From positions 5,066,001 to 5,130,000 of the forward strand of contig NZ_AP019700.1 of NCBI RefSeq assembly GCF_006738645.1: a DNA stretch of 64,000 nt. Reading direction: 5' to 3'. This DNA is from Stella humosa (GTDB taxonomy: Bacteria; Pseudomonadota; Alphaproteobacteria; ATCC43930; Allostellaceae). The notes under the pieces were generated by a model that worked only from the letters and a program-made list of their open reading frames with translations, searched no databases and was not told the origin of the DNA. This document shows positions 1 through 64,000 of the stretch, one piece after another (within the stretch, counting starts at the first letter, position 1; each line of letters begins with the position of its first letter). A program made the position numbers and the translations under genes.

Positions 1-22
1 CGGAATTGACGAGGATCGACAT
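1..22 (-). CDS. sucD: Succinyl-CoA ligase alpha subunit, first codons only (partial)
   Basis: Only seven codons are inside the window, reading M-S-I-L-V-N-S on the minus strand before the edge. The ATG shares one base with the sucC stop (TGATG). The opening MSILVN is the usual start of SucD, the CoA-binding and phospho-histidine subunit that pairs with SucC. Position directly after sucC fits the conserved sucCD operon. The identification rests on the short N-terminus plus gene order, since the rest is off the window. Confidence 0.75.
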
Positions 23-1191
23 CAGGCCGCTTCCTTCACCGCTTTGACGATCTTTTCCGCGGCATCGGCGAGATTGTCCGCCGAGGTGATCGCGAGACCG
101 GACTGCTTCAGGATCTTCTTGCCGAGGTCGACGTTCGTCCCCTCGAGCCGCACCACCAGAGGCACGTGCAGGCTGACCTCGCGGGCCGCCGCCACCACGC
201 CCTCGGCGATGACGTCGCAGCGCATGATGCCGCCGAAGATGTTGACGAGGATGCCCTCGACGTTGGCGTCGGACAGGATCAACTTGAAGGCCGTGGTGAC
301 ACGCTCCTTCGTGGCGCCGCCGCCGACATCCAGGAAGTTGGCAGGCAGGCCGCCATAGAGCTTGATGATGTCCATGGTCGCCATGGCCAGGCCCGCGCCG
401 TTGACCATGCAGCCGATGTTGCCGTCGAGCTTGACGTAGTTGAGGCCGTGCTTGCCGGCTTCCAGCTCCGAGGGATCTTCCTCGTCCTCGTCGCGCAGCT
501 CCTCGACCGCCTTCTGGCGATAGAGCGCGTTGTCGTCGAAATTCATCTTGGCATCGAGCGCGATCAGCTCGCCCGCACCGGTCACGACCAGCGGGTTGAT
601 CTCGACGATGCTGGCATCGAGGCCGACGAAGGCGTCGTAGAGCGCCGTCATGAACTTGACCGCGGCCGATACCTGCTTGCCCTGCAGCCCCAGCCCGAAG
701 GCCAGCTTGCGGGCATGGAAGGGCTGGAAGCCCGTCGCCGGGTCGACCGCGACCTTCATGATCTTCTCGGGCGTGGCGGCCGCCACCTCCTCGATCTCCA
801 TGCCGCCCTCGGTCGAGGCCATGACCGTCACGCGCTGGGTGGCGCGGTCGATCAGCAGGCCCAGATAGAGCTCGCGGGCGATGTCGCAGCCTTCCTCGAC
901 ATAGACCCGCTTCACCTCGCGGCCCTCGGGGCCGGTCTGGTGGGTGACGAGGGTCATGCCGATCATCCGCGCCGCCTCGGCGCGCACGTTCTCCAGCGAC
1001 TTCACCACCTTGACGCCGCCGCCCTTGCCGCGGCCGCCGGCGTGGATCTGTGCCTTGACGACCCAGACCGGCCCGCCCAGCGACTTGGCGGCGGCCTCGG
1101 CCTCGTCCTCGGTATAGGCGACCTGGCCCTGCGGCACCGGCACGCCATACTTCTTCAAAAGCGCCTTGGCCTGATACTCGTGGATATTCAT
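22..1191 (-). CDS. sucC: Succinyl-CoA ligase [ADP-forming] subunit beta
   Basis: The protein is 389 aa, the usual SucC length. SucCD interconverts succinyl-CoA and succinate with substrate-level phosphorylation of ADP or GDP in the TCA cycle (cytoplasm). The N-terminus MNIHEYQAK and the ATP-grasp glycine loop around residues 46-59 ([16 protein letters not shown]) are characteristic, and the C-terminal ligase domain carries [10 protein letters not shown] near residue 320. The ATG at 1191 begins the conserved N-terminus. Its stop overlaps the sucD start by one base, so the two are almost certainly co-translated. The mdh gene lies 171 nt upstream on the same strand, with a strong stem-loop in the gap. 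Confidence 0.97.
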
Positions 1192-1268
1192 CGCGGGACC
1201 GTTCCGTTGAGCCGGGTCTCGGGGGGCGCTGCGGGCCCGTGCGCCGGAAGGCGGGCGGCCCGCAGGAC

Positions 1269-1297
1269 CATCGCCCCGCGACGGGCGCGGGGCGATG
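1269..1297 (-). promoter_or_regulatory. Perfect 12-bp stem-loop between mdh and sucC
   Basis: A perfect inverted repeat, CATCGCCCCGCG / CGCGGGGCGATG with a 5-nt loop, lies in the 171-nt mdh-sucC gap. No T-run follows on either strand, so a classical intrinsic terminator is not supported. It could be a partial terminator, an mRNA 3'-end stabiliser or a processing site setting different mdh and sucCD levels. The structure is seen directly; the role is inferred. Confidence 0.5.
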
Positions 1298-1362
1298 CTG
1301 GATCGCTAATCTAACAAGTTTCTATTGCACCGCAACGACGGGCCATTCCGGCCGCCCGCGGG

Positions 1363-2529
<1,167 letters not shown>

Positions 2530-3669
2530 CTAGCCGGCGTGCGGCGCCTCGCTGTCCAGGTAGTCGGCCGACTGCATCTCCTCCAGCCGGGAGGCGGTGC
2601 GCCGGAACTCGAAGGCGCCATCGCCGGCGGGGTAGAGGTCGATCGGCTCGCCCTCGGCCGAGCAGAGGAAGCGGACGCGGCCATCATAAAGGGCATCGAC
2701 CAGGGTGACGAAGCGCTTGGCGACGTCGCGCCGGTCGCGGCCCATGCGCGGGATACCCGACAGGATGACCGCATCGAAGCGCTCGGCCAGGGCCAGGTAG
2801 TCCGCCGGCCCGAGCGGCCGGCCGCACAGGTCCTCGAACCCGAACCAGGCGACCCGGCGGGCGGCCTTGGGCACCGCCAGCCGCCGGCCCAGCACCTCGA
2901 TCGTCGTGGGCCCGGCCGGCGCCCCGCCGGTCAGGTCGTCGAAGGCGGCCATCAGTGCCGCCTCGGCCGCCGGCCCGGGCGGCACATGATAGAGCCGATG
3001 GTCCTTGATGCGGTCGAGCCGGTAGTCGACGCCGCCATCCAGCTCGAGGACGTCCAGCTTCTCCTCGATCAGCGCGATGAAGGGCAGGAAGCGCTCGCGC
3101 TGCAGCCCGTCCTTGTAGAGGTCGCGCGGCGGCCGGTTGGAGGTGGCGACCACGACCACGCCCGCCTCGAACAGCCGCTCGAATAGCCGGCCCAGGATCA
3201 TCGCGTCGGCGATGTCGCTCACCTGGAACTCGTCGAAGCACAGCAGCCAGGCCTGGCGGGCCAGTTCCTGGGCCAGCGGCGCCAGCGGGTCGCCGTCATT
3301 GGTCTTGCGCCATTCATGCAGGCGGCGATGCACGTCCTGCATGAAGGCGTGGAAATGCACCCGCCGCTTGGCCTCGACCGGGGCCACGTCGAAGAACAGG
3401 TCCATCAGCATCGACTTGCCGCGGCCGACCTCGCCATAGATGTAGAGGCCCTGCGGCGCCGGGTCGGGCCGGCGCGCCAACCCCAGCCGCTGGCGCCAGC
3501 CGCCGCTGCCCGTCGACGGCCGGTAGCCGGCGAGCGCGTTGGCCAGGCTCTCCAGCTTCTCGGCCGCCAGGGCCTGATGCGGGTCGGGACGCAGTTCGCC
3601 GCGGCGCAGCAGCGCGCGATAGGCGGCGAGCGGCGAGGCGGGGCGCGGGGATTCGGACGTGTCGGGCAT
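2530..3669 (-). CDS. zapE: Cell division protein ZapE / AFG1-like ATPase
   Basis: The protein is 379 aa and belongs to the AFG1/LACE1-ZapE family of P-loop ATPases; E. coli ZapE acts at the division site and affects Z-ring stability. Walker A is GEVGRGKS (residues 79-86) and Walker B is LLCFDEFQV (142-150), the family hallmark FDEFQV followed by SDIADAM. The ATSNRPP sensor motif follows near residue 175. The ATG at 3669 opens with a short polar lead and then the conserved YRALLRRGELRPDPHQ segment. It sits upstream of mdh on the same strand, a common alphaproteobacterial order, with a separate 195-nt gap. Confidence 0.93.
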   Translation of the reverse strand: MPDTSESPRPASPLAAYRALLRRGELRPDPHQALAAEKLESLANALAGYRPSTGSGGWRQRLGLARRPDPAPQGLYIYGEVGRGKSMLMDLFFDVAPVEAKRRVHFHAFMQDVHRRLHEWRKTNDGDPLAPLAQELARQAWLLCFDEFQVSDIADAMILGRLFERLFEAGVVVVATSNRPPRDLYKDGLQRERFLPFIALIEEKLDVLELDGGVDYRLDRIKDHRLYHVPPGPAAEAALMAAFDDLTGGAPAGPTTIEVLGRRLAVPKAARRVAWFGFEDLCGRPLGPADYLALAERFDAVILSGIPRMGRDRRDVAKRFVTLVDALYDGRVRFLCSAEGEPIDLYPAGDGAFEFRRTASRLEEMQSADYLDSEAPHAG

Positions 3670-3723
3670 GGGCAGCGGCGATAGATAGCGGCCGCCGGGC
3701 CGAATGCAACATGGATGCGGCGT

Positions 3724-4197
3724 TCAGCCCGGCAGGCGACCGGCCATGGCGGCCAGTTGGCCACGCCACCAGTCGCCCATCATGCGCATCAGCGGCACGT
3801 CGGCCAGCGCATGGCGGGCGGGATGGCCGGGGTTCAGGCGGTCCCAGCCGCTGTGGCGGACGACGACGCGGGTGCCGCCCGGCACAGCCTTGAACTCGAT
3901 CTCGACCTCCGTCTCCTCGTCGCCCGAATGATGCGGGTTGCGCCAGGAGAAGGCCAGGCGCCGGCCCGGCTGCCAGTCGCGGATATGGCCGACCTCGAAC
4001 AAGGTGCCATCGGGATAGGCCTCGACCAGCCGACCGCCAGGGCCTGGATCGAAGCGCATCGTCCCGTCGTTGCCACGGCGGAAGCGGTAGGCGGGGCCAC
4101 GCTGCCACCACACGTCGACCTCGTCGGTAAACAGCGCGAAGGCGCGCTCGGGCGGGGCGGCCACGGTGACGGCGACCATGATCGCAGCCCCGCTCAT
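3724..4197 (-). CDS. SRPBCC (AHSA1/START-like) domain protein
   Basis: This 157-aa protein has the Bet v1-like/AHSA1 pattern: an opening beta strand followed by PPERAFALFTDEVDVWW, a central RFDPGPGGRLVEAYPDGT strand pair, and a C-terminal helix ending in GDWWRGQLAAMAG. The fold forms a hydrophobic pocket; the ligand cannot be told from sequence. It is the third gene of a VOC-ArsR-SRPBCC set, and its ATG overlaps the ArsR stop as ATGA, so translation is coupled. AHSA1 proteins paired with ArsR regulators and glyoxalase-fold proteins are common in proteobacteria, suggesting a shared small-molecule response. Confidence 0.85.
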   Translation of the reverse strand: MSGAAIMVAVTVAAPPERAFALFTDEVDVWWQRGPAYRFRRGNDGTMRFDPGPGGRLVEAYPDGTLFEVGHIRDWQPGRRLAFSWRNPHHSGDEETEVEIEFKAVPGGTRVVVRHSGWDRLNPGHPARHALADVPLMRMMGDWWRGQLAAMAGRLPG

Positions 4198-4550
4198 CCC
4201 TCCTCCCGCATGCGGCGCTCGACATGGGTCTTGAAGGCGTCGAGCTGGCCCGCCCAGTGCGCCTGCACCACCTCCAGCCAGGCGCCCAGCTCGCGGAACG
4301 GCTCCGGCCGCAGGCGATAGAGCTTCACCCGCGCGTCGTCCTCGACCCGCACCTCTTCCACCAGCCGGTGGCGGCGCAGGATGCGCAGGTGCTTGCTCAT
4401 GGCGGGCGGCGCCAGGGCCAGCGCGCGGGCAAGGTCCCCCGCCCGCTCCGGCCCGTGGCGCAGCCGGTCGACCACGCGCCGGCGCACGGGGTCGGCCAGC
4501 GCCGCCAGGGCGGCGTCGACCCCTTCCCCATGCAGTTCAGGATCGTTCAA
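4194..4550 (-). CDS. ArsR-family winged-helix transcriptional regulator
   Basis: The protein is about 118 aa. The helix-turn-helix lies at DLARALALAPPAMSKHLRILRRHRLVEEV, followed by a wing with RVKLYRL. No cysteine metal site of the ArsR/SmtB type is seen, fitting the non-metal subgroup paired with AHSA1 proteins. I choose a TTG start at 4550 because it overlaps the upstream VOC stop as TTGA and directly precedes the conserved NDPEL...ADPVRRRVVDRL region. The longer open frame upstream has out-of-character Arg/Pro-rich sequence and is a shadow of the VOC gene. It probably autoregulates this operon. Confidence 0.85.
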   Translation of the reverse strand: MNDPELHGEGVDAALAALADPVRRRVVDRLRHGPERAGDLARALALAPPAMSKHLRILRRHRLVEEVRVEDDARVKLYRLRPEPFRELGAWLEVVQAHWAGQLDAFKTHVERRMREEG

Positions 4551-4999
4551 GACCGGTATTCGACCTTGAGGCCGGAATTGGCACTCATCTCGTCGGCCGG
4601 CACGTCGCGCACATGCTGGGCGAAGACCCAGTGATGGCCCTCCGGGTCGGCCGCGCGATAGGTGCGGTCGCCGTAGAACTGGTCGGTCGGCTCGGCCACG
4701 ATGCGGGCGCCCGCCGCCCGCGCCCGGGCGCAATGGGCGTCGACGTCGGCCACCTCGACATGGACCGACTGGGTGTTGGCGCCGCCGGCGGACCGGGGGC
4801 TTTTGGCCCAGTCCGCCCAGCCGGCCGGGCCCAGCATCACCAGCGCGCCGTCGATCGAAACCTCGCCATGCTGCACCCGGCCGTCGCCGTCGGTCACCAG
4901 CAGGTGCGTCTCGAATCCGAACGCCGCCTCCAGGAATGCGATGGCCCCATTCGGGTCGTCATAGCTCAGCGCCGGGATGATCGTCTGTCGGATGGGCAT
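4547..4999 (-). CDS. VOC family (glyoxalase/bleomycin-resistance fold, PhnB-like) protein
   Basis: The 150-aa product has two beta-alpha-beta-beta-beta modules: IIPALSYDDPNGAIAFLEAAFGFE at the N-terminus and SVHVEVADVDAHCARARAAGARI after residue 75, ending with DPEGHHWVFAQH. This is the PhnB/YdcJ-like branch of the vicinal oxygen chelate superfamily, which includes dioxygenases, lyases and binding proteins; the reaction is not predictable here. It is first in a three-gene operon with ArsR and SRPBCC genes. The ATG at 4999 is followed at once by the conserved first strand. Confidence 0.85.
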   Translation of the reverse strand: MPIRQTIIPALSYDDPNGAIAFLEAAFGFETHLLVTDGDGRVQHGEVSIDGALVMLGPAGWADWAKSPRSAGGANTQSVHVEVADVDAHCARARAAGARIVAEPTDQFYGDRTYRAADPEGHHWVFAQHVRDVPADEMSANSGLKVEYRS

Positions 5000-5085
5000 G
5001 GCCGGACTCCAGTATCGTCAGGTTCGCGACATATTTTCCATATTCGGAAATCATATCGCGATCAAGCGCCGCGACGGCGACGGGC

Positions 5086-5841
5086 TCAGAGCCCGCCGGT
5101 CGCGCGCAGCGTGCCGCCATGGCAATAGGCGGCGGCATCGGACAGCAGGAACAGGATCTGGCCCGCCACCTCGTCCGGCGAGGCGGCCCGGCCGAGCGGC
5201 ACCATGGAGACCATGCGGGCGACGCGGCCGGGCTCGCCGGCCGTCGCATGGATGTCGGTCTCGGTCAGGCCGGGGGCGATGCCGACGACGCGGATGCCCT
5301 CGCCCGCCACCTCCTTGGCCAGGCCGATGGTCAGGCTGTCGATCGCGCCCTTCGAGGCCGCATACCAGACGAACTCGCCGGCACTGCCGCGGCTGGCCGC
5401 GCCCGAGGAGACGTTGACGATGGCCCCGCCGGCGCCACCGCGGGCGGTCGACATGCGGCGCACGGCCTCGCGCGCGCAGAGGAAGGCACCCAGCACGTTG
5501 ATGCGGAAGACCGCATCCAGCGTCGCGGCGGACACGTCGGCCACCCGGCCGATCGGGCCGCTGATCCCGGCATTGTTGACCAGCCCCGTCAGCGGACCGA
5601 GCGCGGTTGCGGCCTCGAATATCCGCAGCACATCGGCCTCGACCGCGACATCACCCTGAACCGCCACGGCGCGGCCGCCGGCGCCCTCGATCGCCGACAC
5701 CACGCGGCCGGCCGAGTCGGCATCGCTGGCGTAGTTGACGCACACCGCATAGCCGGCCGCCGCCGCCGCCCGTGCCGTGGCGGCGCCGATGCCCCGGCCG
5801 CCACCGGTGACCAGCAGGACGCCCCGTCCCCCGGCGCTCAT
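5086..5841 (-). CDS. Short-chain dehydrogenase/reductase (FabG-like)
   Basis: This 251-aa classical SDR has the cofactor motif TGGGRGIGAA at the N-terminus, NNAG near residue 90, and the catalytic YAASK (Tyr-x-x-x-Lys) about residue 155. It will oxidise a hydroxyl or reduce a carbonyl with NAD(P)(H); the substrate is unknown. Its ATG overlaps the stop of the upstream SAF-domain dehydrogenase (ATGA), and the PhyH dioxygenase precedes that, so the three likely act on one substrate in sequence: hydroxylation, then oxidation steps. FabG for fatty-acid synthesis is less likely because no fab genes are near. Confidence 0.9.
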   Translation of the reverse strand: MSAGGRGVLLVTGGGRGIGAATARAAAAAGYAVCVNYASDADSAGRVVSAIEGAGGRAVAVQGDVAVEADVLRIFEAATALGPLTGLVNNAGISGPIGRVADVSAATLDAVFRINVLGAFLCAREAVRRMSTARGGAGGAIVNVSSGAASRGSAGEFVWYAASKGAIDSLTIGLAKEVAGEGIRVVGIAPGLTETDIHATAGEPGRVARMVSMVPLGRAASPDEVAGQILFLLSDAAAYCHGGTLRATGGL

Positions 5842-7238
5842 TGGGCGGCCGCCAGGGCGCCGGCCGCCAGGGTACTGGTCGGGGCCGGGGCGAAGGTCCG
5901 TTCCATCTCGCGCCGCACCTGGACGGCCTCGACCGCGGGATCGAAGGCGACGTCGGCCCAGCCGACCGGCCGGCCGGCGGCCACCGCCCGCTTCAGGCGC
6001 ACGCCATGGGCCAGGCCCAGCGGCAGGCCACCCAGCGCCAGGGAATCGGCCGCCGGCATCAGCCGGCCATAGACAGTGTAGCCGCCCTCGCCATCCAGCA
6101 TCTCGCCCTCCGCCAGGTCACGCTTGGCGGTCGCCACCACGTCGCCGAGGAAACCCTGCGCTGCCCCCGTCGCCTCGCCGCGCAGGCCGGCCATGGCGAC
6201 GGTGATACCCAGTTCCAGCCCGATCAGGTGGTAGGGCTTGTACATGGCGGCATAGCGCCCGCTCGGGTCGGTCACGAGGCCATATTCCCGGAAGCAGCGC
6301 GCGACATAGTCGTCGGACGCCTCGAACACCGCATAGACGCCCCAGCGCAGGTCGCGGAAGACCGGGCGGCCGTCGCGCTCCAGGCTGGACACCACCTCGA
6401 CCGTGCCCGGCCCGTCGGCGGCGGCGTCCGGCAGGGTGCCGCCGACCCGCTCCGGCCGCAGGATGCGCGGCAAGTCGTCGACGCCGCAGGGCGGGAAGGA
6501 CAGGCCGTGCGCCTGCGGCACCAGGCCGGTGGCATTGGCGACGGCGGCCATCTCGATCGCCGACTTGGTGCCGTCGAGAAACGAGTTGAACATCTGCGGG
6601 TTCATGCCGCCGGCGGCCGCGTCCTCCGGTGTCAGGCCGTAATGGCCCCACACCGTGTCCGGCGTGGAGGCGTGGTAGGCCGGCAGGTACTTGGTGCCCT
6701 TGCCGGCGCAGACGACGCGCAGGCCGACCGCGCGCGCCCATTCCACCATCTCGGCGATCAGGGCCGGCTGGTCGCCATAGGCCAGCGAGTAGGCAACCCC
6801 GGCCGCGGCCGCGCGGCGCGCCAGCAGGGGGCCGGCCAGCACGTCGGCCTCGACATTCACCATCGTCACGTGGCGGCCATGGGCAAAGGCGGCGAGCGCA
6901 TGGCGGATGCCGGCCGCCGGATGGCCCGTCGCCTCCACCACCACGTCCAGGCCGTCGGCCGCGATCATCCCCATCGCGTCGTCGGTGATGAAGGTCGTGC
7001 CGGCGGCGCGCGCCGCGGCGAACGAGCCGGCGCCATACTGCGCCTCGGGCCAGCCGCAGCGGGCGAGCGCGGCCCGCGCCCGGTCCGGCGACAGGTCGGC
7101 CACCGCCAGGACATGCAGGCCGGGCGTGCGCCGGGCCTGGGACAGGAACATGGTGCCGAACTTGCCGGCGCCGATGACGCCGACGCGGATCGGGTTGCCG
7201 GCGGCCGCGCGGGCCGCCAGCAGGCGGTGGAGGAACAT
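5838..7238 (-). CDS. NAD(P)-dependent oxidoreductase with C-terminal SAF domain (homoserine-dehydrogenase-like)
   Basis: The protein is 466 aa. Its N-terminus carries a Rossmann fold (VGVIGAGKFGTMFLSQAR, residues 18-35) and a homoserine-dehydrogenase/Gfo-Idh-like middle region (VVVEATGHPAAGIRHA, GKGTKYLPAYH). A C-terminal SAF-like segment follows (LAEGEMLDGEGGYTVYGRL, then LPLGLAHGVRLKRAVAAGRPV). Such proteins occur in several sugar-acid and amino-acid catabolic clusters, but the exact substrate is unknown. It starts three bases after the PhyH stop and overlaps the following SDR by ATGA, so it is the middle gene of a tight operon. Confidence 0.8.
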   Translation of the reverse strand: MFLHRLLAARAAAGNPIRVGVIGAGKFGTMFLSQARRTPGLHVLAVADLSPDRARAALARCGWPEAQYGAGSFAAARAAGTTFITDDAMGMIAADGLDVVVEATGHPAAGIRHALAAFAHGRHVTMVNVEADVLAGPLLARRAAAAGVAYSLAYGDQPALIAEMVEWARAVGLRVVCAGKGTKYLPAYHASTPDTVWGHYGLTPEDAAAGGMNPQMFNSFLDGTKSAIEMAAVANATGLVPQAHGLSFPPCGVDDLPRILRPERVGGTLPDAAADGPGTVEVVSSLERDGRPVFRDLRWGVYAVFEASDDYVARCFREYGLVTDPSGRYAAMYKPYHLIGLELGITVAMAGLRGEATGAAQGFLGDVVATAKRDLAEGEMLDGEGGYTVYGRLMPAADSLALGGLPLGLAHGVRLKRAVAAGRPVGWADVAFDPAVEAVQVRREMERTFAPAPTSTLAAGALAAAQ

Positions 7239-7241
7239 CGC

Positions 7242-8030
7242 TCAGGCCGCCTTCGACAAGGTGAGCAGGCAGTCGTCCGGCAGCGGCTCGATCGGACGGA
7301 AGTCGCGGTGCGCAATCCATTCCGGCCGCTTGAAGCGGCGGATGGCGTTGTCCACGCGATTGAGGCTGACATAGACGATGGTCCGGTCGAACGGCGACAG
7401 GTTGCCCGGGCTGGCATGGACCAGGTTGCCGTGGAACATCAGCACCGACCCGGCCTTGCCCTTGGGCGCCACGAGCCCACCCTCGCCGACCAGCCGGCGG
7501 ATGGTGTCGTTGTCGATCGTCCACAGGGGATAGCTGGTCGTCTGCAGGTCGTGGCCGGCCTCCAGCACGCCCAGCTTGTGCGAGCGCGGGATGAACATGA
7601 GCGCGCCGTTGAACTCCGTCACGTCGTCCAGGAAGACGGCGACGTTCATCGCGTGCGGCCCCGGCATGTCGTCGTCGTTGCTCCAGGTGCCGTAGTCCTG
7701 GTGCCACTGCCACTGGTCGCCGTCGAAGGCGGCCTTGGCGTTGATCTTGAACTGGTGGATGTAGGCGGGGCCGCCCAGCAGGTCGATCACCGGCTCCACC
7801 ATGCGCGGGTGGCGGGCAAGGGCGGCGAAGGTCGGGTCGTAGGTGTGGGTGGCGAACGCCGTGCGCACCACATCGCCCGTGCGCTCGCGCACATTCTCGG
7901 GCCGGCGCTGGGCGAAGATGCGCGGCACCTCGCCGCGCATGACGGCCACCTCGTCCGCGGTGAACACGTCGGGAAGGAAGATATAGCCTTCGTCGGCAAA
8001 TCGGCCTTTCTGCTCGCTGGTCAGCTTCAT
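7242..8030 (-). CDS. Phytanoyl-CoA dioxygenase (PhyH) family, Fe(II)/2-oxoglutarate hydroxylase
   Basis: The 262-aa protein is a non-haem iron 2-oxoglutarate oxygenase. The iron facial triad is H110 and D112 in QWHQDYG plus the distal H205 in GNLVHASPGN, and R216 is placed to bind 2-oxoglutarate. The DDMPGPHAMNVAVFLDDV and NGALMFIPRSHK stretches resemble the ectoine- and amino-acid-hydroxylase branch of PhyH more than true phytanoyl-CoA hydroxylases. A GGGAG element precedes the ATG at 8030. It leads an operon with two dehydrogenases, so it probably hydroxylates a small acid or amino acid that these enzymes then oxidise. Confidence 0.87.
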   Translation of the reverse strand: MKLTSEQKGRFADEGYIFLPDVFTADEVAVMRGEVPRIFAQRRPENVRERTGDVVRTAFATHTYDPTFAALARHPRMVEPVIDLLGGPAYIHQFKINAKAAFDGDQWQWHQDYGTWSNDDDMPGPHAMNVAVFLDDVTEFNGALMFIPRSHKLGVLEAGHDLQTTSYPLWTIDNDTIRRLVGEGGLVAPKGKAGSVLMFHGNLVHASPGNLSPFDRTIVYVSLNRVDNAIRRFKRPEWIAHRDFRPIEPLPDDCLLTLSKAA

Positions 8031-8099
8031 GGCGCATCTCCCGGGTCTTCAGCTTATGGGGCATCAGGCTAGGACGGTGACAGTCGTCCAGGCAAGCGA

Positions 8100-10847
8100 T
8101 CAACCGGCGGCTGGCGCGTCCATGAGCCCGGTCCTTGCGCAGAGACGGCGAAGGACGTCGGCCGTTGCCCAGCCGGTCGCCGGGCGCGCGGCCAGGATCT
8201 CGCCGATCAGACAGCGTCCGATGTCGTCGTCCCAGGCGGGGTCGACCCGCGTCCGGCAGATCTCGTCCAGCCGGTCGACCCATTCTCGCAGCCGCGGCCC
8301 TTGCCGGTGTGGCGATTGCCAGTCGGCGGCATCGCCATCCAGTATCCCCAGCCCGACAAGCGCCGCCAGCAGCCCCACAGACATGTGCTCGGACGCGCGT
8401 CGCAACTGAACCCGGTTGCCGCTTATCCAGCTGAAGGTGCTATGGCGCAGGATGTGAAGGCCCGCCGCCAGTATCCGGTCGATGTCCGGCAGGACCAGCG
8501 CGTCGGGATGGGGTTGGTAGTGGATCGAGAACGGCAGGGCCGCCGACGCAAGCCGCCCCCATTCCTCCCGGTCCGGCGTCGCAGGCCAGTCCTGGGGCCG
8601 CGCGACGCTCAGCAAACTTTCGAAAAGGTCCCGGCTCGCGTGGTCGCGCGCCCAGATGCACCACAGGCGTTCGACCTCGGGCGTCCACAACGGGTAGGCG
8701 CCCCACGGCTCCCCCGCCCGCCGGGCCAGCGCGTAGAGCCGGACCTGGTCCTCCTGCAGCAGGAAAGCGGGCGTCCCGGTCAGGAGATCCCCGGCCGTCG
8801 GCACCTGTTCCCGAAGCGCATAGAAGCCCGGCAGGATCCGCGTGAAGCGCACCTTCTGCACGATCAGCGTTGGGCCGACGCTGTTCACGGAACGGCCCGG
8901 CGGCAGAAAGGTCGGTGCGCGCTCAATAAGTTCGGAAATCCGCATCGGGCCCACGCGCGCAAGCTCGTCGGCAAGTGCCTGGGCTATCGTCTGCTGATCG
9001 TCGACATCGCCGGCCCCAGCCGCGGACTCTCCTGCCGGCTCGGCCGCGCCGGCTTCGTCGCTCGCAATCCGGACGATGGCGTCGCCCGGCCCGATGGCGG
9101 CCCACCAGCCCTCCTGCACCTCGATGAACAGGTGCCGATGCATCTCCAGCACGATCTCCGCGTCCCGGATAGTGCAGGGATCCGGCGGGAAATGGTCGAC
9201 ATAGCGGTCGCACAGGTCCAGCAGGTGGACCACTTCCCCGGCCGCCGCCAGGATCGCATGCAGGCCCAGCGCACGGCGGACGCGGCGGCGGGGAGGATCG
9301 CGTAGGACATAGTTGCCGAACAGATGCCAGCCGGTGAGGCCGAGGATCGCGCGCGCCTGGCGCTGCCGATAGGCGGGCGTCAGGCCAGCCAGATGGAACG
9401 GCAGAGGGACCAGCGCCAGTCGCGCCTCCAGCTCCGGGCGCAGTTCCCGGAGGTCTTCGACCGGCATGTCGGCCGCGACCCAGCCCCCCTCATAGGGTTG
9501 CGCAATGCGGTCGAGCCATTGTCCGGGCGTCAGTTCGCTCAGCTCCAGCCCGAGCGCGAACCACGGCGGCAGGGCCCCGATCCGGTCGGTCAGTTCTGCC
9601 GCGGCGACGTGCCCCTCGCCTCTTGCCAGCATGGTCCAAGCGGAGCCGCCATGCGCGACCAGGGATTTGATCAACACGCCGTCGGTCAAGCGGCGCATCC
9701 GCTGCAACGCCTTGGCCTCGAGCTGGCGAATGCGTTCGCGCGTCACCCCGTGCGCCTGTCCGATCTGCTCCAGAGTCAGCCCCGGCCCGGCCGCCAGGCC
9801 GTATCGCTCTTCGACGACCGCCAGGGAACGCGGGTCGAGCTGGACCAGCGCAGCGCGGAGGCAAGCTTCTACGGGCGGCGGTACGGCGTCGTGGCCGCGG
9901 CCGACAGCCTCGGCCTCCGTCTCGCCATCGTCGACCGATCGGCGCGACAGGCCGTCGCCGAGTAGCCGGCTCAGTTCGCGCCGGATGCCAGGCTCCGGGG
10001 CGACGTCATCCAGGATGAGCGCCTCCGCCTTTGCCGCCAGAGCGGGCCCGAGGCCCGCCGCCTCGAACTCCGCCCGCACCACCACGCCGAGGAAATGCCG
10101 GCCGGCGGCCAGGGAGGTGCGGCCGATGTTCGGCATGCGCAACAGCTCCGGCACCAGCCGGGGATACGCCACGAGCAGCCTGGATAGGGGCGTATCGGCA
10201 TACTCGGCCCGCTCGAACGCGCTCCACAGCCGCAAGGGCACTTCGAAGACCCGCAGCGCCTGTCGCACCGTCACATCGCAGAACAAGGCGCAGAGCGCTT
10301 CGCGGAGTTGCGTGTTGTCCAGGCTGGCACCGGGGAAATCCTGTTCGATCGGCCGGACCCGATGCAGAAGCCGATCAAGCTCGACGGCCGACTTGTGCCC
10401 CAGATTGCGCACATGACGCATGAACAAAGCCGGCGCCCCTTCGCCGGCGGCCAGATACTGGCTGACATGCTGGAGCGGCAGGTCGCCGGCGGCCGCGGCA
10501 ATGCCGATCGCGTTGCGCAGACGGACGCTGGTCGGGTTCAGCGCGACCACTTCGGCAATGAGCGGATCCGTGGGCCGCGAACCGAGCTCGAGGTCGGCTG
10601 CGTCCTCCGAAGACGGCGCAACCGCAAGGCCGCCGATCGGCCCGGCCGGTTCATCTGTGGGTTGCGGAAGGACACCCTCCTGCACCGGCTGGAGCGGTGC
10701 AAACGCGGCCTCGGCACCGGACTTGGCGGCAGGCTCTTGCAGAGCGGGCGATGGCGAGCTGTCCGGCGCGGTCGGGCGAACCCGATCCGCATGCAGGAGG
10801 CCCCGAACACCCCGGACCATGTCGGCCAATCGACGCCATGGCGACAT
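8100..10847 (-). CDS. Large DNA-binding protein with RpoA-CTD-like and sigma-70 region 4 modules
   Basis: This 915-aa protein has a low-complexity Pro/Ala-rich N-terminus (about 25-90). Two helix-hairpin-helix modules like the RNA polymerase alpha C-terminal domain follow: about 103-165, ending VRNLGHKSAVELDRLL, and about 195-255, containing MPNIGRTSLAAG. A textbook sigma-70 region 4 lies at about 330-388 (LTLEQIGQAHGVTRERIRQLEAKALQRMRR). Later come two winged-helix-like repeats (about 530-586 and 620-678), both ending in a strand with an aromatic-Gly pattern (VQEGWWAAIG, LPGFYAL), reminiscent of HARE-HTH domains. Sigma region 2 and the alpha N-terminal domain are absent, so it is neither a true sigma factor nor RpoA. 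It stands alone, 70 nt upstream of the PhyH gene on the same strand, and has a perfect inverted repeat before its ATG. Function unknown; a role in transcription is inferred. Confidence 0.75.
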   Translation of the reverse strand: MSPWRRLADMVRGVRGLLHADRVRPTAPDSSPSPALQEPAAKSGAEAAFAPLQPVQEGVLPQPTDEPAGPIGGLAVAPSSEDAADLELGSRPTDPLIAEVVALNPTSVRLRNAIGIAAAAGDLPLQHVSQYLAAGEGAPALFMRHVRNLGHKSAVELDRLLHRVRPIEQDFPGASLDNTQLREALCALFCDVTVRQALRVFEVPLRLWSAFERAEYADTPLSRLLVAYPRLVPELLRMPNIGRTSLAAGRHFLGVVVRAEFEAAGLGPALAAKAEALILDDVAPEPGIRRELSRLLGDGLSRRSVDDGETEAEAVGRGHDAVPPPVEACLRAALVQLDPRSLAVVEERYGLAAGPGLTLEQIGQAHGVTRERIRQLEAKALQRMRRLTDGVLIKSLVAHGGSAWTMLARGEGHVAAAELTDRIGALPPWFALGLELSELTPGQWLDRIAQPYEGGWVAADMPVEDLRELRPELEARLALVPLPFHLAGLTPAYRQRQARAILGLTGWHLFGNYVLRDPPRRRVRRALGLHAILAAAGEVVHLLDLCDRYVDHFPPDPCTIRDAEIVLEMHRHLFIEVQEGWWAAIGPGDAIVRIASDEAGAAEPAGESAAGAGDVDDQQTIAQALADELARVGPMRISELIERAPTFLPPGRSVNSVGPTLIVQKVRFTRILPGFYALREQVPTAGDLLTGTPAFLLQEDQVRLYALARRAGEPWGAYPLWTPEVERLWCIWARDHASRDLFESLLSVARPQDWPATPDREEWGRLASAALPFSIHYQPHPDALVLPDIDRILAAGLHILRHSTFSWISGNRVQLRRASEHMSVGLLAALVGLGILDGDAADWQSPHRQGPRLREWVDRLDEICRTRVDPAWDDDIGRCLIGEILAARPATGWATADVLRRLCARTGLMDAPAAG

Positions 10848-10871
10848 GGTTCATTTGCCCGCAAAGCAGCA

Positions 10872-10897
10872 GGTTCGACCCCGATCGAGGTCGAACC
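10872..10897 (-). promoter_or_regulatory. Perfect 9-bp inverted repeat upstream of the alpha-CTD/sigma-4 gene
   Basis: GGTTCGACC and GGTCGAACC flank an 8-nt centre, giving a 26-bp dyad that starts 25 nt upstream of the ATG at 10847. It could be an operator, possibly for the product itself, or a 5'-UTR hairpin near the ribosome site. The adjoining 10945-10970 stretch is unusually AT-rich for this genome and may carry the promoter. The dyad is seen directly; the binding partner is unknown. Confidence 0.5.
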
Positions 10898-11013
10898 GTT
10901 CTCTCACCGCCATTCCACCCCCCGCAGCCTGTACGGAAGGTCGTAAAATATCATTTCATATGCAAGTACTTCGCGCGACTACTCGCGGAAGCAACACGAG
11001 TCGAACCAAGCGA

Positions 11014-11418
11014 TCACGGCACCGCTGCCGCCGTCCAGATCACCATCACCGAGGCCGCGGCCAGCACGCCCCAGGTGCCGAGCATGCCGACGCCGCGGCC
11101 GACACTCGGCCCCTCGGACATCGACAGGCCGATGCCATGGCCCAGGCGCGCCACGAACAGGATGCCGCCCATGATGTGCAGGTGCAGCGACCCCCAGCCG
11201 GCGATCGCCAGCAGCAGCAGCAGAACCAGCACCAGCGGCACATACTCGGCGAAATTGCCGTGGGCACGGACGGCGCGGGCGAGTGCCGGGTCGCCGCCGT
11301 CGCCGATGCCGACCTTGGCGCGGTAGCGGTGGCGCACGACGTTGAGCGCGAGCGCCAAGTAGAGCAGGCCGAGCAGGCCCGCCCACAGCATGAGGGCGGC
11401 GATGGCGGGGCGCATCAT
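11014..11418 (-). CDS. MAPEG family membrane protein
   Basis: The 134-aa protein has about four hydrophobic segments: residues 5-26, 58-76, 80-96 and 112-131. It matches the MAPEG superfamily (membrane-associated proteins in eicosanoid and glutathione metabolism), as shown by RAHGNFAEYVPLVLVLL followed by GRLGHG-like RLGHGIGLSMSEGP. Bacterial members such as YecN have poorly defined roles. It is the last gene of the dpaL-carbamoylase operon; one of two adjacent ATGs (11418) overlaps the nitrilase-fold stop. Its connection to that pathway is unclear; it may only share the transcript. Confidence 0.85.
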   Translation of the reverse strand: MMRPAIAALMLWAGLLGLLYLALALNVVRHRYRAKVGIGDGGDPALARAVRAHGNFAEYVPLVLVLLLLLAIAGWGSLHLHIMGGILFVARLGHGIGLSMSEGPSVGRGVGMLGTWGVLAAASVMVIWTAAAVP

Positions 11419-12365
11419 TCGTCTCCTGGCGGCGGCACGACACCCGCCCGCTCGGTGATCAGCCCATAGGCTTCCGGCCGGCGGTGGGCGGCGAAGTTGA
11501 AGATGGTCGTCTTGTAGGAAACGGCGTGGTCGAGGTCGCATGCGGCCACGATCAGTTCGTCGTCGCGGCCCAGCGCCTTGGCCACGATCTCGCCCGAGGG
11601 CGCGATGATCGCCGTGCCGCCGATCAGCATGCAGCCTTCCTCGACGCCGGCCTTGGCGACGCCGACCACCCAGGTGCTGTTCTGGTAGGCGCCGGCCTGC
11701 ATCGAGAGGTGGTTGTGGAACTCCGCCAGATGGTCCTGTTCGGGTGCCGGCGGATGATGCTCGGGCGTGTTGTAGCCGAGCAGCACCATCTCGACCCCCT
11801 GCATCCCCATGACCCTGTAGGTCTCCGGCCAGCGGCGATCGTTGCAGATGCACAGGCCCATGATGCCGCCGAAGGCGCGCGACACCGGCCAGCCCAGGTT
11901 GCCGACCTCGAAGTACCGTTTTTCCAGATGCTGGAACGCGCGCCACGGCTCGTGCCCGGCATGACCGGGCAGGTGGATCTTGCGGTACTTGCCGACGATG
12001 CGGCCGGCCTTGTCGACCAGGATCGAGGTGTTGAAATGGCGGGTACGCCCGTCCTCCACCGTCAGCTCGGCATAGCCGATGGTGAAGCCGATGCCGAGGC
12101 GGGCCGCCTCCTCGAACAGGGGTCGCGTCTCCGGCCCCGGCATCTCGCGCTCGAAGAAGGCGTCGACCTCAGCTTGGTCCTCCATCCACCAGCGCGGGAA
12201 GAAGGTCGTCAGGCCCAGCTCGGGAAAGGCGACCAGGTCGCAGCCCATCGCACGGGCACGGCGCATCAGGTCGATCAGCCGGCGCACCACGTCGGTGCGG
12301 GAATGGGCGCGCTGGATCGGCCCGAGCTGGGCGGCGCCGACGGTGACGATACGGCTCATGCTCAT
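11415..12365 (-). CDS. N-carbamoyl-D-amino acid hydrolase (nitrilase superfamily)
   Basis: The protein is 316 aa. It closely follows the Agrobacterium D-carbamoylase pattern: FPELGLTTFFPRW, FNTSILVDKAGRIVGKYRK, and LCICNDRRWPETYRVMG. The Glu-Lys-Cys catalytic triad falls at E49, K129 and C174. The enzyme removes the carbamoyl group from N-carbamoyl-D-amino acids, giving the D-amino acid, CO2 and ammonia. The first ATG overlaps the upstream M20 gene (ATGA); a second ATG at 12359 has the better spacing from GAGGGG and may be the real start. An M20 carbamoylase/amidohydrolase and dpaL lie directly upstream. Confidence 0.88.
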   Translation of the reverse strand: MSMSRIVTVGAAQLGPIQRAHSRTDVVRRLIDLMRRARAMGCDLVAFPELGLTTFFPRWWMEDQAEVDAFFEREMPGPETRPLFEEAARLGIGFTIGYAELTVEDGRTRHFNTSILVDKAGRIVGKYRKIHLPGHAGHEPWRAFQHLEKRYFEVGNLGWPVSRAFGGIMGLCICNDRRWPETYRVMGMQGVEMVLLGYNTPEHHPPAPEQDHLAEFHNHLSMQAGAYQNSTWVVGVAKAGVEEGCMLIGGTAIIAPSGEIVAKALGRDDELIVAACDLDHAVSYKTTIFNFAAHRRPEAYGLITERAGVVPPPGDE

Positions 12366-13600
12366 TTCCCCTCGGCCAGTTCCAGCAGCGTGTGCAGCAG
12401 CACGTCGGCCCCGGCCTGAAGGTCGGCCGCGTGCGTGAACTCCTTCACATTATGGCTGAGGCCGCCGACGGACGGCGTGAAGATCATCGCCGACGGGCAG
12501 AGCCGCGCCATCATCTGCGCGTCGTGTCCGGCACCCGACGTCATGCGCCGGATCGAATGGCCGAGCCGGCCGGCCACCCGCTCGATGCGGTCGGCGATGC
12601 CGGCGTCGAAAACCACCGGCTCCAGCCGGGCCAGGCGGCGGGCAGTGATCGTCACCCCCTCAGCCTGGGCGAGGTCGGCGGTGAAAGCGGCCAGCCGCCG
12701 CTCGGCCTCCAAGAGCTGCGCCTCGTCGGTGTTGCGCAGGTCGACCGTCATCGTCGCCCGCTGGGCGATGACGTTGATGATGTTGGGCACGAGATCGAGC
12801 TTGCCGACGGTGGCAAGCTGGTTGCCGCCCATCTTGCGGGCCAGTTCGCGCAGGAAGACCGTGATGGCGGCGGCCGCCAGCCCGGCATCGTGGCGCAGGC
12901 GCAAGGGCGTGGTGCCGGCATGGTTCGACTGGCCGGCGATCGTCAGTTCCTGCCAGGAAATGCCCTGCAGGCTGTCGACCGCGCCCAGCGTCACCCCCTC
13001 CAGGTCCAGGACGGGCCCCTGCTCGATATGCAGCTCGACATAGGCGTGCGGCCGGATGGTGCCGACCGCCATGTCGCCGACATAGCCGATGCGGGCCAGT
13101 TCCTCGCCCAGCACCGTGCCGTCGATGCCGCGCGCCGCCAGGGCCTCCGCCAACGACAAGCCGCCCGCATGGACGAGGCTGCCCATCATATCGGGCGTGT
13201 AGCGGGCACCCTCCTCGTTCGTGAAGACGGCGACGCAGAGCGGGCGACGGGTGAGGATTTCCGCCTCGTTGAGGACGCGCACGACCTCCAGCCCGGCCAG
13301 CACGCCGTAGTTGCCGTCATAGCGGCCGCCAGTGCGCACCGTGTCGATGTGCGAGCCCGTCATCACCGGCGCAGCGTCGGTGCGGCCGGCGCGCATGCCG
13401 AAGATATTGCCGATGGCGTCGATCTGCACGAAGAGGCCCAGCTCGCGCATCCACTCGACCACCCGGTCGCGGCCGGCGCGGTCCTCGTCGGTCAGGGCCA
13501 GGCGGCAGCAGCCACCGCCGTCGATGGCACCGATGGCGGCCAGCGCATCCAGGCGCGCCGTCAGCCGCGCCGGGTCGATCCGCAGCGCTGCCGGGTTCAT
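12362..13600 (-). CDS. M20-family N-carbamoyl-L-amino-acid hydrolase / allantoate amidohydrolase
   Basis: This 412-aa enzyme belongs to the hydantoinase/carbamoylase branch of peptidase family M20. Metal ligands are visible in GSHIDTVRTGGRYDGNYG (His, Asp), FTNEEGARY (Glu), HIEQGP (His) and GAGHDAQ (His). The dimerisation/lid domain includes NHAGTTPLRLRHDA. Family members hydrolyse N-carbamoyl-L-amino acids, ureidoglycine or allantoate. No allantoin genes are nearby, whereas a D-carbamoylase follows (ATGA overlap) and dpaL precedes (ATGA overlap), so a ureido-amino acid is the likelier substrate. Confidence 0.87.
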   Translation of the reverse strand: MNPAALRIDPARLTARLDALAAIGAIDGGGCCRLALTDEDRAGRDRVVEWMRELGLFVQIDAIGNIFGMRAGRTDAAPVMTGSHIDTVRTGGRYDGNYGVLAGLEVVRVLNEAEILTRRPLCVAVFTNEEGARYTPDMMGSLVHAGGLSLAEALAARGIDGTVLGEELARIGYVGDMAVGTIRPHAYVELHIEQGPVLDLEGVTLGAVDSLQGISWQELTIAGQSNHAGTTPLRLRHDAGLAAAAITVFLRELARKMGGNQLATVGKLDLVPNIINVIAQRATMTVDLRNTDEAQLLEAERRLAAFTADLAQAEGVTITARRLARLEPVVFDAGIADRIERVAGRLGHSIRRMTSGAGHDAQMMARLCPSAMIFTPSVGGLSHNVKEFTHAADLQAGADVLLHTLLELAEGK

Positions 13601-14811
13601 GCCACGGGCCGCACGGCGGCCGCCGGTCGTCCCACCAGCTCGGCATAGAGGGTGGGGTCGGTGTCGCCCTCGCTGCCGAACAGCAGCACGCGGGAACCGG
13701 CATCCAGGCCGAGCCGCCGGCGGCTGTCCGCGTCACCCATGGCGGCCATCAGGCCGGCCAATCCACCGACGCCGGATTCCCCGGCCACGACGGGCGGCGC
13801 GCCCGCAGCCAGTTCACGCATGGCAGCGATCGCGGCGTCATCGGGAATGGTCATGAAGGCATCGGCGCCCGTGTCCAGCACCTGCCAGGCGATCAGCGAG
13901 ACCTCGCCGCAGGCGAGCCCGGCCATGATCGTATCGAGCGCGCCGGGGAAGACCGTCGGCCGGCCGGCCTCGGCGCTGGCGTAGAGGCAGGCCGCCTTTT
14001 CCGGCTCGACCACGACGAAGCGCGGGCGGTCCGCGCCCAGGCGTTCCCAGAAATGGCCGCAGATGGCGGCCGCCAACCCACCGACGCCGGCCTGGACGAA
14101 GATATGGGTCGGCAGGGTTCCCGCCGGCAATTGCGCCAGCGCCTCGTCGGCCATCACGGCATAACCCTGCATGACGTCGCGCGGCACGTCGACATAGCCG
14201 GGATAGGAGGTGTCGGAGACGACGAACCAGCCGTTGCGCGCCGCGTCGTCGGCGGCGCGACGGACGGAATCGTCGTAGTTGCCGGGGGTGCGCACGACTT
14301 CGGCGCCGAAATCGGCGATCGCCTGCCGGCGGCCCTCGCTCACCGTCTCGTGGATATAGATGACGCAGCGGCAGCCGAAGGTCCGCGCACCCCAGGCGAC
14401 CGAGCGGCCGTGATTGCCGTCCGTGGCGCAGGTGACGGTAAGCCCCGCCACCAGGTCGCGATGGCGGCCGGCGACGAGGTCGGCGGCCCCGACCGTCTCG
14501 CCCGTGCGGGCCGCGATCTCGCGCGCCAGCAGGCGGAACACCGCATAGGCCCCGCCCAGCGCCTTGAAGCTGCCGAGCCCGAAGCGCCCGCTCTCGTCCT
14601 TGTACCAGATGGCATCGAGGCCCAGGTCGCGGGCCAGTCCCGGCAGGCCGACCAGCGGGGTCGGCGCGTAGCCGGGCCAGCGGGCGATCTCGCCCTGTGC
14701 CTCGGCAAAGGCATTCTCGTTGAGGACGGCGCGCTGGTCGGCGCCATAGGGGGCGTCCCTGCCCGCGGCGCGCGGGTTGGGGAGCAGGCGATGGGGAATG
14801 GCCGTCGGCAT
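13597..14811 (-). CDS. dpaL: Diaminopropionate ammonia-lyase
   Basis: The 404-aa protein is a fold-type II PLP enzyme. The PLP lysine is K83 in GLGSFKALGGAYA, and the phosphate loop and C-terminal GSEGDTDP motif are typical of diaminopropionate ammonia-lyase. DpaL/YgeX converts D- or L-2,3-diaminopropionate to pyruvate and two ammonia. The longer frame upstream of 14811 is Arg-rich and runs into the divergent promoter region, so I use the ATG at 14811. It opens a four-gene operon with two N-carbamoylases. E. coli ygeX similarly sits by ygeY and hydantoinase/carbamate genes, which supports the pairing. Confidence 0.9.
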   Translation of the reverse strand: MPTAIPHRLLPNPRAAGRDAPYGADQRAVLNENAFAEAQGEIARWPGYAPTPLVGLPGLARDLGLDAIWYKDESGRFGLGSFKALGGAYAVFRLLAREIAARTGETVGAADLVAGRHRDLVAGLTVTCATDGNHGRSVAWGARTFGCRCVIYIHETVSEGRRQAIADFGAEVVRTPGNYDDSVRRAADDAARNGWFVVSDTSYPGYVDVPRDVMQGYAVMADEALAQLPAGTLPTHIFVQAGVGGLAAAICGHFWERLGADRPRFVVVEPEKAACLYASAEAGRPTVFPGALDTIMAGLACGEVSLIAWQVLDTGADAFMTIPDDAAIAAMRELAAGAPPVVAGESGVGGLAGLMAAMGDADSRRRLGLDAGSRVLLFGSEGDTDPTLYAELVGRPAAAVRPVA

Positions 14812-14895
14812 GATTGGCAGAGAGTAGCCCGAGCCCGCGCGTCGCGGCGAGCCGGCAAAGAACGCGGACCGGACTGCAGACGCCCTGCGGCGTGC

Positions 14896-14924
14896 TTGAC
14901 CGGGCGGCGTGCGCCGCCCTACGC
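14896..14924 (+). promoter_or_regulatory. Candidate promoter/operator upstream of the LctP-type permease
   Basis: A TTGACC hexamer (14896-14901) is followed at once by a perfect 8-bp hairpin GGGCGGCG-tg-CGCCGCCC (14902-14919), which would fill the -35/-10 spacer. The -10 position is poor (CTACGC), so this may be a weak or activated promoter, or only an operator-like palindrome. It lies about 80 nt before the permease ATG in the divergent dpaL/permease region. Confidence 0.3.
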
Positions 14925-14999
14925 AACGGGATTGCCGGCGCGACGCTGCATTCACTCGGCCTCCCCAAATCGAAACGGGGCGCGGGAGCCACATCCCCG

Positions 15000-16463
15000 A
15001 TGATCTATCTTGTCTGGACGCTGCCCGCGGTCGCGGTGATCGCGGCAATCGCGAGCGGCCGGATGGGAACGCTGGGAGCCTCGCTCCTTGGCCTCGCAAT
15101 CGCGCTCGTGGTGGCGCCGCTGACCGCGCCGGTCGCGTTCCATGCCGCCGACGCCGCCGTCTCCCTCGCCCGGGGCGCCTGGATCGGCTGGATCGTCGTG
15201 CCATACATCCTGGGCGGGCTGCTGTTCTGGAATATCGCCATCCGGCCCGGCGGTGCTGCGGTGCCGGTCGAAGCCGCACCGGCGGACGCGCGCGCCAGGC
15301 GCCGGCTGCTGTTCACCGCCTGCTTCCTCATCGGCCCCTTCGCCGAGTCCGCCACCGGCTTCGGCGTCGGCATCATCGGCACGATGATGCTGGTCCGCCG
15401 GCTGGATCTGGCGCCGATCCACCTCCTGGCATTCAGCCTGCTCAGCCAGACCATGATCCTGTGGGGCGGCATGGGCAGCGGCGCCATCATCGGCGCTGCC
15501 CTGGCCCGCACGGACCCGATCACGCTGGCCGTCCATGCGAGCTACATCGTCGCCGTCTTCAACGCCGCCTGGCTGCCGCTCTACTGGCGCATGGCCGAGA
15601 AGGCAGGCGTCGCGGCGCCCTGGCGCGAACGGATCGGCGAAGCGCTGTGGCTCGGCACCAGCCTCGTCCTGGTGATCGGCGCCACGGCCCTGCTCGGGCC
15701 GGAGACGGCCATGCTCGCGGCCTACGGCCCGATGATCGTCCTGCGCTGGCTGGCCGACCAACGCCCCGACCGACGCGCCCTCGTCCAGGCCATGCGGCGC
15801 ATGGCGCCGTTCATGCTCGTGATCGGCTGGCTGGTCGTGACGCGGCTGCTGCCGCCGCTGACCCACTTCCTCGAGCAGGCCGGCCGGATGCTGCCCTTCG
15901 CCGGCGTGCCCGCATGGTCGCCGCTGTTCCATGCGGGCACCTGGCTCGTCGTCGGCGCAATCCTGACCGGCCTTGCGCGCGGGCGCGCGGCGACCTTCCC
16001 GGCCGAGATCCGGGCCGCCTGGAAGACCGGCCGTCTCGCCGTCCTGACGATCATCACCTTCGCCATGATGGCCGAGCTGCTGTCGGGCTCGGGCATCGCC
16101 GACGGGTTGGCGCGCGGCATGTTCACGGCCCTGGACCGCTGGGCGATCATTGCCACGCCGCAGATCTCTGCCGTGATCGGGGCGCTGGCCAACAGCGGCA
16201 ATGGCGCCAACGGGCTGTTCATGGCGTCCCAGGTCAGCCTTGCGACGGAGGCGGGCCTCAACGTCGCCGCCGTGATCGCGCTGCAGCACGCCGCGGCCCT
16301 GTCGCTCAATCTGGTCTCGCCGGTGCGCATGTCGATCGTCTGCAGCCTTGCCCATACGCCGGGGCGGGAACGGGATGCCTACCGGATCATGCTGCCCTTC
16401 GCCGTCGCGGTCGTGGTCATCCTCCTTGCCTGCTCGGTCCTCGTGGCCGCGCGGGCGATATAG
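15000..16463 (+). CDS. L-lactate permease (LctP) family transporter
   Basis: The protein is about 487 aa with 12 or more hydrophobic segments. It has LctP-family signatures: FLIGPFAESATGFGVGIIGTMM, LLSQTMILWGGMGSG, and near the C-terminus NSGNGANGLFMASQ and LQHAAALSLNLVSPVRMSI. Characterised members import L-lactate or glycolate with protons; this divergent copy lies next to dpaL and carbamoylases, so another small hydroxy- or amino-acid is possible. The long upstream extension (from 14814) is out of character, so I place the start at 15000, immediately before MIYLVWTLPA. It is divergent from dpaL and may be co-regulated with it. Confidence 0.83.
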   Translation: MIYLVWTLPAVAVIAAIASGRMGTLGASLLGLAIALVVAPLTAPVAFHAADAAVSLARGAWIGWIVVPYILGGLLFWNIAIRPGGAAVPVEAAPADARARRRLLFTACFLIGPFAESATGFGVGIIGTMMLVRRLDLAPIHLLAFSLLSQTMILWGGMGSGAIIGAALARTDPITLAVHASYIVAVFNAAWLPLYWRMAEKAGVAAPWRERIGEALWLGTSLVLVIGATALLGPETAMLAAYGPMIVLRWLADQRPDRRALVQAMRRMAPFMLVIGWLVVTRLLPPLTHFLEQAGRMLPFAGVPAWSPLFHAGTWLVVGAILTGLARGRAATFPAEIRAAWKTGRLAVLTIITFAMMAELLSGSGIADGLARGMFTALDRWAIIATPQISAVIGALANSGNGANGLFMASQVSLATEAGLNVAAVIALQHAAALSLNLVSPVRMSIVCSLAHTPGRERDAYRIMLPFAVAVVVILLACSVLVAARAI

Positions 16464-16579
16464 CCGCTTCGTCGGACGCCGGCGCGATTGCCCTCTTGTC
16501 GGCCGCCGCCCGCGCGCGGTACGGGAATCGTCCCTCCTTCATCGACCGCCGCCCGTCCCCCATTCCCGGAGCGCCCGCC

Positions 16580-18157
16580 ATGATCGACCATTCGTTCAGC
16601 CACAACTGGCAGATGTCCAAGGCCGTCGTCCGCTCCAAGGGCGGGGTCGTCGCCTCGCAGAGCCGGCGCGCGGCCGATGCCGGGGCCGCCATCCTGCGCG
16701 CCGGCGGCAACGCCATGGACGCCGCCATCGCCGCCTCCTTCACGGTGGGCGTGCTGGAGAACTGGATGAACGGCATCGGCGGCGGCGGCTGCATGCTGGT
16801 CTATGTGGCGAAGGAGAAAAAGGTCTACGCAGTCGACTTCACCATGGTGGCGCCGCTCGGCATCGACCCGGCCGACTATCCGCTGACCGGCACCAGCGGT
16901 GCGGCCGACCTGTTCGGCTGGCCCGGCGTCGAGGGCGACCGCAACGTCCACGGGCCGCTGTCGATCGCCGTGCCCGGCTACATGGCCGGCATCGGCCTGG
17001 CGCTGAAGACCTTCGGCACCAAGCCGCTGGCCGAGCTGATGGCGCCCGCCATCGCGCACGCCGAGCGCGGGCTGATGGTCGACTGGTACGCCACGCTGCT
17101 GATCGCGACCGGCGCCAAGGACCTGCTGAAATATCCCGAGAGCGCGGCCATCTGGCTCGACGGCGGCGTGCCGCCGGTCGGCAACTGGTCGGGGCCGCCC
17201 AAGATGCTGCCCTTTCCCAAGCTGGCCGCCACGCTGCGCCACATCGCCCAGAACGGCGCCGACAGCTTCTACAAGGGCGCGCTCGCCCAGCAGATCGTGG
17301 CCGACATGAAGGCGGTCGGCGGCAAGATCACGCTGGAGGACCTGGCGCGCTACGAGGCGCGCATCGTCGAGCCGATCCATCTGCCCTACCGCGGCTACGA
17401 CATCCACGCCATGTCCGGCCTGACCGCCGGTCCGACGGTCGCCAAGTGCTTCGCCCAGTTGGGCGCCAACCCGGCCAGCGGTGCCGGCGCGCCCGACACA
17501 GAACAGTACCTGGCCTATGCCCGCACCCTGCACAACGCCTATGCCGAGCGGCTGGACACCATGGGCGAGGCCGAGGGCACCAAGGAGCCCGTGTCGACCA
17601 CCCATCTCGCCGCCGTCGACGGCGAAGGCAACATGGTGACCATCACCCAGACCCTGCTGTCGCTGTTCGGCAGCAAGGTGACGATGCCGTCGACCGGCAT
17701 CCTGATGAACAACGGCATCATGTGGTTCGACCCGCGGCCCGGACGCCCGAACGCCATCGCCCCCGGCCGGCGCCCGCTCAACAACATGTGCCCGATCATC
17801 GTCACCAAGGACGGCGCCCCGCGCCTGGCCATGGGTGCGTCGGGCGGACGTCGCATCATGCCGGCCGTCCTGCAGATCGCGGCCTTCCAGATGGACTACG
17901 GCATGGGTTTCGGCCAGGCCTTCGAGCAGCCGCGCATGGACGTCAGCGGGACCCAGGGCATCACTGCCGAGCCGGGCCTGGGCAAGGAGACCCTGTCGGC
18001 GCTGGCGAGCGAGTTCGCGACCGACATCCAGCCGCGCATGGTCTATCCCAAGAACTATGCCTGCCCGGTGGCCGTCGCGGTCGATCCGGCGACCGGCGAC
18101 CGCCTGGGCACCAGCGAGCCGTCACAGCCCTGGGGCGACGCCGCCGCGGAGGTGTGA
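16580..18157 (+). CDS. Gamma-glutamyltransferase family protein
   Basis: The 525-aa protein has the Ntn-hydrolase organisation of gamma-glutamyltransferases. The large-subunit start includes GGNAMDAAIAASFTVGV and NGIGGGGCMLVY. The autoprocessing site is at S-T-T-H (T340 as the likely nucleophile), followed by VTMPSTGILMNNGIMWFDP. These enzymes cleave gamma-glutamyl bonds of glutathione and related amides or act as acylases. No signal peptide is present, unlike the periplasmic E. coli enzyme, so a cytoplasmic amide hydrolase is likely. It lies 116 nt after the LctP-type permease and ahead of a peptide ABC importer. Confidence 0.87.
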   Translation: MIDHSFSHNWQMSKAVVRSKGGVVASQSRRAADAGAAILRAGGNAMDAAIAASFTVGVLENWMNGIGGGGCMLVYVAKEKKVYAVDFTMVAPLGIDPADYPLTGTSGAADLFGWPGVEGDRNVHGPLSIAVPGYMAGIGLALKTFGTKPLAELMAPAIAHAERGLMVDWYATLLIATGAKDLLKYPESAAIWLDGGVPPVGNWSGPPKMLPFPKLAATLRHIAQNGADSFYKGALAQQIVADMKAVGGKITLEDLARYEARIVEPIHLPYRGYDIHAMSGLTAGPTVAKCFAQLGANPASGAGAPDTEQYLAYARTLHNAYAERLDTMGEAEGTKEPVSTTHLAAVDGEGNMVTITQTLLSLFGSKVTMPSTGILMNNGIMWFDPRPGRPNAIAPGRRPLNNMCPIIVTKDGAPRLAMGASGGRRIMPAVLQIAAFQMDYGMGFGQAFEQPRMDVSGTQGITAEPGLGKETLSALASEFATDIQPRMVYPKNYACPVAVAVDPATGDRLGTSEPSQPWGDAAAEV

Positions 18158-18185
18158 GCGACGCCGCACAAACAGATCGCAAACC

Positions 18186-18213
18186 GCCCCCCGGGGACCC
18201 CCCCCCCGGGGGC
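18186..18213. repeat. C/G homopolymer tract with inverted repeat downstream of ggt
   Basis: The stretch has six C, four G, one A, ten C and five G, so GCCCCC and GGGGGC can pair across 16 nt. It lies 28 nt after the gamma-glutamyltransferase stop. There is no T-run, so intrinsic termination is doubtful. The ten-C run is the longest homopolymer noticed in the window and is a likely site of slippage or sequencing error. Confidence 0.45.
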
Positions 18214-18282
18214 AACTTCCATGAGGCATGGGAATTGCTTGCCGGACGGCAGGCTTCACGCGTCGGCCGGGCCGCCACAGAC

Positions 18283-18310
18283 TTGTAAGAGCGGGCAGTC
18301 CGGCTATTCT
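18283..18310 (+). promoter_or_regulatory. Candidate sigma-70 promoter for the peptide ABC transporter operon
   Basis: TTGTAA (18283-18288) and TATTCT (18305-18310) are separated by 16 nt, each matching four of six consensus bases. It lies about 97 nt upstream of the binding-protein ATG. Two small hairpins lie between: GACCCC-ac-GGGGTC at 18338-18351 and CCGCC-gctc-GGCGG at 18371-18384. Position and sequence are suggestive only. Confidence 0.35.
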
Positions 18311-18406
18311 ACCGGCCGACAAGAAGCACGGAACGGGGACCCCACGGGGTCGATAACCGCAGGGATCGTCCCGCCGCTCGGCGGGGGGCTTGGGAAGGGG
18401 AACGAT

Positions 18407-19930
18407 ATGATCAAGCAATGGGCAACCGCTGCATCCGCGGCGGCGTTGGCACTGGCGATCGGGGCGCCGGAAGCGGCAGCGCAGAAGTCCAAGGACACGC
18501 TGCGGATCGCCTGGGAACAGACGGTCGAGAACGTCGACAACTATTACAACACCAACCGCGAAGGCATCCTCTTCTCGCGCATGGTGTGGGACACGCTGGT
18601 CGACCGCGATCCCAAGACCTTCAAGACGATCCCCAACCTCGCCACCGCCTGGAAGTGGGTCGACGACCGCACGCTCGAGATGGAGCTGCGCCAGGGCGTG
18701 AAGTTCCACAACGGCGAGGAGTTCGACGCCGACGACGTCGTCTTCACGCTGAACTACATCTCGAATCCCGAGAACAAGGTCATCAACCAGTCCAACGTGA
18801 GCTGGATCGAGAAGGCCGAGAAGCTCGACAAGTTCAAGATCCGGATCATCACCAAGAAGCCGTTCCCGGCGGCGCTCGAGTTCCTGACGATCCCGATCGT
18901 CATGTACCCGAACGAGTACTATGCCAAGGTCGGCCCCAAGGAGATGGGCCTGAAGCCGGTCGGCACCGGCCCCTACAAGGCCACCAAGATCGTCCCCACC
19001 AAGGAATACACGTTGGAGCGGTGGGAGGGGCATTTCGAGGGCGGCTCCAAGCCCCACGCCAAGATCAAGAACATCGTCATCCGCACCATCCCGGAGATGT
19101 CGACCCAGATCGCCGAGTTGCTGGCGGGTGGACTCGACTGGATCTGGTACGTGCCGGTCGACCAGGCCGACCGCCTGGAGACGGTCCCGTCGCTCCAGGT
19201 CGTGCGCGCCGAGACCATGCGCATCGGCTATATCGGCATGGATGCCGCCGGCCGCACCTCGACCAAGGCCCTGCAGGACGTACGCGTCCGCCAGGCGATC
19301 GCGCACGCCATCGACCGGCCGGCGATCGTCAAGAACCTGATCGGCGGCAAGTCCCGCGTGCTGGATGCGCCGTGCTTCCCGACCCAGTTCGGCTGCGACA
19401 ACACCGTCGCCGCCAAGTACCCCTACAACCCCGCCAAGGCCAAGGAACTGCTCGCCGCCGCCGGCTACAAGGACGGCTTCGAGATGGAGTTCTTCGCCTA
19501 CCGCCCGCGTGACTGGTCGGAGGCGATCCTGGGCTATCTGAACGCGGTCGGCATCAAGCCGAAGCTGACGCAGATGACCTACTTCGCGGTGCGCGACAAG
19601 AACCACGCCAACGCCACCCCGTCCTACTTCATGGATTGGGGCTCCTACTCGATCAACGACGTGTCGGCGATCCTGCCCAACTTCTTCGGCGGCAGCGGCG
19701 ACGACTATGCCCGCGACGCCGAGGTGAAGGGCTGGCTGGAAGCCGGCGGCGCCACGGTCGACGAGGCGGCACGCAAGGAGAACTACTCCAAGGCGATCAA
19801 GAAGATCACCGAGCAGGCCTACTGGCTGCCGATGTTCACCTTCGTCACCAACTACGGCATGACCAAGGACCTCAACTTCGAGGCCTTCGCCGACGAGCTG
19901 CCGCGCTACTACCTCTACGGCTGGAAGTAG
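18407..19930 (+). CDS. ABC transporter substrate-binding protein, dipeptide/oligopeptide family
   Basis: The 507-aa protein starts with a Sec signal peptide (MIKQWATAASAAALALAIG...AAA, cleavage near residue 25). The SBP_bac_5 (DppA/OppA) fold follows, shown by LATAWKWVDDRTLEMELRQGVKFHNGEEFDADDVVFTLNYI, the family signature region. It should bind a peptide or similar ligand in the periplasm and deliver it to the permeases encoded next. A clear AAGGGG ribosome site precedes the ATG at 18407; the in-frame upstream extension is rejected because the signal peptide begins here. First gene of a six-gene run ending with an unusual fusion protein. Confidence 0.93.
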   Translation: MIKQWATAASAAALALAIGAPEAAAQKSKDTLRIAWEQTVENVDNYYNTNREGILFSRMVWDTLVDRDPKTFKTIPNLATAWKWVDDRTLEMELRQGVKFHNGEEFDADDVVFTLNYISNPENKVINQSNVSWIEKAEKLDKFKIRIITKKPFPAALEFLTIPIVMYPNEYYAKVGPKEMGLKPVGTGPYKATKIVPTKEYTLERWEGHFEGGSKPHAKIKNIVIRTIPEMSTQIAELLAGGLDWIWYVPVDQADRLETVPSLQVVRAETMRIGYIGMDAAGRTSTKALQDVRVRQAIAHAIDRPAIVKNLIGGKSRVLDAPCFPTQFGCDNTVAAKYPYNPAKAKELLAAAGYKDGFEMEFFAYRPRDWSEAILGYLNAVGIKPKLTQMTYFAVRDKNHANATPSYFMDWGSYSINDVSAILPNFFGGSGDDYARDAEVKGWLEAGGATVDEAARKENYSKAIKKITEQAYWLPMFTFVTNYGMTKDLNFEAFADELPRYYLYGWK

Positions 19931-20003
19931 CAGGGACGGGTGACGGGCGGCCGGCAGCGGCCGCTCGTCACCCCCCTGTTTGCCCGCGCCAGAGCAGCCT
20001 GCC

Positions 20004-20921
20004 ATGCTCGCCTACGCCCTCAAGCGTCTTCTTCTCGCCTGCCTGGTGGTGCTGACCGTATCGGGCATCACCTTCATCATGACCAATGCCGCGATCGACC
20101 CGGCCAAGGCGATCGCGGGCGCCAATGCCACCACCGAGGACATCGAGGCGCTGCGCCGCAGCTTCGGTTTCGACCGCCCCCTGGTCATTCAGTACCTGGA
20201 CTGGCTGGGCAACGCCCTGATGGGCAATTTCGGCGAATCCTACCGGCTGCGCACGTCGGTGGCCGAGCTGCTGCTCGACCGGCTGCCGGTCACCATGACG
20301 CTAGGCGGACTCGCGCTGCTGTTCGCCCTGACCCTGTCCATTCCGCTTGGCGTCGTCGCCGCGCTGAAGCCCAATTCCCCGGTCGACCGGCTGGCGCTCT
20401 CGATGTCGGTGCTGGGGCAGGCGCTGCCGACCTTCTGGTTCGCGCTGATGATGATCATCCTGTTCGGGATCATCCTGCGCTGGCTGCCGATCTCGGGCTC
20501 TGGCTCCTGGGCGCACTTCGTGATGCCGTCGATCGCGCTCGGCTACTACGCCACGCCCGCCTTCATGCGGCTGACGCGGGCCGGCATGATCGAGGTGCTG
20601 GCGTCGGACTATATCCGCACCGCGCGCGCCAAGGGCCTGCGGCCGGCGACGGTGCTGTTCAAGCATGCGCTGCGCAACGCGGTCATCCCGGTGGTGTCGC
20701 TGGCGGCCGTGCAGTTCGGCTTCATGCTGGGCGGCTCGGTCGTGATCGAGACCATCTTCGCGCTGCACGGCGTGGGTTTCCTTGCCTGGGAATCGATCAG
20801 CCGCTCCGACATCCCGGTGGTCCAGGCCATCGTGCTGCTGATCTCGCTGTTCTACATCGTCCTCACCTTGCTGGCGGACCTGTTGAACGCCTATCTCGAC
20901 CCTCGCATCCGGGTGGGCTGA
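20004..20921 (+). CDS. ABC transporter permease, DppB/OppB type
   Basis: The 305-aa inner-membrane permease begins MLAYALKRLL and has about six membrane segments. The EAA-like coupling loop is seen at YIRTARAKGLRPATVLFKHALRNAVIPVV (around residues 205-233), which docks onto the ATPase. The N-terminal block GITFIMTNAAIDPAKA and the long periplasmic loop before the TM domain are typical of DppB. I use the ATG at 20004 rather than 19980 because the DppB family begins at this point. It lies 73 nt after the binding-protein gene. Confidence 0.93.
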   Translation: MLAYALKRLLLACLVVLTVSGITFIMTNAAIDPAKAIAGANATTEDIEALRRSFGFDRPLVIQYLDWLGNALMGNFGESYRLRTSVAELLLDRLPVTMTLGGLALLFALTLSIPLGVVAALKPNSPVDRLALSMSVLGQALPTFWFALMMIILFGIILRWLPISGSGSWAHFVMPSIALGYYATPAFMRLTRAGMIEVLASDYIRTARAKGLRPATVLFKHALRNAVIPVVSLAAVQFGFMLGGSVVIETIFALHGVGFLAWESISRSDIPVVQAIVLLISLFYIVLTLLADLLNAYLDPRIRVG

Positions 20922-20924
20922 CCG

Positions 20925-21860
20925 ATGGCTGCGACCTCCACCGTGTTCGGCGCCGGCCGCCTGTCGCCCGAACTGATGCTGGCCCCCAGCCCGGGCGCGC
21001 TGTTGCGGCGGCGCATCTTCGGCCACCGCAGCCTGATGTTCGGCATCATCGTGCTGGGCCTGATGGTGATCGTGGCTCTCGGCGCCTTCTTCGTGGCGCC
21101 GCACGATCCCTATGCCCAGAGCCTCGCCAGCCGCCGCATCCCGCCCATCTGGCATGCCTGGTTCTGGGACAATCCCAAGGCCGGCTGGGAGCATGTGCTG
21201 GGCACCGACAAGGTCGGCCGCGACTATCTCTCGCGGCTCATCTATGGCGCCCGCATCTCGCTCGTCATCGGCATCGCGACGATGCTGATATCGGGCATCA
21301 TCGGCACGACGCTGGGGGTGATGGCGGGCTATTTCGGCGGCCGGGTCGACCTCGTCGTCACCTTCCTCATCACCACCCGCCTGTCGATGCCCGTCGTCAT
21401 GGTGGCGCTGGCGGTGGTCGCCCTCTATGGCAGCTCACTGGAGGTGGTGATCCTGGTGCTGGGCTTCCTGCTATGGGACCGCTTCGCCGTCGTCATGCGC
21501 AGCGTCACCATGCAGGCGCGCTCGCTCGACTACGTCACCGCGGCCCAGGCGATCGGCTGCACCACCCCCTACATCCTGCTGCGCGAGATCCTGCCCAACA
21601 TCCTGAACTCGCTCGTGGTGGTGGCGACCGTCGAGATGGCCAACGCCATCCTGCTGGAGGCGGCCCTGTCCTTCCTGGGCCTGGGCGTGCAGCCGCCCCT
21701 GCCCTCCTGGGGCCTGATGCTGTCCGAGGCCAAGGAGGACATGTTCTTCAGCCCCTGGATGATCACGCTCCCCGGCATCTGCCTCTTCCTGCTGGTGCTG
21801 TCGATCAACCTGCTGGGCGACGGCGTGCGCGACGTGACCGCACCCGAGAACCGCAATTGA
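20925..21860 (+). CDS. ABC transporter permease, DppC/OppC type
   Basis: This 311-aa permease carries the N-terminal OppC-type segment (HRSLMFGIIVLGLMVIVALGAFFVAPHDPYAQ), then LGTDKVGRDYLSRLIYGARISL, the family landmark. The coupling loop is DYVTAAQAIGCTTPYILLREILPNILNSL. It pairs with the DppB-type permease three bases upstream to form the channel. The C-terminus ends LLGDGVRDVTAPENRN, matching the usual length. Confidence 0.93.
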   Translation: MAATSTVFGAGRLSPELMLAPSPGALLRRRIFGHRSLMFGIIVLGLMVIVALGAFFVAPHDPYAQSLASRRIPPIWHAWFWDNPKAGWEHVLGTDKVGRDYLSRLIYGARISLVIGIATMLISGIIGTTLGVMAGYFGGRVDLVVTFLITTRLSMPVVMVALAVVALYGSSLEVVILVLGFLLWDRFAVVMRSVTMQARSLDYVTAAQAIGCTTPYILLREILPNILNSLVVVATVEMANAILLEAALSFLGLGVQPPLPSWGLMLSEAKEDMFFSPWMITLPGICLFLLVLSINLLGDGVRDVTAPENRN

Positions 21861-21878
21861 CCGGAAGTTGACCCTGCC

Positions 21879-22886
21879 ATGAGTGCCATCCTCGAAGTCG
21901 AGAACCTGCGGGTCGAGATCCCGGTCGCGACCGGCAACCTCGTGCCGGTGCGCGGCATCAGCTTCAGCGTCCAGCGCGGCGAGACCTTGTGCATCGTCGG
22001 CGAATCCGGCTGCGGCAAGTCGCTGACCTCGCTGTCGATCATGAACCTGCTGCCCAAGCGGGCCAAGCGCACGGCCAGCCGGCTGCTGCTCGGCGGCGCC
22101 GACCTGCAGTCGACCGACGAGCGGGCGATGTCGGACATCCGCGGCAACAAGATGGCGATGATCTTCCAGGAGCCGATGACGAGCCTGAACCCGGCCTACA
22201 CCATCGGCAATCAGCTCGAGGAAGCCTTCTTGCGGCACCGCAAGGCCTCGCGCCGGGACGCGCGCGAGCGCGCCGTGTTCCTGCTGGAGAAGGTCGGCAT
22301 CAGTGCGGCCGCCAGCCGGCTGGGCCAGTATCCGCACCAGCTTTCGGGCGGGCTGCGCCAGCGGGTGATGATCGCCATGGCACTCATGTGCGGGCCCGAG
22401 CTGATCATCGCCGACGAGCCGACGACCGCGCTCGACGTCACCATCCAGGCCCAGATCCTGCACCTGCTGGCGACCCTGCAGCGCGAGTTGCAGATGGGCG
22501 TCATGCTGATCACCCACGACCTCGGCATCGTCGCCCGCGTGGCCGACCGCGTGGCCGTCATGTATGCGGGGGAGATCGTCGAGAGCGGCACCGTGCACGA
22601 GGTCTTCTCGCGCCCGCTGCACCCCTACACCCAGGGCCTGCTGCGCTGCATCCCGGTGCCGGGCAAGACCAAGCGGGGCAGTCACCTGGGCTCGATCCCG
22701 GGCGTCGTCCCGGCACTGTTCGGCGAACCCACGCAGTGCAGCTTCGCCAACCGTTGCGAATATGCCAGTGCGGCCTGCACCGCCGGGCCCATACCGCTGA
22801 CGACGCTGGGCGAGGGCCGGGCCTATCGCTGCGTGTTGCCGGTCGATACCTGCATAGCCAACCAGGCCCGCGCGGTGGCGGCATGA
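21879..22886 (+). CDS. ABC transporter ATP-binding protein, DppD/OppD type
   Basis: The 335-aa ATPase has Walker A GESGCGKSLTS (about residues 46-56), signature LSGGLRQRV and Walker B LIIADEPTTALD. A C-terminal oligopeptide-transporter domain contains the CSFANRCEYASAAC cysteine cluster, which in this family can bind an iron-sulfur centre. Its stop overlaps the next ATPase start as ATGA, so the two ATPases are co-translated. It energises uptake by the adjacent permeases. Confidence 0.94.
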   Translation: MSAILEVENLRVEIPVATGNLVPVRGISFSVQRGETLCIVGESGCGKSLTSLSIMNLLPKRAKRTASRLLLGGADLQSTDERAMSDIRGNKMAMIFQEPMTSLNPAYTIGNQLEEAFLRHRKASRRDARERAVFLLEKVGISAAASRLGQYPHQLSGGLRQRVMIAMALMCGPELIIADEPTTALDVTIQAQILHLLATLQRELQMGVMLITHDLGIVARVADRVAVMYAGEIVESGTVHEVFSRPLHPYTQGLLRCIPVPGKTKRGSHLGSIPGVVPALFGEPTQCSFANRCEYASAACTAGPIPLTTLGEGRAYRCVLPVDTCIANQARAVAA

Positions 22887-23854
22887 CCCCGATCCTGGAG
22901 ACCGCCAACGTCTTCCGCACCTTCCAGGTCGGCACGGGCTTCCTGAAGCCCAAGCGGCCGCTGCATGCGGTGAACGGCGTCACGCTCCGGCTGGCCAAGG
23001 GCGAGGTGCTGGGGCTGGTCGGCGAATCCGGCTGCGGCAAGTCCACGCTGGCCAAGATGCTGCTGGGGCTGCTGCCGCCCACCTCGGGCGACATCCTGAT
23101 CTCGGGCCAGGCGATCTCGGGCCTCGACCGGCGGGCCACGGCTCGGCGCATCCAGCCGATCTTCCAGGACCCCTATTCCTCGCTCAACCCACGCAAGACT
23201 ATCGGCGACATCATCCAGCTGCCGCTGAAGGTGCATCGCGTCGGCACGTCGGCCGAGTGGCCGGCCAAGGTGCGCGAGATGATGGACATGGTGGGCCTGC
23301 CCCACCGCTATGCCGGCAACTATCCGAGCCAGCTGTCCGGCGGCCAGCGCCAGCGCGTGGCCATCGCGCGCGCGCTCATCATGCGGCCAGAGCTGGTCAT
23401 CTGCGACGAGCCGACGTCGGCGCTGGACGTCTCGGTCCAGTCGCAGATCCTCAACCTGCTGCTCGACCTGCAACGGGAACTGGGGCTGACCTACCTGCTG
23501 ATCAGCCACAACCTGGCGGTGGTCGAGCACATGGCCAACCGGGTCGCCGTCATGTATCTCGGCCGCATCGTCGAGGAAGCGGCGACCGACCAGCTCTTCG
23601 ACAACCCCCAGCACCCCTACACCCAGGCGCTGCTGGCCTCCGTGCTGACGCCGGAGCCGGGCCTGGGCGTGCCCGACGCCAATCTCGGCGCCACCTTCCC
23701 CAACCCGATCGACCCGCCGTCGGGCTGCACCTTCCACCCGCGCTGCCCGCACGCCATGCCGGTATGCCGGACGATCGCGCCCAAGCCGATCGCCAACGCG
23801 ACCGGGCATGTGGAATGTCACCTGTATGATGCGGAGATGAAGAAGGCCTCTTGA
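22883..23854 (+). CDS. ABC transporter ATP-binding protein, DppF/OppF type
   Basis: The protein is 323 aa. Walker A is GESGCGKSTLAK, signature LSGGQRQRVAIARAL, Walker B LVICDEPTSALD, and a C-terminal segment has GCTFHPRCPHAMPVC. I choose the ATG at 22883, which forms an ATGA overlap with the DppD stop and is followed by the expected ILETANVFRTFQVG strand; the longer in-frame extension upstream is a shadow of dppD. Its stop overlaps a TTG start of the fusion gene (TTGA), so the fusion is translated from the same transcript. Confidence 0.94.
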   Translation: MTPILETANVFRTFQVGTGFLKPKRPLHAVNGVTLRLAKGEVLGLVGESGCGKSTLAKMLLGLLPPTSGDILISGQAISGLDRRATARRIQPIFQDPYSSLNPRKTIGDIIQLPLKVHRVGTSAEWPAKVREMMDMVGLPHRYAGNYPSQLSGGQRQRVAIARALIMRPELVICDEPTSALDVSVQSQILNLLLDLQRELGLTYLLISHNLAVVEHMANRVAVMYLGRIVEEAATDQLFDNPQHPYTQALLASVLTPEPGLGVPDANLGATFPNPIDPPSGCTFHPRCPHAMPVCRTIAPKPIANATGHVECHLYDAEMKKAS

Positions 23855-26679
23855 GCGCCGACGATACGGGCGCCGGCGGGTTCGAGGAGCAGGGTTTCCT
23901 CGGGCCGCTGCCGCTGCTCTCACCAGCACAATGCGCGCTCGTCCTGCGCCATGACGCGGCCGGCCTGCATCCGCCGCCGCTGGACTGGAACAAGGGCCGG
24001 GCGGCCAGCGATCCGTTCTTTGCGCGCGTCGCAGGGCTGCCGCCGCTGCTCGACCTCCTGCGCCCCCTGCTGGGCCCGGACATCGTGCTCTGGGGTGCCT
24101 CGATCGTGCGCCGCGCCCGGGGCCAGGTGCATGACTGGCATACCGATATCGAGACGGCGGCCCCGGACGGCCGCTTCGTATCCGTCTGGATCGGCCTGGA
24201 GAATACCACCCGGCAGTCCGGACTGGGGCTGGTCGCCCGCTCCCACCGGCTGCCGCGGACGATCCAGGAGGAACTGCATCGCCGCGGCCTCAGGCGCGGT
24301 GTGCTGGACGACGAGTGCATCCTGGCGATCGCCCGAGAGATCGATCCCGCCGCCGAGTTGGCATTCCCGCCGGTGGTGGACGGGCAGGCGATCGTCTTCC
24401 ACGGGCGGACCTGGCACGGCTCGCACAACGGCCAGGGCGGGGCACCGCGCAGCGCCCTGCTGCTGCAATACGCGGCCGCCGACACGCCCGTCCGCATCCT
24501 CGATTCGACGCGGCTGGAATGGCCGTTCGCGTTTCTCGCCGAACCCCGGCCGCCGGTCGTTGCGGTCTGCGGCCAACTCGACCCGTCCATCAACCGGCCG
24601 GCCGACCCCCTGGGTGCGGAAGCATGGCCACCGCTGGGGAGCGGCGTCTTCACTCCGAACGGAATCGACCCGTCCCTGCCGCCGAAACCGTGGCAGGCTT
24701 TGCCGCTCTTCTCCGGCGCGGCCCAGACCGTCGCCTGCCTGACCTGCCACACCTCGGCCCTGGCACCGGCCCACAGCCCGCACCCGCCGCACAGCCATCT
24801 CGCCGAGGAACTGCTGGTCGTCCTCGATGGCGAGGCCGAACTGGTGCTGGCGGATTCGCCCGACGATCCCGCCCCTCGCCGGGAGCGATGCAGGCCGGGC
24901 ACCGTCGCCTACTTTCCCGCCTACCAGCACGCCACGATCCGCAATGTGGGCAGCACGCCGCTGCGATACGCGATGCTGCAATGGCACGGCGATCCGGTTG
25001 CGAGCGATACAACGCTTCCCGTCCGCATCGTCCAGCCCGATGGCGACGACGCTGCGGGCGCGGCCGTGCGGCACCGGCTGCTGTTCGAGCAGCCGACCGA
25101 TTTCCTCGGCAAGCTGCATGCCCACCGCACGACCATCGAGCCGGGCGGCGGCTATGCCGCCCATGCCGACCCGCACGACATCGCCATCATCGTCCTGTCC
25201 GGCCGGGTGCGGATCGTCGACGGCGGGGAAACGCCGATCGGCGCGGAAGCCGGCGCGGCCGTCTTCTTCCCGGCCGGTGCCGTGCATGGGATGGAGAACC
25301 CGGGCGCGGTGCCCGCCGTCTATCTGACTTTCGAATTCCATGCCGGCACCACGGAGGCGACCGGCGATCTGGTCGACCGCGAATGGTACCTCGCCACGAA
25401 CCCCGACGTCGCCGCCGCCGGCATCGACCCCGTCGACCATTACATGCAGTTCGGGGCAGCGGAGGGCCGCAAGCCCCGGCCGCCGGTCGATCGGCCGCGC
25501 ACGCTCGACGAGATGCTGTTCGACCGCGACTGGTACCTGGCCCAGAACCCCGACGTCGCGACGGCCGGGCTCGACCCGTTCGATCACTACATGGGCTTCG
25601 GGGCGGGCGAGGGCCGACATCCCTGCGCGGACTATCACTACCGGCTGATCGCCCGGTCGGGGCTGTTCGATGGCGATTGGTATCGCCGGCGGTATCCCGA
25701 CGCCGCCGCGTTCGACGGCGACCCCCTGCGGCACTATCTGGCCGTCGACGGCACACAAGGCCGGGCCGCCGGGCCGCAGTTCGACGGCGGGGCCTACCTG
25801 CGGGCCCACGCCGATGTCCGCCAGGCCGGCCTGCACCCATTGCTGCACTATCTCCGGTTCGGCCGGGCGGAGGGGCGATCGGGCACCCTTCCGGGCGACT
25901 GGAATCCGGACCCGGACCTGGCCCGGCGGGTGGACCGCTATCGCGCCCGGCCAGCGCAGGAGCACCGGCGCATCGCGATCTGCACGACGATTCTCGGCGA
26001 CTACGACACGCTGACGGTGCCGGACCGGCTGGATCCCGACATCGATCATGTCTGCTTCGCCGACAGGCCGATCGACGGGTACGGGGTCTGGTCGATGCGC
26101 GCGCCGCCCTGGCACCACCCGGACACCACCCGGATGGCGCGCTACATCAAGACCCACCTGCCCGTGCTGCTGGCCGGCTATGAAGCGATCGTCTGGGTGG
26201 ACGGCAATGTCCGGCTGCTGGGTGATGCGCGCCGCCATGTCGCGTGCGTCGTCGAAGCCGGGTGGGGAATCGGACTGGTGTCCCATCCGGAACGCCGCTG
26301 CATCTATGCAGAGGCCGAGCGATGCCTGGAACTCGGCGTCGATGATCCGGCGGCGGTGGATCGCCAGATGGCACGATACCGCGAGCTCGGCATTCCCGAA
26401 GACGCCGGCCTGCACGAGACGAACTTCATGGTCGTGCGGCCGCAGGAACCCGGCGTGGCCGAGGCCTTCGCGCTGTGGTGGGACGAGATCGCCGGCTTCA
26501 GCCGCCGCGACCAGCTATCCCTTGGGTGGGCCCTGCGCCGGTCGGGCGTTCGCCACGGCCTGCTGATGGAGCCGGGCACGTCGGTGCGGAACCATCCCGA
26601 CTTCGCCTACCTCACCCATGCGGAAAGCCGGACGCTACAGGTGCCGCGCTTCCTGACGGCGGCACCCGTTCCCGCCTGA
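23851..26679 (+). CDS. Fusion protein: PhyH dioxygenase, two cupins, four DWYL-NPDV repeats, DUF616 glycosyltransferase-like domain
   Basis: This 942-aa protein has four visible parts. Residues about 10-205 form a PhyH-type Fe/2-oxoglutarate oxygenase with H97, D99 (WHTD), H189 (TWHGS) and R200. Residues about 290-380 and 405-498 are two cupin barrels, the first with HPPHSHLAEELLVVLDGE and H360, the second with DPHDIAIIVLSGRVRI and PAGAVHG. About 509-676 hold four repeats of the type DWYL-x2-NPDVA-x-AG-x-DP-x2-HY-x3-G-x2-EGR. About 705-925 match the DUF616 (TOD1/MUCI70) glycosyltransferase-like domain: CTTILGDYDTL, CFADRP, RYIKTHLPVLL, VWVDGN (D784) and HETNFMVV. No signal peptide or membrane segment is seen. 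A TTG start overlaps the DppF stop. Product unknown; a soluble enzyme that hydroxylates and glycosylates a target is inferred only. Confidence 0.82.
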   Translation: MSADDTGAGGFEEQGFLGPLPLLSPAQCALVLRHDAAGLHPPPLDWNKGRAASDPFFARVAGLPPLLDLLRPLLGPDIVLWGASIVRRARGQVHDWHTDIETAAPDGRFVSVWIGLENTTRQSGLGLVARSHRLPRTIQEELHRRGLRRGVLDDECILAIAREIDPAAELAFPPVVDGQAIVFHGRTWHGSHNGQGGAPRSALLLQYAAADTPVRILDSTRLEWPFAFLAEPRPPVVAVCGQLDPSINRPADPLGAEAWPPLGSGVFTPNGIDPSLPPKPWQALPLFSGAAQTVACLTCHTSALAPAHSPHPPHSHLAEELLVVLDGEAELVLADSPDDPAPRRERCRPGTVAYFPAYQHATIRNVGSTPLRYAMLQWHGDPVASDTTLPVRIVQPDGDDAAGAAVRHRLLFEQPTDFLGKLHAHRTTIEPGGGYAAHADPHDIAIIVLSGRVRIVDGGETPIGAEAGAAVFFPAGAVHGMENPGAVPAVYLTFEFHAGTTEATGDLVDREWYLATNPDVAAAGIDPVDHYMQFGAAEGRKPRPPVDRPRTLDEMLFDRDWYLAQNPDVATAGLDPFDHYMGFGAGEGRHPCADYHYRLIARSGLFDGDWYRRRYPDAAAFDGDPLRHYLAVDGTQGRAAGPQFDGGAYLRAHADVRQAGLHPLLHYLRFGRAEGRSGTLPGDWNPDPDLARRVDRYRARPAQEHRRIAICTTILGDYDTLTVPDRLDPDIDHVCFADRPIDGYGVWSMRAPPWHHPDTTRMARYIKTHLPVLLAGYEAIVWVDGNVRLLGDARRHVACVVEAGWGIGLVSHPERRCIYAEAERCLELGVDDPAAVDRQMARYRELGIPEDAGLHETNFMVVRPQEPGVAEAFALWWDEIAGFSRRDQLSLGWALRRSGVRHGLLMEPGTSVRNHPDFAYLTHAESRTLQVPRFLTAAPVPA

Positions 26680-26700
26680 GCCCGTGCCCGCCTGAGCCCG
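26671..26700 (+). repeat. 14-bp direct repeat at the end of the fusion gene
   Basis: CCCGCCTGAGCCCG occurs at 26671-26684 and again at 26687-26700. The first copy contains the TGA stop of the fusion gene and the second repeats it, filling most of the 22-nt convergent gap. Likely a small replication-slippage duplication without function. Confidence 0.6.
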
Positions 26701-26701
26701 A

Positions 26702-27880
26702 TCAGACCCGGCGGTTGCGCAGGCGATCCTCCGGCCGGTCCCACATCAGGAAGTCCGGCCCCAGGCGGTCGATGCTGGGGCAGCCCATCTGTGCCATCGC
26801 CAGGTCGATCTCGCGCTTCAGGATGGCGATGGCACGGGCGGCACCGGGCTTGCCGGCGGCGGCCGTAGCATAGAGCGTGGCCCGCCCCATGAAGACGAAC
26901 TTCGCCCCCAGGCACTGGGCGATCAGTGCATCGCTGCCGCGGCGGATGCCGCCATCCAGCATGACCGTCATGCGATCGCCCACCGCCTCCGCCACGGCCG
27001 GCAGCACGTCGAGCGGGGCGGGCGAACGGTCGAGCTGCCGGGCGCCATGGTTCGACACCATGATGCCGTCGACGCCCAGGTCGGCGGCACGGGTGGCATC
27101 GTCGGGATGCATGATGCCCTTGAGCACCAGGTTGCGCGGCCACATGCGCCGCAGCTTCTCGACATCGGCCCAGGTCAGCGGCGGATAGGATTCGGCGACG
27201 ACGAAGTCCGCCACCTCATCGGCGCTGGCGCCCGGCTTGGCATAGGTGGCCCAGTTGTCGAACATGGGCGTGCCGGTGCGCATGTACTCCATCATCCAGC
27301 CCGGATGCAGCAGCGCCTCGAGCCGGGTGCGCAGCGACATCTTGAGGGGCCGGGCGAAGCCGTTGCGCACGTTGCGCTCGCGGTTCGAGGTGCAGGGCAC
27401 GTCCACCGTCAGCACCAGGGTCGACAGGCCGGCATCGCGCGCGCGGGCGACCATGCCCTCGGAGATGCTCCAGTTCCGCGCGGGATAGAGCTGGTACCAG
27501 CCATGCCCGGGCGCCACCCGGGCCAGGTCCTCGATCGAGCCGGTGGCGGTGCCCGACATGATGAAGGGGATGTCGGCCTCCTGCGCGGCCTCCGCCAGCA
27601 TCATGTCGGCACCTGGCCGGAAGAGGCCGGCGATGCCGGTCGGCGCGATGCCGAAGGGGCTGGCATATTCGCGCCCGAACAGCGTGGTCTTCTGCTGCCG
27701 CTTGCTGACGTCGACCATGAAGCGCGGCACGATCCGCCAGTTGCGGAAGGCGTCGACTGCCCGGTCCAGCCCGTCCTCGTCGTCGACGCCGCCCTCGATG
27801 AAGTCGTAGGCGATCTTCGGCAGTCGACGCTTGGCCATGCGGCGCAGATCGTCGAGGTTGATCGCTTGGTCGAGCTTCAT
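26702..27880 (-). CDS. FMN-dependent alpha-hydroxy acid dehydrogenase
   Basis: The 392-aa enzyme belongs to the LldD / glycolate oxidase / mandelate dehydrogenase family and oxidises an L-2-hydroxyacid to the 2-oxoacid. Visible landmarks are the N-terminal AYDFIEGGVDDEDG, FMN-binding APTGIAGLFRPGAD, LVLTVDVPC, the active-site VSNHGARQLDRSP (His-Gly-Ala-Arg), and the phosphate-binding LDGGIRRGSDALIAQCLGAKFVFMGRATLY. I place the start at 27880 (MKLDQAINLDD) because AGGGGG lies 6 nt upstream; an ATG six codons earlier is less likely. It is convergent with the fusion gene and divergent from the M20 peptidase. Confidence 0.9.
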   Translation of the reverse strand: MKLDQAINLDDLRRMAKRRLPKIAYDFIEGGVDDEDGLDRAVDAFRNWRIVPRFMVDVSKRQQKTTLFGREYASPFGIAPTGIAGLFRPGADMMLAEAAQEADIPFIMSGTATGSIEDLARVAPGHGWYQLYPARNWSISEGMVARARDAGLSTLVLTVDVPCTSNRERNVRNGFARPLKMSLRTRLEALLHPGWMMEYMRTGTPMFDNWATYAKPGASADEVADFVVAESYPPLTWADVEKLRRMWPRNLVLKGIMHPDDATRAADLGVDGIMVSNHGARQLDRSPAPLDVLPAVAEAVGDRMTVMLDGGIRRGSDALIAQCLGAKFVFMGRATLYATAAAGKPGAARAIAILKREIDLAMAQMGCPSIDRLGPDFLMWDRPEDRLRNRRV

Positions 27881-28109
27881 CGTTTCCCCCTGGGGCATTG
27901 CATTCCGGCGGCGCGGACTTGACGCCCGATTCCGGCTCTGGAAGCCGGCGGCCGACTCGACTGCCATTCTGGTTCGCCGCCGCCGGCCTTCCAAGGGGTT
28001 CCCGCTGGCCGGACGCGCCGGATTTGTCGTAGGGTCGGCTCCCGCCGCGCGCCCGACGAGGCCGCCCCCGCACCATCCGATCCGACCCCGAACCGCCGAG
28101 GCCCCCGCC
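27881..28109. other. Divergent intergenic region between hydroxyacid dehydrogenase and M20 peptidase
   Basis: This 229-nt gap should carry promoters for both directions. I see a TTGACG at 27919-27924 on the plus strand but no convincing -10, and a 5-bp hairpin CCGGC-tctggaa-GCCGG nearby. Several Arg/Pro-rich frames run through but none looks like a gene. Confidence 0.3.
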
Positions 28110-29510
28110 ATGTCCCGCACCGCGGTCATCCAGGAAATCGAACGCCATTTCGATTCCGGCGACTTCCATTCCGTCCTCGCCCGCCGCGTCGCCATCCCGA
28201 CCGAGAGCCAGAATCCCGATCGCCGGCCGGTGCTCTACCAGTACCTGACCGAGGAGATCGGCCCGGCGCTGACCGCAATGGGATATGCCTGCGAAGTGCT
28301 GGAGAACCCCGTTGCTGGCGGCCCGCCCTTCCTGATCGCAGAGCGGCGGGAGGACGACCGCCTGCCGACGGTGCTGACCTATGGCCATGGCGACGTCGTG
28401 CGCGGCCAGGAAGAGCAGTGGCGCAAGGGCAAGGGCCCGTGGCAGCTCGACATCGACGGCGAGCGGATCTATGGCCGCGGCACCGCCGACAACAAGGGCC
28501 AGCACACCATCAACATCGCCGCCATCGCCGCCGTCCTGAAGCTGCGCGGCCGGCTCGGCTTCAATTCCCGCATCCTGATCGACATGGGCGAGGAGGTGGG
28601 ATCGCCCGGCCTCAACGAATTCTGCGCGCTCCATCGCGCCCGGCTGGCGAGCGACGTGCTGATCGGCTCGGACGGGCCGCGCCTGCAGCCTGGCCAGCCG
28701 ACGCTCTACATGGGCACGCGCGGCGCCTTCAACTTCGACCTGTCCATCGACCTGCGCGATGGTGGCCACCATTCGGGCAACTGGGGCGGATTGCTGGCCA
28801 ATCCCGGCATCATGATGGCCCACGCGCTGGCCAGCCTGACGACGCCGTCGGGCGCGATCCGCGTGCCCGAGTGGCGTCCGGCGCCCATGACCAATTCCGT
28901 GCGCGAGGCCCTGTCCGGCCTGTCGGTCGATGGCGGCGCGGACGGGCCGCAGATCGATGCCGACTGGGGCGAGCCCGGCTTCTCGCCGGCCGAGCGGGTC
29001 TTCGGCTGGAACAGCTTCGAGGTGCTGGCGATGCGCACCGGCAACCCCGACAAGCCGGTGAATGCCATCCCGCCGCGGGCCACCGCCCATTGCCAGATCC
29101 GCTACGTCGTCGGCTCCGACCCGGAGGAGTTCCTGCCGGCGCTGCGCCGCTGGTTCGACACCCACGGCTTCCCGATGGTCGAGATCAAGCGCTCGCGCGG
29201 CGAGGCCGCACCGGCGACCCGGCTGGACCCGGAGCATCCCTGGGTGGTGTGGACGGCCGATTCCGTCGCCCGCACGCTGGGCGCGCGGCCGGCCCTGCTG
29301 CCCAACCTGGGCGGTACCCTGCCCAACCATGCTTTCGCCATCACGCTGGATACGCCGACCGTCTGGGTCCCCCACTCCTACGCCTCGTGCTCGCAGCACG
29401 CGCCGGACGAGCACATGCTGGCGCCGATCGCGCGCGAGGGCCTGCGCATGATGGCCGGCATCTTCTGGGACCTGGGCGAGGCTGCCACGCCGGCCCGGGC
29501 CGCCGCCTGA
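28110..29510 (+). CDS. M20-family metallopeptidase / deacylase
   Basis: The 466-aa protein is an M20 dizinc hydrolase of the dipeptidase/ArgE/DapE type. Metal ligands are visible in YGHGDVV (His-x-Asp), GTADNKGQHT (Asp), MGEEVGSPG (catalytic and ligand Glu), GSDGP (Asp) and HSYASCSQHAPDEH near the C-terminus (His). The lid domain includes DGGHHSGNWGGLLANP. It should cleave a peptide or N-acyl amino acid. It is followed 30 nt later by an amidase and then an M81 peptidase, and lies near a peptide importer, so a scavenging role is likely. Confidence 0.9.
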   Translation: MSRTAVIQEIERHFDSGDFHSVLARRVAIPTESQNPDRRPVLYQYLTEEIGPALTAMGYACEVLENPVAGGPPFLIAERREDDRLPTVLTYGHGDVVRGQEEQWRKGKGPWQLDIDGERIYGRGTADNKGQHTINIAAIAAVLKLRGRLGFNSRILIDMGEEVGSPGLNEFCALHRARLASDVLIGSDGPRLQPGQPTLYMGTRGAFNFDLSIDLRDGGHHSGNWGGLLANPGIMMAHALASLTTPSGAIRVPEWRPAPMTNSVREALSGLSVDGGADGPQIDADWGEPGFSPAERVFGWNSFEVLAMRTGNPDKPVNAIPPRATAHCQIRYVVGSDPEEFLPALRRWFDTHGFPMVEIKRSRGEAAPATRLDPEHPWVVWTADSVARTLGARPALLPNLGGTLPNHAFAITLDTPTVWVPHSYASCSQHAPDEHMLAPIAREGLRMMAGIFWDLGEAATPARAAA

Positions 29511-29540
29511 CCCCGAATAGCCGCTAGAGGAATTCCGCCC

Positions 29541-30974
29541 ATGTCCGAACTCGTCGAAACATCCGCGGTCGAGCTGCGCCGCCTGATCGGCACCCGCCAA
29601 CTGTCGCCGGTCGAACTGCTGGAAGCCTGCCTGGTGCGGATTTCCGAGGTGAACCCGACGCTGAACGCCGTGACGGCGATGTGCGTCGACCGCGCCCGCG
29701 ACGAGGCCAAGGCGGCCGAGACCGCGGTCATGCGCGGCGACGCGCTGCCGCCGCTGCATGGCTTGCCGGTCGGCATCAAGGACCTGAACGAGACGGGCGG
29801 CCTGAAGACCACCTGGGGCTCGCCGCTCTTCGCCGACCACGTCCCGGCCAAGGACGAGCGCATGGTGGCAGGCGTGCGCGCGGCCGGCGCCATCGTCGTC
29901 GGCAAGACCAACGTCCCCGAATGGGGGGCGGGCGCCAACACCAACAACCCGGTCTGGGGGCCGACCGGCAACGCCTTCGATCCGGCCCGCATCTGCGGCG
30001 GCTCGTCGGGCGGGTCGGGCGTGGCGCTCGCCACCTCGATGCTGCCGATCTGCACCGGCTCGGACACCGGCGGCAGCCTGCGCATCCCGGCCGCCTTCTC
30101 GGGCATCGTCGGCTATCGCCCGTCGCCCGGCCTGGTGCCGTCGGAGCGTCGCGGGCTCGGCTGGACCGCGCTCTCGGTGGTGGGGCCGATGGGCCGCACC
30201 GTCGCCGACACCTGCCTGCTGATGGAAGGCATGGTGTCGGACGACAGCCGCGACCCCTTCGCCGGGCCGGTCGATCCCGCCGCCTTCGGCCGGCCGGGCC
30301 GCTGCGACCTGTCGTCGATGCGCGTCGCCTTCTCCGAGGATCTCGGCTTCACGCCGGTCGACAACCGCATCCGCGCCACGTTCCGCGAGCGGGTCGACAT
30401 CTTCAAGCACATCTTCAAGACGGCCGATTGGCGCGCACCGGACATGGAAGGGGCGGACTTCGCCTTCGACACCATGCGGGCGCAGAATTTCCTGGCCTCC
30501 CACAAGGACCGCTACGAGAAGCATCGCGACAAGCTCGGCCCCAACATCGTCGCCAACTACGAGCAGGGGCTGACCTTCACGGCGCTCGACATCGCCGAGG
30601 GCCACAAGGCGCAGACGAAGCTCTATCGCGGCTTCCAGGATTTCTTCCGCGACTTCGACTTCCTGATCACCCCCACCGTGCCGGTGCCGCCCTTCCCGCT
30701 CGACGAACTCTACGTCACCCACATCAACGGCGAGCCGCTGCGCCACTATTTCCACTGGCTGGCGCTGACCTACGGCATCACGCTGACCGGCCACCCCGCG
30801 CTCAGCATGCCCTGCGGTCTGGAGCCGACCGGCACGCCGTTCGGGCTGCAGGTGATCGGCCCGGCCCGCGGCGACCTGAAGCTGCTGGCCTTTGCAAACG
30901 CGCTGGAGCAGGTGCTGGAAGGCGACGCCCGCACCGCCCGCCCGATCCCCGACCTCTCCCGGCTGAAGAAGTGA
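29541..30974 (+). CDS. Amidase (amidase signature family)
   Basis: The 477-aa protein has the amidase-signature Ser-cisSer-Lys triad: K80 in GLPVGIKDL, S155 in CGGSSGGSG and S179 in SDTGGSLRIPAAF. These enzymes hydrolyse a wide range of amides; GatA is excluded because no gatB or gatC is nearby and the C-terminal part differs. A GAGGAA ribosome site precedes the ATG at 29541. It sits between an M20 peptidase and an M81 peptidase with 30-nt and 11-nt gaps, so the three are probably co-transcribed. Confidence 0.93.
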   Translation: MSELVETSAVELRRLIGTRQLSPVELLEACLVRISEVNPTLNAVTAMCVDRARDEAKAAETAVMRGDALPPLHGLPVGIKDLNETGGLKTTWGSPLFADHVPAKDERMVAGVRAAGAIVVGKTNVPEWGAGANTNNPVWGPTGNAFDPARICGGSSGGSGVALATSMLPICTGSDTGGSLRIPAAFSGIVGYRPSPGLVPSERRGLGWTALSVVGPMGRTVADTCLLMEGMVSDDSRDPFAGPVDPAAFGRPGRCDLSSMRVAFSEDLGFTPVDNRIRATFRERVDIFKHIFKTADWRAPDMEGADFAFDTMRAQNFLASHKDRYEKHRDKLGPNIVANYEQGLTFTALDIAEGHKAQTKLYRGFQDFFRDFDFLITPTVPVPPFPLDELYVTHINGEPLRHYFHWLALTYGITLTGHPALSMPCGLEPTGTPFGLQVIGPARGDLKLLAFANALEQVLEGDARTARPIPDLSRLKK

Positions 30975-30985
30975 GCGACCCTGCC

Positions 30986-32470
30986 ATGCCGCGCCTCCTC
31001 GTCGTCCACATCTCCCACGAGACCAATACCTTCTCGAAGCTGAAGACCGACCTCGCCGCCTTCCAGCGCCGCATGTTCCATGTCGGCGATGCGTCGGTGA
31101 TCCAGGCGATGCGCGGCACCCGGACGGAGGTGGCGGGCTTCCTCGACGCCGCCGAGTCCTATGGCTGGCAGGTGCGGCTGCCGATCTCGGCCGCCGCCAC
31201 CCCCAACGGCACCGTGACGGCCGAAGCGTGGGAAGCCCTGACGACGCCCGTGCTCGACGCCCTGTCGGAGCCCTTCGACGGCATCCTGATCGCCTTCCAC
31301 GGCGCCATGGTGGCGGAGGGGGCCGACGATGCCGAGGGCTCTCTGCTGGCCAGCATCCGCGAGCGCATCGGGCCCAAGGTGCCGATCGCCATCACGCTCG
31401 ACCTGCATGCCAACGTGACCGAGGCGATGTGCCGCCACGCCGACATCGTGGTGGCCTATCGCACCTATCCGCATATCGACCAGTACGAGCGCGCCCAGCA
31501 GGCGGCCGCCCTGATGAAGCGGACCCTGGCCGGCGAAATCCACCCGCAGGCCCTGGTCGTCAGCCGGCCGACGCTGCTGGGCTTCGACGGCGGCAAGACC
31601 ACGATCGAAGGCGTGATGACCGAGGCGCTGCGCCGGGCCGATGCCTTCGAGCAGGAGCCGGGCATCCTCGTCGTCAGCGTCCATGCCGGCTTCACACGCT
31701 CCAACATCCACGATGCCGGGCCGTCCGTCGCCGTTACCCATGACGGGCAGCCGGAGCGTGCGCGCGCCATCGCCGACGAGCTGATGGAGTATTGCTGGCA
31801 GAACCGGACCAACAGCTCGACCCAGCGCATGACGGTGGGCGAGGCCGTGTCGATCGCCCGCCGGCCGGACGACAGCGGCCGGCCGCTGGTCCTGGCCGAC
31901 TACACCGACAATCCCGGCGGCGGCGGCTATGGCGACGCCACCAACCTGTTGCGCGGCCTGCTGGCGGGCGGCGTGAAGGATGTCGCGGTCTGTTCGATCA
32001 CCGATCCCGAGGCGGTCCTGGCCTGCCGCGCGGCCGGCGTCGGCACCACCGTCGAGCTTGCGATCGGCGGCAAGATCGATCCGGAGTTCGGCGGGCCGCC
32101 CTTGCAGGTGAAGGGTACGGTCAAGCACCTGGGGGCGGGCGAGGTCACGTTCGACGGGCCGATGTCGAAGGGCGTGCGCTCGAACATGGGCCACACCGCC
32201 GTCCTGCAGGTGGGCGAGATGGAGATCGTGCTCGCCACCAACCGCTTCCAGACGATCGACCGCCAGCACTTCCTCTCGGTCGGCATCGACCCCACGAAGA
32301 AGAACGTCCTCGTCGTGAAGTCCGCCCAGCATTTCCGCGCGACCTTCCAGCCGATGGCGCGCACCGTGCTGACGGTCGACACCGGCGCCCTGACCACGCC
32401 GGAGCTGACCAGGTTCGATTTCTCCAACATCCGCCGGCCGATCTGGCCGTTCGACGCCGACGCGGCTTGA
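30986..32470 (+). CDS. M81-family metallopeptidase (MlrC-like)
   Basis: The 494-aa protein belongs to the M81/DUF1485 family, whose known member MlrC degrades opened microcystin peptides; most members in soil proteobacteria have unknown peptide or amide substrates. Zinc-ligand motifs appear in HISHETNTFS near the N-terminus, LDLHANVT and YRTYPHIDQYER. The C-terminal MlrC domain has LADYTDNPGGGGYGDATNLLRGLL. It is the last gene of the M20-amidase-M81 set and is convergent with the kinase cluster across a 21-nt gap. Confidence 0.9.
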   Translation: MPRLLVVHISHETNTFSKLKTDLAAFQRRMFHVGDASVIQAMRGTRTEVAGFLDAAESYGWQVRLPISAAATPNGTVTAEAWEALTTPVLDALSEPFDGILIAFHGAMVAEGADDAEGSLLASIRERIGPKVPIAITLDLHANVTEAMCRHADIVVAYRTYPHIDQYERAQQAAALMKRTLAGEIHPQALVVSRPTLLGFDGGKTTIEGVMTEALRRADAFEQEPGILVVSVHAGFTRSNIHDAGPSVAVTHDGQPERARAIADELMEYCWQNRTNSSTQRMTVGEAVSIARRPDDSGRPLVLADYTDNPGGGGYGDATNLLRGLLAGGVKDVAVCSITDPEAVLACRAAGVGTTVELAIGGKIDPEFGGPPLQVKGTVKHLGAGEVTFDGPMSKGVRSNMGHTAVLQVGEMEIVLATNRFQTIDRQHFLSVGIDPTKKNVLVVKSAQHFRATFQPMARTVLTVDTGALTTPELTRFDFSNIRRPIWPFDADAA

Positions 32471-32476
32471 GCCATT

Positions 32477-32488
32477 CCCCGGAAGGGG
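32477..32488. other. Short hairpin between convergent transcripts
   Basis: CCCC-ggaa-GGGG lies in the 21-nt gap between the convergent M81 and kinase genes. It may help end transcription in both directions, but it is short and has no T-run, so the call is weak. Confidence 0.25.
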
Positions 32489-32491
32489 CCG

Positions 32492-33904
32492 TCAGCCGCC
32501 CGCGGCCACGGTCCTTTCCGGGGGAAACTCCAGTTCCGCCGTCGTTCCCTGGCCGAGCGTGGAGGCCAGGACCAATCGGCCCTGGTGCAGGGCGATCAGA
32601 TCCTTGACGACCCCCAACCCCAGGCCGGTTCCGGCCGGCCGGCCGGCGGCGTCGGCTTCACCGCGGTAGAACGGTTCCCCCAGGCGAGCCAGCACGGCCG
32701 GCGCCATACCCGCCCCCTGGTCGGCCACGACGAGCGAGATGCCACCATCCGGACGCAAGCGCGCCGATGCGGTGACCGCGCCTTTGGTGCTGAAGCGCAC
32801 GCCATTCGACAGCAGGTTCAGCAGCATCTGGCGAACCATCCGCGCATCCGCGCGGAGCTGCGGCAGGTCGTCGTCGAGGTTGGCCGCAAGCTGGATGCCC
32901 GCAGCCTGGGCCATCGGTGCCACCACTGTCACCTCTCGCGCCAGCATCCGCCCGACATCGATGTCTTCGTCCCGCAGCGTCGGCGCCACCTCCTCCACCG
33001 CGTCCGCCAGTCCCGACACGAGATCGAGGAGATGTTCGCCCGAATGGCGGATGAGGGCGGCGTATTCCCGGTATTTCGGCGTCTCGAGTGACCCCAGCAC
33101 CTCGCCCTCGACCATCTCCGAGTATCCCAGCACGGCCGACAGCGGGGTGCGGAACTCATGGCTCAGGCGGCGCACGAAGCGGTCGCGCACCGCAGTCTCG
33201 GTCTCCAGCCGCTCCTTGGCGCGACGAAGCTCCTCCTGCACGCGCTTCACCTCGGTGATGCGCGTGCGCAGCGAAAGACGCAGGCCCGACGGCGTCCGGA
33301 TCACGCGCACCTTCTCCCAGTTGCCGGACACCGTCATCCATTCGGTCATGGCCGGCTGATTGGCGCGGAACTCGGCGACGCGGCGGGCGATGTAGGCCTC
33401 GGGGTCGTGCTCGGCCTGGGCGTCGGCAAAGCTGCCGGCGGCGATGGTCCGCCGCAGCATCCCCTCGAAGGTCGTGCCGACGAGTTCGGCCTCGGGCGGC
33501 AGGTGCGGATAGCGCCGGTGATAGGCGACGTTGCCAAAGAGATAGCGGTCATCGCGATCATAGGCGACGACCGTGGTGTCGAGGCTGTCCAGGATATGGC
33601 GCAGGAACTCCGTATCGGCACCGGGCGACGGCACCAGGATCGCCTCGCCGCCGCCGTCCAGCGGCAGCCGCCGTGCGGCGACACTGCGACCGCCGGGCAG
33701 GACGAGCCGGCCGTCGGCATCGGGCAGCGCCGCCACCTCCGGGTCGCGGCCGGCGAGGAATCGCCTCAGGCTCGCATTGGCGAACACGAGCCGGGCTCCG
33801 GGCGCGAATATGGCGACCCCCATGGCCCGCCTGTCCAGTTCGGCCGACAGCGCGTCGATCCGGACCGTCGTGGCATCGCCGGCCGTCCCGTCAGGACCGA
33901 CCAT
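32492..33904 (-). CDS. PAS_7-domain sensor histidine kinase (third of three)
   Basis: The 470-aa soluble kinase has an N-terminal degenerate PAS-like segment (about 15-90), a PAS_7 domain (about 100-215; YDRDDRYLFGNVAYHRRYPHLP), a coiled-coil linker, HisKA with H249 in LSHEFRTPLSAVLGYSEM, and HATPase_c with NLLSNGVRFS, VADQGAGM and GTGLGLGVVKDL. No membrane segment or receiver domain is present. The ATG at 33904 has a strong AGGAGGGGGG site and overlaps the preceding kinase by 14 nt, while the in-frame upstream extension is Arg/Pro-rich noise. It is a paralogue of the next two genes. Confidence 0.9.
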   Translation of the reverse strand: MVGPDGTAGDATTVRIDALSAELDRRAMGVAIFAPGARLVFANASLRRFLAGRDPEVAALPDADGRLVLPGGRSVAARRLPLDGGGEAILVPSPGADTEFLRHILDSLDTTVVAYDRDDRYLFGNVAYHRRYPHLPPEAELVGTTFEGMLRRTIAAGSFADAQAEHDPEAYIARRVAEFRANQPAMTEWMTVSGNWEKVRVIRTPSGLRLSLRTRITEVKRVQEELRRAKERLETETAVRDRFVRRLSHEFRTPLSAVLGYSEMVEGEVLGSLETPKYREYAALIRHSGEHLLDLVSGLADAVEEVAPTLRDEDIDVGRMLAREVTVVAPMAQAAGIQLAANLDDDLPQLRADARMVRQMLLNLLSNGVRFSTKGAVTASARLRPDGGISLVVADQGAGMAPAVLARLGEPFYRGEADAAGRPAGTGLGLGVVKDLIALHQGRLVLASTLGQGTTAELEFPPERTVAAGG

Positions 33905-35183
33905 CGCTGCCCCCCTCCTGTACGGGTGAGGCCGGGTGGACCGTCCGTTCGGCCGGGAACGACAAGGTCGCGATGGTGCCCCGGCCGGGTGTACTGGCAA
34001 GCGAGAGCTGGCCCTGATGCAGGCCGATCAGTTCCTTCACCACCGCCAGGCCGAGGCCGGTGCCGGGTTCGCCGCTTGCCGGCAGCTCCGGGCCGCGGAA
34101 ATAGGGTTCCCCCGCCCGCGCCACGATCTCCGGCGCCATGCCGACGCCATTGTCGACCACCCGCAGGTCGATGCCACCGTCGTCGCGGCGCGCCAGCGAT
34201 ACCAGGACCGCGCCGCGGATGGTGAAGCGGACCGCATTCGACAGCAGGTTCAGTATCATCTGGCGCAACAGCCTGGGATCAGCCCGCAGCCCCGGGAAGC
34301 TGCTGGGCAGATTGAGAGCGAGCGTCGTCTGATTGTCGCGCGCCATCGGCTGTACCACCGAAATCTCCCGGCGCAGCATGTCAACAAGGTCGACGGTGGC
34401 CTCGGCCACCTCCATGCGACCGGCCTCCAGCCGGCTCAGATGCAGGATCTGGTTCACGAGGTCGAGCAGCCGCTGCCCCGCCTGCGCCACCGAAGCGGCA
34501 TACTCGCGATAGCGCGGCTGACCGACGGGGCCGATGACCTCGCCCTCGATCATGCCGGCATAACCCAGGATGGCGGTCAGCGGCGTGCGCAGTTCGTGGC
34601 TGAGCTTGGCCACGAAGGCGGCCCGCTGAGCCACTTCGGTTTCCAAACGCTCCAGCGCCAGCCGCAGGTCATCCTGGCCGCGCTTCTGCTCGGTGATGTC
34701 GGTGCGGATCGATAAGCGGAACCCGAGCGACGTCACCTTCAGGCGCAGCAGGTCCCAGTTCCCGCTGGAGGTCAGGCGCTCCGACCGGCTGCCATCCGGC
34801 TGGCGCAATTCGGCGGTCCGGCGGGCGATATAGGTGGCCGGATCGTCCACGGCCTGCCGCTCGATGAGCGTGCCGGCCTCGCGTGCATAATCCAGGATCC
34901 GCGCGAACGACGTGCCGGCCAGCGTGCCATCCATGGGCAGGTGCGGGTATCGCCGATGGTAGGCGAGGTTGCCGATCAGGTAGCGATCGTCGGCATCGTA
35001 GGCGACGATCGACTCATCCAGCCGATCGAAGACCTCACGATAGCACGCGGCACCGCCCGGATCGTGGGCGGAGGCGGTTCCAGGGTCCGATTCCGCTGCA
35101 TCGCCCTCTTCGCGGCGGACGGCATCGAGGACGGTGTCGAGCCACTCGGCCAACCGCCCTCGATCGTCGTCGCGCCGGCCCAT
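33891..35183 (-). CDS. PAS_7-domain sensor histidine kinase (second of three)
   Basis: The 430-aa soluble kinase has one PAS_7 domain (about 48-165; AYDADDRYLIGNLAYHRRYPHLP), then HisKA with H196 in LSHELRTPLTAILGYAGM and HATPase_c with NLLSNAVRFT, VVDNGVGM and GTGLGLAVVKEL. It lacks the extra N-terminal PAS-like segment of its neighbours, so it is the shortest of the three. It retains a complete set of kinase boxes and no receiver. Its ATG overlaps the preceding kinase stop by one base (TAATG), so translation is coupled. Confidence 0.92.
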   Translation of the reverse strand: MGRRDDDRGRLAEWLDTVLDAVRREEGDAAESDPGTASAHDPGGAACYREVFDRLDESIVAYDADDRYLIGNLAYHRRYPHLPMDGTLAGTSFARILDYAREAGTLIERQAVDDPATYIARRTAELRQPDGSRSERLTSSGNWDLLRLKVTSLGFRLSIRTDITEQKRGQDDLRLALERLETEVAQRAAFVAKLSHELRTPLTAILGYAGMIEGEVIGPVGQPRYREYAASVAQAGQRLLDLVNQILHLSRLEAGRMEVAEATVDLVDMLRREISVVQPMARDNQTTLALNLPSSFPGLRADPRLLRQMILNLLSNAVRFTIRGAVLVSLARRDDGGIDLRVVDNGVGMAPEIVARAGEPYFRGPELPASGEPGTGLGLAVVKELIGLHQGQLSLASTPGRGTIATLSFPAERTVHPASPVQEGGSDGRS

Positions 35184-36604
35184 TACGCCGGATCCTCGAC
35201 GGTGGGGGCCGGCGTGCGGCCGGCGGGGAAGCGCAGCGTGGCGACCGTGCCGCGGCCGGGGGTGCTGGCAAGCACCAGTTCGCCCTCATGCAGGCGCATG
35301 AGATCCTTGACGATCGCCAGGCCGAGCCCGGGACCGGCAGGCCGGTTGCCGTCCGGGCTGGCGCCCTGGAAATAGGGCGTGCCCAGCCGGGACAGCACGT
35401 CTGGCGGGATGCCGGCGCCGGTATCGGAGACGGCGATGTCGAGGCCACCATCGGCGCGTTGCCGAACGGAAATGGTAACCGCCCCATCCGGCGTGTGCCG
35501 GATCGCATTGCCGGCCAGGGCCTGTATCATCTGCCGCACCATGCGGGGGTCGGCCAGCAGGAGCGGCACGATATCGGGCAGCACGAGTACGAGCTGGGAG
35601 CGGCCGGTGCGGGCCTGGGCCTCGATCGCCAGCACCTCGGCGCGCAGCAGGGCCGAAAGATCGACCGGCTCGGCCGCCAGCTCGCCCCGGCCGGCCTCGC
35701 TGCGGCTCATCTCCAGCAGGCCCTCCACCAGTTGCAGGAGCTGGCTGCCCGACTGGCGGATCAAGGCGGCATACTCATGGTACTTGCTGGAGCCGAGCGG
35801 CCCCATGACCTCGGTCTCGATCAGTTCGGCATAGCCCAGCACCGCCGACAAGGGCGTGCGCAGGTCGTGGCTGAGGCTGGCGACAAAGCGCGCGCGCGCC
35901 GCGCCCTCGACCTCCAGCCGTTCCATAGCCCGGCGCAGCTCGTCCTGGGTCCGCTTCTGCGCCGAAATGTCGGTGCGCATCGTCAGCCGCAGGCCGCTCG
36001 GCGTGAAGCGGGTGCGCAGCAGGTCCCATTGGCCGGACGGCAGCAGGCGCTCGGAGTCGGTCTGCCGCCAGTCGCGGAACTCCGCCAGGCGGCGACGCAC
36101 ATACCCTTCCGGGTCAGTGGACGTCTGGGGCTCGGGCAATTGCCCCGCCGCCACCGTCGCCCGCAGCAGTTCCTCGAATGTCCGGCCGATCAGCTCGCTG
36201 TCGTCGCCATGGTGGGCGTAGCGGCGATGGAACGCGGCATTGCCGTAGCAGAACCGCTCGGCCTTGTCATAGATCGCGAGCGTGCTGTCGAGATGGTCGA
36301 TCGCCTCGCGCAGCACATGCGCTTCGTCGTGGCGCACCAGCACCAGGCGGGCCCTGCCGTCGGCCGGATAGCTGCGCACGGCGAAGTGCGGCAGCGCCTC
36401 CAGCCGCGCCAGCGTCGCGGCCGCCGGTTCGCCCGCGCGGTCGGCCAGCCTGTGCCACACGGCATTGGCATAGAGGAGGTCGCCCGATGGCCCGATCACG
36501 GCGACCGCCTCGATCACGCGATCGAGGATTTCGTCGAAGCGCACGGCCGTGGGCGGAGCAAGGTCGTCCGCGCCCTGGTCGCCTGATCCGTCGCTGGAAC
36601 TCAT
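35183..36604 (-). CDS. PAS_7-domain sensor histidine kinase (first of three)
   Basis: The 473-aa soluble kinase has a divergent N-terminal PAS-like region (about 22-95), a PAS_7 domain (about 100-215; IYDKAERFCYGNAAFHRRYAHH), HisKA with H246 in LSHDLRTPLSAVLGYAEL and HATPase_c with ALAGNAIRHT and VSDTGAGI. Its G2 box reads GPGLGLA instead of GTGLGLA, which could alter lid movement or ATP affinity. I place the start at 36604, with GGGAGC just upstream; the longer frame overlaps the neighbouring deacylase gene and is not needed. First gene of the three-kinase operon. Confidence 0.9.
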   Translation of the reverse strand: MSSSDGSGDQGADDLAPPTAVRFDEILDRVIEAVAVIGPSGDLLYANAVWHRLADRAGEPAAATLARLEALPHFAVRSYPADGRARLVLVRHDEAHVLREAIDHLDSTLAIYDKAERFCYGNAAFHRRYAHHGDDSELIGRTFEELLRATVAAGQLPEPQTSTDPEGYVRRRLAEFRDWRQTDSERLLPSGQWDLLRTRFTPSGLRLTMRTDISAQKRTQDELRRAMERLEVEGAARARFVASLSHDLRTPLSAVLGYAELIETEVMGPLGSSKYHEYAALIRQSGSQLLQLVEGLLEMSRSEAGRGELAAEPVDLSALLRAEVLAIEAQARTGRSQLVLVLPDIVPLLLADPRMVRQMIQALAGNAIRHTPDGAVTISVRQRADGGLDIAVSDTGAGIPPDVLSRLGTPYFQGASPDGNRPAGPGLGLAIVKDLMRLHEGELVLASTPGRGTVATLRFPAGRTPAPTVEDPA

Positions 36605-36680
36605 GCTCCCATTGTGCCGCCGCCGCTGCCGGCCGTCGACGGGCTTGCTGCCGCAGCCCCGCCAACGGCCGGAAAGGGCT

Positions 36681-38135
36681 TCACGCGGCCTGGAGATCCT
36701 GCCGGCGCAGCAGGCGGCCGGGATGGGCGCCCGTCGGCGCACCATCGGCCCAGACGGCACGGCCGTTGACGATCACCCGGTCGATGCCGGCCGCCGGCGT
36801 CGCCGGCTTCTCGAACGAGGCCGAGTCGATGACGGTCGCGGGGTCGAAGACGGTGATGTCGGCATGGGCGCCGACCGCGAGCCGGCCGCGCCCGGTCAAC
36901 CCGAAGCGCTCGGCCGGCAGGCCGGTCATCCGCCGCACCGCCTCTTCCAGCGGGAACAGGCCGACATCGCGCGAATAGTGCCCCAGCACCCGCGGGAAGG
37001 TGCCCCACAGGCGCGGGTGCGGGTGCGAGTCGTGCGGCAGACCGTCGGATGCGACGATGGTGTGCGGGTAGGAGAGGATGCGGCGCACGTCGGCCTCGTC
37101 CATCATGAAGTAGATGGCGCCGGCGGGGTTCAGCCGGTCGACCGCCTCGAGCTGGCTGATGCCCCATTCGGCGGCGATGTCCGACAGGTCACGGCCACTC
37201 ACCTCCGGGTGCTTCACCGACCAGGTGACCATGACCCGGCTGCAACGCTCGAGCCGGCTGGAATCGAGCACGGTCGAGGCCGCGACGTAGGGGTAGCAGT
37301 CGAGGCCGATGTCCTGGCGGGTGCGCGTGTGCTCGATCAGCGCCAGCGTCTCTTCCGAACGCCCGAAGTTCGGCGTGCCGATTACCTTGTGGTGGCTGAT
37401 GATCGCGCGCACGCCGGCCTCGCGGCCGATGCGGAAGGACTCGTGGAGGGAATCCATCACTCCCTCGCCCTCGTCGCGCATGTGGGTGGTGTAGATGGCG
37501 CCGGCCGGCTCCAGCAACTCGGCCAGCGCGATGATCTCCTCGGTCGGGGCGGCGTTGGCCGGGCGATAGAACAGGCCCGTCGACATGCCGATGGCACCCG
37601 CCGCCAGCCCCTCGGCCAGGCGTTCCTTCATGTTGTTGATCTCGGCCGGGGTGGCCGGCCGCAGCAGGTCGTCCATGGCGCCGACGCGCAAGGTGGCGTG
37701 GCCGACGAGGCAGGCGGCGTTGACCGCGGCCGGTGCCGCGTCGACAGCGGCCATGTAGTCGGCCATGCGCGGATAGCGATACCACTCCTCCGCCCCCAGC
37801 AGGTCGAGCGGCGGCGGCGGGCGGCGGTCGATCGCCAGCGGCGACAGGCTGACGCCGCAATTGCCGACCACCACGGTGGTGACACCCTGGCTGGTCTTCA
37901 TCGCCATGTCCGGGTTGGACAGCAGCGCCCGGTCGTCATGGGTGTGGACGTCGATGAAGCCGGGGGCGACGGCGCGGCCGGCCGCCTCGACCACCGTATC
38001 GGCGGTGGCGCCGGCCAGGTCGCCGATGGCGGCGATGCGGTCGCCGAGGACGCCGACATCGGCCAGCCGTCCAGGGGCGCCCGTGCCGTCGAACACCGTG
38101 CCGCCGCGGACGAGGAGGTCGAAATGCTGGGTCAT
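36681..38135 (-). CDS. N-acyl-D-amino-acid deacylase (D-aminoacylase family amidohydrolase)
   Basis: The 484-aa amidohydrolase removes acyl groups from N-acyl-D-amino acids. Metal-binding motifs are IDVHTHDD (H64, H66), the family-specific Cys of VVGNCGVS (C93), GHATLR, THMRDEG, SHHKVIG and SDGLPHDSHPHPR. The C-terminal beta-sandwich begins at GLTGRGRLAVGAHADITVFD. It precedes the kinase cluster on the same strand (77-nt gap) and follows glpD. With the peptidases and amidases nearby it adds D-amino-acid scavenging. Confidence 0.92.
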   Translation of the reverse strand: MTQHFDLLVRGGTVFDGTGAPGRLADVGVLGDRIAAIGDLAGATADTVVEAAGRAVAPGFIDVHTHDDRALLSNPDMAMKTSQGVTTVVVGNCGVSLSPLAIDRRPPPPLDLLGAEEWYRYPRMADYMAAVDAAPAAVNAACLVGHATLRVGAMDDLLRPATPAEINNMKERLAEGLAAGAIGMSTGLFYRPANAAPTEEIIALAELLEPAGAIYTTHMRDEGEGVMDSLHESFRIGREAGVRAIISHHKVIGTPNFGRSEETLALIEHTRTRQDIGLDCYPYVAASTVLDSSRLERCSRVMVTWSVKHPEVSGRDLSDIAAEWGISQLEAVDRLNPAGAIYFMMDEADVRRILSYPHTIVASDGLPHDSHPHPRLWGTFPRVLGHYSRDVGLFPLEEAVRRMTGLPAERFGLTGRGRLAVGAHADITVFDPATVIDSASFEKPATPAAGIDRVIVNGRAVWADGAPTGAHPGRLLRRQDLQAA

Positions 38136-38165
38136 GGATTCACTCGCTGAAGAAGACGGGATGGA

Positions 38166-39689
38166 TCAGGCCATATGCTGGGCGACGGCGGCGCGCTCGG
38201 CCGGGGTCAAGTGCAGCCCCTCCTTGGTGCGGCGCCACAGCACGTCGTCGGCCGTCTGCGCCCACTCGGCGCGGCGCAACCGGTCGATCTCGCGCTCGTA
38301 GAGGCCGGCGCCGAAATGCCGGCCAAGGTCGGCCGTCACCCGCGCATCGCCCAGCACGTCGAAGGCGAGCGTGCCATGGCGGCGCGCCAAGCGGCGCAGC
38401 CAGGCCGGGTCGAGCGCCGGATAACGCTGGCCGAGGCCGGTGCAGAAGCGGTCGAAGTCGGCGCCCTCCATGGCCCCGCCCGGCAGCGGCGCCCCGGCCG
38501 TCCAGGCCGGTTTCAGGCCCGGGATGACGGTCGCCAGCTTCTCCATCGCGTGCTCCGCCAGCTTGCGATAGGTGGTGATCTTGCCGCCGAAGACGTGCAG
38601 TGCCGGCGGCTCGCCACCCCCGCCTTCCTGTTTGCCGCCCTCCAGCTTCAGCACATAGTCACGCGTGACGGCCGAGGGGTTGGCGGAGCCGTCGTCATAG
38701 AGCGGGCGGACGCCGGCGTAGCTCCACACCACGTCGGCCGGTGTCACCGGGCGGGCGAGGTAACCCGACACCGCCTTGCACAGATACTCCACCTCGGCCG
38801 GGCTGGCCGACACGCCGCCCGGCTCGCCGGTGACGGCGACGTCGGTGGTGCCGATCAACGAGAAGCGGCCCTCGTAGGGAATAACGAAGACGACCCGGCG
38901 GTCGTCGTTCTGCAGGATGAGCGCGTGGTCGCCGTCATGCAGGCGCGGCACGACGATGTGGCTGCCCTTGATGTGGCGCAGCGGCGGCGTGCGGTTGCCG
39001 CCCATCACCCCGCCCGCCACCCGGTCGGCCCAGGGGCCGGCGGCATTGACCAGCGCGCGGGCGGCCGCACTCGTCTCAACCCCGTCGCGCACGTCGCGCA
39101 GCCGCAGTTCCCAATGGTCGCCCGCCCGGCGCGCCGACAGGCATTCGGTGCGGGTGCGGATGTCGGTGCCGCGGTCGGCTGCGTCGCGCGCGTTCAGGAC
39201 GACCAGCCGGGCATCGTCGACCCAGCAGTCGGAATAGACGAAACCCTTCGTCAGGTCGGACCGCAGCCCAGCGCCGTAGGGCGTCCGGCGCAGGTTCACC
39301 CCGCGCGAGCCCGGCAGCCGCCGCCGGCCGCCCAGATGGTCATAGAGGAAGAGCCCGGCGCGGATCATCCAGGCCGGGCGCAGCGACGGTGCGTGCGGCA
39401 GGGTGAAGGCCAGCGGCCAGATGATGTGCGGCGCCATCGCCAGCAGCACCTCCCGCTCGGCCAGCGCCTCGCGCACCAGGCGGAACTCGTATTGCTCGAG
39501 GTAGCGCAGGCCGCCATGAATCAGCTTGCTGGAGGCCGACGAGGTGGCGCGCGCCAGGTCGTCGGCCTCGACCAGGAGCACCTTCAGCCCGCGCCCCGCG
39601 GCATCGCGCGCGATGCCGGCGCCGTTGATGCCCCCGCCGATCACCGCCAGATCGAAGATTCCCGTCCCGGACATCCGGTTCACGCCCAT
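38166..39689 (-). CDS. glpD: Aerobic glycerol-3-phosphate dehydrogenase
   Basis: The 507-aa FAD enzyme oxidises glycerol-3-phosphate to dihydroxyacetone phosphate at the inner membrane face and passes electrons to quinone. The N-terminal dinucleotide motif is AVIGGGINGAGIARDAAGRG, followed by the GlpD signature ATSSASSKLIHGGLRYLEQYEFRLVREAL. Further family blocks are LIGTTDVAVTGEPGG, GKITTYRKLAEHAMEKL and a C-terminal helical domain ending in LTPAERAAVAQHMA. No glpF, glpK or glpR is in the window, so the rest of glycerol use must be elsewhere. A second ATG five codons downstream (39674) is an alternative start. Confidence 0.95.
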   Translation of the reverse strand: MGVNRMSGTGIFDLAVIGGGINGAGIARDAAGRGLKVLLVEADDLARATSSASSKLIHGGLRYLEQYEFRLVREALAEREVLLAMAPHIIWPLAFTLPHAPSLRPAWMIRAGLFLYDHLGGRRRLPGSRGVNLRRTPYGAGLRSDLTKGFVYSDCWVDDARLVVLNARDAADRGTDIRTRTECLSARRAGDHWELRLRDVRDGVETSAAARALVNAAGPWADRVAGGVMGGNRTPPLRHIKGSHIVVPRLHDGDHALILQNDDRRVVFVIPYEGRFSLIGTTDVAVTGEPGGVSASPAEVEYLCKAVSGYLARPVTPADVVWSYAGVRPLYDDGSANPSAVTRDYVLKLEGGKQEGGGGEPPALHVFGGKITTYRKLAEHAMEKLATVIPGLKPAWTAGAPLPGGAMEGADFDRFCTGLGQRYPALDPAWLRRLARRHGTLAFDVLGDARVTADLGRHFGAGLYEREIDRLRRAEWAQTADDVLWRRTKEGLHLTPAERAAVAQHMA

Positions 39690-39735
39690 TTCCCGTCTTC
39701 GGACGGGCGCACACTCGGCCGAAACGGGCCGAATC

Positions 39736-40767
39736 TCAAGCGCCGGGCTTGTCGAACACCGCTATCTTCGACATGAAACGCCGTTCGCCCGGCCCCGCGC
39801 GCAACCCGGCCGCCACGAATAGCCCCTCAAGGTCGAGGTCGAGCCAGCTCGCGAAGTAGGGCTCGTGGAACATCGCCGGGAAGCGCTCCAGCAACCCGTC
39901 ATAGGGCGGGTGGCCACCCGGCTGCAACGAATCGACCAGGATCAGCCGGCCGCCGGGACGCAGCACGCGGGCGATCTCGACCGCCACGGCCTGGCGGATG
40001 CCCGGCGGCAGTTCGTGGAAGAGGTAGATCGCGGTCAATGCGTCGATGCTGCCATCGGCCAGGGGCAGGCGCTCGGCCAGCGCCTGGACCAGGGTCACGC
40101 CGCGCCGGCGGCGCAGTCGCCTTGCCGCCTCGTCGAGATAGGCGCGGCTGAGGTCGATCCCGGTCACGGCCAGACGTGGCCAGTTGTCCTTCACCGCCGC
40201 CAGGAAGCGCCCGGTGCCGCAGGCCAGGTCGACCATGCGGGCCTGGGCCCCGGCCGCCGTCAGCGCCTGACCGAGCGGGGCCAGCGCGCCGCGACGCATC
40301 GCGTCGGCCGCACCGCCGAACAGCACCTCGACCTGGAAATCATAGAGCCGGGCCGAGTCCCGGCTGAGCCAGCCATCGGTCTGGAAGTGGAAATTCTGGC
40401 GGTAGTAGCGCGGCAGGCCGGTTCCGGCGTCGTCGGCCGCCACCTCCTGGTGACGGCCCTCGCGGCGGCGGCGGGCGACCCGCGGCAGGTCGCGCAGGAA
40501 GGCGCGGCTGTCGCCGAGAGCGCGTGCCGGTGGCGCCCACATATCCGCCGGCGGCAGGTAGTGACCGGCCTCGATAGCAGCCCAGTCCGCGGCGAACAGG
40601 GCATCGAGGTCCGCGTCCAGCTCGCGGCGACCGGGACCTGCGGCCCCTGACGCGGCGGGGCGGCGGCCACGGTCCAGGGCGGCAGCGGCGATCCAGTGAC
40701 CGCGGAACCAGCTTCGGCGCAGGCGCTGGGCCGCCTGGAAGGCGATGCGATCAAGGGCGGTAGCCAT
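39736..40767 (-). CDS. Class I SAM-dependent methyltransferase with long N-terminal region
   Basis: The 343-aa protein carries a methyltransferase domain in its second half: the SAM-binding motif MVDLACGTGRFLAAV (about residues 190-204), VTGIDLSRAYLDEA, ALTAIYLFHELP and RVLRPGGRLILVDSLQPG. The first 130-150 residues, including NFHFQTDGWLSRDSARLYDFQVE, are outside the core fold and may set substrate choice. The substrate is unknown. It lies upstream of glpD on the same strand (46-nt gap) and divergent from pgk. Confidence 0.87.
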   Translation of the reverse strand: MATALDRIAFQAAQRLRRSWFRGHWIAAAALDRGRRPAASGAAGPGRRELDADLDALFAADWAAIEAGHYLPPADMWAPPARALGDSRAFLRDLPRVARRRREGRHQEVAADDAGTGLPRYYRQNFHFQTDGWLSRDSARLYDFQVEVLFGGAADAMRRGALAPLGQALTAAGAQARMVDLACGTGRFLAAVKDNWPRLAVTGIDLSRAYLDEAARRLRRRRGVTLVQALAERLPLADGSIDALTAIYLFHELPPGIRQAVAVEIARVLRPGGRLILVDSLQPGGHPPYDGLLERFPAMFHEPYFASWLDLDLEGLFVAAGLRAGPGERRFMSKIAVFDKPGA

Positions 40768-40894
40768 GGCCTGGATGTGTGCCGCGGCCGCCCGCGGTCA
40801 AGGGTGCCGTGGGCGGCCCGCTGGACTCGGCCGGCACCCGGCGGATATGACCGCACGGACTTTCCCTTCCCCATAGAGGCGGAGCCCCCTCAGC
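40768..40894. other. Divergent promoter region between methyltransferase and pgk
   Basis: This 127-nt gap must hold the pgk promoter and possibly the methyltransferase-glpD promoter. No clear -35/-10 pair, palindrome or riboswitch-like structure is visible. A weak GGAG sits about 12 nt before the pgk ATG. Confidence 0.25.
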
Positions 40895-42094
40895 ATGACC
40901 GCGCCCTTCCGCACCCTCGACGACCTCGACGTCGCCGGCCAGGTCGTCCTCGTCCGCGCCGACCTCAACGTGCCCATGGCCGACGGCCGCGTCACCGACG
41001 CCACGCGCATCGAGCGCCTGGCGCCGACCCTGGTCGAGCTGGCGGACCGTGGTGCCAAGGTCGTCGTGCTGTCGCATTTCGGCCGGCCCAAGGGCAAGGA
41101 CCCGGCCCTGTCGCTGGCGCCGCTGGTGGCGCCGCTGTCGGCAGCCCTGGGCGGACGCCCGGTCGGCTTTGCCGTCGACTGCATCGGCCTGCCGGCCGCG
41201 GCCGTCATCGACCAGTTGGCGCCGGGCGGCATCGCGCTCCTGGAGAACCTGCGCTTCCATCCCGGCGAGGAGAAGAACGACCCGGCCTTTGCCAAGGCGC
41301 TGGCCGCGCTGGGCCAGCTCTATGTCAACGACGCCTTCTCGGCTGCGCACCGCGCGCATGCCTCGACCGAGGGGCTGGCACACCTGCTGCCGTCGGCTGC
41401 CGGCCGGCTGATGCAGGCCGAGTGCGAGGCGCTGGCCAAGGCCCTGGAGACGCCGGAGAAGCCGGTCGTCGCCATCGTCGGCGGGTCCAAGGTCTCGACC
41501 AAGCTCGACTTGCTGCAGAACCTGGTCACCAAGGTCGACCGGCTGGTGATCGGCGGCGCCATGGCCAACACGCTGCTGTTCGCACGCGGGGTCGATGTCG
41601 GCGCCTCGCTGTGCGAGCGCGACATGGCCGAGACCTGCCGCGAGATCGAGGCCGCGGCCAAGGCCGCCGGCTGTACCCTGATCCTGCCGGTCGATGCGGT
41701 GGTTGCCGCCAAGCTGGCTGCAGGCGTGGAGACCGCCACGGTGGCGATCGACCAGGTCCCGTCCGACCGCATGATCCTGGATGTCGGGCCGGCCACGGTG
41801 GCCGCCATCAACGCCCAGCTAGCCGAGGCCCGCACGCTGGTCTGGAACGGACCGCTGGGTGCCTTCGAGACGCCGCCCTTCGACGCCGCCACGGTCGCCG
41901 TCGCCCGGGAAGCCGCCCGCCTGACGGCCGAAGCCGGCCTGGTCAGCGTCGCCGGTGGCGGCGACACGGTGGCGGCCCTGGCCGCGGCCGGGGTGGAGGA
42001 ACGGCTGACCTATGTGTCCACCGCCGGCGGCGCCTTCCTGGAATGGCTGGAGGGCCGGTCGCTGCCCGGAGTGGAAGCGCTGCGCCGGCGCTGA
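40895..42094 (+). CDS. pgk: Phosphoglycerate kinase
   Basis: The 399-aa glycolytic and gluconeogenic enzyme transfers phosphate between 1,3-bisphosphoglycerate and ADP. Landmarks are [18 protein letters not shown] at the N-terminus, [50 protein letters not shown] and the C-terminal nucleotide loop [13 protein letters not shown]. It stands alone, without gap, tkt or fba beside it, unlike the usual gap-pgk-fba order. Its TGA directly abuts the stop codon of the convergent radical SAM gene (TGATCA). Confidence 0.97.
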
Positions 42095-43171
42095 TCAAAG
42101 CAGGCTGAGCTGATCCCCCGCCCGCGGCGGGGGTCGGAAGCGGCTGGTGTCCAGGCGCCAGTCGCGCCGGCCCAGCCCCAGCCGCGCCATGGCCAGGCGG
42201 TAGCGCTTGGCCAGCAGGTCGGCATGGACGCCGGTGCCGCGCATGCGCTGGCCCCAGCGGCTGTCGTAGCTCTTGCCGCCGCGCATCTGGCGCACGATCG
42301 ACATGACATGGGCAGCCCGGCCGGGCACATGCTCGGTCAGCCATTCCTGAAAGAGCTGGTCCAGTTCCAGTGGCAGGCGCAGCACGACATAGCTGGCGGT
42401 GGTGGCGCCCGCCGCCACCGACGCCTCGAGGATGCGCTCCAGCTCCCAGTCGTTCAGGGCCGGGATCATCGGGGCGGCCATCACGCCGGCCGGCACGCCC
42501 GCCTCGGCCAAGGCACGGATCGTTTCAAGCCGGCGCTCGGGCGTGGCCGCCCGCGGTTCCATCCGGCGCGCCAGGTCGCGATCGAGCGTGGTGACGCTGA
42601 CGGCGACGGCCGCCAGCCCGCGGGCCGCCATCGGCGCCAGGATGTCGAGGTCGCGCAGCACCAGGGCCGACTTGGTGACGATGGTGACCGGATGCTCGAA
42701 CGCCGACAGCACCTCCAGGATTTGGCGCGTCACCCGCATCTCGCGCTCGACCGGCTGGTAGGGATCGGTGTTGGTGCCCATGGCGATCGGCTGGCAGCGA
42801 TAGCGCGGGTTGCGCAGTTCCTTGTCCAGCAGGGATGCCGCCATCGGCTTGGCGAACAGCTTGCTCTCGAAATCCAACCCCGGCGACAGGCCGAGCCAGG
42901 CATGGGTCGGCCGCGCGAAGCAGTAGACGCAGCCATGCTCGCAGCCCCGATAGGGGTTGATCGAACGGTCGAAGGGGATATCGGGGGAATCGTTCGTGGT
43001 GATGATCTGCCGCGTGGCGTCGACGCCGACCGTGGTCTTCAGCGGCGGCGGCTCGGCGTCGGCACTGCCCCAGCCATCGTCGATGGCGACCCGCCGGGCC
43101 GGCTCATACCGGCCGGTGGGGTTGGACACGGCCCCCCGGCCCTTGCGTGCGCGATCGGCGATGGCATCCAT
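42095..43171 (-). CDS. SplB-like (PA0069 family) radical SAM protein
   Basis: The 358-aa protein has the radical SAM cluster motif C77-x3-C81-x2-C84 in NPYRGCEHGCVYCFARPTH and later GTNTDPYQPVER and SVTTLDRDLARRMEPRAATP. This is the COG1533 SplB group, named for spore photoproduct lyase but mostly of unknown function and widespread in non-spore-formers. I choose the ATG at 43171, because an upstream ATG at 43204 lies inside a LexA-type box. That box suggests induction by DNA damage, in keeping with a repair-related role, which is otherwise unproven. It is convergent with pgk. Confidence 0.9.
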   Translation of the reverse strand: MDAIADRARKGRGAVSNPTGRYEPARRVAIDDGWGSADAEPPPLKTTVGVDATRQIITTNDSPDIPFDRSINPYRGCEHGCVYCFARPTHAWLGLSPGLDFESKLFAKPMAASLLDKELRNPRYRCQPIAMGTNTDPYQPVEREMRVTRQILEVLSAFEHPVTIVTKSALVLRDLDILAPMAARGLAAVAVSVTTLDRDLARRMEPRAATPERRLETIRALAEAGVPAGVMAAPMIPALNDWELERILEASVAAGATTASYVVLRLPLELDQLFQEWLTEHVPGRAAHVMSIVRQMRGGKSYDSRWGQRMRGTGVHADLLAKRYRLAMARLGLGRRDWRLDTSRFRPPPRAGDQLSLL

Positions 43172-43198
43172 GGCCGGCCGATCATCGCGCCCGCATGA

Positions 43199-43213
43199 GA
43201 ACATTTCAAGAAC
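43199..43213 (-). promoter_or_regulatory. LexA (SOS) box, GTTC-N7-GTTC type
   Basis: GAAC-ATTTCAA-GAAC on the plus strand reads GTTC-N7-GTTC on the minus strand, the alphaproteobacterial LexA consensus. It lies 27 nt upstream of the radical SAM ATG, a position suited to block its promoter. The ilvE gene starts 111 nt away on the other side and is less likely to be the target. The match is exact in the eight conserved bases; LexA binding is inferred. Confidence 0.6.
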
Positions 43214-43324
43214 ATTCGTATTCCTGGGCAAAGGATCGGCACAACGCCCTGGAAACGGGCGCGGTGCTCGGCAATGATGCGCGTCCGCCCTTTCCCGTCC
43301 CCCCCGTGGATGGAAGACTAGCCG

Positions 43325-44443
43325 ATGGAAGACAAGCCGATGGACGGCCACCAGAGCACCCGTTTCGACGTCGTCCCGCACCCCGCGCCGACCGCCGCCG
43401 ACGCGCGCGCGGCCATGGTCGCCAATCCCGGCTTCGGGCGCGTGTTCACCGACCATATGGTGGTCATCAACTATACTGAGGGGCGGGGCTGGCACAGTGC
43501 CCGGGTCGAGGCGCGCAAGCCCTTCCTGATCGACCCCGCGAGTGCCGTGCTGCACTACGCGCAGGAGATCTTCGAGGGGCTGAAGGCCTATCGCACGCCC
43601 TCGGGCGGCGCCGCCATGTTCCGGCCGGAGGCCAACGCCCGGCGCTTCCATAATTCGGCCGAGCGCATGGCGATGGCGCCCCTGCCCGAATCCCTGTTCC
43701 TGGAATCGGTGCGCCAGTTGGTGCAGGTCGACCGCGACTGGATCCCCAGCGCCGATGTCGGCACCCTCTACCTGCGGCCCTTCATGATCGCGAGCGAGAC
43801 CTTCCTCGGCGTGAAGCCGTCGGCCGAGTACATGTACATGGTCATCGCGTCCTCGGTCGGCTCCTACTTCAAGGGCGGCGGCGACGGCGTGACGGTGTGG
43901 GTGTCGCAACACGACACGCGGGCAGCCAGCGGCGGCACGGGTGCGGCCAAGTGCGGCGGCAACTATGCCGCCAGCCTGCGCGCCCAGGCCGAGGCGGTGC
44001 GCAACGGCTGCGACCAGGTGGTGTTCCTGGACGCGGTCGAGCGCCGCCGGGTCGAGGAGCTGGGCGGCATGAACGTCTTCTTCGTCTTCCAGGACGGCTC
44101 GCTGCTGACCCCGCCGCTGGACGGCACCATCCTGCCCGGCATCACGCGCGACTCCATCATCAAGTTGGCACGGGATGCCGGCATCGCCGTGCGCGAGGGC
44201 CAGTACACGCTGGACGAATGGCGAGCCGACGCCGCCAGCGGCAAGCTGCAGGAGGTCTTCGCCTGCGGCACGGCCGCCGTCATCACCCCCATCGGCCGCA
44301 TCCGCAACCCGGAGGGCGAGTTCGTGGCGGGCGCCGCGGGCACGGCCGGCGGCCCGGTCACCCAGCGCCTGCGCAAGACGCTGGTCGATATCCAGCAGGG
44401 CAAAGCGGCCGACCCGCACGGCTGGGTGCACACGGTTTTCTGA
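43325..44443 (+). CDS. ilvE: Branched-chain amino acid aminotransferase
   Basis: The 372-aa fold-type IV PLP enzyme moves the amino group between Leu/Ile/Val and 2-oxoglutarate. Landmarks are LHYAQEIFEGLKAYR, YLRPFMIASETFLGV and the PLP-lysine region GTGAAKCGGNYAASL. The ELGGMNVFFVF block and GTAAVITPIGRI, which holds the phosphate-binding turn, follow. The length and order match the longer (group II, eukaryote-like) BCAT subfamily rather than the 310-aa E. coli type. A GGAAGA site precedes the ATG at 43325. It is divergent from the radical SAM gene. Confidence 0.95.
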   Translation: MEDKPMDGHQSTRFDVVPHPAPTAADARAAMVANPGFGRVFTDHMVVINYTEGRGWHSARVEARKPFLIDPASAVLHYAQEIFEGLKAYRTPSGGAAMFRPEANARRFHNSAERMAMAPLPESLFLESVRQLVQVDRDWIPSADVGTLYLRPFMIASETFLGVKPSAEYMYMVIASSVGSYFKGGGDGVTVWVSQHDTRAASGGTGAAKCGGNYAASLRAQAEAVRNGCDQVVFLDAVERRRVEELGGMNVFFVFQDGSLLTPPLDGTILPGITRDSIIKLARDAGIAVREGQYTLDEWRADAASGKLQEVFACGTAAVITPIGRIRNPEGEFVAGAAGTAGGPVTQRLRKTLVDIQQGKAADPHGWVHTVF

Positions 44444-44559
44444 GGGATCGGCGGCAGGGGGCAGACACCACGGTCCAGCCCCTTGCATCGCCCCTACCCC
44501 TCGCCTTTTGGCCGTTATATGGTTGCCGCCTGCTCAATCATGAGATGGGTCCCGAGGTC

Positions 44560-44982
44560 ATGAAGACAGCGAAGCTGCGCCCCTTCCGGCAAAATCGCTC
44601 CCGCGCGGCGCTGCTGGCGATAGCCGCAATGACCGCCGTCGCCGGCCAGGCGCACGCCGCCTCGTGCCAGGACGTGGCCGTGCTCGAGACCCGCATGAGC
44701 CTGACCAACACCGGCGAGCGCATGTTCAGCTTCCGGGCGACCGCCAAGGACACCACACGCCCGCTGCACGGCACCGTCACCATCGGCAAGGTCGACCCGC
44801 CGCTGCTTCAGCAGTCCCCCTCGCTCAGCGTGGACATCGCCGCCAACGGCCGCATGAGCTGGATGCTGTTCGCCAGGACATCGGACCTCATCACCGCCCT
44901 GCCGACCTATCTGCCCGTCTACGACCGGTCGGCCAGCACGGCCGCCTACGAGGTCGGGCTGGAGAACTGCTCGACCAACTAG
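44560..44982 (+). CDS. Small secreted protein of unknown function
   Basis: The 140-aa product has a basic N-terminus and a clear Sec signal peptide ending AGQAHA (cleavage after residue 33). The mature part of about 107 aa is rich in beta-strand-like segments and has two cysteines, C36 and C137, near its two ends, which could form one disulfide in the periplasm. I do not recognise the family. A GAGG lies just before the ATG at 44560; an in-frame ATG at 44545 is an alternative. It follows ilvE by 116 nt and is convergent with the ligase gene. Confidence 0.7.
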   Translation: MKTAKLRPFRQNRSRAALLAIAAMTAVAGQAHAASCQDVAVLETRMSLTNTGERMFSFRATAKDTTRPLHGTVTIGKVDPPLLQQSPSLSVDIAANGRMSWMLFARTSDLITALPTYLPVYDRSASTAAYEVGLENCSTN

Positions 44983-45027
44983 GGCGCTTCCGGCCCGGCC
45001 TTGCGAAAAGGCAGGCGGTCGCCCGCC

Positions 45028-46254
45028 CTACCCCCGCCTGTCCTCGATGACCTTGGCGTCCGGGGCGATGGCGGGGTGCAGGGCCACCTCGCCCCGCAGC
45101 TTGGTCACGGCCTGCAAGGTGTCGGCGATGCGGGACGCCAGGGCGGCACCGCTTCCCGGGGCTTCGCACTCCAGCGTCATCTGGTCCCGCCCGCCCTCGC
45201 TCGACACCACCAGCCGGGCGCGTGCGATCTCCGGGTGGCGGCGCACCACCTCGGCCACCTGGGCCGGGTGGACGAACATGCCGCGCACCTTGGTCGTCTG
45301 GTCGGCGCGGCCCATCCAGCCCTTGATGCGGGCGTTGGTGCGGCCGCAGGGGCTGGCGCCGGCGAGGATGGCCGACACGTCACCGGTGGCGAACCGGATG
45401 AGCGGATAGTCGCGGTTGAAGGTCGTGACGACGACCTCGCCAGGCTCGCCGTCTGGCACCGGGTCGCCGGTGCCCGGCCGCACGATCTCGACGATGACGC
45501 CCTCGTCGACGATCATGCCCTCGCGCGCCGTACTCTCATAGGCGATGAGGCCGAGGTCGGCGGTGCCGTAGCATTGCAGGACGGCGACGCCGCGGCCGGC
45601 CAGGTCCTGGCGCAGGGCCGGCGGCAGCGCCTCGCCGGAGACCAGCGCCTTGGTCATGGACGAGACGTCGGCGCCCAGCTCGGCCGCCTTTTCCAGGATG
45701 ATCTTCAGGAAGGAGGGCGTGCCGGAATAGCCGTGCGGGCGCAGGTCGGCGATCGCGCGCACCTGCTGCTCGGTCTGGCCGACGCCGCCCGGAATGACCG
45801 CGCAGCCGATGGTGTGGGCGGCCGATTCCAGCATCGCGCCGGCCGGCGTCAGGTGATAGCTGAAGCAGTTGTGCAGCACCTCGCCCGGGCGGAAGCCGGC
45901 GGCGTGCAGCGCGCGCGCGAAGCGCCACCAGTCGCGCCCGTGCCCCTCCGGGTCGTAGATCGGGCCGGGCGAGGCGAACAGGCGCGCCAGGCCGGATGAC
46001 GGCGTGGCATTCAGGCCGCCGAAGGGCGGAACCCGCTGCTGCTGCGCGATCAGGTCGCTCTTGCGGGTGACCGGCAGGGCGGCCAGCGCCGTGCGCGTCG
46101 TCACCGACGCCGGGTCGATCCCGGCCAGGCTGTCGGCATAGTAGGGCGCATGGGTGCGAGCATGAGCGACCTGCACCGGCAGGGCCGCCATCAGGGCAGC
46201 CTCGCGCGCCTCGGGCGGGCGGGTCTCTAGCTCGTCGAAGAAGGGTCCGATCAT
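45028..46254 (-). CDS. Phenylacetate-CoA ligase-like AMP-dependent acyl-CoA synthetase
   Basis: The protein is about 408 aa and matches the PaaK-like branch of adenylate-forming enzymes: YADSLAGIDP near the start, SGLARLFASPGPIYDPEG in place of the usual phosphate loop, LQCYGTADLGLIAYES, NRDYPLIRFATGDVS, and the hinge GWMGRADQTTKVRGMFVHP. It should join CoA to an aromatic or other carboxylic acid. Start codon is ATG at 46254, sharing one base with the livF stop; GTG at 46257 (GTGA overlap) is the alternative. It is the last gene of the ABC importer operon. Confidence 0.87.
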   Translation of the reverse strand: MIGPFFDELETRPPEAREAALMAALPVQVAHARTHAPYYADSLAGIDPASVTTRTALAALPVTRKSDLIAQQQRVPPFGGLNATPSSGLARLFASPGPIYDPEGHGRDWWRFARALHAAGFRPGEVLHNCFSYHLTPAGAMLESAAHTIGCAVIPGGVGQTEQQVRAIADLRPHGYSGTPSFLKIILEKAAELGADVSSMTKALVSGEALPPALRQDLAGRGVAVLQCYGTADLGLIAYESTAREGMIVDEGVIVEIVRPGTGDPVPDGEPGEVVVTTFNRDYPLIRFATGDVSAILAGASPCGRTNARIKGWMGRADQTTKVRGMFVHPAQVAEVVRRHPEIARARLVVSSEGGRDQMTLECEAPGSGAALASRIADTLQAVTKLRGEVALHPAIAPDAKVIEDRRG

Positions 46255-47111
46255 CACAGCCAGCGTTTGCGCCGCTTGTAGGATTTCAGGTTCTTGAAGG
46301 ACTTGCGGTCCTCGCCGCCGCCGCCGCCGAGGTAGAATTCCTTCACGTCCTCGTTCTGGGCGAGTGCGTCAGCCGTTCCGTCCAGCACCACTTTGCCGCG
46401 CTCCATGATGTAGCCGTAGCTGGCGACCTGGAGGGCCATGCGGGCGTTCTGTTCCACCAGCAGGATGGTGACGCCGAGGTCGGCGACGAGCTGGCGGATG
46501 ATGTGGAACACCTCCTGCACCAGGAAGGGGGACAGGCCCATGGAGGGCTCGTCCATCAGGATCAGCTTGGGCTTGGCCATCAGCGCGCGGCCGATCGCCA
46601 GCATCTGCTGTTCGCCGCCCGAGAGGTAACCGGCGAGGCCCGTGCGTTCCTTCAGGCGCGGGAAATACTGGTAGACCATGTCGATGTCGGCGGCGATGCG
46701 GCCACGATCGGCGCGCGGCCGCGTGAAGGCGCCGAGCCGCAGGTTCTCCAGGCAGGTCATGTCGGCGATGATGCGGCGCCCCTCCATCACCTGGAAGATG
46801 CCGCGGCGCACGATCGCCTCCGGCTCCAGCCCCTGGATGGGCTGGCCGTCGAACAGCACCTCGCCGCGGGTGATGGCGCCGTCCTCGGTCTTCAGCAGGC
46901 CCGAGATCGCCTTCAGCGTCGTCGACTTGCCGGCACCGTTGGCCCCAAGCAGGGCCACGATCTGCCCCGGCGGCACGGCCAGCGACAGGCCGCGCAGCAC
47001 GAGGATGACGTCGGCATAGACGACCTCGATATTGTTCACCGCCAGCAGCGGCCGCACCGATGGCACGGCCGCCGCGGGCGGGGACAGGGCGGGCTCGGCC
47101 GCGACGCTCAT
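46254..47111 (-). CDS. livF: Branched-chain/aromatic-type ABC transporter ATP-binding protein (LivF-like)
   Basis: The 285-aa ATPase has Walker A LLGANGAGKSTTLK (about residues 53-66), signature LSGGEQQMLAIGRAL and Walker B LILMDEPSMGLSP, the standard LivF pattern. It is longer than usual, with a C-terminal basic tail (SFKNLKSYKRRKRWL). It pairs with LivG to power the HAAT-family importer. It lies 26 nt after the binding-protein gene and overlaps the downstream ligase. Confidence 0.94.
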   Translation of the reverse strand: MSVAAEPALSPPAAAVPSVRPLLAVNNIEVVYADVILVLRGLSLAVPPGQIVALLGANGAGKSTTLKAISGLLKTEDGAITRGEVLFDGQPIQGLEPEAIVRRGIFQVMEGRRIIADMTCLENLRLGAFTRPRADRGRIAADIDMVYQYFPRLKERTGLAGYLSGGEQQMLAIGRALMAKPKLILMDEPSMGLSPFLVQEVFHIIRQLVADLGVTILLVEQNARMALQVASYGYIMERGKVVLDGTADALAQNEDVKEFYLGGGGGEDRKSFKNLKSYKRRKRWL

Positions 47112-47136
47112 GCCGGCTGGCCCGCCGGTGCCGCGC

Positions 47137-48402
47137 CTACCAGCCGAGCCATTCCGGCTTGCGCGGCAGGTTGACCACGGTGACCTTCTCCATCTTCACT
47201 GCGCCCGACTTGATCAGGTCGTTCAGCGGCGCGTCGGTGGCGGCCGTCACCCGGGCGCGATAGAGCTGCACCTCGGTCGTCGGGCGATGGTCGGTCTTGG
47301 TCCAGGTGGACGGCACGCACACGCCCTCCATGCCCTTGGGCACCCAGTCCTTCTTGGCATACATGCCGTCGCGGATCTTGAGGGCCGTGATGCCGCCATT
47401 GGCATTGGCCCACTCCATCGCTTCCTTGATGTAGAAGGCGGTGCAGATGCCGGCGATGTAGTGCAGCGGTCGGTAGTTGTCCGCGCCGCCGATCTCGCGC
47501 ACGGTCTTCATGCCGGGGGCCTCGTCGGTCCACAGCGTGCGGGTGCGCACCGGGATGACGACGCCGTCGGCGGCATTGCCGGCGGCCTTGGCCGCGTTCT
47601 CGTCCATGCCCCAGACATTGCCCATGAACTGCACGTCGACGCCGGCGTTCTTGCACGCCTTCAACACCGAGACGTTCGAGCCGGCCGTGTTGCCGAGATA
47701 GGCGTAGTTGGCGCCGGACTGCTTCAGCGTCAGGCACTGGGCGGTGTAGTCGCCGGGCGTCAGCGCGAACTGGATCGCCGGCAGCACGTCGAAGCCAAGC
47801 TCCTTGGCCAGGTCCTCGGCCGCGGCCTTGGGCGCGTTCGGGTAGGGATGGTTGGCGCCCATGTGGACGTATTTCGGCTTGCCCTGCCCGCCCTTCTTCT
47901 TCCAGTCGTCGGCCGCCCAGGTGACCAGCGCGCGCGCCGCGTCGGAATAGGACGGGCCGTAGAAGAAGTTGAAGGGGGCGGCCGCCGTCGACTTCTCGGC
48001 CTGGCCGGTCGGGTCGGTCAGCGAGCCGGCATAGGAGCCGGAGATGTAGGGGATCTGGTCCTTGGAGACGAAGGTGATCAGCGCCTCGGTATCGGCCGTG
48101 CCCCAGCCGAAGATGGCCACCACCTTGTCGCGGCCGGTCCATTTCTTGTAGGTCGCGATCGAGCGCGGCACCTGGTAGCCGTAGTCGACGGTGTCGAGGT
48201 TCACCTGGCGCTTGGCGACGCCGCCATTCTTGTTGATCCAGGCCATGGCATCGGCGACGCCTTCGCCGAACGGCTTGCCCACGTCCGAGGTGGCGCCGCT
48301 GTAGTCGGCCAGATGCCCGACATTGATCTTCTGCTGGGCCGCGGCCGGCGCCGCGATCAGGGCTGCCGCCGCGGCGGTCAGCACCATGGGCTTCATGCGC
48401 AT
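47137..48402 (-). CDS. ABC transporter substrate-binding protein, HAAT/LivK-like family
   Basis: The 421-aa periplasmic protein has a signal peptide (MRMKPMVLTAAAAALIAAPAAAQQ, cleavage near residue 22) followed by INVGHLADYSGATSDVGKPFGEG, the family N-terminus. The type I periplasmic-binding fold continues with WGTADTEALI and the C-terminal block KTDHRPTTEVQLYRA. Proteins of this group in operons with acyl-CoA ligases often bind aromatic acids rather than branched-chain amino acids. A strong GGGAGGAA site precedes the ATG. Confidence 0.92.
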   Translation of the reverse strand: MRMKPMVLTAAAAALIAAPAAAQQKINVGHLADYSGATSDVGKPFGEGVADAMAWINKNGGVAKRQVNLDTVDYGYQVPRSIATYKKWTGRDKVVAIFGWGTADTEALITFVSKDQIPYISGSYAGSLTDPTGQAEKSTAAAPFNFFYGPSYSDAARALVTWAADDWKKKGGQGKPKYVHMGANHPYPNAPKAAAEDLAKELGFDVLPAIQFALTPGDYTAQCLTLKQSGANYAYLGNTAGSNVSVLKACKNAGVDVQFMGNVWGMDENAAKAAGNAADGVVIPVRTRTLWTDEAPGMKTVREIGGADNYRPLHYIAGICTAFYIKEAMEWANANGGITALKIRDGMYAKKDWVPKGMEGVCVPSTWTKTDHRPTTEVQLYRARVTAATDAPLNDLIKSGAVKMEKVTVVNLPRKPEWLGW

Positions 48403-48439
48403 TGTCGTTCCTCCCGAAGTATTCTCGTTTAGGGCGAGC

Positions 48440-49531
48440 CTAGTATGAAAAGGGATAGAGCTTCCAGTACGCCTTGACCTGCCGCCAGCGGTGGGCGAGG
48501 CCGTCCGGCTCGAACACCAGGAACAGGATGATCGTGACGCCGATCGCCACCTCGCGCAGGTAGGACAGGTTCTCCTTCAGCCCCAGCGCGCGGTCGATGC
48601 TGGTGCCGGCGAGCAGGCCGGTCAGCGCGTCCATCACCTCGGGCAGGAGCACCATGAACGCGGTGCCCATCAGCGATCCCATGATCGAGCCCAGCCCGCC
48701 GATGATGATCATGCCGAGGAACTGGATCGAGAAGAGGATGGTGAAGCCCTCGACCGACACGAACCCCAGATAGTGGCCGTAGAGGGCGCCGCCGATGCCG
48801 GCATAGAAGGACGAGATGCCGAACGACATGGTCCGGTATTTCGTCAGGTTGATGCCCATCATCTCGGCCGAGAGATAATGGTCGCGCACCGCCACCAGGG
48901 CCCGGCCGTCGCGCGTGCGCATCAGGTTGGCGGCCGCCAGGTAGAGGGCCACCACATAGGCCAGCACGACGTAGAAGAAGGTGGCGTCGGTGTCGAAGGC
49001 GAAGCCGAAGATGGTGAACGGAGCCGCCGGCGCGCCGTGCGTGCCGCCCGAGAACCAGTCGGCCCGGCCGAAGAAATCCTGCAGGATGAACTGCGCGGCC
49101 AGTGTCGCGATGGCGAGGTAGAGCCCCTTCAGCCGGGCGGCGGGGATGCCGAACAGCATGCCGACCGCCGTCGCCATCAGGCCCGCCAGCGGGATCGAGA
49201 AGAAGACCGGGATGCCGAACTTGTTGTTGAGGAAGGGCGAGGCGAAGGCGCCGAAGCCGAAGAAGGCCGCGTGCCCGATCGAGATTTGCCCGGTGAACCC
49301 CACCAGGATGTTGAGGCCGAGTGCGGCGATGCCGAGATAGCCGATCTGGATCAGCAGCGAGAGCTCGTATTTCAGCTCGATTCCGGACGTCTCGGAAATG
49401 ATCGGCAGCAGGCAAAGCAGCAGCACCCCCGCCAGGCAGAACCAGCGGCTGGCGGCGGTGTCGAAGATGCGGGTGTCCGACGCGTAGTCGGACTTGAAGT
49501 CGCCGCAGGGGCGGAAGCCGGGGCTGGCCAT
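48440..49531 (-). CDS. livM: ABC transporter permease, LivM-like
   Basis: The 363-aa permease has about nine hydrophobic segments and the LivM landmarks GIAALGLNILVGFTGQISIGHAAFFGFGAFAS, then LRTRDGRALVAVRDHYLSAEMMGINLTKYR-like sequence (MRTRDGRALVAVRDHYLSAEMMG) as the coupling loop and GGLGSIMGSLMGTAF. It forms the channel with LivH. The gap to livH upstream is four bases and the binding-protein gene follows 37 nt later. Confidence 0.93.
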   Translation of the reverse strand: MASPGFRPCGDFKSDYASDTRIFDTAASRWFCLAGVLLLCLLPIISETSGIELKYELSLLIQIGYLGIAALGLNILVGFTGQISIGHAAFFGFGAFASPFLNNKFGIPVFFSIPLAGLMATAVGMLFGIPAARLKGLYLAIATLAAQFILQDFFGRADWFSGGTHGAPAAPFTIFGFAFDTDATFFYVVLAYVVALYLAAANLMRTRDGRALVAVRDHYLSAEMMGINLTKYRTMSFGISSFYAGIGGALYGHYLGFVSVEGFTILFSIQFLGMIIIGGLGSIMGSLMGTAFMVLLPEVMDALTGLLAGTSIDRALGLKENLSYLREVAIGVTIILFLVFEPDGLAHRWRQVKAYWKLYPFSY

Positions 49532-49535
49532 GGCC

Positions 49536-50429
49536 CTACACCCGCTCGATGTCGCGGGTGCCGAACAGCCCGTACGGCTTGATCATCAGGATCACGATCA
49601 GCACCCAGAAGGGCACCACCTCGATCAGGTTGCCCCAGTGCAGCCACTGGCTGTCGACGAAGTGGGCCATGTTCTCCAGCACCCCGATGATGACCCCGCC
49701 CAGCACGCCGCCGACGATGGAATCGAGCCCGCCCAGGATGACGGCGGGGAACACCTTGATGCCGATGAAGGAGAGCGCCGAGGAGACGCCGTTGACGACG
49801 CCGACGACCACGCCCGCCACCGCCGAGACGGCGGCCGAGATGGCCCAGGCCATGGCGAAGACGCTGCGGATCGAGATGCCCAGCGACTGCGCCACCTGCT
49901 GGTCGAAGGCAGTCGCTCGCATCGCCAGGCCCATGCGCGTGGCTTTGAAGAAGTAGGCGAAGCCGGCCATGATCCCGACCGACACGACCAGGCTGACGAG
50001 ATAGACCGTCCGCACCTCCAGCCCGAACACGGCCACGGACTCCCGCTCGAAGATCGGCGGGAAGGGTTGGGCGAAGACGCCGAAAGCCCATTTCATCAGC
50101 GCCTGGAAGACGATCGACAGGCCGATCGTCACCATGATGACCGAGATCACCGGCTCGCCGATCATCGGCCGCAGCACGACGACCTGGATCAGGATGCCGA
50201 AGATGACCATGAAGACCAGGGTCATCAGGAAGCCCCATATGAAGGGGATCTGATACTTGGTCAGGAAGAACCAGCACACCCAGGCGCCGATCAACACGAA
50301 CTCGCCCTGGGCGAAGTTCACCACCTGGCTGGCCTTGTAGATCAGCACGAAGCACATGGCGACGACGCCATAGAGCGCGCCGACGATGAGGCCGTTTACC
50401 AGGAGCTGAAGAAAGAGGTTCCAGTCCAT
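49536..50429 (-). CDS. livH: ABC transporter permease, LivH-like
   Basis: The 297-aa permease has about eight membrane segments. It starts LQLLVNGLIVGALYGVVAMCFVLIYKASQVVNFAQGEF, the LivH hallmark, and has MRATAFDQQVAQSLGISIRSVFAMAWAIS as the cytoplasmic coupling region and GGLDSIVGGVLGG before the last segments. It partners LivM in the importer. It lies 15 nt after the long-chain acyl-CoA ligase gene in the operon. Confidence 0.94.
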   Translation of the reverse strand: MDWNLFLQLLVNGLIVGALYGVVAMCFVLIYKASQVVNFAQGEFVLIGAWVCWFFLTKYQIPFIWGFLMTLVFMVIFGILIQVVVLRPMIGEPVISVIMVTIGLSIVFQALMKWAFGVFAQPFPPIFERESVAVFGLEVRTVYLVSLVVSVGIMAGFAYFFKATRMGLAMRATAFDQQVAQSLGISIRSVFAMAWAISAAVSAVAGVVVGVVNGVSSALSFIGIKVFPAVILGGLDSIVGGVLGGVIIGVLENMAHFVDSQWLHWGNLIEVVPFWVLIVILMIKPYGLFGTRDIERV

Positions 50430-50444
50430 CCCCGCACGCTCCCG

Positions 50445-52382
50445 TCAGGCGGCCCGCGCCGTGCTGCTGCCGGCCCCGCTGCCAGCCAGATCGACCACCC
50501 GCAGCGTCGTGCGGATTCGCTGCCGGGTGCCATCCTGGAAGGCGATCGTGGTGTCCACCGGCACGGTCGCGGCACCGGCATAGACGGCGTCGATGATGTC
50601 GCCGTACTTTTCGTTGATGACGGCGCGGCGCACCTTGCGGGTGCGCGTCAGCTCGCCGTCGTCGGCATCCAGTTCCTTGTAGAGCAGCAGGAACTTCTGG
50701 ATACGCTGGGCCTCCGGCAGCTTGGCATTGACCGCCGCCACCTCTGCCAGCAGCAGCGCATAGACCTCGTCCTTGGCAGCCAGGTCGCTGTAGGTGGTGA
50801 AGGCGATGCGGCGCTTCTCGGCCCATTTCGAGACGGTGGGGAAGCGGATGCAGACGATCGCCGCCAGATGGTCGCGCCCGTCGCCCAGGATCACCGCCTC
50901 GGCGACGTAGGGCGAGAATTTCAGCTTGTTCTCGATGTATTGCGGCGAGAAGCGATGGCCCCGGACCGTCGTCGCCATGTCGCGGATGCGGTCGATGACG
51001 ACGAGGTGGCCCTTGGGGTCGAAATAGCCGGCATCGCCCGTATGCATCCAGCCGTCGCGCAGGTCGGCCAGCGTCGCTTCCTCGTTGCGGTAGTACCCCG
51101 CGAACAGGTTCGGGTGGCGGGTGACGATCTCGCCCACGCCCTGCCCGTCCGGCTGGTCGATGCGGATTTCCACGCCCTGGTCGAAGCCGACGCCGACGGT
51201 ATCGAAATCGACGTCGCCGGCGCGGTGGATGGTGTAGGCGCCCAGCAGCTCGGTCTGGCCGTAGAGTTGGCGCAGCGGCACGCCCAGCGCCTGGAAGAAG
51301 CGGAACGTCTCGGGCCCCAGGGCCGAGCCGCCGGTGGCAGCCGATTTCAGGCGCGAGAAGCCGAGCCGGTCGCGCAGCGCGCGGAACAGCACCTGCTCGG
51401 CCAGCCAGGAGCGGCCGCCGCCGTCCAGCGCCCGGGCCCCCAGCTTCATGCCGAGATCGAACAGGCGCTGCTTCAGGGGCGAGGCATCCATCATGCGCGC
51501 CCGCACGTCGGCCGCCATCGCCTCCCACACCCGCGGGGCGAAAAGGACGAAGGTGGCGCCGACCTCGCGGAAGTCGGCCATCATCGTCTCGGGCTCCTCG
51601 ACGAAGTTCACCCGCATGCCGCAGACGAGCCATTTCCCGACGGCGTAGATCTGCTCCATGATCCAGGGCAGCGGCAGGACCGAGACATACTCGTCGTCGG
51701 CATCCTTGGGATCGGCCGCCAGGTAGGAGCGGCAGTGGCGGATGATGGAGCCGCCCGACAGCATCGCCACCTTGGGGTGGGACGTCGTGCCCGACGTGGT
51801 GCAGAGCACGGCCACATCGTCGGCCGCGCCGGCCGCGACCAAGTCTTCGAACCGCCGCGGCTCGGCCGTCGCCCGCGCCCGGCCCGCGGCCAGCAGGTCG
51901 GCCAGTGGCAGCAGGCGGGGGTCCTCGTACTTCCGCATGCCGCGCGGGTCGGCATAGACGATGTGGCGCACCGTCGGGATGCGGTCTTCCAGGCCCAGCA
52001 GCTTGTCGACCTGTTCCTCGTCCTCGGCCAGGATGACGGCGATGCCGGCATGGGTGATGAGGTAGGCGACCTCGTCTTCCAGCGCATCGCGATAGATGCC
52101 GAGGCTCATGGCGCCCAGCGCATGGGTCGCGACCTCGCCCATCACCCAGTCGGGCCGGTTGTCGCCGATGATGCCGACCACCTGGCCGCGGCCGACGCCC
52201 AGTCCCTCCAGCCCCAGCGCCGTGTCGCGCGTGCGCGCCAGCACCTCGCCCCAGGCGAGCGCCCGCCAGATGCCGAACTCCTTCTCGCGCATGGCAACGG
52301 CGGCGGCATTGGCGGTGCCGTTGTGCAGCAGCAGCTTGGGCAGCGTGTCGCAGCGATCGAAGTCGGCCGGGCTCCAGCTCAT
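50445..52382 (-). CDS. AMP-dependent long-chain-type acyl-CoA ligase
   Basis: The 645-aa enzyme belongs to the long-chain fatty-acyl-CoA synthetase group of adenylate-forming enzymes. The ATP/AMP loop is CTTSGTTSHPKVAMLS (about residues 187-202), followed by YGQTELLGAYT and GWMHTGDAGYFDPKGHLVVIDRIRD, the core motifs. The start at 52382 overlaps the livG stop (ATGA). FadD-like proteins in liv operons with PaaK-like ligases are usual in aromatic or hydrophobic acid catabolism, so the substrate is probably the imported acid rather than a membrane fatty acid. Confidence 0.9.
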   Translation of the reverse strand: MSWSPADFDRCDTLPKLLLHNGTANAAAVAMREKEFGIWRALAWGEVLARTRDTALGLEGLGVGRGQVVGIIGDNRPDWVMGEVATHALGAMSLGIYRDALEDEVAYLITHAGIAVILAEDEEQVDKLLGLEDRIPTVRHIVYADPRGMRKYEDPRLLPLADLLAAGRARATAEPRRFEDLVAAGAADDVAVLCTTSGTTSHPKVAMLSGGSIIRHCRSYLAADPKDADDEYVSVLPLPWIMEQIYAVGKWLVCGMRVNFVEEPETMMADFREVGATFVLFAPRVWEAMAADVRARMMDASPLKQRLFDLGMKLGARALDGGGRSWLAEQVLFRALRDRLGFSRLKSAATGGSALGPETFRFFQALGVPLRQLYGQTELLGAYTIHRAGDVDFDTVGVGFDQGVEIRIDQPDGQGVGEIVTRHPNLFAGYYRNEEATLADLRDGWMHTGDAGYFDPKGHLVVIDRIRDMATTVRGHRFSPQYIENKLKFSPYVAEAVILGDGRDHLAAIVCIRFPTVSKWAEKRRIAFTTYSDLAAKDEVYALLLAEVAAVNAKLPEAQRIQKFLLLYKELDADDGELTRTRKVRRAVINEKYGDIIDAVYAGAATVPVDTTIAFQDGTRQRIRTTLRVVDLAGSGAGSSTARAA

Positions 52383-53212
52383 CGCCCGGCCTCCGCTTCG
52401 GCCGCTTCCACATCCTCGTCGTCGGCCACGCCCAGATAGGCGCGGCGCACCTGCGGATGGGCCATCACCTCGGCCGGCAGACCCAGCGCGATACGGCGGC
52501 CGAAATCCAGCACCATGACCCGGTGCGAGATGTCCATGACCACGCCCATGTCGTGCTCGATCATCACCACCGTCATCCCCCACTCCTCGTTGAGGTCGAC
52601 GATGTAGCGGGCCATGTCCTCCTTCTCTTCGAGGTTCATGCCGGCCATGGGCTCGTCCAGCAGGATCAGCTCGGGCTTCAGGGCGATGGCGCGGGCCAGT
52701 TCCACCCGCTTGCGCAGGCCATAGGAAAGCGTGCCGGCCGTGGCCTTGCGGACGTGCTGGATCTCCAGGAAGTCGATGATCTCCTCGACCTCGCGGCGAT
52801 GGGCCAGCTCCTCCTTCTGCGCGCCGCCCAGCCAGTAGAGGGCGCCCGACAGCACGTTCGAGCGCAAGAGGTGGTGGCGCCCGACCATGATGTTGTCGAG
52901 CACGCTCATATGGCCGAAGAGCGCGAGATTCTGGAAGGTTCGGCCGATGCCGATGGTAGCGCGGTGGTTGGGCGAGAGCTGGGTGACATCGCGCCCCTGG
53001 AAGCGGATCGTCCCCTTCTGCGGCCGGTAGCGGCCGGAGATGCAGTTCAGCATCGAGGTCTTGCCGGCCCCGTTCGGGCCGATGATGGCGAACAGCTCGC
53101 CCTTGGCGACGCCGAAGCCGACCTCGGTCAGCGCGCGCACGCCGCCGAAGGCGAGGCTGATGTCCTCGACCGTCAGGATCTGCGCGGGTGGCGTGATGAT
53201 CGTATCGCCCAA
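52379..53212 (-). CDS. livG: Branched-chain/aromatic-type ABC transporter ATP-binding protein (LivG-like)
   Basis: The 277-aa ATPase has Walker A IIGPNGAGKTSMLN, the LivG-type signature LSYGLRKRVELARAI and Walker B LILLDEPMAGMN. The start is TTG at 53212, supported by GGGAGGGG about 8 nt upstream and no nearby in-frame ATG. It is the first gene of the seven-gene operon livG, acyl-CoA ligase, livH, livM, binding protein, livF, PaaK-like ligase. The 135-nt gap to the antitoxin gene upstream should hold the promoter. Confidence 0.93.
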   Translation of the reverse strand: MGDTIITPPAQILTVEDISLAFGGVRALTEVGFGVAKGELFAIIGPNGAGKTSMLNCISGRYRPQKGTIRFQGRDVTQLSPNHRATIGIGRTFQNLALFGHMSVLDNIMVGRHHLLRSNVLSGALYWLGGAQKEELAHRREVEEIIDFLEIQHVRKATAGTLSYGLRKRVELARAIALKPELILLDEPMAGMNLEEKEDMARYIVDLNEEWGMTVVMIEHDMGVVMDISHRVMVLDFGRRIALGLPAEVMAHPQVRRAYLGVADDEDVEAAEAEAGR

Positions 53213-53347
53213 GCGGGCACCCCTCCCCCGGCGGCGGGCGCTCTGCTGTTCGACTCGTCGGCACCCTTCCGCTGCGACATAGAGCTATCCGGCTGCCGGG
53301 GCCAAGGCAACACCGCCGATGGGAGCGCCGGTTTCAGCCGACGGAAA

Positions 53348-53605
53348 TCAATATCTGCGTATGCCCGCATCCATCGGGCGAGCCGGTGTTCCCTTGAACT
53401 CCGGCAGGTCTTCATCCAGCCCGATGGATTGGAATCGCCGTGCGATCCGAGCCGCTATGTGTTCCGATGCCGGCGGCTCGATGCGTACGGCATCGCCCAG
53501 AACTTCCCGGACGGTGGCCTCCAGGCTCTGGCCACGGCTTTGCGCGAGAGCGCGCAGCCTTTCCATCACATCCTGGTCGATATCCCCCACCGTAAGTTGG
53601 GCCAT
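53348..53605 (-). CDS. FitA/VapB-like ribbon-helix-helix antitoxin, apparently solitary
   Basis: The 85-aa protein begins MAQLTVGDIDQDVMERLRALAQSRGQSLEATVREVLGDA, the FitA-type ribbon-helix-helix DNA-binding fold; the tail IGLDEDLPEFKGTPARP resembles the toxin-contacting C-terminus of such antitoxins. A partner PIN-domain toxin would be expected within a few bases downstream, but only a 135-nt gap follows, with no room for one. It sits 60 nt after ahcY and upstream of livG. It may be a leftover antitoxin or a regulator used for another purpose. Confidence 0.75.
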   Translation of the reverse strand: MAQLTVGDIDQDVMERLRALAQSRGQSLEATVREVLGDAVRIEPPASEHIAARIARRFQSIGLDEDLPEFKGTPARPMDAGIRRY

Positions 53606-53665
53606 GCCGGCATCGCCATCGATTTTGCAGCTACGATGGCAACGCCGGACACGGTTCGCAATCGC

Positions 53666-54982
53666 TCAGTAGCGATAGTGCTCCGGCTTGTAGGGGCCGG
53701 CATCCTTCACGCCGATATAGTCGGCCTGGGCGGCGGACAGCTTGGTCAGGCGGGCGCCCAGCTTGTCGAGATGGAGGGCGGCCACCTTCTCGTCCAGGTG
53801 CTTGGGCAGGACGTAGACCTGCCGCTCGTAGCGGCCGACATTGTTCCAGAGCTCGATCTGCGCCAGCACCTGGTTGGTGAAGGACGCGCTCATCACGAAG
53901 CTCGGGTGGCCGGTGGCGCAGCCGAGATTGACCAGGCGGCCCTTGGCCAGGACGATCAGGCGCTTGCCGTCGGGGAAGACCACCTCGTCGACCTGCGGCT
54001 TCACCTCGTCCCAGGTGTAGTTGGAGAGGGACGCGATCTGGATCTCGCTGTCGAAGTGGCCGATGTTGCAGACGATCGCCCGGTCCTTCATCTGCCGCAT
54101 ATGGTCGAGCGTGATGACGTCGATGTTGCCGGTCGCGGTGACGAAGATGTCACCCATGGACGCGGCATCGTCCATCGTCACCACCTGGTAGCCTTCCATC
54201 GCCGCCTGCAAGGCGCAGATCGGGTCGATCTCGGTCACCATGACGCGGGCGCCCTGGCTGCGCAGCGAGGCGGCCGAGCCCTTGCCGACATCGCCATAGC
54301 CGGCGACGACGGCGATCTTGCCAGCCAGCATCACGTCGGTCGCGCGCTTGATGCCGTCGACCAGGCTCTCGCGCACACCATAGAGGTTGTCGAACTTCGA
54401 CTTGGTGACGCTGTCGTTGACGTTGATCGCCGGGATCTTGAGCGTGCCCTTGCGCGCCATCTCGTAGAGGCGGTGGACGCCGGTCGTCGTCTCCTCGGAC
54501 ACGCCCTTCACGTCGGCCAGCAGTTCCGGATAGCGCTCGTGCATGATGATGGTCATGTCGCCGCCGTCATCCAGCAGCATGTTCGGGCGCCAGCCCGGCT
54601 TGCCGTCGATGTCCGGGCCCTTGATCGTCTGCTCGATGCACCAGTCGTATTCTTCCTCGGTCTCGCCCTTCCAGGCGAACACGGGGACGCCGACGGCGGC
54701 GATCGCGGCCGCGGCCTGGTCCTGGGTCGAGAAGATGTTGCACGAGCTCCAGCGCACCGAGGCGCCGAGATGGACCAGCGTCTCGATCAGGACGGCGGTC
54801 TGGATGGTCATGTGCAGGCAGCCGGCGACGCGCGCGCCCTTCAGCGGCTGCGACTTACCGAACTCGGCGCGCAGCGCCATCAGGCCCGGCATCTCCGTCT
54901 CGGCGATGGCGATTTCCTTGCGGCCCCAGTCGGCGAGGCCGATGTCCTTAACCTTGAAGTCGGGCGAAGCGGCAGCGGCCAT
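53666..54982 (-). CDS. ahcY: Adenosylhomocysteinase (S-adenosylhomocysteine hydrolase)
   Basis: The 438-aa NAD-dependent enzyme splits S-adenosylhomocysteine into adenosine and homocysteine in the methyl cycle. Landmarks are [47 protein letters not shown], the NAD site [16 protein letters not shown], and the C-terminal [10 protein letters not shown] with the NAD-contacting Lys/Tyr. The start at 54982 ([20 protein letters not shown]) is preceded by GAGGGG. An AT-rich perfect palindrome lies about 70 nt upstream, suggesting operator control. Confidence 0.97.
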
Positions 54983-55050
54983 GGATAGATCCCCTCGGGA
55001 AGGTAGGTATCCCCCCGAATAGCAACGGCCGCCGCGCGACGCAACAAGAA

Positions 55051-55066
55051 ATAAAGATATCTTTAT
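55051..55066 (-). promoter_or_regulatory. 16-bp perfect AT-rich palindrome, probable SahR-type operator of ahcY
   Basis: ATAAAGATATCTTTAT is a perfect palindrome with 14 of 16 bases A/T in a very GC-rich genome. It lies 68 nt upstream of the ahcY ATG and 10 nt downstream of the preceding gene's stop. Similar palindromes near ahcY and methionine-cycle genes are bound by the ArsR-family regulator SahR, which responds to S-adenosylhomocysteine. Palindrome seen; regulator inferred. Confidence 0.55.
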
Positions 55067-55076
55067 GTCATGGCGC

Positions 55077-56471
55077 TCAGCGCGGCGACGGCGCCTCCAG
55101 CCGGCGGAGCAGTTCCGGCGTCGCCAGCCCGTCCTGGGCGATGCCCTCGTCGCGCTGGAAACGGCGGATGGCATCGGCGGTGCGCTCGCCGAAGCTGCCG
55201 TCGGCCGCCCCCGGCTTGTAGCCGCGCGCGGTCAACAGGCGCTGCAGGTCGGCCACCAGGGCCGGGTCGGCGCTGCCGATCGGGCGCTGGCGGGCCTGGT
55301 TCAGGTCCTGCGGCGGCAGGCGCCGGGCGATCTGCTCCATCCGCTCCTTGGCGTCGCCATCGCCGGATTCCAGCGCGCGGGCGTACCAGCGATAGGCCTC
55401 CAGGTCATCGACCGCGCCCGTCAGGCCGCGCTCGTGCAGCACGCCCAGATTGTAGGCGGCCTTGGCAAAGCCCTGGTCGGCGGCGCGGCGGAACCAGGTA
55501 GCGGCCGCCGGATAGTCCTGCGGCAGGCCGCGGCCCTCGGCCAGGACGATGCCCAGATTGTACTGCGCGCCGGGATGCCCCTGCTCGGCCGCGGCGCGAT
55601 AGAGGCGGGCGGCCTCCGGCAGGTTGGCGGCGACGCCCAGGCCGCGCTCGGTCAGGACCGCCAGGTTGAACTGGGCATTGGCCATGCCCGAGGCGGCCGC
55701 GCGGCCGAACCACTTGGCGGCGGCGGCATAGTCGCGCGGCACGCCGCGGCCGTCGGCATAGAGCACGCCCAGGTCGTGCTGGGCCGTGGGGTCGTTCTTC
55801 TCGGCCTTCTCGCGGAAGGTGGCGGCGGCCAGGGCGGCGGCCGAATCCGGAACGGAGTTCGGCAGGGTGGAGTTGCCGGGCGTGCCCAGCGACGGCGCCA
55901 CGCCGGGCGCTGCCCGGCCGGCGGCCTGCTGCTGGGCGGCGGGCGGCTGACCTGCGATCTGCACCGTGGTGCCGCTGGAGCCATCGCCGCCCGACGGCCG
56001 CATGAGCCAGATCCCGGCCAGGAGGACGAGGACCACGGCCGCTGCCCCGACCAGCACGGTGCGCCGGCCCTGGACGCGGTGATGCACCAGCGGGTGGGAC
56101 GCGATGCGCCGGCGCACCTGGTCGAGATGCGGGGCGATGCGTGGCCCGAAGCGGCCGGCGGCGCCGCGCACGCGCCCGCCCATCCGGCCGGCCGTCGCCC
56201 CGGTCATATTGCGCAATCCTTCGAGGGCGGCGCCGACATTGCCGATGCCGCCGCCGGTGCTGCGCGGGGCCGGTCGTGGGGCCGGGGGCCTGACCGGCTG
56301 GACCGGCAGGTCGACCTCCACCGGCAGCGCCTGGCGCGCGCCCTGGATGACGCGAAGGTCGAGCCAGTCGGCCGGGCTGAGGCGCACCGTGCCGGCCGCC
56401 GCCTCGACCAGCGCCCGCGTCGCCGGATCGAGCCGGAGGAGAAGCTGCGTCGCCGTGCTGGCGGTCGTCAT
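55077..56471 (-). CDS. Sel1-repeat protein with single membrane anchor and peptidoglycan-binding domain
   Basis: The 464-aa protein has a cytoplasmic N-terminus (about 1-130) with a Pro-rich stretch, one transmembrane segment (about 139-157), then four Sel1-like repeats (about 225-370; for example [33 protein letters not shown]) and a C-terminal peptidoglycan_binding_1 domain (about 405-460; [36 protein letters not shown]). This layout resembles exopolysaccharide-regulator and envelope proteins of the ExoR/PodJ kind. It probably sits in the inner membrane with its repeats in the periplasm touching the cell wall. It is divergent from gmd and ends 10 nt before the ahcY palindrome. Confidence 0.87.
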
Positions 56472-56549
56472 CGTCCCGTCCTCCGGAAACCGAGTAGGAT
56501 TCCGACTCGTGCTATATGAAGGACATCAGCGGGGGGCATTGTTGGATCC

Positions 56550-57614
56550 ATGGGCGACAAGATTGCACTGATCACGGGCATCACGGGCCAGGACGGCGGT
56601 TACCTGGCGGAGCTGCTGCTGGCCAAGGGCTATGTGGTCCATGGCGTCCGGCGTCGGTCGTCGTCGTTCAACAGCGGGCGAATCGACCATCTCTACCGTG
56701 ATCCCCACGAGTCGGGGGTTCGCTTCTTCCTGCATTACGGCGACCAGACCGACTCCAGCAACCTCATCCGCCTGGTGCAGGAAACCCGCCCGGACGAAAT
56801 CTACAACCTGGCCGCCCAGAGCCATGTCGGCGTCAGCTTCGAGACGCCGGAATATACCGGCAACGCCGATGGCCTGGGCACGCTGCGGCTGCTGGAGGCG
56901 GTGCGCCTGCTCGGCCGCACCCAGGATTGCCGATTCTATCAGGCTTCCACCTCGGAACTCTATGGCGACATCCAGGTGTGGCCGCAGAACGAGCTGACGC
57001 CGTTCCGCCCGCGCAGCCCCTATGGCGTGGCCAAGCTGTACGCCTATTGGATCACCGTGAACTATCGCGAGGCCTGGGGCCTGCACGCCTCGAACGGCAT
57101 CCTTTTCAACCATGAGAGCCCGACTCGCGGCGAGACCTTCGTCACCCGCAAGATCACCCGCGCCGTCGCCGCCATCGCCACCGGCCGCCAGGATGCGCTC
57201 TATCTCGGCAACCTCGACGCCATCCGCGACTGGGGCCATGCACGCGACTATGTCGAGGGGATGTGGCGGATGCTGCAGCAGCCGACGCCGGACGACTATG
57301 TGCTGGCGACCGGCGAGGAGAACAGCGTCCGCGGCTTCGTCGAGGCGGCCTTCGCCGAGGTCGGCACCCGCATCGAGTGGAAGGGCTCTGGCGTCGAGGA
57401 GACCGGCCTCGATGCCGCCACCGGCCGCACCCTGGTGCGCATCGACCCCGGCTATTTCCGCCCGACCGAGGTGCCGCGCCTGATCGGCGACGCCAGCAAG
57501 GCGCGCGAGCGGCTGGGTTGGGAGCCCAAGATCAAGTTCAAGGAGCTGGTGCAGGAGATGGTGCAGTCCGACCTGGCGCGGATCGGCGCCGGACGGGATG
57601 GCGGCCATAGCTGA
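56550..57614 (+). CDS. gmd: GDP-mannose 4,6-dehydratase
   Basis: The 354-aa extended SDR converts GDP-D-mannose to GDP-4-keto-6-deoxy-mannose. NADP-binding motif [15 protein letters not shown] is at residues about 9-23, [15 protein letters not shown] follows, and the catalytic set is STSELYGD plus [12 protein letters not shown] (Tyr-x-x-x-Lys). The late block [18 protein letters not shown] is a strong family signature. The next gene, overlapping by 17 nt, encodes GDP-L-fucose synthase, so the pair makes GDP-L-fucose for surface polysaccharide. Confidence 0.96.
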
Positions 57615-58563
57615 GCTGCCCTACCGGTTGGCCGGGCGGCGCGTCTGGGTTGCCGGCCATCGCGGGATGGTCGGCAGCGCGCTCGTCCGCCGCCTGCAAG
57701 GCACGGGTTGCGAGGTCCTGACGGTCGGCCGCGATACGCTAGACCTGCGCCGGCAGGAGCCGGTCGAGCGCTGGCTGGCCGAGACGCGCCCCGATGCCGT
57801 GATCCTCGCCGCCGGCACGGTGGGCGGCATCCTCGCCAATGATTCCCGGCCGGTCGACTTCCTCTACGACAACATCGCCATCGCCCAGAATGTCGTCGAC
57901 GCATCCTGGCGGGCCGGCGTGACCAAGCTGCTGTCGCTCGGGTCGACATGCATCTATCCGCGCACCGCGCCCGTGCCGACGCGCGAGGATGCGTTGCTGA
58001 CCGGGCCGCTGGAGCCGACCAACGAGTGGTACGCGATCGCCAAGATCGCCGGCATCAAGCTGTGCCAGGCCTATCGCCGGCAGCATGGCTGCGACTTCAT
58101 CTCGGCCATGCCGACCAACCTCTACGGCCCGGGCGACAACTTCGACCTCGCCAGCAGCCATGTCGTGCCCGCCCTGATGCGCAAGTTCGCGGCTGCGGCG
58201 GAGCATGGCGGCCCGGTCGAGATCTGGGGCAGCGGCCGGCCGCGCCGCGAATTCCTGCATGTCGACGACTGCGCGGATGCCTGCATCCACTTGCTGCAGC
58301 ACTATTCTGACGACAGCCACGTCAATGTCGGCACCGGCTCCGATATCTCGATCGGGGAGCTGGCCGGCATTATCGCCGAGGTCGTGGGCTATCGGGGCGA
58401 ATTGCGCTTCGACGCGAGCAAGCCGGACGGCGCACCGCATCGCCGGCTCGACAGCAGCCTGCTGGCCGGTCTCGGCTGGCAACCGCGCTACGATCTTCGC
58501 CGGGGGCTGGTGGAAACCTATGACTGGTTCCGGCAGGCGGCCGGCCAGCGCCGTGGCGGCTGA
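57598..58563 (+). CDS. fcl: GDP-L-fucose synthase
   Basis: The 321-aa epimerase/reductase (WcaG) turns GDP-4-keto-6-deoxymannose into GDP-L-fucose. The NADP motif is [18 protein letters not shown], then [31 protein letters not shown] and the catalytic [22 protein letters not shown] with Tyr and Lys. The blocks [19 protein letters not shown] and [14 protein letters not shown] are also conserved. It overlaps gmd by 17 nt. No glycosyltransferases for fucose are in the window. Confidence 0.95.
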
Positions 58564-58719
58564 TCACGGAACGGTCATCGGCCGGTCACCGTGGAGTGAG
58601 CGAGCGTGATTCGCCCCGGCGCGGGTCGGGGACTACCTTCTGGTCATGAGGACGGCGCGGGGATGGACCGGGTCGCCCACCTAGATTGGCCAGCCGGCCA
58701 GATTGACCAGGAGGTTCCC

Positions 58720-59010
58720 ATGACCAAGCTCATTTCCGCCGCTGCCATCGCTTCGCTGATCGCCTTCGGTGCCGTCGCTTCCCCCCTGTCGCTCGATGCC
58801 GGCAAGTTCGGCATGAACCAGGATGACGGCAAGTACGGCCAGTTGCTCGACGAGGGCAAGTTCGGCGCCAACGCCGACGAGGGCAAGTTCGGCGCGAATG
58901 CCGACGAAGGCAAGTACGGCCGCAACATGGACGAGGGCAAGTACGGCCGCAACCTCGACGACGGCAAGTTCGGCCAGTCGGTCGACGCCGACCAGAAGCT
59001 CGGCCGCTAA
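58720..59010 (+). CDS. Small secreted protein with seven nonapeptide repeats
   Basis: The 96-aa protein begins with a Sec signal peptide (about residues 1-20, cleavage near GAVA). From residue 28 to 90 it is seven back-to-back copies of a nine-residue unit, G-K-[FY]-G-x-N-x-D-[ED], with variants such as GKFGANADE and GKYGRNMDE; residues 91-96 are a short tail. It lacks cysteines and a membrane anchor and is probably periplasmic or extracellular. The Asp/Asn-rich acidic pattern with one Lys per unit could bind a cation or polymer, but no family is recognised. AGGAGG lies just upstream of the ATG, and a strong terminator follows, so this is a real, monocistronic gene. Confidence 0.82.
   Translation: MTKLISAAAIASLIAFGAVASPLSLDAGKFGMNQDDGKYGQLLDEGKFGANADEGKFGANADEGKYGRNMDEGKYGRNLDDGKFGQSVDADQKLGR
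58801..58989 (+). repeat. Seven 27-bp tandem coding repeats
   Basis: The nonapeptide array is encoded by seven in-register 27-nt units. Units three and four encode identical peptides. The last unit ends in DA and is followed by a degenerate D-Q-K-L-G-R tail. Copy number could vary between strains through slippage. Confidence 0.9.
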
Positions 59011-59110
59011 GCCTCTACGGCCGGCACCAGGCGCTCCCCCTCGCCTCCGAGCGGTTCCCCCCGGCCGCTCGGGCCGGCCGCCTCCCGACGAGATCTCCCT
59101 CCTTGACCTT

Positions 59111-59140
59111 GGCCGCGGCGCAATCCGCGGCCTTTTCTTT
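59111..59140 (+). terminator. Rho-independent terminator after the nonapeptide-repeat gene
   Basis: A perfect 8-bp stem GGCCGCGG / CCGCGGCC with a 6-nt loop is followed at once by TTTTCTTT. It is the clearest intrinsic terminator seen in the window. It lies 100 nt after the stop of the repeat gene, just before the 3' end of the convergent LysR gene. Confidence 0.9.
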
Positions 59141-59153
59141 GTTCAGCGGGCTG

Positions 59154-60044
59154 TCAGCGCGAGCGCCGCAGATACTCGACCAGCGCCGCCAGCTTCGGTG
59201 CCAGGTTCCGACGGCTGGGGTAGAAGAGATAGAAGCCGGCGAAGTGGGGACAGAACGCTTCCAGGACCGGCACGAGTTCGCCCTGGTCGATGGCCGGGCG
59301 GAAGCTCTCTTCCATGCCGAAGGTGATGCCCGCGCCCGCCACGGCCAGCTTGATCATCAATGCCATGTCGTTCGTCGTGACTGCCGGCGCGACATGCACG
59401 CTGAATTCCCGGCCGTGCTCGGCGAACTCCCAGCGATAGGGCGCGACCCTGGGGGCCGGGCGCCAACCGATGCAGCGGTGGCCGGGCAGCTCGCGCGGGT
59501 GGGCGGGCACGCCCATCCGGTTGCGATAGGCCGGCGCGCAGACGGCAAGCTGCCGCTCCGCTCCGGCGACGGGGACCGCGATCATGTCCTGCTCGATCAC
59601 CTCGCCCAGGCGAACGCCCGCATCGTACCCCTCGGCCACGATGTCGAAGGCCTCGTCGGTCACGGTGACGTCGAGCTGGATGCCCGGGTTGGCCGCGACG
59701 AACCCCGCCAGGAACGGGCCTGCCAGAAAGCGCTCGGCGATGGACGAGACGGCCAGCCGCAGCTGCCCGCGCGGCTGGCCGAGCAGATTTCCGGTCGCCT
59801 CGACGGCGGCCCGCATGTCGGCGATGGCGGGCGCCGCCTCGGCATGCAGGCGCGCGCCCGCCTCGGTCAGGCTGACGCTGCGCGTGGTGCGCTGGACGAG
59901 CGCTATTCCCACCCGCTCTTCCAGCCGCCGGATCGTCTGGCTGACAGCCGACCGCGTGACGCCGAGCCGGTCGGCCGCAGCGCGGAAGCTCCGCTCCTCG
60001 GCCACCAGAACGAAGACCGCGAGCGCGTTGAGATCGGGCTCCAT
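59154..60044 (-). CDS. LysR-family transcriptional regulator
   Basis: The 296-aa protein has an N-terminal LysR winged helix-turn-helix (LNALAVFVLVAEERSFRAAADRLGVTRSAVSQTIRRLEERVGIALVQRTTRSVSLTEAG, residues about 6-64) and a periplasmic-binding-like effector domain to the end. It is divergent from an operon of SDR, exported CMD-like and Atu4866-like genes, the usual position for its target, with 106 nt between the starts. The effector is unknown. Confidence 0.94.
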   Translation of the reverse strand: MEPDLNALAVFVLVAEERSFRAAADRLGVTRSAVSQTIRRLEERVGIALVQRTTRSVSLTEAGARLHAEAAPAIADMRAAVEATGNLLGQPRGQLRLAVSSIAERFLAGPFLAGFVAANPGIQLDVTVTDEAFDIVAEGYDAGVRLGEVIEQDMIAVPVAGAERQLAVCAPAYRNRMGVPAHPRELPGHRCIGWRPAPRVAPYRWEFAEHGREFSVHVAPAVTTNDMALMIKLAVAGAGITFGMEESFRPAIDQGELVPVLEAFCPHFAGFYLFYPSRRNLAPKLAALVEYLRRSR

Positions 60045-60150
60045 TGGTTAGATATACTTTCCAGGTCGTAAACAAATAGTCGGCTTATCACGACAATGAC
60101 CCAGACCCATCTTGCGGGCAACGATCAACGCAAGACGGGAGATTCGGAGC
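60045..60150. promoter_or_regulatory. LysR/SDR divergent control region
   Basis: This 106-nt gap is AT-rich relative to the genome, especially 60050-60095, and must hold both promoters. GTCG occurs twice (60065 and 60079 areas) and GTCG-N8-CGAC forms a short dyad at about 60079-60094, a possible LysR site. No confident -35/-10 pair could be assigned. Confidence 0.4.
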
Positions 60151-60876
60151 ATGTCCCTCGACAAGGTCATCCTCATCACCGGTGCCTCCAGCGGCATCGG
60201 CGCGGGCATTGCCCGTGAACTGGGTCGAGCCGGCGCCAGGCTGATGCTGGGCGCCCGCCGCACCGATCGGCTGGAGACGCTGGCCGCCGAGATCAACGCG
60301 CTGGGCGGGCAGGCGTTGACGCGCCGCCTGGACGTGACCGACCGCGCCGATGTCGCCGCCTTTGCCGAGGCGGCCCGGCAGGCCTGGGGCCGGGTCGACG
60401 TGCTCGTCAACAATGCCGGCGTCATGCCGCTGTCCCGGATGGCCGTGCTGAAGGTCGAAGAGTGGGACCGCATGGTCGACGTCAACGTCAAGGGCGTACT
60501 CTACGGCATCGCGGCCGTGCTGCCCGATATGACGGCCCGCGGCGCCGGCCATGTCATCAACATCGCGTCGATCGGCGCGCTGTCGGTCGTGCCGACGGCG
60601 GCCGTCTACTGCGCGACCAAGCATGCGGTGCGCGCGATCTCCGAGGGGCTGCGGCAGGAGAACGATCGCATCCGCGTCACCTGCATCCATCCGGGCGTGG
60701 TCGAGAGCGAACTCGCCGACACGATCACCGACCCGGAGGCCGCCGCGGCCATGCAATCCTATCGCGCCGTCGCATTGCAGCCGGATGCCATCGGCCGCGC
60801 CGTGCATTTCGCCATTGCGCAGCCGGACGATGTCGACGTCAGCGAGATCGTCGTCCGACCGACAGCCAGCCGCTAG
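60151..60876 (+). CDS. Short-chain dehydrogenase/reductase
   Basis: The 241-aa classical SDR has TGASSGIGAGIARELGRAGA, NNAGVMPLSRM, IASIGALSVVPTAAVYCATKHAVRAISEGLRQE with catalytic Tyr-x-x-x-Lys, and IHPGVVESELADTITD. The start at 60151 has GGAG upstream; an earlier in-frame ATG at 60112 has no such support. It is the first gene of a LysR-divergent operon. The substrate is unknown; its close relatives are often induced with CMD-like proteins under LysR control. Confidence 0.92.
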   Translation: MSLDKVILITGASSGIGAGIARELGRAGARLMLGARRTDRLETLAAEINALGGQALTRRLDVTDRADVAAFAEAARQAWGRVDVLVNNAGVMPLSRMAVLKVEEWDRMVDVNVKGVLYGIAAVLPDMTARGAGHVINIASIGALSVVPTAAVYCATKHAVRAISEGLRQENDRIRVTCIHPGVVESELADTITDPEAAAAMQSYRAVALQPDAIGRAVHFAIAQPDDVDVSEIVVRPTASR

Positions 60877-60886
60877 GGAGGAAGCG

Positions 60887-61390
60887 ATGAACATCCGAAT
60901 TCCCACGACCGGCGCCATGCTCCTGGCGGCCGTTGCCGCCGGGCCAGTCCCGGCCGCCTCGCAGACGACGGAGGAGCGTCTCCGGCGCGGCGATGCCGTC
61001 GTCCGGAGCCTGAACAACGGCCTGCCGCAACCCACGCTGGAGCGCATGCGCCAGGAATTCCCATTCCTGGCCGATGCGACCCAGGGCTATGCGCTGGGTG
61101 AGGTGTGGTCAAGGCCGGGCCTCGACGGCCGGACCCGCCAGCTTGCGGCCGTGGCCGCGTTCGCCGCGATCGGCGAGACCACCTTCATGAAGGTCCATGC
61201 CGGCTACGCCCTCAACATCGGCGTCTCCGCCGACGAACTGAAGGAGATCATCTACATGGTGACGGTGCCGGCGGGCTTTCCCCGGGCGATCGCCGCTTCG
61301 CAGGCCCTGTCCGCGCTGTTGGCCGAACGCGCCAGCGCCCCCGACGGCCAGACTTCACCCGACGGCCAGCACCCGGATGCCACGCGATGA
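60887..61390 (+). CDS. Exported carboxymuconolactone decarboxylase (CMD) family protein
   Basis: The 167-aa protein has an N-terminal signal peptide (MNIRIPTTGAMLLAAVAAGPVPAAS) and a CMD domain: GYALGEVWSRPGLDGRTRQLAAVAAFAAIG, then FMKVHAGYALNIGVSADELKEIIYMVTVPAGFPRAI. There is no Cys-x-x-Cys, so it is not an AhpD-type peroxidase partner; it follows the PcaC-like pattern. Export is unusual for this family. A strong GGGAGGAA site precedes the ATG. It lies 10 nt after the SDR and overlaps the Atu4866-like gene (ATGA). Confidence 0.87.
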   Translation: MNIRIPTTGAMLLAAVAAGPVPAASQTTEERLRRGDAVVRSLNNGLPQPTLERMRQEFPFLADATQGYALGEVWSRPGLDGRTRQLAAVAAFAAIGETTFMKVHAGYALNIGVSADELKEIIYMVTVPAGFPRAIAASQALSALLAERASAPDGQTSPDGQHPDATR

Positions 61391-61734
61391 GAACGATCCG
61401 GAAGCTCGCCGTCGCCGCCCTCCTTCTGGGTGCCGCCGTTTCACCCGCGCAGCAGAGCGTTGCCCAGATGACCACCACGCCGCCCGCCGCCGAGACCGCA
61501 AGCCACCCCTATGCCGGCATGTGGGTGACAGCCGACGGCCACATCCGCCACCACCTGCTGCCCAACGGCCGCTACGACGAGGCGCGCGGCAGCCGGGAAA
61601 GCGCCTATCGCGGCCGCTACGCGGTGCGCGGCAACCACATCGACTATTGGGACGATACCGGCTTCACCGCCGATGGCACGTTCATCGACGGCGTGCTGCA
61701 TCATGGCGGCATGATCTTCCGCCGCCGCGAATAG
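61387..61734 (+). CDS. Exported Atu4866-domain protein
   Basis: The 115-aa protein has a short signal peptide (MRTIRKLAVAALLLGAAVSPAQQ, cleavage near residues 20-27). The mature part is one Atu4866-family domain: PYAGMWVTADGHIRHHLLPNGRYDEARG, then YRGRYAVRGNHIDYWDDTGFTADGTFIDGVLHHGGMIF, a small beta barrel of unknown function named for an Agrobacterium protein. It is the third gene of the LysR-divergent operon and overlaps the CMD gene by ATGA. Family members tend to sit beside SDR and CMD genes. Confidence 0.83.
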   Translation: MRTIRKLAVAALLLGAAVSPAQQSVAQMTTTPPAAETASHPYAGMWVTADGHIRHHLLPNGRYDEARGSRESAYRGRYAVRGNHIDYWDDTGFTADGTFIDGVLHHGGMIFRRRE

Positions 61735-61743
61735 CCGGAGCCG

Positions 61744-62493
61744 TCAGGGCTCCGCCGGCGGCCGGGTGGCCGCGATCCGGTCCAGCACGAGGTCGGCCAC
61801 CATGCGGTAGCCGATCTCGGCGAAATGGGCGCCGTCATCGGCCCGCAGCCGGCGCGGCCCCCGGCCGGCGTCAGGCAGGTAGGCCATATAGGCGCCATCG
61901 GGGGCCGCGATGGCCGAGGCGATCGCGATCCAGTGCTCGCCCCGGGCCGCCACCCGCTCCTGCTGCAACTGGTTGATCGCCTGCATGCCGCGATTGTTCG
62001 TCTCGTCGCGGAGCACCGGCAGCGCCACCCAGTAGACCGGGATGCGCGCCGCCTTGGCGACGTCGATCAGTTCGTCGATGCGGGTGGCATAGAGGCGCGC
62101 CCAGTCGGCGGTATTGAAGTCGTGCCGCCGCCGCGTGTCGGGATCGACGATCGCGCGGAAATCGTTCAGCCCCATCCACATCACCACCGCGTCGAGGCGG
62201 CGCTCGGCGACCATGCCCTCGAGCTTCGTCTTCCAGTTCAGGTCGTGATAGCGGGTGAAGCCTGTCGACTGCACGCCGGCAGCGACCACGGTCATCTGGC
62301 CCACCTGCCGCGCCTTCACCGACAGGGAACTGCCCAGGCCCTGGGCAAGCGAGTCGCCGATCACGGCCACGCGCAGGGGGCGCTGGGGGGCTTCGACCTC
62401 GGCGGACCAGGCCGCACCAGCCCGGATGGACACCAGCGCGGCGGCGATGGAGATGGCGAGCGCACCCAGCGCCCGTCTGCGGCTGACGACCAT
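61744..62493 (-). CDS. SGNH/GDSL-type hydrolase, exported (DUF459-like)
   Basis: The 249-aa protein has an N-terminal hydrophobic export signal (VVSRRRALGALAISIAAALVSIRAGAA) and an SGNH fold. Block I is VAVIGDSLAQGLG with S48; block III is WMGLNDFRAIV; block V is DDGAHFAEIGY with the Asp/His pair. These proteins act as esterases or O-acetyl transfer/removal enzymes in the envelope. I use the ATG at 62493, preceded by GAGGGG; the far longer open frame upstream is a shadow of the divergent gene. It is divergent from a second SGNH protein. Confidence 0.87.
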   Translation of the reverse strand: MVVSRRRALGALAISIAAALVSIRAGAAWSAEVEAPQRPLRVAVIGDSLAQGLGSSLSVKARQVGQMTVVAAGVQSTGFTRYHDLNWKTKLEGMVAERRLDAVVMWMGLNDFRAIVDPDTRRRHDFNTADWARLYATRIDELIDVAKAARIPVYWVALPVLRDETNNRGMQAINQLQQERVAARGEHWIAIASAIAAPDGAYMAYLPDAGRGPRRLRADDGAHFAEIGYRMVADLVLDRIAATRPPAEP

Positions 62494-62504
62494 GGCCCCC
62501 CTCA

Positions 62505-62540
62505 GTTTCGGCTGGACACCCGGTCCCGCCCGTCCGAAAC
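62505..62540. promoter_or_regulatory. Nested inverted repeat in the SGNH divergent region
   Basis: GTTTCGG (62505-62511) pairs with CCGAAAC (62534-62540), and inside it GGAC-acccg-GTCC forms a second stem. The element fills most of the 60-nt gap between two divergent SGNH genes, so it could serve as a shared operator or a leader hairpin. Confidence 0.4.
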
Positions 62541-62553
62541 AATACCACCCTGC

Positions 62554-63912
62554 ATGATCCGATCGAAGGCCATCGCCCGCAGAGCCCGGGCCGTGGCGGC
62601 CGTCATGGCCGCCCTCGTCACCCTGGGAGGCTGCAGCAGCAGCGAGTCGGCGACGATCGCCCCGACGGCCACCGGCACGGTCGCTGCCGTCGGCGGCGGC
62701 CCGTGCGGCACCGGCCGGGCGGACCCGCTGCGGCTGGAGCCGCTGGCACCGGCCCGGCCGGCCGCCGCCCGGCCGACCTACGGCCGCGAGCCCCTGGGGA
62801 GCTTCTACGACGCGCTGACCATGCTGGAGCGACGGCAAACGAGCGAGCCGGTTTCCGTCCTGATCCTGGGCGACAGCCACATGGCCGGCCACTTCTTCGC
62901 CGGCCGCGTGCGCGAGAAGCTGCAGGCCCGCTTCGGGTCGGCCGGGCCGGGGGCGATCCCGGGGCGGGCCACCCATCGCGCCTATCGCAATCCCCTGGCC
63001 GAGGTGCAGCAGGCCGGCAACTGGGCCGGTGTCAACAGCCTGCGCCCGACCACGCCCGGCCCGTTCGGCCTCAGCTTCTATCGCCTGCGTGCCGAGGAGG
63101 CCGGATCGACCTTGGTCGCCGCGGCAACCGAGCCCGCCGGCTTCGACCGGTTGACGGCATCGGTCGTGCGCCTGCCGGACGGCGGCGGGCTGCGGGTCTC
63201 GGCCAACGGTTGTGTGCTCGGATCGGTCGCGACCGCCGGCGATGGCACGGTCGCCCTGGTGGCCGACCTCCCGCGCGGCACGACCGAGGTGAGCATCGAA
63301 ACGACCGGCGGCCCGGTGGAGCTGATCGGCTGGCGGCTGACCCGCGGGCGCGGCCTGCTGGTCGAGAACCATGGGGTGAACGGCGCCCAGCTTGCCATGC
63401 TGTCCCATGTCGAGCCGGAGATCCTGGCGGCCGAGTTGCGGCGACGCGACCCCGCCCTGATCGTGCTGGCCTTCGGCACCAACGAGGCCTTCGCGGCCGA
63501 CTTCTCCGAGAGCCGCTACCGCGCGCTGGTGACAGAGCGGGTGGATGCGCTGCGCCGGGCCGTTCCCCGCGCCTCGATCCTGATCGTCGGCCCGCCCGAT
63601 TCGGCAGTGCCCAGTCGCGCGCCCGCCCCCGCCCGCGGCCGCAAGCCGGTCGGCTGCCGCTGGCAGGAACCGCCGAGCCTGGCCCCGGTGAAGGCCGCCC
63701 TGCGCCAGGCGGCCGCCGAGCTGGGCGTCGCCTACTGGGACTGGTCGAAGCTGACGCGGGGCGCCTGCGGGGTCGACGCCATGACGAAGCGGACACCGCC
63801 CCTGGCCCAGGCCGACCACGTCCACTTCACGGCCGATGGCTATGTGGAGGCGGCCGACCAGTTCGCCCGCTTCCTGACCGACGGCTACGCGCGGCGTCGC
63901 AAGACCTCCTGA
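62554..63912 (+). CDS. SGNH/GDSL hydrolase lipoprotein, probable O-acetylation accessory
   Basis: The 452-aa protein has a lipoprotein signal with lipobox LGGC (C27). The first SGNH block is LILGDSHMAGHFFAGRV near residue 105-120, followed by NHGVNGAQLAML, LAFGTNEAF and the late DHVHFTADGYVEAADQF with the Asp-x-x-His pair. A long insertion between blocks I and II, containing beta-rich sequence, is typical of SGNH proteins that work with MBOAT acyltransferases on cell wall or polysaccharide. The start of an MBOAT gene follows 31 nt downstream. It is divergent from another SGNH gene. Confidence 0.87.
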   Translation: MIRSKAIARRARAVAAVMAALVTLGGCSSSESATIAPTATGTVAAVGGGPCGTGRADPLRLEPLAPARPAAARPTYGREPLGSFYDALTMLERRQTSEPVSVLILGDSHMAGHFFAGRVREKLQARFGSAGPGAIPGRATHRAYRNPLAEVQQAGNWAGVNSLRPTTPGPFGLSFYRLRAEEAGSTLVAAATEPAGFDRLTASVVRLPDGGGLRVSANGCVLGSVATAGDGTVALVADLPRGTTEVSIETTGGPVELIGWRLTRGRGLLVENHGVNGAQLAMLSHVEPEILAAELRRRDPALIVLAFGTNEAFAADFSESRYRALVTERVDALRRAVPRASILIVGPPDSAVPSRAPAPARGRKPVGCRWQEPPSLAPVKAALRQAAAELGVAYWDWSKLTRGACGVDAMTKRTPPLAQADHVHFTADGYVEAADQFARFLTDGYARRRKTS

Positions 63913-63943
63913 CCAGACCGCCCGAGACCGGCCGCCGCCGCCC

Positions 63944-64000
63944 ATGCTGTTCCCCACGACGCAGTTCCTGGTCTTCTTCTGCGTCGTGTTCGCCCTGCAT
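63944..64000 (+). CDS. MBOAT-family O-acyltransferase, N-terminus only (partial)
   Basis: Nineteen codons are present (MLFPTTQFLVFFCVVFALH) before the window ends. The MLF-x-T-x2-FLVFF start followed by a membrane segment is the usual opening of AlgI/PatA-type membrane-bound O-acyltransferases, which pass acetyl groups across the inner membrane. Its place directly after an SGNH lipoprotein supports this. Only the N-terminus is visible, so the call is provisional. Confidence 0.65.
   Translation, partial: MLFPTTQFLVFFCVVFALH

What the first reader, a model, noticed from the sequence alone, without database searches (positions are those of the whole stretch)
23851..26679. PhyH-cupin-cupin-repeat-DUF616 fusion translated with a peptide ABC importer
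A single 942-aa chain joins an Fe/2-oxoglutarate oxygenase with intact H97/D99/H189/R200, two cupins, four DWYL-NPDV repeats and a DUF616 glycosyltransferase-like domain. The repeats and DUF616 are more typical of polysaccharide biosynthesis proteins, yet the gene begins with a TTG that overlaps dppF (TTGA) and so belongs to an importer operon. It could hydroxylate a peptide-like compound and then glycosylate it, or modify a glycopeptide. The combination looks novel.
Basis: partly seen in the sequence, partly recalled or inferred. Interest (0 to 1): 0.75.

Follow-up and report, generated by a model that had tools for sequence, protein, structure and literature searches.

The report
Oxygenase-cupin-glycosyltransferase fusion protein in Stella
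A star-shaped soil bacterium makes one long protein that joins an iron oxygenase, two cupin barrels and a sugar-transfer domain; it most likely builds or decorates a surface sugar coat rather than serving the peptide importer it sits beside.

Summary
Window 23851-26679 is one open frame of 942 aa: PhyH-type Fe/2OG oxygenase (H97/D99/H189/R200 present), two cupins, four DWYL-NPDV repeats and a TOD1_MUCI70 (DUF616) domain above the Pfam cut-off. The TOD1 part is predicted (pLDDT 87) to fold like GT-A glycosyltransferases. Genome length matches Stella humosa ATCC 43930. The architecture was found in 2 of 43 genomes of the order, both of this genus. The second copy (60% identical, same site) has a frameshift inside the TOD1 domain, not at a domain join. 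The halves exist apart: PhyH-cupin-cupin in two other alphaproteobacteria, TOD1 in four (three alone, each beside sugar-nucleotide or glycosyltransferase genes; one fused to a sulfotransferase). The importer link is weak: dppC, dppD and dppF are present in 4 of 4 Stella genomes, but at this site one has about 20 bases and another an alpha/beta hydrolase. Best reading: a bifunctional surface-glycan enzyme (oxidise then glycosylate, or two separate decorations), placed beside, not part of, a peptide importer. New combination of known parts; substrate and order of reactions are inferred.

The parts
23851..26679 (+). 942-aa fusion protein, TTG start overlapping the dppF stop by 4 bases
23878..24495 (+). 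PhyH-type Fe(II)/2-oxoglutarate oxygenase domain (about residues 10-215, borders by eye); H97, D99, H189, R200
   Evidence: Pfam PF05721; residues; invariant; EctD (3emr) among the 3 solved chains matched
24706..25020 (+). cupin 1 (about residues 286-390) with H314-x-H316-x3-E320 ... H360
25075..25350 (+). cupin 2 (about residues 409-500) with an altered set H438-x-D440-x2-D443 ... H479
25363..25887 (+). four DWYL-NPDV-type repeats of about 39 residues
25897..26676 (+). TOD1_MUCI70 (DUF616) domain (about residues 683-942), GT-A-like; D784 invariant in 48 aligned sequences
22883..23854 (+). dppF-like ATPase, upstream neighbour
18221..22886 (+). dppA (18221-19930), dppB (19980-20921), dppC (20925-21860), dppD (21879-22886): importer, not part of the proposed function
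26702..28195 (-). FMN-dependent dehydrogenase, convergent neighbour that marks the other edge of the site

Best explanation
A bifunctional enzyme of surface-glycan biosynthesis. The N-terminal PhyH oxygenase, helped by a bicupin of unknown detailed role, oxidises (most likely hydroxylates) a sugar or a glycan-linked group; the repeats hold the protein in the glycan-building machinery; the C-terminal GT-A domain transfers a sugar residue. Shown: domains, residues, the predicted GT-A-like fold, modular relatives, purifying selection over every segment tested. Inferred: activity, substrate, order of steps, the role of cupins and repeats, and whether the two reactions act on the same molecule. Its place behind dppF is a variable site, not evidence for a peptide substrate.
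For: TOD1 domain above the Pfam cut-off. TOD1 model mean pLDDT 87.1 from 48 sequences; Foldseek gives 209 PDB matches at E <= 0.001, and the 50 rows shown are glycosyltransferases or enzymes that contain one, by title or, for blood-group A/B entries with bare titles, by recall (E 1.3e-5 to 1.6e-4; query TM 0.35-0.53). Four TOD1 relatives outside this genus among 337 class genomes: one is fused to a sulfotransferase; the three alone each have sugar-nucleotide or GT genes beside them, namely a GDP_Man_Dehyd/epimerase (G308), two GT proteins (G228), and epimerase, GT2, nucleotidyltransferase and dTDP-sugar epimerase genes (G251). The repeat lies in four other frames of the same genome: one with GT and RgpF domains, one with WsaF, two with no Pfam match. 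G461 joins two bicupins, a radical SAM domain and a sulfotransferase in one frame. dN/dS 0.26-0.46 in the seven segments tested.
Against: No glycan gene among the neighbours scanned in the window: importer, amidase, peptidase-type and sensor-kinase genes. The G380 stand-alone PhyH-bicupin sits among unrelated genes. Two of four repeat proteins have no recognised GT domain. The Pfam TOD1 match is partial and TM-scores are modest. One family member, Arabidopsis TOD1, is reported as an alkaline ceramidase (PMC4309442, passages). The second copy has a broken TOD1 frame. The oxygenase half was not tied to glycans by any neighbour.
Confidence: 0.5

Rival explanations
1. The protein is a functional part of the peptide importer operon and hydroxylates and glycosylates an imported peptide-like compound or glycopeptide.
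For: Four-base overlap with dppF in S. humosa and same site in G001; peptide- and amide-cleaving genes around it.
Against: dppC, dppD and dppF without it in G002 and G003; no overlap in G001, where CTGA stands at the dppF end and the first ATG/GTG/TTG in frame is a GTG 14 bases after the stop; no dpp-family gene among the neighbours scanned of L028, G380 and G136.
Confidence: 0.13
2. A mobile or decaying mosaic: the domains were fused by recombination and the protein does little or is being lost.
For: Present in 2 of 43 order genomes; frameshift in the G001 copy; the two copies differ more than dppC, dppD and dppF do, at silent sites too (dS 0.94 against 0.33-0.55; dN 0.34 against 0.05-0.07); lower GC3 than the dpp genes (85.9 against 91.7-94.2, though the other neighbour, the FMN dehydrogenase, is also lower at 88.6).
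Against: dN/dS 0.36 over the whole and 0.34 even downstream of the frameshift, catalytic residues kept, S. humosa frame intact.
Confidence: 0.2
3. Two unrelated enzymes on one chain: a small-molecule oxygenase with its bicupin, and a glycan transferase, joined for co-expression with no shared substrate.
For: Each half exists without the other.
Against: Bicupin and TOD1 each turn up in another chain with a sulfotransferase, which hints at a common kind of substrate.
Confidence: 0.17

Closest known systems
TOD1_MUCI70 / DUF616 family (PF04765), Arabidopsis MUCI70 = RGGAT1
   Same: C-terminal domain matches the family above cut-off; a plant member has in vitro galacturonosyltransferase activity (PMC10576798, passages)
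   Different: Bacterial and fused to an oxygenase and cupins; partial profile match. Link between MUCI70 and PF04765 rests on the Pfam name. No signal-peptide or membrane test was run on the fusion
Lysyl hydroxylase LH3/PLOD3 and kin
   Same: Hydroxylase and GT-A glycosyltransferase on one chain; LH3 entries are among the Foldseek rows of the TOD1 model; start of the abstract of PMC6082870 (search listing)
   Different: Domain families and domain order differ (LH3 has the GT part first, recalled); no sequence relation shown; LH3 acts on collagen
PhyH-bicupin proteins of other alphaproteobacteria (L028 Methyloceanibacter MAG; G380)
   Same: 47% and 41% identical over the N-terminal half
   Different: No repeats, no TOD1; the L028 frame has an extra N-terminal stretch
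TOD1-sulfotransferase fusion (G319)
   Same: TOD1 domain, 37% identical in the matched stretch, multi-domain chain
   Different: Sulfotransferase instead of oxygenase and cupins

Membership tests
PhyH Fe(II)/2OG oxygenase | Pfam match and HxD...H iron triad with 2OG-binding Arg | tested here: met
   (residue roles recalled)
PhyH Fe(II)/2OG oxygenase | 2OG-dependent oxidation | not testable with these tools
   needs enzyme assay
Cupin | Cupin_2 match, two stretches | tested here: met
Cupin | canonical HxHx3-4E ... H metal set (recalled) | tested here: inconclusive
   cupin 1 complete; cupin 2 has D in place of the second H and no E at the usual place
TOD1_MUCI70 (DUF616) | match above curated cut-off | tested here: met
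   31.0 bits against 21.4, profile 164-288 of 314; 0 of 14 control genomes matched
GT-A glycosyltransferase fold | structural match to GT-A enzymes | tested here: met
   query TM 0.35-0.53, so fold class only
GT-A glycosyltransferase fold | sugar transfer | not testable with these tools
   needs assay
dpp importer operon member | conserved co-occurrence with dpp genes | tested here: not met
   fusion in 2 of 4 Stella genomes that hold dppC, dppD and dppF
LH3/PLOD lysyl hydroxylase-glycosyltransferase | sequence membership of the PLOD family | not tested
   likeness in principle only

The most novel reading that the evidence does not exclude
A bacterial single-chain hydroxylate-then-glycosylate enzyme for a surface glycan, built independently of the LH3 type: the PhyH domain creates a hydroxyl and the TOD1 domain of the same chain puts a sugar on it, with a bicupin module as a shared glycan-handling part that also occurs with radical SAM and sulfotransferase domains.
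Probability: 0.22. Interest if true: 0.7.

Novelty: new variant of a known kind. Interest (0 to 1): 0.45.

Why it matters
The paper searches for DUF616, MUCI70 and RGGAT1 listed no study of a bacterial member; the two listed bacterial papers hold only DUF6164 and DUF6160 (passages). A chain tying such a domain to an Fe/2OG oxygenase and a bicupin gives a lead to its pathway, in a host with a complete genome where it can be tested. The bicupin also appears in another glycan-type fusion.

Tried and rejected
Fusion as an assembly or frameshift artefact in the window: rejected, since a second chromosome of the genus keeps the same order of domains in one frame up to residue 841, and PMC6687932 (whole text) reports short-read polishing of these assemblies.

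Importer function: weakened by the empty and replaced sites.

Plasmid-borne relatives: none at E 1e-5 in 72,556 plasmid records with the N-terminal half. The scan of the genome collection with the single protein gave one confirmed locus of 8 stretches, L028; it uses exact peptide patterns, so absence there says little.

Profile scans with the N-terminal half: 4 of 385 class genomes at 1e-20 (two of this genus, G380 full, G136 cupins only); 3 of 398 phylum genomes at 1e-15 (own, G461 cupins only, G084 a plain PhyH match); 1 of 10 in the order of G380 (itself); 1 of 48 in the order of G461 (itself); 4 of 43 in the own order at 1e-12, of which 2 (G003, G006) match over the PhyH part only. These sets overlap, and only a few candidates per genome were scored.

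Fold of the N-terminal half: pLDDT 41 from two sequences, not used. Sequence search of the TOD1 part against PDB: best E 0.4, two rows, unrelated.

The frames printed for minus-strand matches (L005, L011, L014, L015, L017) were of the wrong strand and were not used.

Literature, judged from titles and abstract starts: DUF616 (17 found, 17 listed), Stella names (21 found, 15 listed), MUCI70 (10, 9 listed), PhyH with cupin, glycosyltransferase and fusion (1, a giant-virus paper), RGGAT1 (3), KdoO terms (35, 8 listed, none on that enzyme), PhyH domain/polysaccharide biosynthesis/cupin (27, 10 listed), LH3 (48, 5 listed), oxygenase with glycosyltransferase, cupin and lipopolysaccharide (11, 8 listed). 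None listed names this fusion.

Full report
The reading frame at 23851-26679 is real and unbroken: 942 residues with a TTG start whose TTGA overlaps the stop of the dppF-like gene. Pfam finds PhyH, two Cupin_2 stretches and TOD1_MUCI70, all above cut-off, though the last covers only profile positions 164-288 of 314. Cupin 1 keeps a full set of candidate metal ligands; cupin 2 keeps an altered one. Four repeats of about 39 residues follow, two clear and two worn.

The genome has one contig of 5,832,650 bases, the length that PMC6687932 gives for Stella humosa ATCC 43930; G003 (5,834,761) and G001 (5,339,096) match S. vacuolata and Stella sp. ATCC 35155 in the same table. The assignment rests on length alone.

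Only one other full-length relative was found, in G001, between the same neighbours and 60% identical. Its frame is shifted near residue 841, inside the TOD1 domain. Codons on both sides of the shift look to be under purifying selection (dN/dS 0.46 before it within TOD1, 0.34 after; 0.36 overall), so the shift is recent or a sequencing error. The two copies differ more than dppC, dppD and dppF do, at silent sites too (dS 0.94 against 0.33-0.55), which fits older divergence or transfer at this site. In protein identity between the same two genomes, dppA (76%) and the FMN dehydrogenase (82%) also lie above the fusion (59-62%).

The site is variable. dppC, dppD and dppF are present in all four genomes of the genus examined. 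G003, nearest to the window by these three genes, has an alpha/beta hydrolase behind dppF; in G002 the sequence printed leaves about 20 bases between the two stop codons. A fixed role in peptide import is therefore unlikely.

The parts exist apart. PhyH-bicupin without repeats or TOD1 occurs in L028, a Methyloceanibacter MAG (47%), and in G380 (41%). Two cupins alone are in G136 by profile (E 4e-26), though its Pfam score lies below cut-off. In G461 a 1354-residue frame holds two stretches that match the bicupin profile, a radical SAM and a sulfotransferase domain. Neighbours of L028, G380 and G136 show nothing shared; L028 lies some kilobases from lpxK and Kdo-transferase genes. The L028 frame has a further N-terminal stretch with an STSWRMTAPLR motif that I recall from glycosyltransferase proteins; this was not tested.

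TOD1 relatives outside the genus were found in 4 of 337 class genomes. G319 is fused to a sulfotransferase. The three alone have sugar genes beside them: a GDP_Man_Dehyd/epimerase directly upstream in G308, two GT proteins in G228, and in G251 an epimerase, a GT2, a nucleotidyltransferase, C-methyltransferase and dTDP-sugar epimerase genes. This is the firmest tie to glycans.

The TOD1 part was modelled with 47 viral-contig fragments as alignment: mean pLDDT 87.1. Foldseek lists 209 PDB matches at E 0.001 or less; the 50 rows shown are glycosyltransferases or enzymes holding one, including LH3, a collagen hydroxylase and glycosyltransferase on one chain (start of abstract of PMC6082870). Query TM-scores are 0.35-0.53, so only the fold class is supported. 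D784 is invariant in the 48 sequences and directly follows a predicted strand, where GT-A enzymes carry a DxD motif (position by inference, motif recalled); N786 is not among the columns conserved at 90%. The family has a plant member with galacturonosyltransferase activity (MUCI70/RGGAT1, PMC10576798, passages) and another reported as a ceramidase (TOD1, PMC4309442, passages).

The repeat was found in four other frames of the same genome (150 of 264 candidates scored): one with GT and RgpF domains, one with WsaF domains, two without a Pfam match. In other genomes of the order L010 and L016 hold the repeat with parts that by eye look like GT2 or methyltransferase, and L012 and L013 with parts I did not recognise; these were not scanned with profiles.

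Verdict: a real and rare domain combination of known parts. A role in building or decorating a surface glycan is the best reading, at 0.5; a coupled hydroxylation and glycosylation is possible and untested, at 0.22.

Noticed in passing
L052:2192-6253 (G461:C95): A 1354-aa frame with two bicupin-like stretches, a radical SAM domain and a sulfotransferase; looks like another glycan-modifying fusion.
   Followed up: partly
L059-L138: TOD1_MUCI70 relatives are frequent in viral contigs: 114 confirmed, 80 kept; of 10 longer frames scanned, 7 match TOD1_MUCI70 (one of them with GT2 too), 2 match GT2 only and 1 nothing.
   Followed up: partly
L054:7363-8850: TOD1 domain fused to a sulfotransferase in an alphaproteobacterium.
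   Followed up: partly
L033:3419-4243: In G003 (S. vacuolata by length) an alpha/beta hydrolase takes the place of the fusion gene behind dppF.
   Followed up: yes
L029:17170-17290: Frameshift inside the TOD1 domain of the fusion gene of the G001 strain.
   Followed up: partly
window 14909-18157: Frame of 1082 aa whose gamma-glutamyltranspeptidase match starts only at residue 594; the true start is probably much further in.
   Followed up: no
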